Source of the DNA: a virus
Virus record (IMG/VR): IMGVR_UViG_3300007708_000015
Span: 1 to 30,545 of that record
Length of the DNA stretch: 30,545 bases
Strand: one strand, 5' to 3'
Part shown: positions 1 through 30,545 of the stretch, one piece after another
Position numbering within the stretch: position 1 is the stretch's first letter
Layout of the letters: each line of letters begins with the position of its first letter
Position numbers and translations under genes: made by a program
The notes under the pieces: generated by a model
Told to the model about the DNA's origin: nothing
Database searches by the model: none
The model's input: the letters and a program-made list of their open reading frames with translations, nothing else

Positions 1-141
1 ATCCGTTTCGTAAGATATTAATTTCGATGTAAAATCTACTTTTGATCCATAAACAGGATATAAAGACAATTCTGAAAGATTTTCTGGGGCGATTATTCCA
101 GAAAAATTTCTATCTCTATTGTAGAAAAGGTCTTCACTCAT
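1..141 (-). CDS. Partial late/tail gene, N-terminal 47 residues only
   Basis: An ATG at 141 on the minus strand opens a reading frame that stays open to the window edge, so the C-terminus is missing. The visible 47 residues begin MSEDLFYNRDRNFSG and are rich in Asp, Asn, Ser and aromatic residues, with no motif I recognise. The start overlaps the stop of the upstream gene in an ATGA arrangement, which is typical of translational coupling, so it belongs to the operon of the tape measure gene. By position just after the tape measure and a tube-fold tail protein it is probably a distal-tail or baseplate protein, but that is inference from gene order only. Confidence 0.7.
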   Translation of the reverse strand, partial: MSEDLFYNRDRNFSGIIAPENLSELSLYPVYGSKVDFTSKLISYETD

Positions 142-959
142 GAGTGTCCAACGTAGTTAAGTGTTAATTTAAGTAATCCATCTGCCGAAGCGGATAATTG
201 TTCTGATACTAAACTCGCCTTTGGAACTCCAAAAGTAATAGCGGGAACCCCAACAACATCAGAATCTATACTTATGTTTACAGTTTTATTTTCTTTAGAT
301 GTTATAAAGCTTTGGGAATTTTTAAGAAACGCATCATCAACTTCTATCTGAACCGCCGCTGAATACTCTAAAGGGGGAATTGTATCGATATCAACGGGCG
401 AAGATGATCCTATTGAGTATATAGGCTTTCTATTTATTTTTATAGAATAATCAAAACCTACAACGCGATTTGAGGATGCATTGTCGCAAGATATGCGGCA
501 CATTGACTGATAAGGAATCCAAGCACTCTTAAAAGAGGCATTTGGTGATGATGCGTCAACTCCGCTATACATAGAATCTAAAACAACAAAATTTGTAGTA
601 ACTTTAGGAATAGCGCCAATTGCAAAATTAAGCATATACTCTGTCATGTAGCCACTAGCAAATCCATAGGCTCCATTTTCATAATTTACGCTGGCTTTCA
701 TTTTTTCATTAGCGCCCGTATACTTTAACAGATAATCTTCCCAAAGACTAGACACTCCAGTTTTTGTTAGGAGCAAGTCTCTAGATATGGATATATTTTT
801 GGCGGAATCTGCCGTCGAGACAGAGAATCCTGCGGAATACCCTAACGGCTTTGCTATTGATTGGCTGTTTGAATAAGAGATATCTGTCATTGATACCCCC
901 GTCATCTTATAGCCATCAATCCATAAGGAAGATTCGTAATTTAATTTAGAGTCAAACAT
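138..959 (-). CDS. Tail tube-fold paralogue, probable distal tail protein (273 aa)
   Basis: The ATG at 959 lies one base after the tape measure stop, and the gene ends in an ATGA overlap with the next gene. The protein has segments that line up by eye with two others in this window. FAIGAIPKVTTNF (near residue 112) matches LAVGALPTVSVSM in the 371-residue tail tube protein. FDYSIKINRKPIYSIGS (near 170) matches VSYSVNCSRTPVYHLGS in the 162-residue protein at 26653-27141. This suggests the beta-sandwich tail-tube fold that phages reuse for tube, tube initiator and distal tail proteins. Its place directly after the tape measure fits a distal tail or tube-initiator role. The exact role is inferred; the paralogy is seen in the sequence. 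Confidence 0.65.
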   Translation of the reverse strand: MFDSKLNYESSLWIDGYKMTGVSMTDISYSNSQSIAKPLGYSAGFSVSTADSAKNISISRDLLLTKTGVSSLWEDYLLKYTGANEKMKASVNYENGAYGFASGYMTEYMLNFAIGAIPKVTTNFVVLDSMYSGVDASSPNASFKSAWIPYQSMCRISCDNASSNRVVGFDYSIKINRKPIYSIGSSSPVDIDTIPPLEYSAAVQIEVDDAFLKNSQSFITSKENKTVNISIDSDVVGVPAITFGVPKASLVSEQLSASADGLLKLTLNYVGHS

Positions 960-960
960 A

Positions 961-3900
961 TTAAGATCTTCTTAAAACGCCTCCAAGTCTTTTTTCTTCT
1001 TGAAGAACTTGAACAACTGCCGCTTTGATTTTTCTAGAAAGATTTTTGTCTTGTTCTTGACCACTAGACTGAGTTTGATCAGAAGTTGATTCTTTTCCAG
1101 ACGAAGAAACATTTACGGTTACGGCTTTTCCAGATTCTTTTGTAATCTTGATTAACTCATCGATTTTTAATAACAATTTATCATTTGTTTCTGATGATTC
1201 ACCAGTCGTTGTAGCTCCAGAATTAAGAGCGTTAAGATTGCTTTGGCCAATTCTTTGTGTTGCCGCAGCATTCATGATGAACTCGCCACCAGAAAGCATT
1301 GCTGGAACAGTATCTATTCCAGCAGCTTGTGGGATTTGTCCTCCAGTAGCTCTTGTTTGAGTATTTCTATAAATATTTAAATAATCACCATTTGGTCCGT
1401 TAATAGTTTTTGAATTAGCTCCCGCGAGTAGAGACTCTGCTAATTTTGGATTGTTATTTAAATAAGATTGATACTCTCTTAAGCTTGAGACTTGAGATAA
1501 TCCAAAATTTCCAGTAAATATATTTTTTAATCCGCCAGCCATTATACCGCCTCCGATATCCCCGCCAGAATAAATACCTTTTACTCCTGATCCTAATGTT
1601 TTTAAGAATCCCGCATTTGGCCCAGCAGAAGACGCCCCAGCCCTAAATCCAGCTCCTGCCGCACCAATTCCAGCGCTCGCCACGGTGGTTATCGCAGCCA
1701 TAATAAGGGCTTTTTTAAATGCCTCTTTTTCAGCCTTAGATTCTTCTTTTGCTTGCTTATCTGCGGAAAGCTGTTGTAAATACAAATTAAAAGCTTCTTT
1801 TTTTGCAGTTCTAGTTGCTTCTGCGGCTGGGCCATTTTGTCTTCCGAAATTAGTTAATCTAACACTTTCTGGAGAAAGATCTATTGACGCATAATTACTT
1901 CCGCCGCTAATAATATCTTTAGCTCCAGAGGTGTAACCTTGCCTTGCGAAATTTAAAAGATTCTTTTTACCAGAAATAGCGCCTGATCCGTATAATCCTG
2001 GAGTATAAAAATCTGGCGCTGTTTGATTTTTTACTCCCTTGTTACTAATCAAATCAGAGCCTTCTCCTCTTTCTCTAATGACATACCCCCCTTTTGCAAA
2101 TTTTTGAATTCCACCAGAATTAATAGATGACATGAAGCTCATTCCGTATTTTTGAACGGCCTTTTTATTCATAACAAATTCTCCACCCATCAACATTGCA
2201 GGAACATCATCTTTGTTTCCAGATCCGCCAGTAATTGGTCCTCCAGTAGCTCTAAACAAGGTTCCAGTCGCTTGTCCAATTCCGCCAGTGACTATATTAG
2301 CAATATTTTTGAGATTAGCTTGTGTGATTTGACTTAAGAAGCTTGACGCTGCGGATCTAAGAGCGTCACCAAGACTTTCTCCTTTTACTAATACTGCGTC
2401 CATCGCAGCAGCCATATTATCAGCAAATGACTGAGGAATTCTTTCCCCCATCTCAAAAGCAAAATTTTCGGTTTGTTTATTTATATTTCTAAAGCCTTCT
2501 GTAAATCCGTCTTCAAGAGATTTTGGGGCCGAAGCATCGCTATCGGTCTTTTGTCCAAATTTAAATGTCTCAATTTCTTGCTCTTTTTGTTTAGAGGCGT
2601 TTCTCAAGACGTTTGCATAATCAACAATCTGCTGAATCATTATTTGAGATTCTTTGTCTCCAGCTTTTAATCTTTTAACATAATCTTCGATAGAGGCCTG
2701 AGCTTCTGTTGGAGTTAAAGAGGAAGCTAATTGAGCCTGTTTCGCTCCTCCATTCTCTAATAAAGACGCTTGGGAAGATAAATCAACGTTTGAACTCAAT
2801 CCAGTAAAATCTCTTTTGTTTGGGTCTGTAATTCTATTTTTATAATCATTAGAAAAAAGTTCTCCACCTATAAACATTCCGCCATATTTAGCATATTTTC
2901 TTTTAGCAAGATCTCCTGAAGCATTATCTGTTGCCCCATTTGTTGTATTTGAACCTTTTCTAACTTTATCTAATATTTCATTTATATTTTTTGTTGGCGA
3001 GGCAAGTTCGTAGGCTCCATTTTGATATGGCTCATAATAAGCCTTACTTCCTATTATTTTAGGAATTGATTGCCCGCGAGCTTGCGCCCTATTAAAAACA
3101 GTTTCAACAAACGCTAATTTAGCGGCTTCACCTTGGCCCCCTACTTCAGCAGTCACTAATTTTGCAAGTCTAGTTATTGAAGATTCATCTAAATTAGATG
3201 CCACCCCGCTTCTGTCTATTGGACCCGATAATGCATTTGCTCCTGTTGGGGAGGTTCCAATTGGTGGATTTTTAAAAGCTTCGGTATAGGTTTTTATAGC
3301 TTCTGTATTTTTACCAAGAGCAGTTATGTTGTCTTGAGTAAGAATTGCTTTTTTAAAATCCATTTCTGCTTGATTTTTGGCGACGGAATCCTCCAAATCA
3401 ACTCTTTTCCTGAAAAACTCTTCTTCGATTTTTTGAGTCTTTGCAAACACTTCTTGCGGATTTGTTATTCCAGCAAAAGTTTTAGGGTCATTTAAAACTG
3501 CTTTTTTTTCTATATCAAGTCTATCTATCTTTCCTTTTGTGCCTATATTTTCTAAAGACTTATTAGCAGATTCGATACCCAAAGAGGATCTTGCTTTTTC
3601 AAAAGCTCTTGTTAAAGCGTTGGCATTATTAATTCTTCTTTCGTCGTTATCAAGAGCTGATCCATCTAAATCATTCTGGCGCTCTTTTTGTTCTGTTATT
3701 CCAATTTGAGACAGAAGCATTTCTCTAACTTTTGGAACAAGTTCTTCGACAAGGGCTTTTTGATTGCCCGCAATACCCGCATCAGTAATGGCTTTTAACG
3801 CAATAGCCTCTAAACCTGAAAGATCAGTATCATTAACTAAAGTTTTTGTCTTTGTCAAAGACAAATTTTGAGTTTGACTTAAAAGAGAAGCCTCTAAATT

Positions 3901-6900
3901 TGCGGAAGCTTCTATATTTTCTCCTAATGATATTTTTAATCCGCCTTCTTTAGACAAACCTTCGACTAAGGATTTGATATCAATTAATTTTTGCTTTTGA
4001 AGATCAAGATTAGATAATGAAATTTTGCTTGAAAGCTCGACTCTTTTGATAGCCTTAGCTTTATCCTCTTCAGATAACGACTGATCGTTCATTATATCAC
4101 TAATTATCCCCTGTAATCGTATTTGAGAATTGTTGGAATTGTTTTCTATTGTTGATATTTTTTCTCTATAAGACTGTTCTGCCGCAAGATTTGATAATAA
4201 TTTTGTATAAGAGGCGCTAGACGCTTTGGAAAAATTGTCTTGCTCTTTTTTTGCGACTTCCCCCGATTCTTGAAATTTTTTAATAAGTTCTTCTAAATTG
4301 TTCCCTCCAATTCCTGTTTTATTAAAAATGGCCTTTTTAACTCTTCCTTTTGCAATTCTTTGTTCTAAATTAGATTCTTTAAAATCAACTGGTGTATCTT
4401 TTAAGGTTTTTAAATCCTCAACTGGTATTTTATAATCTTTGGCAAATATGGATAAATCTCCGTTGGTTGCCAGATCAAGATCTTCTTTTAATTTTTTTAA
4501 TGGTGGATTTTTTGCCAATTCAAGCAATTGACTTTGCATTTTTGAAGACCCCTGTGTTGTAACTTGGCCAAGGTTTCCTCTATTTGCCATTAAAATCTTT
4601 CCGATTTCAACTTCTGAAATTCCATTTGCGACAGCAGTTGTAATAGATTTTTTTATGTTCAATAAATCTTCTCCTGAAAGTCTATCAAAAGAAATAGATG
4701 AACCTTCAACTATTTTTGAAAGAAGATCTCTTTTTTGATATTCGCCCTCTTTGGTTATCTGCTCGTTTTCAAAATTATAAAATATATTTGCCGACTTACT
4801 TTCTACTTGTTGTCTTCTGACTGGATTTAATTCGTCTAAGTTTATTGCAGCTTTTTTTGCAGATTCTGCTAATTTTGCGGTATTTTCCGCTGCCATTTTG
4901 TTGGCTCCAGAAGATTCTAAGTATATATTTTTCCCCAACTTAAAAACTTCAAATAAGCCCCCAACAACAGCGCCATACATTCCGAGTTTTCCTACAAGCT
5001 TTCCTAGTCCGCCAGTAGAATCTTTTGCTACTTGAGAAAACCCTTGAAAAGCAAAACTTGCAGCAGTAATTCCCGATAAACCACTACTTACTATATTAGT
5101 ATATTTGGCTAGAGAGCTTGTTGCGTCAGAAGTCGCTCCAGCCAAAAGAGTCATCCCAGCCTGAACCGCGAAAATAGTTCCAAGCATATCTCTTGGGGAT
5201 TTTTGAGTAGTTGGCTCCGTAGGCACTGGAGTGGAGGCATCCAAACCAGTAGAGCTTGGCTTTTTGCGATCTATTCTTGTCCCGCGATTAGCCTTAATAG
5301 TTTCCGCAGTTTTGTTTCGTTCTTGTAATTCTGATCCATAAGCATTTATTAATTTCTTACCAGCGTCTCCAAGTCGAATTTGATCTTCTTTACGGCTTGC
5401 AATGCTTTTCGCAAACTCATTGGTCATTTTTGTGGCTTCTCCTATGGAGACTTTCCCCTTTCTCATTTCCGCAGCTATGAGTTTTAAAGACTCATTAAAT
5501 TCTTGTATTTTTTCTTTAGAAATAAACTTCAAATCACTAGTCTTTGTGTTGACTCCTTTTATTTCAGCATAATTAGGAATAAATCCATTTGCCGCACCAT
5601 AAGTTTGAGCATTTAAGCCTTCTTTTCTAGCTCTATTAATTCCTTGGAATCCTCCCGCAGGTTCGTCGCGACGATTTGCGATCATCAGCCCCGAAGGGTT
5701 GAGAGGATTCTTTAGTGAGTTGTTTTGATCAACATAGATTTGGCTAGGATTAACTCCTGCGCCGATCTCTCTTGAGACTGCTTCATAAATAGCGTTAGCA
5801 AAGTTTGGTATATAACCAGAGGCTCCTGTGCTTGGCGGTAATGTCTTGGTTGATGAGGGGGCATCCACTTCTCGCTGCGTTCTTATCAAAGATACTAAAC
5901 TTGCATCTCTTAAAGCTTTACCGACAATAGTAGACGCCGTAGCTGTATTGCCTGTTTTTTTTCCTTCAACTCTAGTTAGATTTTTACTGAATCCAAATAC
6001 TTCTTGAAACCTTGGAGTCATTTTTCCTACAAAATCGAAAGGCGCTCCTTGATCTTCTTCGGCAAAAGTTCCTATTTTTCTAATCCCATTAGTGGTTGTT
6101 CTAACGACGGCTTCAAAAATTCCGCCTAAAACAGAATCAGAAAACAAAAAACCATCTTTTTCTTTGAATTTTTTAGTTATCTCTTCTATCTTCTCAGGAA
6201 GAATAGAAACCCCCAGATCGGCAGCTAGTTGATGAACGGCAGGAGTGAAGCTATCGATGACTTTTGAACGAAAGCCTTTCTGGGGATCTTTAGCAAGAAC
6301 GTCTTTATTTAAGCTTCCAAATTGAACATTGCTTATTTCAACCCTATCTAAAAACCCCTTTTTCCCAGCGATAAGATTTAAATTTTGAGTCTCCGCGTCT
6401 CCTTTTGGAGAAGCAGACACTGTTATTCCTTTTTTTGGGCCTTCTAACGAAACAGAAGCCAAGCCGATACCCCCCACTTTTTCTGCGTCGATGAATAAAG
6501 TTGAACTTTGTTTGGCTTCTTTTTTATTAGCAATCCAACTTTTGGCTAATGTTCTAGCTCCATCGCGAGCATCAATGTTCTGTTCAAGTTTCTGTTTTTC
6601 AATTTCTGAAACCTTCAATTTAGGATTAGGAATTCTGAGCCCCGCCGTCCATGATTCTAATGTTTTTCCAGCTCTTAAATCATTTTTAGAATCAATTTCA
6701 CGTAAATACTTAGAAATCAATGGGTCATCGGAAGTTGGAAAACCTGGCGTAGGGATATATGCAAAATTCGGAATAAATCCTCCCGCACTACGGATTTGTT
6801 CCGCATTGATAGGAAGACCCTGTTTTGCCATATCTCTATTGAAGATGGCAGACCCGCCGCTTCCTCCATAATTTTTTACAATATGTTCGCCCGTATTAGC

Positions 6901-8652
6901 AACCATTGTTCCTACTTTGCCACCACCAAAAGCGAAATTAGGAATAACGACAGGTCTATCGGAAGGTCTTGCCCCGCCAACGCCCCTTCTAATATCATTA
7001 GACTCAGCCATCACAGAGGGCATGTATCCTCCAGCGCCTCTTGGGGTCGCTCTTCCAGTTCCAGTGGTTTGTGCGAAAACAAGAGGGGCAACTGTAGCCG
7101 CAACTCCTCTAATTTTTTCCATTGTTGCTAATTGAGTTCTCAACGCTACAGAGAAAAATTCAGCTTGCGCAACTCTATTTCCTTCTAAAGCGAGGATTTG
7201 AGTCTGGATAGACTTGTTAGTTAAAAGAGTATTTGCTATAGAGGTTTGGATGGCTCCAATTTCTTTCGCGGCAGATCCAATATTAAAAAACGTCTTTAAA
7301 GCGACCAAGCCAAATTGAACAAAATTATAAGTCAATTTAGCAATAATAGCTCCAAATATTAATAAACCTGGACCAGCCAATACTGCGCCGATACCTTTAA
7401 CTATCCCTCTAGCAAAATCGTTTCCAATTCCTTCTCCCTTGAGGAGATCTTTAACATAAGTTATAAAACTAGAAAAATATGATAAAATGTTTTTTAAATT
7501 ATCAGTAACCCCAAGCTCTCCAAGAGCGTTAGATAATTCTTTTAAACTTACGGTGGTTGAGTTAATCGCCGCCGCAAGGGTTTGATTTAAAGCTGTATTT
7601 CTTTGATAGGCTTCGTCGCCAGCGCTACCCATGGCTTTTGTCGCTCCCGCGAAAACCGAGGTCTTTGACGATAAATCGTCCAGTGCAGAAAGCAAAGGAC
7701 CGATTTGGAATCCACCACCAATTTTTTCTGTAAGCTGAGATAATTCGATTTGGCTAAGATCTTTTAATTTTACGGCAAGCCCTTGAAGAAGCCCTGTTGC
7801 AGGAAGAATCTTTCCTTCTAAATCTGTTACGGCAACGCCGACATCTTGCAACGCCTCCAAGCTTTCGGGTCTTTGGATACGAGTAAAAATAGTTTTAAAG
7901 GCGTTTCCAATAGTAGCTCCACCGCGAGCGGTTTTTTGTTGGACTGCTGTTATAATTCCGCCAAGCTCATCGATAGTAACTCCAGCTTGTTGAGCAACAG
8001 AAGCTGAACGCTTAAAGCCTTCAATAAGATCTCTTTCTGAAACAGAATAGGCGGCGGCGGTTTTTGAAATTTTATTTAAAACCTCAGAAGTTGTTAATCC
8101 AGTGCTTTGAAAGGAGTTGACTGCGGCGGTAAGTCCTTCAACAGCAGATGCGGCATCAAGACCAGAAAGCCTTGTTAAAATCATTGAGTCTTTCAATCTT
8201 CTAAGAACTTCGTCAGACTGCAAACCTTGACGGCTTAATTCCAGCGCAGCTTCAGAGACTGTTTCAAAGGATGTTCCTGTTTCTCTGGCAATGGAAAATA
8301 TATCATCTTTAAACTTGCCAAGTTGTTTTGTGTTCGCGCCAAGAATAGAGTTAATATCAGCCAAGCTTTTTTCAACTTGGATAGTTGAAGAAACAATATC
8401 TTTAAAACCCTTTCCTATTGCCGCTAAAACACCAACAGAAGCTCCGAACGCAAGAACACGAGCATTTGCTGCTTCCATAGACTTAGTAAACTCGTCCGCT
8501 TGTCCAGTAATCCTGCCAAGAGGCTGAGAAAGAGATCCGATAGCCCTAGACGTTGGGCCTAAATCAAGCTTCAGATTTCTGCCCGCACTTTTTGCAGCAG
8601 CGATAATACTTGCTTCTAGTCCTGTCTGTGTTACTGGTATTTGAATTGGCAT
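961..8652 (-). CDS. Tail tape measure protein with embedded cell-wall hydrolase-like domain (2563 aa)
   Basis: This is the largest gene of the window. It sets tail length and fills the tube lumen. Residues about 95-280 match the phage tape-measure core (TP901 type): QVEKSLADINSILGAN, ALELSRQGLQSDEVLRR and ARGGATIGNAFKTIFTRI. Hydrophobic stretches lie near 415-460, 1155-1180 and 2312-2335. GFIPNFA-type motifs recur (IPNFAFGGG, GGFIPNFAYIP, SGYIPNFANA, NGFIPNYAEI). Two GGEFxMN motifs sit near the C-terminus, at about nucleotides 2150-2190 and 1250-1290. Residues about 1820-1920 (LAKLVTAEVGGQGEAAKLAF then ETVFNRAQARGQ) resemble SleB-type hydrolases, with Glu in TAEVGGQGE a candidate catalytic acid. 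I chose the ATG at 8652, preceded by AAGAGGTTTAAGGAC. An in-frame TTG at 8670 would add six residues. At roughly 0.15 nm per residue, the protein implies a tail of several hundred nanometres. Confidence 0.93.
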   Translation of the reverse strand: MPIQIPVTQTGLEASIIAAAKSAGRNLKLDLGPTSRAIGSLSQPLGRITGQADEFTKSMEAANARVLAFGASVGVLAAIGKGFKDIVSSTIQVEKSLADINSILGANTKQLGKFKDDIFSIARETGTSFETVSEAALELSRQGLQSDEVLRRLKDSMILTRLSGLDAASAVEGLTAAVNSFQSTGLTTSEVLNKISKTAAAYSVSERDLIEGFKRSASVAQQAGVTIDELGGIITAVQQKTARGGATIGNAFKTIFTRIQRPESLEALQDVGVAVTDLEGKILPATGLLQGLAVKLKDLSQIELSQLTEKIGGGFQIGPLLSALDDLSSKTSVFAGATKAMGSAGDEAYQRNTALNQTLAAAINSTTVSLKELSNALGELGVTDNLKNILSYFSSFITYVKDLLKGEGIGNDFARGIVKGIGAVLAGPGLLIFGAIIAKLTYNFVQFGLVALKTFFNIGSAAKEIGAIQTSIANTLLTNKSIQTQILALEGNRVAQAEFFSVALRTQLATMEKIRGVAATVAPLVFAQTTGTGRATPRGAGGYMPSVMAESNDIRRGVGGARPSDRPVVIPNFAFGGGKVGTMVANTGEHIVKNYGGSGGSAIFNRDMAKQGLPINAEQIRSAGGFIPNFAYIPTPGFPTSDDPLISKYLREIDSKNDLRAGKTLESWTAGLRIPNPKLKVSEIEKQKLEQNIDARDGARTLAKSWIANKKEAKQSSTLFIDAEKVGGIGLASVSLEGPKKGITVSASPKGDAETQNLNLIAGKKGFLDRVEISNVQFGSLNKDVLAKDPQKGFRSKVIDSFTPAVHQLAADLGVSILPEKIEEITKKFKEKDGFLFSDSVLGGIFEAVVRTTTNGIRKIGTFAEEDQGAPFDFVGKMTPRFQEVFGFSKNLTRVEGKKTGNTATASTIVGKALRDASLVSLIRTQREVDAPSSTKTLPPSTGASGYIPNFANAIYEAVSREIGAGVNPSQIYVDQNNSLKNPLNPSGLMIANRRDEPAGGFQGINRARKEGLNAQTYGAANGFIPNYAEIKGVNTKTSDLKFISKEKIQEFNESLKLIAAEMRKGKVSIGEATKMTNEFAKSIASRKEDQIRLGDAGKKLINAYGSELQERNKTAETIKANRGTRIDRKKPSSTGLDASTPVPTEPTTQKSPRDMLGTIFAVQAGMTLLAGATSDATSSLAKYTNIVSSGLSGITAASFAFQGFSQVAKDSTGGLGKLVGKLGMYGAVVGGLFEVFKLGKNIYLESSGANKMAAENTAKLAESAKKAAINLDELNPVRRQQVESKSANIFYNFENEQITKEGEYQKRDLLSKIVEGSSISFDRLSGEDLLNIKKSITTAVANGISEVEIGKILMANRGNLGQVTTQGSSKMQSQLLELAKNPPLKKLKEDLDLATNGDLSIFAKDYKIPVEDLKTLKDTPVDFKESNLEQRIAKGRVKKAIFNKTGIGGNNLEELIKKFQESGEVAKKEQDNFSKASSASYTKLLSNLAAEQSYREKISTIENNSNNSQIRLQGIISDIMNDQSLSEEDKAKAIKRVELSSKISLSNLDLQKQKLIDIKSLVEGLSKEGGLKISLGENIEASANLEASLLSQTQNLSLTKTKTLVNDTDLSGLEAIALKAITDAGIAGNQKALVEELVPKVREMLLSQIGITEQKERQNDLDGSALDNDERRINNANALTRAFEKARSSLGIESANKSLENIGTKGKIDRLDIEKKAVLNDPKTFAGITNPQEVFAKTQKIEEEFFRKRVDLEDSVAKNQAEMDFKKAILTQDNITALGKNTEAIKTYTEAFKNPPIGTSPTGANALSGPIDRSGVASNLDESSITRLAKLVTAEVGGQGEAAKLAFVETVFNRAQARGQSIPKIIGSKAYYEPYQNGAYELASPTKNINEILDKVRKGSNTTNGATDNASGDLAKRKYAKYGGMFIGGELFSNDYKNRITDPNKRDFTGLSSNVDLSSQASLLENGGAKQAQLASSLTPTEAQASIEDYVKRLKAGDKESQIMIQQIVDYANVLRNASKQKEQEIETFKFGQKTDSDASAPKSLEDGFTEGFRNINKQTENFAFEMGERIPQSFADNMAAAMDAVLVKGESLGDALRSAASSFLSQITQANLKNIANIVTGGIGQATGTLFRATGGPITGGSGNKDDVPAMLMGGEFVMNKKAVQKYGMSFMSSINSGGIQKFAKGGYVIRERGEGSDLISNKGVKNQTAPDFYTPGLYGSGAISGKKNLLNFARQGYTSGAKDIISGGSNYASIDLSPESVRLTNFGRQNGPAAEATRTAKKEAFNLYLQQLSADKQAKEESKAEKEAFKKALIMAAITTVASAGIGAAGAGFRAGASSAGPNAGFLKTLGSGVKGIYSGGDIGGGIMAGGLKNIFTGNFGLSQVSSLREYQSYLNNNPKLAESLLAGANSKTINGPNGDYLNIYRNTQTRATGGQIPQAAGIDTVPAMLSGGEFIMNAAATQRIGQSNLNALNSGATTTGESSETNDKLLLKIDELIKITKESGKAVTVNVSSSGKESTSDQTQSSGQEQDKNLSRKIKAAVVQVLQEEKRLGGVLRRS

Positions 8653-8672
8653 GTCCTTAAACCTCTTCAATA

Positions 8673-8679
8673 GTTACAC
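8673..8679 (-). promoter_or_regulatory. GTGTAAC motif upstream of the tape measure gene
   Basis: GTGTAAC on the minus strand sits in the short gap between the 323-residue gene and the tape measure gene, 20 nt before its ATG. The same heptamer or its TGTAAC core recurs just ahead of other late genes in this window. A promoter element is the favoured reading, but it is not tested. Confidence 0.35.
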
Positions 8680-8689
8680 AAATATTTAA

Positions 8690-9661
8690 TTAGTAGCCAG
8701 CTAGTTTCATCATTTGTTCCATATTTAATTTGCCGCCATTTTTGTCTAGCTCATCTTTTAGAGATACTTGTTTTCCTGCGCCCGCAACTATTTTCATATC
8801 TTCTTTTGTCGCGCCAAAAATTGCAGAACCATCAGCGTCTTCATTTACGCCGCCAGAATTTTTATTTCTCTTATTATCCGAGTAAGCTAAAAGCTTTTCT
8901 GGATCTTCTCTAATATAATCAGGAATGTCTTCCGTGTATTGAAAAATATTAAAAAACATTCTTGCAAAAATAGCAGTTTTTAATTGATAAACAGATAATA
9001 AAACAATAGCCTTGTCGTAAAAGTCCTTGATGTTTTCGCATTGAGAAATATACATACTAAAAAAGGGCCTTAACACAGCCTTTTGAATATTTAGCTCCGA
9101 TAGTCTAGAATTTATTTCTGACTGCTCTTTCATAAAGAACAAAAGCTCCGAATCGTCCAACTCAGAAAATTCGTCTTCGGTAAATAAATTTTCAGTAAGC
9201 TCTTTGTCTTTAAACAAGAAATACCTTAACATTTCCTCATTACTTCTTGAGGAGGCATATTCTTCCGCAGTTTTGCCTACAATTTCTCTCTTTTTGTTTC
9301 TTAATAAAAAGAGTTCTGAGTTTTTTAAAGCTATGTCTTTTGACATGGCTTCTTTTTGGGATGGAAGAAATATTTTTTTCTGAGTGGCTATTAAGTTGGA
9401 AACTTCAAAATCCAAGGCTTCTATTTTAGCGTCATCTTCATCAGTCCAGATATCATCTAACTTAACTTGGGCCAGCCTCTCTTCCTCTGTCTCAAGGCCC
9501 TTTTTTATCGCTATATTCTTATGCTTTTCGTAGTATTTTTGAATATAGCGTTGATCTCTAATATTGTAGTGCTTGATGTATACAGGCTTCTTCTTAAAGA
9601 AAATTTCCGTGTATCCATCAAACACTTCTCCAATTATAGAGATGTATAATTCCTCGTTCAA
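8690..9661 (-). CDS. Probable tail assembly protein upstream of the tape measure (323 aa)
   Basis: The start appears to be TTG at 9661. It overlaps the upstream stop codon (TTGA) and follows AAAAAGGAACTC, a plausible ribosome site; no earlier in-frame ATG fits. The product is hydrophilic, with charged helical stretches (KKIFLPSQKEAMSKDIALK, KEQSEINSRLSELNIQKAV) and a Met-rich C-terminus ending MEQMMKLAGY. I recognise no catalytic motif. The pair of coupled genes directly ahead of the tape measure is the classical place of tail assembly chaperones (lambda G/T type). Here the two are separate overlapping genes and not an obvious frameshift pair. The chaperone role is inferred from position alone; a baseplate or tail-tip accessory protein is the alternative. 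Confidence 0.6.
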   Translation of the reverse strand: MNEELYISIIGEVFDGYTEIFFKKKPVYIKHYNIRDQRYIQKYYEKHKNIAIKKGLETEEERLAQVKLDDIWTDEDDAKIEALDFEVSNLIATQKKIFLPSQKEAMSKDIALKNSELFLLRNKKREIVGKTAEEYASSRSNEEMLRYFLFKDKELTENLFTEDEFSELDDSELLFFMKEQSEINSRLSELNIQKAVLRPFFSMYISQCENIKDFYDKAIVLLSVYQLKTAIFARMFFNIFQYTEDIPDYIREDPEKLLAYSDNKRNKNSGGVNEDADGSAIFGATKEDMKIVAGAGKQVSLKDELDKNGGKLNMEQMMKLAGY

Positions 9662-10413
9662 AGAGTTCCTTTTTCCATTTTCTCAATCAACTCGTCAAAC
9701 TCTTTAGGTTCAGAAGCGTGATTAAAGAACCAAAAAGCAAGGATAGTTGATGCTTTTTTGATGGCGCTATAGTAAAACTGGTCATTAGACTCTTCTTTTT
9801 CGTAGTAGCTTTCAATCTTAGACTCAAAGCTATCTCCTTCGAAATAAGGCTTGGGGGTGTCGCTAGACGGATCTAGGATATAGGTAAGATTAATGACATA
9901 CCAAAGCAAAAGCCTATTCTGAGCTTTGATGTCAGCTGTATGGTCAAAAAATGATTGGAAATTAGATTCAATTTCGATAATCTTTCTTTTAACTTCGGCA
10001 AATTCTAATTTAACCTTTTCGAAACGCTTCTTTTGTTTTTCGTCTTTTTGATCGGCAGAATCGAGTCTAATGTATTCGTTTTGAAAATCAAGCAATTTTT
10101 TATAAAGCTCTGCATACACTTTAGACTCTTCTTCGCTAAAGACGCCGCCAGTATCGCTATACTTTTTAGCTAACATAGCCTTCGTCAAGATTCCTTTTTT
10201 GACACATCTGCTCATTTCGACAGAATATTCTAGTTCAGCTTCTTCAAGCTCTCGTCTTGATGGTCGCTTGATGAAAAATTCGATAGGTTCTTTTACTTTT
10301 ACTGTTTTTTCAGTAGTAATTTTTTCCCCAGTTTTTTTATTTTCTTTAGTAGTTTCTTCTACTTTTTCAACTTCCTTGTCGATTGTGAATTGATATAATT
10401 TTTTAAAATTCAT
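9658..10413 (-). CDS. Probable tail assembly chaperone (251 aa)
   Basis: The ATG at 10413 is preceded by AAAAGGAAAAAGGAC, one of the better SD-like sites in the window. The protein is strongly charged, with a Lys/Glu/Thr-rich stretch near residues 13-42 (KEVEKVEETTKENKKTGEK), then EPIEFFIKRPSRRELEEAEL, a coiled-coil-like region around 100-150, and an aromatic segment LLLWYVINLTYILDP. The start EFFIKRPSRRELEEAE resembles an N-terminal beta-strand plus helix often seen in small phage tail chaperones, but I cannot assign a family. It is coupled to the following gene through TTGA. The role is inferred from its position two genes before the tape measure. Confidence 0.6.
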   Translation of the reverse strand: MNFKKLYQFTIDKEVEKVEETTKENKKTGEKITTEKTVKVKEPIEFFIKRPSRRELEEAELEYSVEMSRCVKKGILTKAMLAKKYSDTGGVFSEEESKVYAELYKKLLDFQNEYIRLDSADQKDEKQKKRFEKVKLEFAEVKRKIIEIESNFQSFFDHTADIKAQNRLLLWYVINLTYILDPSSDTPKPYFEGDSFESKIESYYEKEESNDQFYYSAIKKASTILAFWFFNHASEPKEFDELIEKMEKGTL

Positions 10414-10430
10414 GTCCTTTTTCCTTTTTT

Positions 10431-10718
10431 TTATTTAAAAACAAAGCTTACGCTATAATTATCCATCTGAGATTCAATATTTCTAATAGATTCGTTGCCA
10501 TAATCTAAAATTCTTTTTCTAATCCAAATAATTTTATCGTCTGTAAAATGATTTGCGGTATTTATGACGGGGTGATATTCTTTTGGAATATTGTCATAAA
10601 GCTTTTGGTAATGAAAATCATGATCTTTTTTCATATCCTCAAGAAGAAGAAGCATCATCTTAAAAAGAGACGAAACCTCATCATTTGAATACCTAACTAA
10701 ACTTTTTTTAGCATTCAT
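10431..10718 (-). CDS. Hypothetical small late protein (95 aa)
   Basis: The ATG at 10718 follows AAGGACAAAGGT, an SD-like sequence, and is the first gene of the leftward tail operon, 46 bp from the divergent plus-strand gene. The protein has a mixed helical composition (SSLFKMMLLLLEDMKKDHD, ending in VSFVFK) and no recognised domain. MLLLLEDM is too short and too flanked by charge to be a convincing membrane segment. The 17-base gap to the next gene supports co-transcription with the putative chaperones and tape measure. It could be a tail terminator-like or accessory protein; the function is unknown. Confidence 0.6.
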   Translation of the reverse strand: MNAKKSLVRYSNDEVSSLFKMMLLLLEDMKKDHDFHYQKLYDNIPKEYHPVINTANHFTDDKIIWIRKRILDYGNESIRNIESQMDNYSVSFVFK

Positions 10719-10764
10719 ACCTTTGTCCTTATCTTATAATACACAAATACGTGTAAAAATCAAT
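10719..10764. promoter_or_regulatory. Divergent intergenic region with candidate promoters
   Basis: These 46 bases separate two oppositely oriented late genes. The plus strand reads TATAAT at 10734-10739, followed by the inverted repeat TACAC-AAATAC-GTGTA. On the minus strand GTGTAT lies about 20 nt before the ATG at 10718; on the plus strand GTGTAAA lies 7 nt before the ATG at 10765. The arrangement fits back-to-back promoters or a shared operator. No start site can be fixed from sequence. Confidence 0.4.
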
Positions 10765-11229
10765 ATGTCTGGCTATTTATCTCAAAATACTTTAGACGCC
10801 ATCTCTGGGGCGATGCTTAAATTACATGATACTTTTGCAAGAAAGATCTATGTGTATAAACTTGGCCGCAAGAATGTGTCCTCGCCAAATTCAGGCTACA
10901 ACCCTATTTATGGAAAAACAAATGCTGGATCTAATGGAAATATCACTTACGAAACCATTATTGAGGAGCATTATGCCAGAATATATCCCGTTGAAATGGA
11001 TCAGTCTTATTTAGTAAAAGAGGGTTATGATAGCTCTTCTCAAAACAAGATCATTCTTCCTAAAGGGTCCGTCAGAATAGTTGTTACCGAAGAGGTTAGC
11101 GTCGTAATAAAAGAGGCGAAAAGAATAAGAATAGATGGAGCAATGTATTCTGTTAAAAGCGGAGCAAAAAGCAATGGCATCCCTTCCGACTTACTTTATG
11201 ATTTTTTCCTAACTCCAATTGATGAATAA
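10765..11229 (+). CDS. Probable neck or tail-completion protein (154 aa)
   Basis: First gene of the plus-strand island. I chose the ATG at 10765 (MSGYLSQNTLDAISG). An upstream in-frame TTG at 10723 would add 14 residues but would run across the divergent promoter region. There is no SD sequence, and the leader is A-rich. The protein is mostly beta-type with a helical N-terminus (LDAISGAMLKLHDTFARKIYVYKL), Gly/Asn-rich turns in the middle and a C-terminal strand-rich half (SVRIVVTEEVSVVIKEAKRI). Size, fold character and location beside the tube gene fit a head-tail joining or tail-completion protein. No family is recognised directly, so the role is inferred. The stop overlaps the next start (TAATG), indicating coupling. 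Confidence 0.6.
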   Translation: MSGYLSQNTLDAISGAMLKLHDTFARKIYVYKLGRKNVSSPNSGYNPIYGKTNAGSNGNITYETIIEEHYARIYPVEMDQSYLVKEGYDSSSQNKIILPKGSVRIVVTEEVSVVIKEAKRIRIDGAMYSVKSGAKSNGIPSDLLYDFFLTPIDE

Positions 11230-11807
11230 TGAGTATTCTCCCCCCAGACGTTCAGAGCATTTTAAATAAACAAGTAGGCAAGGTCACTCGCGTTGACTTT
11301 GAAAAAGACGTTAGACGTAAATTTGAAGTAATAAAAACTCAAATGATCACCGAATTCATGGCTCATTCAGTAACAAAAGAATTGATAGGCGGGCCAACAG
11401 CTTCAAATATCAGCAACACCTTATCGGGGACATCTAATCTTTTTGCATTTATAGGATTTGACGAAGGCGACAATCCAATTGAGCCTATTTTAAGAAGGCT
11501 AGAACTAATAAATGTATTTTTTGCTGGGGAAATGCCAATGGGTAGTAAATATAATATCAATATTCCCACCGCACAAGAAATTTTTGATATAACCCCCATG
11601 CCTTGGGCGAACGGCAGAAGCTGGGCGCAGGGAATAGAAAAAGGCATATCTGGACTAGGCTATCTTTTAAGAACAGATAAGGCCAAAAGTAGATCTGGCG
11701 CAGCGATACAATCCCGTGTAAAAGTAAGAGACGGTGGATTTAAAAACACCCAATATATTTCGGCTCTGATAAACAAATACTCTAAAAGATTCCAAACACT
11801 TACATGA
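11229..11807 (+). CDS. Probable tail-completion/neck protein (192 aa)
   Basis: The ATG at 11229 shares a base with the preceding stop, and the end overlaps the next start as ATGA, so three genes are tightly coupled. The N-terminal half has a helix (VDFEKDVRRKFEVIKTQMITEFMAH) followed by IGGPTASN, a pattern reminiscent of neck proteins of the HK97 gp10 type that begin with a long helix and end in a positively charged region. The C-terminus has RSGAAIQSRVKVRDGGFKNT and a basic tail YSKRFQTLT. Gene order (neck, neck, unknown, tube) supports a tail terminator or completion role. Assignment is tentative and rests on position and size. Confidence 0.55.
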   Translation: MSILPPDVQSILNKQVGKVTRVDFEKDVRRKFEVIKTQMITEFMAHSVTKELIGGPTASNISNTLSGTSNLFAFIGFDEGDNPIEPILRRLELINVFFAGEMPMGSKYNINIPTAQEIFDITPMPWANGRSWAQGIEKGISGLGYLLRTDKAKSRSGAAIQSRVKVRDGGFKNTQYISALINKYSKRFQTLT

Positions 11808-12649
11808 TCGAACAATTCCATCATAAATTTACAAACTCTTTTTTCTTGTGGTTTGATAATTTCTTGCTCACTAAGGGCCAAGCTTATTCAAACTTAACTG
11901 GAACTTTTTATAATTATTCAGACGAAAGACTTGATCCGAATTATAACGCTTTTGGCTCCGCTTATAAACAATGGGTAAATGATAGTTCTATCTCTGGGGC
12001 CGCTATCCCTTCTGGCGTCTACATAAGCGGATCTTTTTCTGGCCTGAGTCCAAGCTTGATGGTTGATTTTGAAAACGGAAGAATACTTTCTTCTGGAGTC
12101 TCTACTTCTGCGCCGATCACAGGGTCTTTCCCTGTCAAAGATTTTAACATCTATTTCTCAAATGAAACAGAAGAAGACATTATAATTGAAAATAAATATA
12201 ATACAAATTCCAGAATAACGACCAATACCGAAAACTATATAGAGCCATATGATCAGGTTCTCCCAGCTATTTTCTTATCTTTAAACACTTCTCATAACGA
12301 AGGGTTTGCTTTTGGAGGCATGGAGGAAACAAGCATTTCTGCAAAAGCTATAATTCTCGCGGAAAATAATTATCAACTTGACGGAGCTTTATCTATCTTT
12401 TCTGATTCTAAAAACGAGGTCTTTCCAGTGATCCCAATGTCTGAGCATCCAATGAATGAATTTGGAGGTTTAAAGACTGGTTATTACTCTTATATAGATT
12501 TAAAAAACCAATATTCGTCTGGTCCCGTTTTTTATATAGATCAAGCAAAAACCTCAAAACTAACAGACAAGCACAGAAAGCTTTTGAGTAGTGATTTTTA
12601 TGTTGGGTTTATTGATTTTGAAATCAAGCAACATAGATATCGCAATTAA
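11804..12649 (+). CDS. Hypothetical virion/tail-associated protein (281 aa)
   Basis: The start overlaps the upstream stop (ATGA at 11804-11807). The product is rich in Ser, Gly, Asn and aromatic residues, typical of beta-rich virion proteins: SGVYISGSFSGLSPSLMVDF, then SGVSTSAPITGSFPVKDFNI, and a C-terminal FYVGFIDFEIKQHRYRN. There is no signal peptide or catalytic motif. It lies between the neck candidates and the tail tube in the plus-strand island, so a head-tail connector or tail terminator is likely. The motif DFENGRILSSG resembles strands seen in connector proteins, but I cannot name a family. A gap of 54 bases with a TGTAAC motif separates it from the tube gene. Confidence 0.55.
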   Translation: MIEQFHHKFTNSFFLWFDNFLLTKGQAYSNLTGTFYNYSDERLDPNYNAFGSAYKQWVNDSSISGAAIPSGVYISGSFSGLSPSLMVDFENGRILSSGVSTSAPITGSFPVKDFNIYFSNETEEDIIIENKYNTNSRITTNTENYIEPYDQVLPAIFLSLNTSHNEGFAFGGMEETSISAKAIILAENNYQLDGALSIFSDSKNEVFPVIPMSEHPMNEFGGLKTGYYSYIDLKNQYSSGPVFYIDQAKTSKLTDKHRKLLSSDFYVGFIDFEIKQHRYRN

Positions 12650-12675
12650 TATTTTTTCACAAAAGAACCAAATAA

Positions 12676-12682
12676 CTGTAAC
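12676..12682 (+). promoter_or_regulatory. CTGTAAC motif upstream of the tail tube gene
   Basis: CTGTAAC lies 21 nt before the ATG of the tail tube gene, in an A/T-rich gap with no SD sequence. It shares the TGTAAC core with the sites ahead of the capsid, portal, scaffold, tape measure and 369-residue tail genes. Candidate late promoter element. Confidence 0.35.
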
Positions 12683-12703
12683 AAATAACAAATAATCATC
12701 ATT

Positions 12704-13819
12704 ATGGCAAGAAACAGAACAATTTACCAATCAGAGGCTCTTTATGTTAGCAGCGGCTTAGGCTCTACGACATCAGGGCAACACGCTCAACTCGAAAGAG
12801 TCCAAAGCGCAAATTATAATTTCTCAATTAGTCGTCAAGATATTAACCAATATGGTATTCTTGCTCGTATTGATTCCCTTGTTTTAGAACCACCTACTGT
12901 TGGTCTTGACTTCACATACTACCTTACTGATGGTTTTAATGAAAGAGCATTAGGATTTTACGTTCAAACTGGAGCCGCGACCTCTGGAAACTTTGCTTCT
13001 GGCCACATGATAACCTCCTCTGGTCAAAATTTTTATATCACAACTGTTGCCGAAGGTATTGATGCAAACGGAGTAAATGGAAATGGGAACGCTGCCTCTG
13101 TTATTGGTGTTGGAAACGCTTTCCTTAGCAACTATGGCCTTGAGCTTGCGGTTGGGGCGCTACCAACTGTTTCTGTTTCAATGGAAGGCTCAAACATCAA
13201 TTCCGACGTAACAACGTCTGGAGTTTTAGGTATTTCTGGAGTTTCAAGCCCAGCTATTAACCCCGCCCTTGGAACGTCTCTTGGAAATACAGTTGTTCTT
13301 AAACCCGCCAATACTGGTTATTCTGCGATTTCGGCCCTTAGACCTGGCGATATCACTGTGGATATTTCAGCCTTTAACGGAACAGGAATTTCCAACATGA
13401 CCCTCGCTGGTTCTGATTCGATCCATATCCAAAGTGCATCTTTATCAATTCCTCTTTCTAGAGAGTCTCTTTCTAAGCTTGGAACAAAATTTGCCTATGC
13501 GAAATCAGTGACTTTCCCAGTTAAAGCTACTCTTGCAGTGAAAGCTATTCTTAATGAAGTTTCCGCAACAGACCTTGCGAATTTTGTTAATGATACAAGC
13601 ACTAAAGATCTTAAGTTGACACTTAAAGGTCCAGATGGAATCACAAATAGAATGATTTTCACCCTTAAAGGATGCACACTTGATAGCGAATCATTCTCTT
13701 CAAGTATCGGATCTAATAAGTCTGTCGATTTGAATTTCTCAACTCAAATTGGTGGTCCAGCCGACCTTGTAAACGGCATCTATGTCAGTGGAGCTAATTC
13801 AACCGTAGTGTTTAACTAA
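12704..13819 (+). CDS. Major tail tube protein (371 aa)
   Basis: The protein is a long Gly/Ser/Ala-rich beta protein with the features of a major tail protein: ANYNFSISRQDINQYGILAR and LEPPTVGLDFTYYLTDGF near the N-terminus, LAVGALPTVSVSMEGSNI in the middle, and IQSASLSIPLSRESLSKLGT then TDLANFVNDTSTKDLKLTLK towards the end. Shorter versions of the last two blocks occur in the 162- and 273-residue proteins of this window. At 371 residues it is longer than many tube proteins, and the insert around residues 95-135 could be a surface domain. The leader is AT-rich without SD. A bidirectional terminator follows the stop. It forms the tube around the tape measure. The assignment rests on paralogy, position and composition. 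Confidence 0.75.
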   Translation: MARNRTIYQSEALYVSSGLGSTTSGQHAQLERVQSANYNFSISRQDINQYGILARIDSLVLEPPTVGLDFTYYLTDGFNERALGFYVQTGAATSGNFASGHMITSSGQNFYITTVAEGIDANGVNGNGNAASVIGVGNAFLSNYGLELAVGALPTVSVSMEGSNINSDVTTSGVLGISGVSSPAINPALGTSLGNTVVLKPANTGYSAISALRPGDITVDISAFNGTGISNMTLAGSDSIHIQSASLSIPLSRESLSKLGTKFAYAKSVTFPVKATLAVKAILNEVSATDLANFVNDTSTKDLKLTLKGPDGITNRMIFTLKGCTLDSESFSSSIGSNKSVDLNFSTQIGGPADLVNGIYVSGANSTVVFN

Positions 13820-13833
13820 TAACTCGTAAAACT

Positions 13834-13861
13834 AAAAACCCCACCTTTCGGTGGGGTTTTT
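13834..13861. terminator. Bidirectional rho-independent terminator
   Basis: A perfect 7-bp GC stem CCCCACC / GGTGGGG (13839-13845 and 13850-13856) closes a TTTC loop. It is flanked by an A-run on the left and a T-run on the right, so it works in both directions. It sits exactly between the converging tail tube gene (plus) and the 158-residue gene (minus). Confidence 0.9.
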
Positions 13862-13890
13862 TGTATACACAAACAACACAACAAAAAAAA

Positions 13891-14367
13891 TTAAACAGCC
13901 TCGTCTTCTGAGGTAGAATAAGTGTCTTCTATGCCCCCTACTTGCCTTGGCTCTGCCTTATAAATATTATATTGAGCAATCAACTTATCCATATTTATTT
14001 TGGAGTCAGAAGCCAAGCCTCTAAAGACTTTTGATACTTCGTTTTTATTCACGAATGTAACCGCACTATTAGCGTCTTTTATAGAGAGTATATTGTCGCC
14101 TCCAGACGAGCTAGAGTTGATTATGCCTCTTAGTGCGTTCCTAGACTGTTTGGTGTAATAATTATATAAATATAGTTCTTTAAGCACCGCCGCAGCCTCT
14201 AATATCAAGTCTGATCCATCTGTAGAAAAATCAGAGTATAATAAAGTATTTAATTGTCCTAAATTATTCTCAATCCATCCGCTAATAGCAGGGACGCTCG
14301 TTACAGAGGAATCTCCATCAAATTCAAAATGATAAATATTAGAGGCTAAGATCCCAAAATTGTTCAT
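13891..14367 (-). CDS. Probable head-completion/adaptor protein (158 aa)
   Basis: The ATG at 14367 has GTGTAAA 7 nt upstream and no SD sequence. The N-terminus (MNNFGILASNIYHFEFDGDSS then TSVPAISGWIENNLGQLN) is followed by a helical core (ILEAAAVLKELYLYNYYTKQ) and an acidic C-terminal tail ending TSEDEAV. It follows the capsid gene by two positions and ends at the bidirectional terminator. Small helical proteins encoded after the capsid gene usually are connector or adaptor proteins between portal and tail, and the helical content fits. I recognise no domain with certainty; the function is inferred from synteny. Confidence 0.6.
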   Translation of the reverse strand: MNNFGILASNIYHFEFDGDSSVTSVPAISGWIENNLGQLNTLLYSDFSTDGSDLILEAAAVLKELYLYNYYTKQSRNALRGIINSSSSGGDNILSIKDANSAVTFVNKNEVSKVFRGLASDSKINMDKLIAQYNIYKAEPRQVGGIEDTYSTSEDEAV

Positions 14368-14388
14368 GCTTTAATTTACACTAATAAA

Positions 14389-14829
14389 TTAAAATTCCCC
14401 TAGTATTTTAAGTAGCGCGGCGTGGTCTGGGTTATCAGGATCAAGCACAACGCTTTGTAAGGAGTTTGGCATGATGTTTCGTCTGTTGTTTTTATTAGAA
14501 GCTTTGAACTCCTTAATTAAAATAGTCTTTAAAGAAGACCTTTCGTAATTAGGATTAAGTCCGACTCTTTCTGCCAATTTTTTCATATCTGCATATGACA
14601 TTTGGCGAAGGTTGTCTTCGAAGATGTCAAGTTCGTTTGTTGAAAATGGATTTACCATGTCGATACCGAGCATGATTTCAAGCTCTCTCGTTTTATTTTT
14701 AAATTCTTCTGTGTTGGTCAGTCCAGAAGCCTTCATTTCTTCAATCTGTTGAAGAATAGTTTTTTCTTCTGTTTGTTCAATGATTTTGCCAGTAGAGACT
14801 TCTATGCTGTTTTTGTTTTTCTTAGCCAT
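14389..14829 (-). CDS. Hypothetical late protein with SAP-like helical segment (146 aa)
   Basis: The gene starts at ATG 14829 behind AAGGATATAATATA, which offers an SD-like AAGGA. It lies downstream of the capsid terminator, so it needs read-through or its own promoter. The N-terminus is charged and low-complexity (KKNKNSIEVSTGKIIEQTEE). Residues about 75-110 (MSYADMKKLAERVGLNPNYE then SLKTILIKEF) look like a SAP or Rho-N type helix-extended-helix fold that binds nucleic acid or protein. The C-terminus ends in an Asp/Pro-rich stretch. The role is unknown; possibilities are a head-tail connector accessory or a DNA-end binding protein. Confidence 0.6.
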   Translation of the reverse strand: MAKKNKNSIEVSTGKIIEQTEEKTILQQIEEMKASGLTNTEEFKNKTRELEIMLGIDMVNPFSTNELDIFEDNLRQMSYADMKKLAERVGLNPNYERSSLKTILIKEFKASNKNNRRNIMPNSLQSVVLDPDNPDHAALLKILGEF

Positions 14830-14864
14830 ATTATATTATATCCTTAAAATGAGATTTTTACAAT

Positions 14865-14894
14865 AAAAAAGGGCTACTCCCGAAGGAGTAGCCC
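14865..14894 (-). terminator. Strong terminator after the capsid gene
   Basis: On the minus strand a perfect 10-bp stem GGGCTACTCC / GGAGTAGCCC closes a TTCG tetraloop and is followed by six T. It begins 16 bases after the capsid stop. It should separate abundant capsid transcripts from the two small downstream genes. Confidence 0.92.
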
Positions 14895-14910
14895 TAATTT
14901 AATCTTTGAC

Positions 14911-16038
14911 TTAGACTGCGATTCCAGAGGCAATCACACCAAGAAGGGCGCGATTATCAAGAACCATACGGCCTTCTTCAAGGGAGCCGAAGTAACCAAT
15001 CTTGTTCTGACGAACGCTGTATTGGTCATCTGCTGTGAGGCTGAACTCAGATCCACTTTCTGAATCGGTAGCAACGGCGCGGATAAGCGATTCGCGGCTA
15101 CGATCAAGACCAATGATGATCTCTTGAGATGCAGCATTGAATGTGTAGTTGTTAGGGCCAGTGGCCTTAACTCCATTGAACACAGTGTTGAATTTTTGGT
15201 TAGCTCCAAGCTCGTTCATTTCCATGATGGAAACTCCATAGAATTCAGGGATACCCGCTGAATTGTAAATCGAAGTTCTCATCGCTTCTGGAGCGGCAAT
15301 ACCATCACCTGCGGTCCCACCTGCGACAGGGGAAGACTTGGTGTTGATTGGGTTATAAGCCATAGAACGAAGCTCTTGAACGATTTCTGGAGAAACAAGC
15401 ATGTCTGTGATCCCACGGCTTCCGCGACTAACAGGTGTCCCGCCGCTATAAGAAGTATTAATTCTTTTAGCAAGAGTGAAAAGCTTGTTGAGGTCGTCAA
15501 GAAGGAAGCGGCCATTTGTTCCAGCATTGATGATGTGCTCTTTACCATTTGTCTTAGCGCCAGCAAGAGCAGTAAGAATAAGATTAGCAGAAGTTTTCTC
15601 TTGTTTAAGGAGGATTTCTTGAGCCATACGAGTGAAGGTCTTGCTCACGACATCCATGCGGCTTTTTGCAGCGTAACGTCTGTCGAAAGAAAGGGCAGAA
15701 TCAAGCGTATAAGTAGCAATCTTCATTTCTGAAGCTGTTGGCAACACTTGGTTTTGAGGAAGACCGCCAGCTACAGATTGACTGTAAACTTGAATATAAT
15801 CCTCATCAGAAATGTCATAATAAAGATCAAGTGGGATACTTGGATTATCATCGGCATTGAACTGAAGGGTAGTGAATAAGTTACTAAGGCTAGGAGCGTT
15901 GTTAATCACTTCGGCCAACACTGGACCGATGAATTCGGCCAATGCGACTTGAGCTTCATAAGCAATCGCACGATTCTTAGATGCCATAGCTTTGATAAGC
16001 TCGACTTGTTCGGGATTTCTTTTTAAAGTAATTTTCAT
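14911..16038 (-). CDS. Major capsid protein, HK97-fold (375 aa)
   Basis: The length, position after protease/scaffold and decoration gene, and the dedicated terminator all mark this as the major head protein. The N-terminal helix region (PEQVELIKAMASKNRAIAYE) precedes a segment LFTTLQFNADDNPSIPLDLYY like the N-arm and E-loop area of HK97-fold capsids. The centre has GGTPVSRGSRGITDMLVSPE and a P-domain-like helix. Near the C-terminus come IIGLDRSRESLIRAVATDSE and KIGYFGSLEEGRMVLDNRALLG, which fit the A-domain and final strands. The leader lacks SD, is A/T-rich and carries CTGTAAC 18 nt upstream. It self-assembles on the scaffold and is presumably matured by the encoded protease. The assignment is strong from context; the fold is not computed. 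Confidence 0.88.
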   Translation of the reverse strand: MKITLKRNPEQVELIKAMASKNRAIAYEAQVALAEFIGPVLAEVINNAPSLSNLFTTLQFNADDNPSIPLDLYYDISDEDYIQVYSQSVAGGLPQNQVLPTASEMKIATYTLDSALSFDRRYAAKSRMDVVSKTFTRMAQEILLKQEKTSANLILTALAGAKTNGKEHIINAGTNGRFLLDDLNKLFTLAKRINTSYSGGTPVSRGSRGITDMLVSPEIVQELRSMAYNPINTKSSPVAGGTAGDGIAAPEAMRTSIYNSAGIPEFYGVSIMEMNELGANQKFNTVFNGVKATGPNNYTFNAASQEIIIGLDRSRESLIRAVATDSESGSEFSLTADDQYSVRQNKIGYFGSLEEGRMVLDNRALLGVIASGIAV

Positions 16039-16056
16039 TATTTATTTATAGTTAAA

Positions 16057-16063
16057 GTTACAG
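16057..16063 (-). promoter_or_regulatory. CTGTAAC motif before the capsid gene
   Basis: CTGTAAC ends 18 nt before the capsid ATG and includes the TAA stop of the preceding gene, so it may be partly coincidental. It matches the TGTAAC core seen ahead of other late genes. Confidence 0.3.
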
Positions 16064-16672
16064 ACCAAGGAAGATGACAGCATAAGTGCCTTCGAATTGA
16101 TCTTGGGTTGTGTTTGAAGAGCGAGATCCTGTTCCAATAACAAGTCCGACGCGAGCAGCATCGCTAACTGAGCATCCTGTTACTGTTCCACTTACTCCAG
16201 AAGCCAACTTAACGCCGCTGCCTACTGCGAGAGAGCCGTTCCATGCGCCAGAAGTAACTGTGAAGATACCTTTTGTTGCGACAGGAACAGATTGACCTGG
16301 AAGAACGACTTGAAGATCTTCGCGTTTTTGAGGATAATAAAGAAGCTTTTCTCCATTTTCGTCATACTGTGCAGTTTGACGGAGGGTTAGACCCATAAGA
16401 CCATCACCAGCAGTAGCGGGCTTGATCTTGAGAGAAACACTTGGATATTGATTAACACCAACATGAGGATAATCAGTCTTACCAAGATAAGAATCTGAGG
16501 CGTAAGTGATTGGGTCCAAGTTGAAGTCTCCTACTGCTGTAGTAACGAACACACCAGCGTCACCATAAGATGATCCTGTTGTTGAAGTGTTTACATATGC
16601 GCTTTGAAGGGCGAACATGTTGATGACATCATTATCATCATATTGTCTGAATGGTAAAATACGGAGTGCCAT
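16058..16672 (-). CDS. Probable head decoration/stabilisation protein (204 aa)
   Basis: The gene lies between scaffold/protease and capsid genes, the usual place of a head decoration protein (lambda D-like by synteny). It is a Gly/Ser/Thr-rich beta protein: FVTTAVGDFNLDPITYASDS, then PATAGDGLMGLTLRQTAQYD, a Pro-rich turn VVLPGQSVPVATKGIFTVTS and a terminal strand GTYAVIFLGL. There is no signal peptide or catalytic motif. The ATG at 16672 follows an A-rich leader with no SD. The 19-base gap to the capsid gene suggests a common transcript. A role in trimming or cementing the capsid surface is inferred; it could instead be a minor head protein. Confidence 0.65.
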   Translation of the reverse strand: MALRILPFRQYDDNDVINMFALQSAYVNTSTTGSSYGDAGVFVTTAVGDFNLDPITYASDSYLGKTDYPHVGVNQYPSVSLKIKPATAGDGLMGLTLRQTAQYDENGEKLLYYPQKREDLQVVLPGQSVPVATKGIFTVTSGAWNGSLAVGSGVKLASGVSGTVTGCSVSDAARVGLVIGTGSRSSNTTQDQFEGTYAVIFLGL

Positions 16673-16690
16673 AATTTTTGTTTGTTTTAT

Positions 16691-17413
16691 TTACGAGATT
16701 GTTATATTTTCGCGCTTAAAGGCTCCAGCGAACTTTTCGCGAAGACTTTGAGGTTGACCTGAAGATGTTTCATTTGAATTTGGAATTCCAGAAGAGGCTG
16801 ATGATACGTTATCAAGAGCTTTTTCAGCGAGAGCTTTTTTCTCTTCTTCTGAAAGAGTATCTACCCCTTCTGTTGAGGTTGTAGAAGCTGTAGAAACTTT
16901 TTGAACGCGCTTTTCAACTTCGGCGTTGATGCGAGCTTGGACTTCGGCTTCGAAAGAGGCTTTGACTTCTTTGTCTTTGGATTTCCACAAGACGGAAAGT
17001 TTTGTTTGATAAGAAGCAAAAGCTTCTTCTGTCAGTTCAATAGACTTGAGTTCTGTCGCAAGAAATGTGCGGTCTGCATCATCAAGATCGTATTTTTGAT
17101 CGATGATATCCATTCTTTCGTTGAAGGCGGCGATAATTTCTGTAGCTTTTTGAGCAGCTTCGAAACTCTCAATCTTATCTTTAGCTTGAGCAAGTTCTGT
17201 TTTGACTGTTTCGACAGAATCTTTTAAAGAATTATATTCCTTAGCAAGAGTTTCTTTTTCTGTTTTTACGGCTTCGATGTCGCCACGATATTGTTCATCT
17301 TTTTGTTTAATGGCGTCAGCAAATGTGCTGGTCATAGATGCCACCGCTTCTTCTGAAAATTTCTTTTCAATAAGAGCGACCTTCAATTCAGAAACGAGTT
17401 TTTCTAAGTCCAT
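16691..17413 (-). CDS. Nested in-frame scaffold protein start (240 aa)
   Basis: An internal ATG at 17413 (Met278 of the fused protein) opens precisely where the protease domain and linker end and the coiled-coil scaffold begins: MDLEKLVSELKVALIEKKFS. ATGTAAC lies 19 nt upstream, the same core at the same distance as in front of the capsid, tail tube and tape measure genes. Independent scaffold expression gives the excess of scaffold over protease that assembly requires, as known for lambda Nu3 within gene C. The reading frame and motif are seen; independent expression is inferred. Confidence 0.5.
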   Translation of the reverse strand: MDLEKLVSELKVALIEKKFSEEAVASMTSTFADAIKQKDEQYRGDIEAVKTEKETLAKEYNSLKDSVETVKTELAQAKDKIESFEAAQKATEIIAAFNERMDIIDQKYDLDDADRTFLATELKSIELTEEAFASYQTKLSVLWKSKDKEVKASFEAEVQARINAEVEKRVQKVSTASTTSTEGVDTLSEEEKKALAEKALDNVSSASSGIPNSNETSSGQPQSLREKFAGAFKRENITIS

Positions 17414-18244
17414 GATGTTTTTCTTTCTGGTTGTTACATTAATATTTTCGCTTTGTGAAACTTTTTTTAAATTTTTGTCTCTTTCGTCATTAATATTTAC
17501 ATTAATGATTTCTTCATCCTTTGCATAAATGCCTTTTACATTTGCGGCAGGAGTCGTAGTAAATCCAATTCCAAGAGGGAAGATCTGCCCCTTGATTAGT
17601 CTAAAAACATCTACTCCGTCTTTGGTTTTTCCTGTTCCGCCGTAAGCTTTTAAGCAGGGTTTTAAATCTTCTATCTGTTTTGCATCGGAAATTATAGTTG
17701 CTCCCTTAAGATTTCGGCTTCCAAGGATCAAATCATATTCTGTAAATCCAACCTCCCAGCTTGCCGATATTTTTTTATACAAAGCATCTTCAGAATCAGC
17801 AGATCTTTCTATAAGATTAACAAAATCTTTATTAGCGGAGCGATATAAGACTGCCCCCAGCGCGATATTGAAAGGATCGTCCTTGCCCTCTAACTCTTCT
17901 TCGTTTAAGATTTCGTTTGTTGAATAATCGCTAAATCCAGCACTTGCTATATGCCCAACGATCTTTTCCTTATTATGCTCTATGTTCGTAGGCTTATGTA
18001 AGAAGTGTTTAGTAAACGCCAAAGCTGTATCCGTATCCATCCCGTCGCCATTTTTATTAAAAACATTAACAACGGCGGCGTTAAAAGATACCCCAACTAA
18101 ATCGACGTTTTGATGATAATCGATGCCCTTCGGGATAAGAGAATCAAGATTACTTAACGAAGCTTTCGAAATAAATGAATTCTCACTTATGTCACATGGA
18201 TTAATAAAACACTCAAAAGTAGTAGTATATTTATATTTATCCAT
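16691..18244 (-). CDS. Prohead protease fused to scaffold protein (517 aa)
   Basis: Residues about 1-240 have the signature of a phage prohead serine protease: HKPTNIEHNKEKIVGHIASA with candidate His90, KKISASWEVGFTEYDLI with candidate Ser160 or Ser162, and the terminal strand FPLGIGFTTTPAANVKGIYA. Residues 250-275 form a charged linker. From Met278 the chain becomes a charged coiled coil (KQKDEQYRGDIEAVKTEKET, TVKTELAQAKDKIESFEAAQ) typical of an internal scaffold, with a Ser/Thr-rich tail. This resembles the lambda C/Nu3 organisation, where protease and scaffold share one frame. The enzyme removes scaffold and perhaps capsid N-termini in the procapsid. The gene starts at ATG 18244, 6 bases after the portal stop. 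Confidence 0.85.
   Translation of the reverse strand: MDKYKYTTTFECFINPCDISENSFISKASLSNLDSLIPKGIDYHQNVDLVGVSFNAAVVNVFNKNGDGMDTDTALAFTKHFLHKPTNIEHNKEKIVGHIASAGFSDYSTNEILNEEELEGKDDPFNIALGAVLYRSANKDFVNLIERSADSEDALYKKISASWEVGFTEYDLILGSRNLKGATIISDAKQIEDLKPCLKAYGGTGKTKDGVDVFRLIKGQIFPLGIGFTTTPAANVKGIYAKDEEIINVNINDERDKNLKKVSQSENINVTTRKKNIMDLEKLVSELKVALIEKKFSEEAVASMTSTFADAIKQKDEQYRGDIEAVKTEKETLAKEYNSLKDSVETVKTELAQAKDKIESFEAAQKATEIIAAFNERMDIIDQKYDLDDADRTFLATELKSIELTEEAFASYQTKLSVLWKSKDKEVKASFEAEVQARINAEVEKRVQKVSTASTTSTEGVDTLSEEEKKALAEKALDNVSSASSGIPNSNETSSGQPQSLREKFAGAFKRENITIS
17433..17439 (-). promoter_or_regulatory. ATGTAAC motif upstream of the nested scaffold start
   Basis: TGTAAC with flanking A lies inside the protease-scaffold coding sequence, 19 nt before the internal ATG at 17413. 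Its spacing equals that of the motifs before independent late genes, supporting a nested start. Confidence 0.35.
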
Positions 18245-18250
18245 ATTTAG

Positions 18251-20278
18251 TTATTCGGCGGCATTAAGTTTGCTGTGATACAATATCGCAGAGGCGTAGT
18301 TATCTAATTGGTGTTCGCTTGATATATCTAAAATATCATCCAAAATACCCAATGTTTCGATGTTTTCGAAATTGTTTACACAAGAAATTAATTGTTCGTT
18401 CCACTTTTCTTGTTTAGAAGAGCAGACGACAGCCTCGCATAACTTATCCAACATTTCTTCTTGTTGTTTGTTAAATTTCTTTATTTTTAAAGAATTTTTA
18501 AGTTCTTGCTTTGCAATGGATCTTGTTTTTTCAATCTCATAAATAACCTCTTGTATTCCTTTTCTCGAATAAGAAGCCTTCACTACAGGGATACCTGTTG
18601 TTCCTTGTGGCCTACCAGCGACCTTGGCCGTTTTATTGACTACTGGCGCGGCGGTTTTTCCATCTGCGCCTTTTGGAAGTTTTGGCGCGGGGGGAGAAAT
18701 AACAGGAACGCCTCCAACGATAGGGTTGTAATAACCTTTCTTTCTTTCGGCAACAAAAGCTTCTTGGGCAGGAGCAATTTCATCTGCATCTGGAAATTTA
18801 CCATTATGAAACATTTCCATGCCTTGTTGTGGAGTAAGAACGCCTAATTCCATTAAACGAGTAGAAACTCTCATTAATTGGGTTTCGTCGCGCATATCTA
18901 AATCTTTAAATACCGCAGTTGGATACGATCTAAAACCCATGTCCTGAGAAATTCTTTTGATTTCTTTTTGCAAGAAGTCGTTTAAGAATGCTAGTCTGGC
19001 TTCTTTCAATCTGTCTGTGAAAATCTTAGCCTTAACTTCTGTAGCGCTATATTTTTCTTCTCCAACGATAATATTTTGAAGACCTTGTTTAATATCTTCA
19101 TTTAAGATTTCATATTTTTCCTTACCTAAGACTTTATTTAAATCAGGAATGATGAAATTGGCCTTTGTGGTATAATCCGAGACAAGAACTCTTCCAACGC
19201 TTTCGTTCTTAAATAAGTTCTGCATGGCGTTTAGATTTTGGGAGTTGATTCCTCCTTTATCAGGTTCTGCGCCCATGGTAATTAACAAAACGACATTCTC
19301 GACGGTGCGAGTGATGGCTTGATCCATTTTTTTAAGTTCAAGCTTTGCGTTAATGTCCTCTAGAACTGGGTATCCAAATGGAATAGCAAACGGTTCGTAA
19401 TCTTGCTTCTTATAAAATGAGCAATATAGTTTTGTTGGATCGATTTTAATTTTTACGCCCTCTTTTTGATAAGCTCCGCTTTTTATAGCTTTTTTAACGT
19501 CCTCATCTAGACCTTCGTAAATGTCTTTGTCCTCTTGATTAATGGGGGTTTTTAATTTTGATATTTCGTATTCCGAAAGGATTTTTTCGTAAGATCCTGT
19601 CGTAAATGATGAAGCATTTTTGGCTAAAATATCATATGGGTTCAACATGATATATTTAATTGGGATATTATTTGAAATTTCCGACTTTGGGCTAATTGCC
19701 GACGCTAATTGAGCCAAATCTTCAACGGTAAATTTTCCGTCCACTCGATATAAAAATATATTTCCACCTCTATAATACTCCCTAAAGAATTGGTCTTTCA
19801 AATTCCAGACATTGATTCTTTTAAGCCAACTTTCAAAAAAGCTCCTGCTTTTAGCTGTCCCTCCCTGCAAAAAAATCTCCGTGTTTGCAAATTCAGACAT
19901 AATATCGATAGCGTTTCTAAAGATAGCTACGTTTGCGTATGCCTTTTGACATAGCTCTATAGCGTCTCTTACATCAACACCATCTGAGGAATAATTATAT
20001 GGAAGCATTCCGCTTCTGATACTTCCATATCTATCAGCGGTAGTTGAAACTGCGGATCTATTGATTCTTTTTTTACTCCCAGTGACTCCAGATGGCGTTC
20101 TCGACGTATAAGCTTTAGATACGTCTGTATAAGAAGCCGTGGATGTATAAAACGGATCACCACATAACTCTGGGGAAAAAGGAGAAGAAGAAGCATTAGA
20201 AACGCTTAAAATAGGAGGCTTATCTTTTTCAAACTTACCCCAATACTCAGATTTTTTGTTATAATTTCTTTTAGCCAT
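18251..20278 (-). CDS. Portal protein (675 aa)
   Basis: The gene lies between large terminase and protease, the canonical portal position. The Ser/Thr-rich N-terminus is followed by an alpha/beta core: VDVRDAIELCQKAYANVAIF then AIDIMSEFANTEIFLQGG (clip/wing start), EYYRGGNIFLYRVDGKF, NPYDILAKNASSF, a long helix region KKMDQAITRTVENVVLLITMG, LNKVLGKEKYEILNEDIKQG and EARLAFLNDFLQKEIKRISQ. Then comes LMELGVLTPQQGMEMFHNGKFP, a very typical portal motif. A Pro/Gly/Lys-rich linker leads to a C-terminal helical domain. At 675 residues it is at the upper end for portals because of this tail. It forms the dodecameric DNA channel and terminase docking site. GTGTAAC lies 12 nt before the ATG; no SD is evident. 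Confidence 0.92.
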   Translation of the reverse strand: MAKRNYNKKSEYWGKFEKDKPPILSVSNASSSPFSPELCGDPFYTSTASYTDVSKAYTSRTPSGVTGSKKRINRSAVSTTADRYGSIRSGMLPYNYSSDGVDVRDAIELCQKAYANVAIFRNAIDIMSEFANTEIFLQGGTAKSRSFFESWLKRINVWNLKDQFFREYYRGGNIFLYRVDGKFTVEDLAQLASAISPKSEISNNIPIKYIMLNPYDILAKNASSFTTGSYEKILSEYEISKLKTPINQEDKDIYEGLDEDVKKAIKSGAYQKEGVKIKIDPTKLYCSFYKKQDYEPFAIPFGYPVLEDINAKLELKKMDQAITRTVENVVLLITMGAEPDKGGINSQNLNAMQNLFKNESVGRVLVSDYTTKANFIIPDLNKVLGKEKYEILNEDIKQGLQNIIVGEEKYSATEVKAKIFTDRLKEARLAFLNDFLQKEIKRISQDMGFRSYPTAVFKDLDMRDETQLMRVSTRLMELGVLTPQQGMEMFHNGKFPDADEIAPAQEAFVAERKKGYYNPIVGGVPVISPPAPKLPKGADGKTAAPVVNKTAKVAGRPQGTTGIPVVKASYSRKGIQEVIYEIEKTRSIAKQELKNSLKIKKFNKQQEEMLDKLCEAVVCSSKQEKWNEQLISCVNNFENIETLGILDDILDISSEHQLDNYASAILYHSKLNAAE

Positions 20279-20290
20279 AACTAATTATAA

Positions 20291-20297
20291 GTTACAC
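20291..20297 (-). promoter_or_regulatory. GTGTAAC motif before the portal gene
   Basis: GTGTAAC lies 12 nt before the portal ATG in the 47-base gap after the terminase stop. The gap also holds the inverted repeat AAAGTC...GACTTT (20301-20320). The heptamer is identical to that ahead of the tape measure and 369-residue tail genes. Confidence 0.35.
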
Positions 20298-20325
20298 ACC
20301 AAAGTCTTAAAGTTGACTTTAAAGT

Positions 20326-23300
20326 TTAAATAAGAAATGGAATAAATGTCCCCTGCACGTTCTCAGTCTTCTGATTCATCATATCAAAATGGATAGAAAT
20401 CATCCAATTATTCAAAACAAGAGCAGAGTAAGAATCTTTTCTCGCTTTATCTGCCCCCCTTTGTTTTTTCAAATTAGCTGGTAAATCAAAGCTTTGGGTT
20501 CCTTGAACAGACGAAGTTACTTGAATAAGGGCGCATTCTACACGGATAAGATCCATCATATCTTTTTGATGCTCAACAAAGTCAATCATTTTTGCGCCAT
20601 CTGGTTGATTCTCGTCGTAATTATTTAAGAATTTTAAATCTTTAATCGGAATAGGGGCTTTTCTTTGCATGTTATAATTATCATCCATCGCCGCCCCCGC
20701 GAAGAATATGTTTTTATGGTCAAATGCCGACTGAAGAGATTCATTCGCATACCTGATCCATTGAGAACTTGGCTTTCTTAAATAAACAATTCTTTTTGCT
20801 TTTAAGTCGTATTGATTTCTTGCTTTTTTTATCTCAGCCTCATACTCTAACATGTTGTCAAAATCAGCGTCTATGATTTCGAGTTTAATACCCATTTGCT
20901 TGAATATTTCGCTTTCATTACAAGAGTTAATAAACTGGACTCCTCCATTATAGTCAGCTACGATAGAAACAATGTTAAAATTATTAAGCAAATAGGCTAA
21001 ATAAATAATGTGACTTTTTAAGTTTGTCCCAGACATTGCGTATCCATGAACGACGGTTCCTTTTGGCTTATTCGGATCTCTTTTCGAAAGAACCATTGCG
21101 AAATCGTCGGAGCTTTCACTTTCTGACCAAGATGGGTCGATTGATAAAATATATTCATCTTTAGAGTCTCCAATAACCTCCACGCATTGACCTTCTCCAT
21201 CTGGAAAAGTGCATTCCATCATCTTACTAACTTTAAAGTATCCAGAACTGTCATCTGTAAATACTGCGCCAAACTCTCTACTAAATTGAGCCTCGCTCAT
21301 TGTTGCTTTAGCTTGGTTAATTAAGTTTTGGTCATACAATTGGTCTGGAGCGCAATCGTAGCTAAGGTGCATGATTGTTCTATGAGCGCCATCTTGAGCG
21401 TTTTGATTCAAAATCAGAGATTCGTATTGAGAATACATTTTGAATAAATACTCAAACCTATACGATGCAGACGAAAGGCCAATTATTTTGTTGTTGGGCC
21501 ATCTTTTTCTATCTTCTTCGGTTAATTTCCCTTCGGCAATCAATCTTGTTTCTAGGTCGTAAATTTCTTGACGCTCTGTTGGGTTTTCAACAACAGACAA
21601 GAAGGGAATAATAACCTCATTAAGAACTTTTTCAGGCATCAAGAGAAGTTCGTCAATAATCATTCGTTGAAAACGAAAACCCCGAAGCTTTTCGCCATCT
21701 CCAAGAGGAAGCGCTGTTATTTTACTCCTCCCAATTTCCATCGTCCATTGGTCATTGCTTTTTGAGACTCTTGTAATAGCTTGAGCAAAAAATTCTGATT
21801 TTGGGTTGAGGCTTATCTCCTCCATCTTATTAAAGATCATTTTCGCCTGACGAAACGATTTACTAATCAATCCTATGTGAACTCCCTGATTAAGAGTTGC
21901 ATCTAAAATAGCAAAAACAGCGGTCGAGAAGGAGTTGTGGTTGATTATCCCATCTGCTACATAGCAATGTTCGTTTTCTACGTGAATATCTACCGTCACA
22001 GCCTCCCCTATCTCCGTCGCGACAACTTCTTCGAAAGAAAGATCCTCCCTAATCAAATGAGAGAGTTTTTCTAAAAGCTCTCCTTGAATCCTTCCTGTAT
22101 TTAGAATTTCCCCCAAGAGCCTTTTACTGGTATTTTTTCTGAAATTTAATTTATATTTGCTATCTTTTTTATCAACAATAGATTTTTTGCCAAAATGCCT
22201 CTCTAAGTGTTCTCCAACATATGGGATATAGTCACAAAAAGATTCATTTTGAACTAATTGATCTTCTAAAGATTCCAACAGGGTATTTTTTCTTTTTATT
22301 TTAAATCCTATTTGATTTTTGAAGATTCTTATGTCTTTTTGATTACAGCTTATTAAGCTCCAAGCTTTTTTACATTCATAAGTTTTGCCGTTTGAGAAAC
22401 TTGAGGCTCCCCCTTTAAAACAAACACTTTTTCTAAAAATAATCCCAAATTGCAGGCACAAATTCTGAATTTGCTTTAATAACGTCTCGCTAGTAGAAGT
22501 AAATCCAACTTTTACATTTACGCCTTTTTTTTCTCTTCTCTGTGAAGAGCAATAGCTATCCGTATCAAATAGACCTATTAAAAGGTTTTTAATATTTTCT
22601 TTTGAGTTGTTCGTTAAGGTTTCTGGTATTGTTTTTTGATGAGCTTTTGATTCATTAAATCCTAAAAACTTTAGAAAAGATACTAACTCTTTTGAATAAA
22701 TCCTCAAATCTTGACATTCTCCATCTTTATTGGATACGGACAAATGAAGCCCTATCTTCTTGGAAAAGCTTTCTAAGAAATCTTTTGTTTCTTGATCTTT
22801 AGAAGTTATAGAAACCCCCATTGGAGTTTTTAAAATGCACCCATCCCCAATCAATAGGCCGAAAAAATAATACCAGTCGGGAATGTCTTTTTCATTTTTA
22901 ATAAGAAGCTTTGGCTTATTAAAATTCTCGACATCATTAATAAATTCAAATCCATCAAAGATGTTTCGGCTTTTGATGTCTATATCGCATCCTCTTTTTA
23001 TTACTACGTAATCGCCACAGACTATTTCTTTATTATATTTCCACTCTAGCTCTAAATCTTTATTTAAAACCATGATTCTGTGATAATCTAACCCCTCAGA
23101 CTCAAATCCAGAATTTGTTGTTATTTTATATGTCGTTTCTGAAGGGTTGATTGTCTTGTCCAAAACTTTATTAAAAGAATTTTGACTTTGAACTTCATCG
23201 CCAATTTCTATGTCTCCGATTTTAATCAAACCTCTATTTGTCCACACCAAAGAGTCGTAATGAAGACACTTACTAAGACCTCTTGACCAAATGCCCAAGA

Positions 23301-23520
23301 AGTAATCCGTTTCCATCATCGCCTTAATAGCCATATGTTGGAAAGGGAAAAGTTTTATCCCTGTAAGAAGCTCTGAGGCAAAAGATGGATTTTCTCTAAG
23401 AAATTTATAAAATAATATCTTCGCTTCATACTCTTCCAAGTATCCTTCTTTAGCTAATATCTCTTGATTGATATTAGGAAAGGTTTTTCTTCTTTTTTGT
23501 ATTCCTTGCTCCCAAGACAT
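20326..23520 (-). CDS. terL: Terminase large subunit interrupted by an intein (1064 aa precursor)
   Basis: The spliced protein would be 619 residues. The ATPase half carries a P-loop SRGLSK-S split by the intein (residues 79-84 and 530), Walker B MIIDELL (Asp623, Glu624) and a coupling motif GLSSAS (681-686). The nuclease half has SIDPSWSESESSDDF (Asp795), SIVADYNGG (Asp856) and a final acidic motif ARKDSYSALVLNN (Asp1029), as in RNase H-like terminase nucleases. It pumps DNA through the portal using ATP and cuts the concatemer. The ATG at 23520 is 3 bases after the nuclease gene stop. No function is expected without splicing because the intein breaks the ATP-binding loop. The assignment is firm from motifs and synteny. 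Confidence 0.95.
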   Translation of the reverse strand: MSWEQGIQKRRKTFPNINQEILAKEGYLEEYEAKILFYKFLRENPSFASELLTGIKLFPFQHMAIKAMMETDYFLGIWSRGLSKCLHYDSLVWTNRGLIKIGDIEIGDEVQSQNSFNKVLDKTINPSETTYKITTNSGFESEGLDYHRIMVLNKDLELEWKYNKEIVCGDYVVIKRGCDIDIKSRNIFDGFEFINDVENFNKPKLLIKNEKDIPDWYYFFGLLIGDGCILKTPMGVSITSKDQETKDFLESFSKKIGLHLSVSNKDGECQDLRIYSKELVSFLKFLGFNESKAHQKTIPETLTNNSKENIKNLLIGLFDTDSYCSSQRREKKGVNVKVGFTSTSETLLKQIQNLCLQFGIIFRKSVCFKGGASSFSNGKTYECKKAWSLISCNQKDIRIFKNQIGFKIKRKNTLLESLEDQLVQNESFCDYIPYVGEHLERHFGKKSIVDKKDSKYKLNFRKNTSKRLLGEILNTGRIQGELLEKLSHLIREDLSFEEVVATEIGEAVTVDIHVENEHCYVADGIINHNSFSTAVFAILDATLNQGVHIGLISKSFRQAKMIFNKMEEISLNPKSEFFAQAITRVSKSNDQWTMEIGRSKITALPLGDGEKLRGFRFQRMIIDELLLMPEKVLNEVIIPFLSVVENPTERQEIYDLETRLIAEGKLTEEDRKRWPNNKIIGLSSASYRFEYLFKMYSQYESLILNQNAQDGAHRTIMHLSYDCAPDQLYDQNLINQAKATMSEAQFSREFGAVFTDDSSGYFKVSKMMECTFPDGEGQCVEVIGDSKDEYILSIDPSWSESESSDDFAMVLSKRDPNKPKGTVVHGYAMSGTNLKSHIIYLAYLLNNFNIVSIVADYNGGVQFINSCNESEIFKQMGIKLEIIDADFDNMLEYEAEIKKARNQYDLKAKRIVYLRKPSSQWIRYANESLQSAFDHKNIFFAGAAMDDNYNMQRKAPIPIKDLKFLNNYDENQPDGAKMIDFVEHQKDMMDLIRVECALIQVTSSVQGTQSFDLPANLKKQRGADKARKDSYSALVLNNWMISIHFDMMNQKTENVQGTFIPFLI
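21934..23268 (-). other. Intein with LAGLIDADG homing endonuclease inside terL
   Basis: A 445-residue in-frame insert begins at Cys85 (CLHYDSLVWTNRGLIKIGDI, the N-terminal splice block with Cys1) and ends at Asn529 in VADGIINHN, followed by Ser530 as the +1 nucleophile. The penultimate His-Asn and the Cys1/Ser+1 pairing are those of active class 1 inteins. The block TTNSGFESEGLDYHRIM carries the B-block His (Hedgehog/intein fold). Two LAGLIDADG-like helices, FGLLIGDGC (about 220-228) and LLIGLFDTDSY (about 313-323), keep the acidic residues expected for a homing endonuclease. It is inserted in the P-loop, an invariant site that favours homing and makes loss costly. The frame is intact, so both activities may be live. 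Confidence 0.95.
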
Positions 23521-23523
23521 ATG

Positions 23524-24468
23524 TTATGTTTTCTTTGACCAAAAATATTGGATGTCGGTCTTCCACAAAGAGCGCCCTAAAACGAGTAGTTTTGGAATAA
23601 GCTCGACACTGGCCGCTCTTGACCCACTAAACACAAACTGACAGCAGTCCGAATATTCTCTTTGCAATTCTCTCATGTTATGGAAGACGTATTTTAAATT
23701 AAATTTCTTAAAGCTCTTTTTATTGTAGTCTTCTATAGAATAAAGAGGAGCCTCCGTAACAATAAATAAATAACAGCCTAAGCTTCTGCATCTATCAAGC
23801 TCTTTCGCGAACCGATTGTATGAAACAGTCACAGTAGAGCAGAAATCTTCAAAAGATTTTCGATCAACGTGAGTATAATTATAATTATTACCAGAAACGG
23901 CATAGTCTCCAATATCTAGTTTTAGTATTTTTGATTTTTTAAAAACAAGGGGCCTTTGTTCTCTAGTATCTACTAAAATTGTAGCGTCTGAATAATCATT
24001 CCAAAACTCCTTTGGCAATTTTGAATTAAACATTGGTTCTGTTAGACAATATTTACAAGCATCCGTATAGCTGCCAAAGTATTTTTTATAGACATCAATA
24101 TCTGGTAGGCCCAAGGTCCAAAGCTCAATAGAACTTAATCCAGACTTCAAATTCTTGGCCTTAATTCTCTTGTCCAGAATATCTCCTATATAATTTTTTA
24201 CAGTAACGAAGGGAGAAATCTCGCACCACTCCATAAGTTGATGTGGTTGGGAAAAATCCTTTTCAAAATACTCTTCGTAATTTTTAAAGGGAAGAAGTTC
24301 GCCAGTAAGTTTATTTTTGCGCTGAAAGTTTTTGACATAGTAATCCCCAAGAAGCATATCGTGCTTTTTGATGTGGGAGTGAAGACTCTTTAGAGAATCA
24401 AATGATGATTGGCACTCTTTGCAGTCAAATGTTTGTTCTTTTTCATTTTCCATATCAAATAACATCAT
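23524..24468 (-). CDS. ERCC4/XPF-family nuclease with classical C2H2 zinc finger (314 aa)
   Basis: Residues 16-36 form a perfect C2H2 finger: Cys16, Cys19, Phe23, Leu29, His32, His36 (C-x2-C-x3-F-x5-L-x2-H-x3-H). The C-terminal half has the ERCC4 nuclease signature: ILVDTREQRPLVF (Asp167), GDY (187-189) and VDRKSFEDF (201-209, a conservative variant of ERKx3D). The middle (about 75-150) looks helical and could add DNA contacts. The gene overlaps the previous one by 14 bases and ends 3 bases before terL, so it is part of the packaging operon. ERCC4-fold enzymes cut branched or flap DNA; trimming replicated, branched DNA before packaging is a natural role here but is inferred. Alternative starts are Met2 and Met6. 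Confidence 0.85.
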   Translation of the reverse strand: MMLFDMENEKEQTFDCKECQSSFDSLKSLHSHIKKHDMLLGDYYVKNFQRKNKLTGELLPFKNYEEYFEKDFSQPHQLMEWCEISPFVTVKNYIGDILDKRIKAKNLKSGLSSIELWTLGLPDIDVYKKYFGSYTDACKYCLTEPMFNSKLPKEFWNDYSDATILVDTREQRPLVFKKSKILKLDIGDYAVSGNNYNYTHVDRKSFEDFCSTVTVSYNRFAKELDRCRSLGCYLFIVTEAPLYSIEDYNKKSFKKFNLKYVFHNMRELQREYSDCCQFVFSGSRAASVELIPKLLVLGRSLWKTDIQYFWSKKT

Positions 24469-25504
24469 CCATATTTACACCTAAAATTCTTGCTCGCCAT
24501 TCAGCCATTCCCTCAAGGCGATGAGCCTCCTCTTTAACTAAGGCTTTCTGCATTTCTGCAATTCTGACCATGTTAGCCCTCTCTTCTTGCTCTTGAAATA
24601 ATTGAACTATTGATAAAATCGAAGCATTTTCCTTGTTTTTGGACTTCATTCTTTCGGCCCGATCTCCCTGTAGTTTTTTAGTAAGATTTTCTATTCTTGT
24701 TTCGCATTGGTGGTATTCGCTACTTTTTGATTTGATAATTTCCGACAAACGGTTAGTCATGTCGCTCTGATCATTAGCCTCATCAAACAAATCGTTTAGC
24801 TTGTTTAAATGCTTGCTTACTACTTCCAGATTTATGATTTCTTTGCAGACGTTGAGATAAAGATTTATCTCGTCCGCAGTAAGGTCTGGTTTGTCCCATG
24901 TTAAACGAATAAATTCCTGCTCAAAAAGCTCCCTGTCAGCTCTAGAAGTATAATTGTTCATTATTCGAACAAATCTTGAATTGCCTAAATTAGATCCAAG
25001 CTTTTCAACTCTTGTTTGGAATTGCCTATTGAGCTTATTTTCGTCCAATTCAAGCCCTGTGGACTCATTTATCTTCTTAACTATCCTTGACGGGGATTTT
25101 GGCGATATATAGCTAGAAAGAAGGCCAGAATCTTGAGACGGGACAAAATCAGGATTGATTTCTCTTAAAACGTCCAAGACAGAACGCTGTTCAATGCTCA
25201 AAGATTTGATTTCTCTATCTGGAAATATCAATTCCGCGATTTTTAATGATGAAAGACCCGTTTTAGCTTGCTCAACAATGAACACCCTTTCTTCGTCGGT
25301 GAAAAGTATCTCTTCTTTTTTTTCTTTTCTTGAAGTGTCGAAGGCGATTTGATTTTCTATCAAAAACTTCCTAACAAGTCGCCCTTGTTTTGATCTTCCA
25401 TCAAGACTTTCGTTCTCAAAGCATTTTTGAGTCAACTCTGTTAAAGAATTGATTTCGTTACAATTTGCCAGAAGGAATTGTTTGTTTTTTTCAGTGAGAT
25501 TCAT
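24455..25504 (-). CDS. Probable terminase small subunit / DNA-binding protein (349 aa)
   Basis: The gene overlaps its neighbours on both sides by 14 bases. The product has an N-terminal helical region, then a helix-turn-helix-like segment (FTDEERVFIVEQAKTGLSSL then KIAELIFPDREI, about residues 68-100), a basic linker (PKSPSRIVKKI) and a long C-terminal coiled-coil-like half (SEIIKSKSSEYHQCETRIEN, RAERMKSKNKENASILSIVQ). HTH plus oligomerising coiled coil upstream of terL is the usual architecture of a small terminase that recognises the packaging site. At 349 residues it is larger than most. Assignment is inferred from position and architecture; a transcription regulator is the alternative. 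Confidence 0.6.
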   Translation of the reverse strand: MNLTEKNKQFLLANCNEINSLTELTQKCFENESLDGRSKQGRLVRKFLIENQIAFDTSRKEKKEEILFTDEERVFIVEQAKTGLSSLKIAELIFPDREIKSLSIEQRSVLDVLREINPDFVPSQDSGLLSSYISPKSPSRIVKKINESTGLELDENKLNRQFQTRVEKLGSNLGNSRFVRIMNNYTSRADRELFEQEFIRLTWDKPDLTADEINLYLNVCKEIINLEVVSKHLNKLNDLFDEANDQSDMTNRLSEIIKSKSSEYHQCETRIENLTKKLQGDRAERMKSKNKENASILSIVQLFQEQEERANMVRIAEMQKALVKEEAHRLEGMAEWRARILGVNMDDVI

Positions 25505-26255
25505 TTGCTATGATGTCGTGCTGTTTTAAGATGTCTTCGGCTTTTCGCTGAAAAAGGGATTTGAGGTTTTTTACTTGTCTATATCCCGCTTTTCTCTTTT
25601 TTTCATTTGTCTTGTATCCCATAAAGGCCGCAACCTCTTCTTCCGACTTGCTTTCAAAAAACAACATAAGATAAGCTTTGTAAAGAGTAGGACTTAACTC
25701 TTTTTCCATATGGAAGTTGAGTTTTACTACAGATAAATCATAAGAAAAATGATTGTCTATTTTTGAACTTATTTCATTTACATGATTTTCTGTAGATAAT
25801 GTTATCCTTAAATCTAGTCCAGCTTTTTTAAAATTAGCCCATTTGTCATAAAGTTTACACTGAGTATCCTGAATTCCGCTTCTTGTGACGGAACAGGAGT
25901 TCTCTCCTGTATTAAATTCGCAATTAACACAGGGGCGAACATAATTCCCATAATGGTTTCTGACTAAATTTCGAATCTGGTTGGAAATGATTCGGCCAAT
26001 CCAAGGCTCAAGAGGTCTTTCTTGATCCCACATGTGCCATTTCTTATGGATGTGGATTTTTATTATCTGAGAGACATCCTCGAAATCTATCCAGTTAATG
26101 GCTTTTAGCTGCCACTTACCTTTTTGCTTTTTAATGGCTGCATCAATTATGCTTGCATTATCTTCGAAAGTTTGATTATGGTTTTCTTTCATCGATAAAA
26201 TCGTCCACAGATCTTCTGCGTTTTGGTTTGTAGGAAGCGCTCGAACCGTCTCCAA
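25491..26255 (-). CDS. Phage RNA polymerase sigma-70-like factor with Cys cluster (254 aa)
   Basis: Residues about 57-106 match sigma region 2 (DFEDVSQIIKIHIHKKWHMW then PLEPWIGRIISNQIRNLVRN), the part that binds core polymerase and the -10 element. Residues about 188-243 look like region 4, a helix-turn-helix (LYKAYLMLFFESKSEEEVAA, GYRQVKNLKSLFQRK). Between them Cys109, Cys112, Cys121 and Cys133 (CxxC-x8-C-x11-C) could bind zinc, unusual for a sigma factor. The start may be TTG at 26255, behind GGGGAG with 5-base spacing, overlapping the zinc-ribbon gene by 80 bases, or ATG at 26192 without a clear site. It likely directs host RNA polymerase to phage late promoters, possibly the TGTAAC sites of this window. 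Confidence 0.8.
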   Translation of the reverse strand: METVRALPTNQNAEDLWTILSMKENHNQTFEDNASIIDAAIKKQKGKWQLKAINWIDFEDVSQIIKIHIHKKWHMWDQERPLEPWIGRIISNQIRNLVRNHYGNYVRPCVNCEFNTGENSCSVTRSGIQDTQCKLYDKWANFKKAGLDLRITLSTENHVNEISSKIDNHFSYDLSVVKLNFHMEKELSPTLYKAYLMLFFESKSEEEVAAFMGYKTNEKKRKAGYRQVKNLKSLFQRKAEDILKQHDIIANESH

Positions 26256-26526
26256 AAATACTCCCCAAAGTAAATGAAGAATTTTCTTGATATTGTTCTA
26301 TTTCTACATCGATTTTTTCAATATCAGGAAGGTAATCAATATCTAGATTGTCGTCGTCTTCAAAGTCGTCGTCATTTTGCTCTGAAGTCTTAACTCTTTG
26401 AGGAGTTTTCTTGGCGGCAGTTACGACCCCTAAAGCTGAACCGCATTTTGTGCAAAAATTAGGTTTTGATAAGTTGTATTGTATTTTATTGCCACAACTA
26501 AAGCAGAAAATATGGTTTGTTTCCAT
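26176..26526 (-). CDS. Zinc-ribbon protein with acidic tail (116 aa)
   Basis: The N-terminus carries a zinc ribbon: CFSCGNKIQYNLS then FCTKCGSAL (CxxC-x14-CxxC, residues 8-29). A short basic linker (AKKTPQRVKTS) leads to an acidic segment (NDDDFEDDDNLDIDYLPDIE), then a C-terminus with basic KPKRRRS. The ATG at 26526 has GTGTAGT about 19 nt upstream. The gene overlaps the sigma-like gene, suggesting a linked role such as co-activator or polymerase adaptor, in the way T4 late transcription uses gp33 beside the sigma-like gp55. That analogy is positional; no homology to gp33 is claimed. Confidence 0.7.
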   Translation of the reverse strand: METNHIFCFSCGNKIQYNLSKPNFCTKCGSALGVVTAAKKTPQRVKTSEQNDDDFEDDDNLDIDYLPDIEKIDVEIEQYQENSSFTLGSIFGDGSSASYKPKRRRSVDDFIDERKP

Positions 26527-26546
26527 ACATTAAGTATAAATTCAAA

Positions 26547-26630
26547 CTACACTTTTTCAATACTAATGACAAAATATTCTTTTAAAATGTAGCCTTTCGC
26601 GGCTTTAGCGTAATATTTATTGTCACACAT
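26547..26630 (-). CDS. Candidate micro-ORF (27 aa)
   Basis: ATG at 26630 opens a 27-codon frame ending TAG at 26547-26549: it begins MCDNKYYAKAAKGYILKEYF and ends VISIEKV. It fills most of the 126-base gap between the 162-residue tail gene and the zinc-ribbon gene, and its stop lies within the GTGTAG motif ahead of the latter. There is no SD sequence; GTGTAAT lies only 2 nt upstream of the ATG. Composition (Lys, Tyr, Ala) is protein-like and not low-complexity. It could be chance; conservation across relatives would decide. Confidence 0.35.
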   Translation of the reverse strand: MCDNKYYAKAAKGYILKEYFVISIEKV

Positions 26631-26652
26631 GATTACACTTCAGAGCAAAATA

Positions 26653-27141
26653 TCAAACAACAATTTCTTTAATTGACACTTGAGTTATCAAAGCGTCCCC
26701 TTCTTGCGTTGAATATTTTTGCAAATAGATATTTGAGCCAGAATTCATCAATAACGATGAAACAATATTATTTTGAGGATCTTTGAGAACCAAGCTTAAA
26801 TCTGTAGGAAGTTTTGCGCCAGAATAATTAATAAATGAAGCTAGATCAGTAGAAGAAATGTCCATTTGTTTTTCTACTTTGTCTAAAAAGAAAGAATTGG
26901 CGTCTTGTGATCCCAAGTGATAAACTGGCGTCCTTGAACAGTTCACTGAGTATGAAACTGAGTTTTGGATATTGCTAACAAAGCCTGTTGTAGAAGAAAT
27001 AGAACAAGAGTTTCCTGCAACGATCTTATTTGCAAATCCTGTCGAAAAATTAATAGGAGGAAGAACTTTGCTCGTTTCCAAAAGAATAGTAACCGCAGGG
27101 ATGGTTACAGGTGCGTCAAAAGTTGGGATATAGTCTGCCAT
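26653..27141 (-). CDS. Short tail tube-fold paralogue (162 aa)
   Basis: The protein shares a block with other tail proteins here: VSYSVNCSRTPVYHLGSQDA matches FDYSIKINRKPIYSIGSSSP in the 273-residue protein, and TDLASFINYSGAKLPTDLSL then VLKDPQ matches TDLANFVNDTSTKDLKLTLK then GPDG in the tail tube protein. It appears to hold only the C-terminal part of that fold plus a Pro/Thr-rich N-terminus (MADYIPTFDAPVTIPAVTIL). The ATG at 27141 is 4 bases after the previous stop. It is probably a distal-tail or tube-capping protein. Paralogy is seen by eye; the role is inferred. Confidence 0.65.
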   Translation of the reverse strand: MADYIPTFDAPVTIPAVTILLETSKVLPPINFSTGFANKIVAGNSCSISSTTGFVSNIQNSVSYSVNCSRTPVYHLGSQDANSFFLDKVEKQMDISSTDLASFINYSGAKLPTDLSLVLKDPQNNIVSSLLMNSGSNIYLQKYSTQEGDALITQVSIKEIVV

Positions 27142-27145
27142 ATTA

Positions 27146-28225
27146 TTAAGATTCTAATTGTGCTCCGTATATTTGAATGCCGTCATTTCTGGTGTCTATT
27201 TGAATTCCGACTTGTTGAGAGTCTATATTGCTTGGAAAAGTATATCTAGTCCACTCATAATCAAGAGGAGGTGAGATTAAATTCCAGCTAAGGCCCCCAT
27301 CTAATGTGTATCTAATAGGATCAGAACCAGCATACCTTTTCAAATAAACAGAAAAGGTTCTTTCTGCGTTAGGAGTTGCTTTGTCGGCCATTATCCAAGA
27401 TCCCTCTAGTAAAGAAGATTGCGATCTTTCGAAGATAAGAGATTTTGTGGCGTCTAAATTACTTAATGAATAATTATGGTAACGATCTCTCGCCCATTGT
27501 ATTCCTATATTTGGATTTGGGCGGAAAACTCCAGACCCAGATACGTTTAAAAATTTCATTTCAATTTTTCCTGTATCAAAATACAAGAGGACTTGATACG
27601 ATTGAGGAAAAGATCCATTAAGAGCATTTACTCCAACGTATTCAATAATAAATCTATCAGCCTCTTGTTTGTGCCAAATTTCCCCAACACTAGCAAACAT
27701 TTTTTTCCAATAAACAGCAATAAGCTGGAGTGTAGTATCAATTGGGAGGTCTTTGGGGGAACTCCGATCTCTTTGAGGTAGATCATTATCTGTCCCAAAA
27801 TAAACTAATCCATAATTATCAAATTGAACACTTGTCCAAGGAAGATAGCCCTGCGGAGTAGGATTAACTCGTATTCCAAATACAAACGATTTGCTTCCAG
27901 TAAAATTAACTGTTTTGAATGAATAAAAATCATTTTTAAGGGATATGTCATTAGTGGCTCCAACGGACCCTGATATAGAAACCCACGCCAACGGATCAAT
28001 ATTTGAAACAGTAAACTCAGGAGCGTATCCAGAAGCTAATTCAGACAGAATAGTTCTATGATTGCTTCCTCCAGTGGGATCAAGAGAGCTATAATTTGGG
28101 GTTGTGGTTATATTGTAATCAGTATTTCCACTTCCGCTCATATTTTGACTATTAAGCAAGTAATTAGTCACCGCTGGGGTGGTTATTTCTAAATAGTCGC
28201 CAACTGCTAAATATTCTTGGGCCAT
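27146..28225 (-). CDS. Tail fibre/adhesin-like beta-sandwich protein (359 aa)
   Basis: Beta-rich protein with two recognisable parts. The core (about residues 90-235: SKSFVFGIRVNPTPQGYLPW, then RFIIEYVGVNALNGSFPQSY and QVLLYFDTGKIEMKF) resembles a nidogen-like extracellular beta domain. The outer parts (N-terminal TNYLLNSQNMSG and C-terminal WTRYTFPSNIDSQQVGIQID then GIQIYGAQLES) form a carbohydrate-binding-type sandwich common in phage tail fibres, with the core inserted in it. It likely contacts host surface glycans. It lies between two tail proteins with gaps of 4-5 bases, so it is co-transcribed. There is no signal peptide. Specific ligand unknown. Confidence 0.6.
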   Translation of the reverse strand: MAQEYLAVGDYLEITTPAVTNYLLNSQNMSGSGNTDYNITTTPNYSSLDPTGGSNHRTILSELASGYAPEFTVSNIDPLAWVSISGSVGATNDISLKNDFYSFKTVNFTGSKSFVFGIRVNPTPQGYLPWTSVQFDNYGLVYFGTDNDLPQRDRSSPKDLPIDTTLQLIAVYWKKMFASVGEIWHKQEADRFIIEYVGVNALNGSFPQSYQVLLYFDTGKIEMKFLNVSGSGVFRPNPNIGIQWARDRYHNYSLSNLDATKSLIFERSQSSLLEGSWIMADKATPNAERTFSVYLKRYAGSDPIRYTLDGGLSWNLISPPLDYEWTRYTFPSNIDSQQVGIQIDTRNDGIQIYGAQLES

Positions 28226-28230
28226 AATTA

Positions 28231-29340
28231 TTAAGTTGATTCTGGGTCTTTGTTTGATATATAATTAGCTCTGATGGTGACTGGCTTAAATGGCTCGACA
28301 CTTACAACGTAGTTTTCTAAATAGCAATCATCAAAAACCTTGGAGCCGATCAAAATACTACAAGGGTCTTTTCCAGATGATTCCAAAATTGTTTTTACCC
28401 CTTCGGAAAACTCAGAATTGACGTAAGAGTTAAAAGAGATTTTGGTTTGCATGGCTCCTGCGTGAGAGAACTGATTATTCCTATCGACGCTGGCTCCTAG
28501 ATTTCTTATTGGATTATTTTGAGCTTCAAGATCTACGGAGGCATTTTGGGCAAGTAGGTAAGCATAACTCGATCCTAAATTTAATATAGTATGGGGATAG
28601 ACATATCCCGTTACTATTCCTGAAGCGTCAGCCCTAACAACGCCTGTTAATTTGGCGGCATCAAGGGAGTATGAGTTTGCTATATAATATGGAGCGCCCG
28701 TATATCCTGTATAATAAAGAGATTGGCCCGTTGGATAATTAACACAATCAATTATGTTTTGCGCCGTGGGTCTAAATCCAGAGCAAAATATTCCTGTTGG
28801 GGTTGTTCCTGTCGCAACTCTCCAACCAGAACTGAAGCCCGTATTAAGGGCGTTAGCGAGGGAGGAGGCTGCGGGAGAAGACCCCACTCTTGGCTGATAC
28901 GTTAGGTCATATCTATCTGTTGCTCTCGTCCACCTTAATCGTAAGTATCTATTGGCCCTATTAACATTCCCATAATCAACAAAAGAAGCATCATAACCAG
29001 TAAAATATAATGGCGGCAAATCTTCGGCGGGAAATACTGGGTCTTTCATTCTTGTGCCATTGGTGTTATAAAAGATCAGGGATCTAAAATTTGGCAAAGT
29101 TATTTTGGCGTCTTGACCTGTTATCGATACCCGTGGGTAATATAAATGAGCGAGATCCCCTGTGGCCCCAGAAACCCTCAATATATTGCTTTTTAAATAT
29201 TGAAAAGAAGATTCGCCCGTGGTAGAAAGGTTTGTCACATATAAAGTGTTACTGATTCCTGACGGATCGTAAATATTGGAAAAAGATTTTTCGCCTTGGT
29301 TTCCTTTTTTTATATATATTGGTAGATCACTGTAGTTCAT
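28231..29340 (-). CDS. Tail protein with possible C-terminal tube-like domain (369 aa)
   Basis: First gene of the leftward late cluster, ATG at 29340 after AAAAGGAAAAGG (SD-like) and with GTGTAAC 17 nt upstream. The protein is Tyr/Ser/Gly/Asn-rich. The N-terminal half has strands LYVTNLSTTGESSFQYLKS and ARVS-like repeats. The middle has many YTGYTG-type turns (GQSLYYTGYTGAPYY). The C-terminal part (AMQTKISFNSYVNSEFSEGV then CYLENYVVSVEPFKPVTIRA) is similar in layout to the N-terminal block of the tail tube protein. It may be a tail-tip or fibre-attachment protein. The similarity at the C-terminus is weak and judged by eye. Confidence 0.6.
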   Translation of the reverse strand: MNYSDLPIYIKKGNQGEKSFSNIYDPSGISNTLYVTNLSTTGESSFQYLKSNILRVSGATGDLAHLYYPRVSITGQDAKITLPNFRSLIFYNTNGTRMKDPVFPAEDLPPLYFTGYDASFVDYGNVNRANRYLRLRWTRATDRYDLTYQPRVGSSPAASSLANALNTGFSSGWRVATGTTPTGIFCSGFRPTAQNIIDCVNYPTGQSLYYTGYTGAPYYIANSYSLDAAKLTGVVRADASGIVTGYVYPHTILNLGSSYAYLLAQNASVDLEAQNNPIRNLGASVDRNNQFSHAGAMQTKISFNSYVNSEFSEGVKTILESSGKDPCSILIGSKVFDDCYLENYVVSVEPFKPVTIRANYISNKDPEST

Positions 29341-29357
29341 CCTTTTCCTTTTCTGTT

Positions 29358-29364
29358 GTTACAC
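29358..29364 (-). promoter_or_regulatory. GTGTAAC motif before the 369-residue tail gene
   Basis: GTGTAAC follows a run of A on the minus strand and ends 17 nt before the ATG at 29340. The heptamer is the same as ahead of the portal and tape measure genes, and would be the first late promoter of the leftward cluster. Confidence 0.4.
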
Positions 29365-29472
29365 TTTTTTTTTCTTTTCCTTTTTTGCTTTTCAGAAATG
29401 TGGTCCCCGATTTTTTTTGACTTGACGGATGGAGGGTTTTGTAAAATGATGAATGAGAAAGAGAAAATACCG

Positions 29473-29561
29473 TCCCCCCGCCGTTTCTAACAATCTAACA
29501 TCTAACAACTTTTTGAGTATTGGGGGGAGTGTTAGGTTAGATTAGATTAGATTAGATTAGG
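29473..29561. repeat. TTAGR iterons and complementary C6/G6 tracts
   Basis: Six head-to-tail copies of TTAGR occupy 29532-29561. Three copies of the complement TCTAA lie at about 29486-29505. TCCCCCC at 29473-29479 is the exact complement of GGGGGGA at 29522-29528. Together they could form a large cruciform or an array of protein-binding sites, such as a replication origin, packaging signal or operator. Confidence 0.6.
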
Positions 29562-29593
29562 TTCGCATGAACACCCTAACAATCTGATAGATT

Positions 29594-29627
29594 CTTGATA
29601 GACGGGTTTTGCTCGTCCGCTGTCAAG
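29594..29627. other. Possible hairpin upstream of the small plus-strand gene
   Basis: CTTGA (29594-29598) pairs with TCAAG (29623-29627), enclosing an inner stem GACGGG / CTCGTC (one G-U pair) with a TTTTG loop. No T-run follows, so it is not a convincing terminator. It could be a leader structure or binding site. Confidence 0.3.
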
Positions 29628-29723
29628 ACTTTTCTCAAAAAAGAATTTTCGGAAAAGATGAAAAAAAAGCTCGGCGGAAATCCGTTTTTAGGTCATTGTC
29701 TCTTTGCCAGCCACCACTACACT

Positions 29724-29933
29724 ATGAAAATTAAAAAAACAATCATTCGTCGCTCCTATGGGAATTCCTATGAATTTCCTACCGTTTCGCTTTTGGCTTG
29801 GAAGGGAGCCGATAGAAAGATAAGCCCTTGCTCTTTTGTTTACTACTTTGACGGCAAAGGGTTTGCCGTTCATGTTTCGCGCAAAGAGCTTTGCGCCCAT
29901 TTGACGAACCTCAGAACCTTTAAAACCGTTTAA
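29724..29933 (+). CDS. Hypothetical small protein (69 aa)
   Basis: I chose the ATG at 29724, giving MKIKKTIIRRSYGNSYEF..., because its context ACACTATGAAAA is identical to that of the next gene. The frame is also open from TTG 29595 and ATG 29658 (behind GGAAAAG), which would add residues that look like translated leader. The protein is basic and beta-like (SFVYYFDGKGFAVHVSRKEL) with two Cys (KISPCSF, KELCAHL). I do not recognise a family. GC content looks higher than in the late genes, and the opposite strand suggests an early or accessory transcription unit shared with the next gene. Confidence 0.55.
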   Translation: MKIKKTIIRRSYGNSYEFPTVSLLAWKGADRKISPCSFVYYFDGKGFAVHVSRKELCAHLTNLRTFKTV

Positions 29934-29962
29934 TCATGATCAATCAATAGAAAAGAAACACT

Positions 29963-30415
29963 ATGAAAAACACCACGCAAAAACTGATGAATGCCACTAA
30001 GGGAAGCTTCCAAGCAGTATCTTGGCACTCAAACCCAACGCCCGCCGCTTCCCACAAGAAAGCAGGAATAGTCTTGGAGAAGATTACACAAGCCGTTTGC
30101 AAAGCAGGAATAGATTTCTCCAATCTTTCCAGCGTCAAAGCAGGAATAGAAAGCGGCGAACGCGGAGAAGTTGAGAGTTTGCCTTGGGGCGAATGGGAAA
30201 TTTTCCCTTTCACAATTAAACACAAGGGGGAGCGCTACGTTCGCCTGTATCCAGCGAGTCAATCAAATCAGGCTAAAACTGAATTTAAAGTGAATGGCTC
30301 AAAAGTTTCCCGTGAAACGTTCGCAGGCTATCTTACTCCAAGCGAGCAAGCAAAGATGCAAAGCGGAGAGGTTCCTGTTTGTTTCACGGTGAAAGAATCA
30401 AATCTAATCGACTAG
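29963..30415 (+). CDS. Hypothetical protein with internal KAGI repeats (150 aa)
   Basis: The ATG at 29963 follows AGAAAAGAAACACT, an A-rich leader. The N-terminal third has three KAGI copies from an exact 13-bp DNA repeat (KKAGIVLEK, CKAGIDFSN, VKAGIESGE). The centre has PWGEWEIFPFTIKHKGERYV then RLYPAS, a beta-type segment, and the end is GEVPVCFTVKESNLID. There is no signal peptide, membrane segment or catalytic motif, and I do not recognise the family. It is followed by a GC-rich hairpin and a tandem repeat. Composition and strand set it apart from the late genes; probably an early or host-interaction gene, but that is inference. Confidence 0.65.
   Translation: MKNTTQKLMNATKGSFQAVSWHSNPTPAASHKKAGIVLEKITQAVCKAGIDFSNLSSVKAGIESGERGEVESLPWGEWEIFPFTIKHKGERYVRLYPASQSNQAKTEFKVNGSKVSRETFAGYLTPSEQAKMQSGEVPVCFTVKESNLID
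30059..30149 (+). repeat. Three 13-bp direct repeats inside the 150-residue gene
   Basis: AAAGCAGGAATAG occurs exactly at 30059-30071, 30101-30113 and 30137-30149. Offsets of 42 and 36 bases keep the frame, so each encodes the same KAGI tetrapeptide. Codon identity at all positions suggests recent duplication or a DNA-level function such as protein binding. Confidence 0.8.
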
Positions 30416-30426
30416 GCAAGCGACAA

Positions 30427-30453
30427 GGGGCGGGGAGCTATGCGCCCCGCCCC
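30427..30453. terminator. GC-rich hairpin after the 150-residue gene
   Basis: GGGGCGGGG (30427-30435) and CCCCGCCCC (30445-30453) form a perfect 9-bp stem with loop AGCTATGCG, 12 bases after the stop. No T-run follows, so rho-independent termination is uncertain; it may instead stabilise the 3' end or mark the border of the tandem repeat. Confidence 0.45.
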
Positions 30454-30545
30454 TACCCTATACACCCCACCCCTACCCTATACACCCCACCCCTACCCTA
30501 TACACCCCACCCCTACCCTATACACCCCACCCCTACCCTATACAC
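30451..30545. repeat. 20-bp tandem repeat running off the window end
   Basis: The unit TACACCCCACCCCTACCCTA is repeated four full times from 30461 to 30540 without a mismatch, preceded by a half unit (30451-30460) and followed by TACAC at the edge. The C-rich strand holds no T-to-G bias on one side. The array is at least about 95 bases and its true length is unknown. It could be origin iterons, a terminal repeat or an assembly boundary caused by the repeat itself. Confidence 0.9.

Follow-up and report, generated by a model that had tools for sequence, protein, structure and literature searches.

A probable self-splicing intein with a homing endonuclease in the P-loop of a viral terminase, and neighbouring intein sites in related genes

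The window analysed here, a virus sequence of 30,545 bases from a metagenome-assembled IMG/VR record, encodes a terminase large subunit (TerL) that is very probably interrupted, between the lysine and the serine of its P-loop, by a self-splicing intein of the class-1 type carrying a homing endonuclease (Table 1). An intein with an endonuclease in the terminase P-loop had been proposed in a preliminary description of this DNA, and the proposal is borne out by empty sites in related viruses, family profiles, the predicted fold and the alignment of the P-loop.

The insert is in frame and exactly 445 residues long. As had been read from the letters beforehand, the interruption falls within SRGLSK/S and the junction residues are complete, with SRGLSK on the N-side, Cys1, and a C-terminal INHN followed by Ser+1 that supplies the terminal His-Asn pair. 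The leucine found at the threonine position of block B is common to the window intein and its close same-site relatives. The profile comparison suggested in the preliminary description places LAGLIDADG_3 well above its Pfam cut-off (55.9 bits against 22.5, E value of 5e-15) and Intein_splicing just short of its own (32 bits against 35.8, E value of 1e-7), and the insert is not a chance reading; the splicing models of NCBIfam score under their curated cut-offs. The AlphaFold model, computed on an alignment of relatives, has a pLDDT of 90 and a pTM of 0.91, and its nearest solved structures over the whole length are the TliVMA intein (E value of 8e-23), PI-PfuI and PI-SceI, a match of predicted structure to the PDB that identifies a HINT-type intein fold. 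The insert is thus confirmed as a full-length intein of the class-1 type. The catalytic roles of the intein and endonuclease residues named here are those generally known for their families. Most likely, an N-to-S shift at Cys1 would start self-excision after translation of TerL, transesterification to Ser+1 and cyclization of Asn445 would follow in turn, and the ligated exteins would form a TerL of 619 residues. From its sequence, the window intein would be expected both to splice and to cleave DNA. Packaging of DNA would depend on splicing, because the insert parts the P-loop lysine from the serine.

Table 1. Features of the interrupted terL gene, and related loci with closely spaced inteins
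Feature	Position	Strand	Detail
terL open reading frame	20326-23520	(-)	1064 aa including the intein
N-extein of TerL	23269..23520	(-)	84 residues, C-terminal end ...GIWSRGLSK
P-loop core SRGLSK	23269..23286	(-)	abuts the insertion point upstream; aligned with SRGSGK of Bacillus phage Stills TerL
Intein	21934..23268	(-)	445 residues, Cys1 ... His444-Asn445; TerL residues C85..N529
Block A, CLHYDSLVWTNRG	23230..23268	(-)	with Cys1
Block B, NSGFESEGLDYHRIMV	23068..23115	(-)	His63 retained; Thr of TxxH replaced by Leu
LAGLIDADG homing endonuclease domain	22261..22893	(-)	approximately intein residues 126-336
LAGLIDADG motif 1, FFGLLIGDG	22840..22866	(-)	catalytic Asp142
LAGLIDADG motif 2, LIGLFDTDS	22555..22581	(-)	catalytic Asp237; last Gly replaced by Ser
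Blocks F and G, VTVDIHVENEHCYVADGIINHN	21934..21999	(-)	
C-extein of TerL	20326..21933	(-)	535 residues and stop, first residues S(+1)FSTAVF
Empty site B position (FRQ/)	21844..21849	(-)	+1 residue is Ala
TerL loci with inteins at sites C and A	L098:4074-6617; L103 ORF 2052-6617; L106 ORF 2548-7155		

Sequence comparison supports the identification of the host protein as a terminase large subunit with a Walker A motif. In BLASTP, the intein-free TerL finds a match in the terminase annotated for Bacillus phage Stills (E value of 9e-27). The window TerL itself matches the Pfam profile Terminase_6N (22.2 bits against a cut-off of 22, E value of 1e-4), and a search of PDB sequences with TerL yields a marginal match to 4zni (E value of 0.23). 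In the BLASTP alignment SRGMSKS of the intein-free TerL pairs with the P-loop SRGSGKS of the Stills terminase, and the intein therefore sits between the P-loop lysine and serine. This placement is based on sequence alignment because the predicted structure of the intein-free TerL of L003 (from alignment A6) has a pLDDT of 49, too poor for the fold to be read. The gene order is kept in all inspected relatives and comprises a sigma-like gene, an unknown gene, an ERCC4-type nuclease, TerL and further conserved genes, the latter mostly of unknown function. In the window the nuclease, which bears a C2H2-like zinc finger, lies directly upstream of terL (positions 23524-24468), as it does in all inspected relatives. 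The sigma-70 region 2-like gene (25491-26255), also kept in relatives, lies upstream of the nuclease with one gene in between and possibly encodes a late-gene sigma factor. Some relatives were found in MAG contigs labelled Flavobacteriaceae and Verrucomicrobiales, which is host evidence at the level of binning.

A search of virus contigs with the C-extein returned 257 relatives, 80 of which were kept. The comparison with insert-free terL genes proposed at the outset gave a clear answer: in 79 relatives the two exteins adjoin at the insertion codon, the gap between them being exactly 0 nt, and in some of these relatives the exteins share about 87% identity with those of the window. Such a relative is L003, which encodes an intein-free TerL at that level of identity, and its length of 619 residues is that predicted for the spliced window protein. 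The insertion codon is occupied in six further contigs (L082-L087), whose inteins there belong to the family of the window intein and share 77-83% identity with it; some of these same-site inteins also consist of exactly 445 open codons. Of the 9 occupied loci, 8 have AAG as the lysine codon preceding the insertion (23269-23271 and equivalents), compared with 3 of 79 empty ones, the remaining 76 having AAA. We make no claim of co-conversion from this bias, which relatedness confounds and shared ancestry could also explain. Likewise, the window and L011 are highly identical near the insertion point, but this is unremarkable because the two genes match best in another stretch.

Intein and extein histories disagree. 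In the TerL tree the window lies among empty relatives, L085 stands beside the empty L008 and L009, and L084 stands with L082 and L087, so that intein occupancy along the tree is patchy; in the intein tree L084 groups with L085. The extein data reject both a clade of L084 and L085 (AU test, p value of 1e-10) and the joining of all four occupied TerLs in one clade (p value of 6e-7), and the intein data reject a grouping of L082 with L084 (p value of 0.003) and of the window with L085 (p value of 0.0006), p-values that are somewhat generous since the groups were picked after the trees had been viewed. The conflict indicates that the intein has, as judged from these phylogenies, passed between TerL lineages.

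The element had been described beforehand as still mobile. Past movement stands, on the tree conflict, the AU tests, the patchy occupancy and the conserved endonuclease, whereas its extension to the present goes further than the comparison does: no recent transfer was caught among the known copies, because synonymous sites between them are saturated. The intein may nevertheless move today. Most likely, the LAGLIDADG domain would cut intein-free terL alleles at the Lys/Ser site, and repair would copy the intein into the cut gene when related phages co-occupy one cell.

The two LAGLIDADG-like helices with acidic residues recognized earlier are both there (GLLIGDG with Asp142 and GLFDTDS with Asp237), and the window copy retains the two catalytic aspartates. 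Motif 2 ends in Ser238, a position occupied by glycine in the other endonuclease-bearing same-site inteins of the same TerL family. Between lineages, at saturated dS, the endonuclease region has a dN/dS of about 0.06-0.09, similar to that of the splicing region; the endonuclease has therefore been kept functional in the long term and is, on these substitution ratios, under strong purifying selection across the relatives. As to the earlier description of the intein as intact, the aspartates, the open frame and the low dN/dS agree with it, but the serine in place of the motif 2 glycine makes this likely rather than certain.

An unlikely, though not negligible, alternative is that the intein still splices while its endonuclease is dead or weak in the window copy, so that it is now inherited vertically. 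Ser238 would fit such a history, as would the saturated comparison in which recent transfer was not seen. Decay has indeed befallen relatives: at the same site Asp142 is replaced by Asn in L087 (GNG) and by Gly in L083 (GGG), a contig nearly identical to L082 such that single-base differences between the two may be assembly or strain noise, and the site A intein of L108 is a mini-intein of 144 residues. Against this alternative stand the two aspartates of the window copy itself, the low dN/dS of the endonuclease between lineages and an endonuclease fold predicted with high confidence.

Much less probable is that the intein is retained as a regulatory device whose slow or conditional splicing times the activation of TerL. 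From its position in the catalytic P-loop, the intein should prevent ATP binding for as long as it is not excised, and conditional splicing is reported for other inteins, such as that of mycobacterial DnaB (PMC6195587), although no sign specific to the window intein was found. However, 79 relatives do without the insert, its distribution on the TerL tree is patchy, as for a selfish element, and the mycobacteriophage TerL inteins that have been tested spliced readily (PMC5050341). Although the window comes from a metagenome-assembled record, an assembly chimera or a degraded, non-functional insert is scarcely credible, since several other contigs have this insert at the identical codon (77-83% identity, 445 open codons) and purifying selection is strong.

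The intein of the window has neighbours in its relatives, where three homologous intein sites lie within 36 residues of the same TerL family. Site C (W/SRGxSK) is located six residues upstream of the P-loop site, here termed site A, and site B (FRQ/S) 29 residues downstream of site A. Inteins occur at C alone in L096/L097, at A alone in the window, L084 and L085/L086, and at B alone in several more distant TerLs as well as in L095 and L137; the site C intein of L002 is partial, while the near-identical L003 and L010 are empty. Sites A and B are occupied together, 29 residues apart, in L082/L083, L087 and L094, and sites C and A in L098/L099, L103 and L106, where the spacer consists of the P-loop hexapeptide only (SRGMSK, SRGASK or SRGSSK in L098, L103 and L106). 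L108, an 84 kb contig, is the only example with all three, in a TerL reading frame of 1577 codons (L108:3982-8712), and in its site B copy Gly replaces the first of the catalytic aspartates. More distant TerLs combine a Lys/Thr P-loop site with B (L116, L123 and L126) or, in L121:2-4108, have inteins at site B, at the P-loop site (truncated at its 5' end) and at another position before SKIRGSRF. The window has Ala as +1 residue at its empty site B, and a spliceable intein there would therefore need this residue changed to Ser, Thr or Cys.

On balance, we lean towards regarding the window intein as one tenant of a terminase cluster of three homologous inteins, at sites 6 and 29 residues apart, some separated by SRGxSK only and all present in one allele. 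The deep forks of the tree are not resolved enough to show the inteins of sites A, B and C descending from one another within TerL.

The window element itself is ordinary in kind, an intein between P-loop lysine and serine or threonine having already been described in TerL. The mycobacteriophage intein TerL1-a lies between the invariant P-loop lysine and the following Thr/Ser (Kelley et al. 2016, PMC5050341), that is, at the same site of the same type of protein; in tests of other TerL inteins in that study, splicing was seen with five in a reporter, and two, those of sites b and c, cleaved related terL genes that lack an intein (PMC5050341). However, TerL1-a belongs to the TerL1 family of actinophages, whereas the window encodes a divergent, Terminase_6-like TerL from a virus lineage that has not been cultured. 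The terminase of Psychrobacillus phage Perkons (MT325768.1, L091) likewise has an intein with LAGLIDADG motifs between P-loop Lys and Thr (FPRGFGK/C...HN/T), but the phage is unrelated, its intein is 26.6% identical to that of the window, and the tree resolves no close kinship between the two.

The relatives are less ordinary, in how densely their sites are packed and in the spacing of six residues. A model for such a hot spot is provided by the MCM helicase of haloarchaea, a cellular archaeal protein rather than a phage terminase, in which the neighbouring sites MCM-a, -b, -c and -d of one ATPase interfere in homing, one of them lies right after the Walker A lysine, alleles hold one, two or no inteins, and mini-inteins and transfer between species occur (PMC10643990). 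Two inteins share one TerL reading frame in the crAss-like phage OBYQ01000140, a recoded phage whose inteins are by description of the Hint-Hop type (PMC7886860); in contrast, the TerL family of the window uses the standard code and has LAGLIDADG inteins, up to three per gene. A literature search of incomplete coverage found no described pair of inteins as closely spaced as those at C and A.

The window thus adds a further clean case of an intein in the terminase P-loop, one whose endonuclease is, as judged from its residues, probably active and for which many natural empty alleles exist. The related loci matter more, since they provide within one conserved phage gene a natural series of empty, C, A, B, C+A, A+B and C+A+B alleles that also spans full, Asp-lost and mini-inteins and is suited to the study of how inteins succeed one another, how they interfere in homing and how splicing proceeds next to very short exteins. 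If the reading of these loci as a cluster is true, two splicing reactions would share a six-residue extein, and the order of splicing and interference in homing would become testable in a phage.
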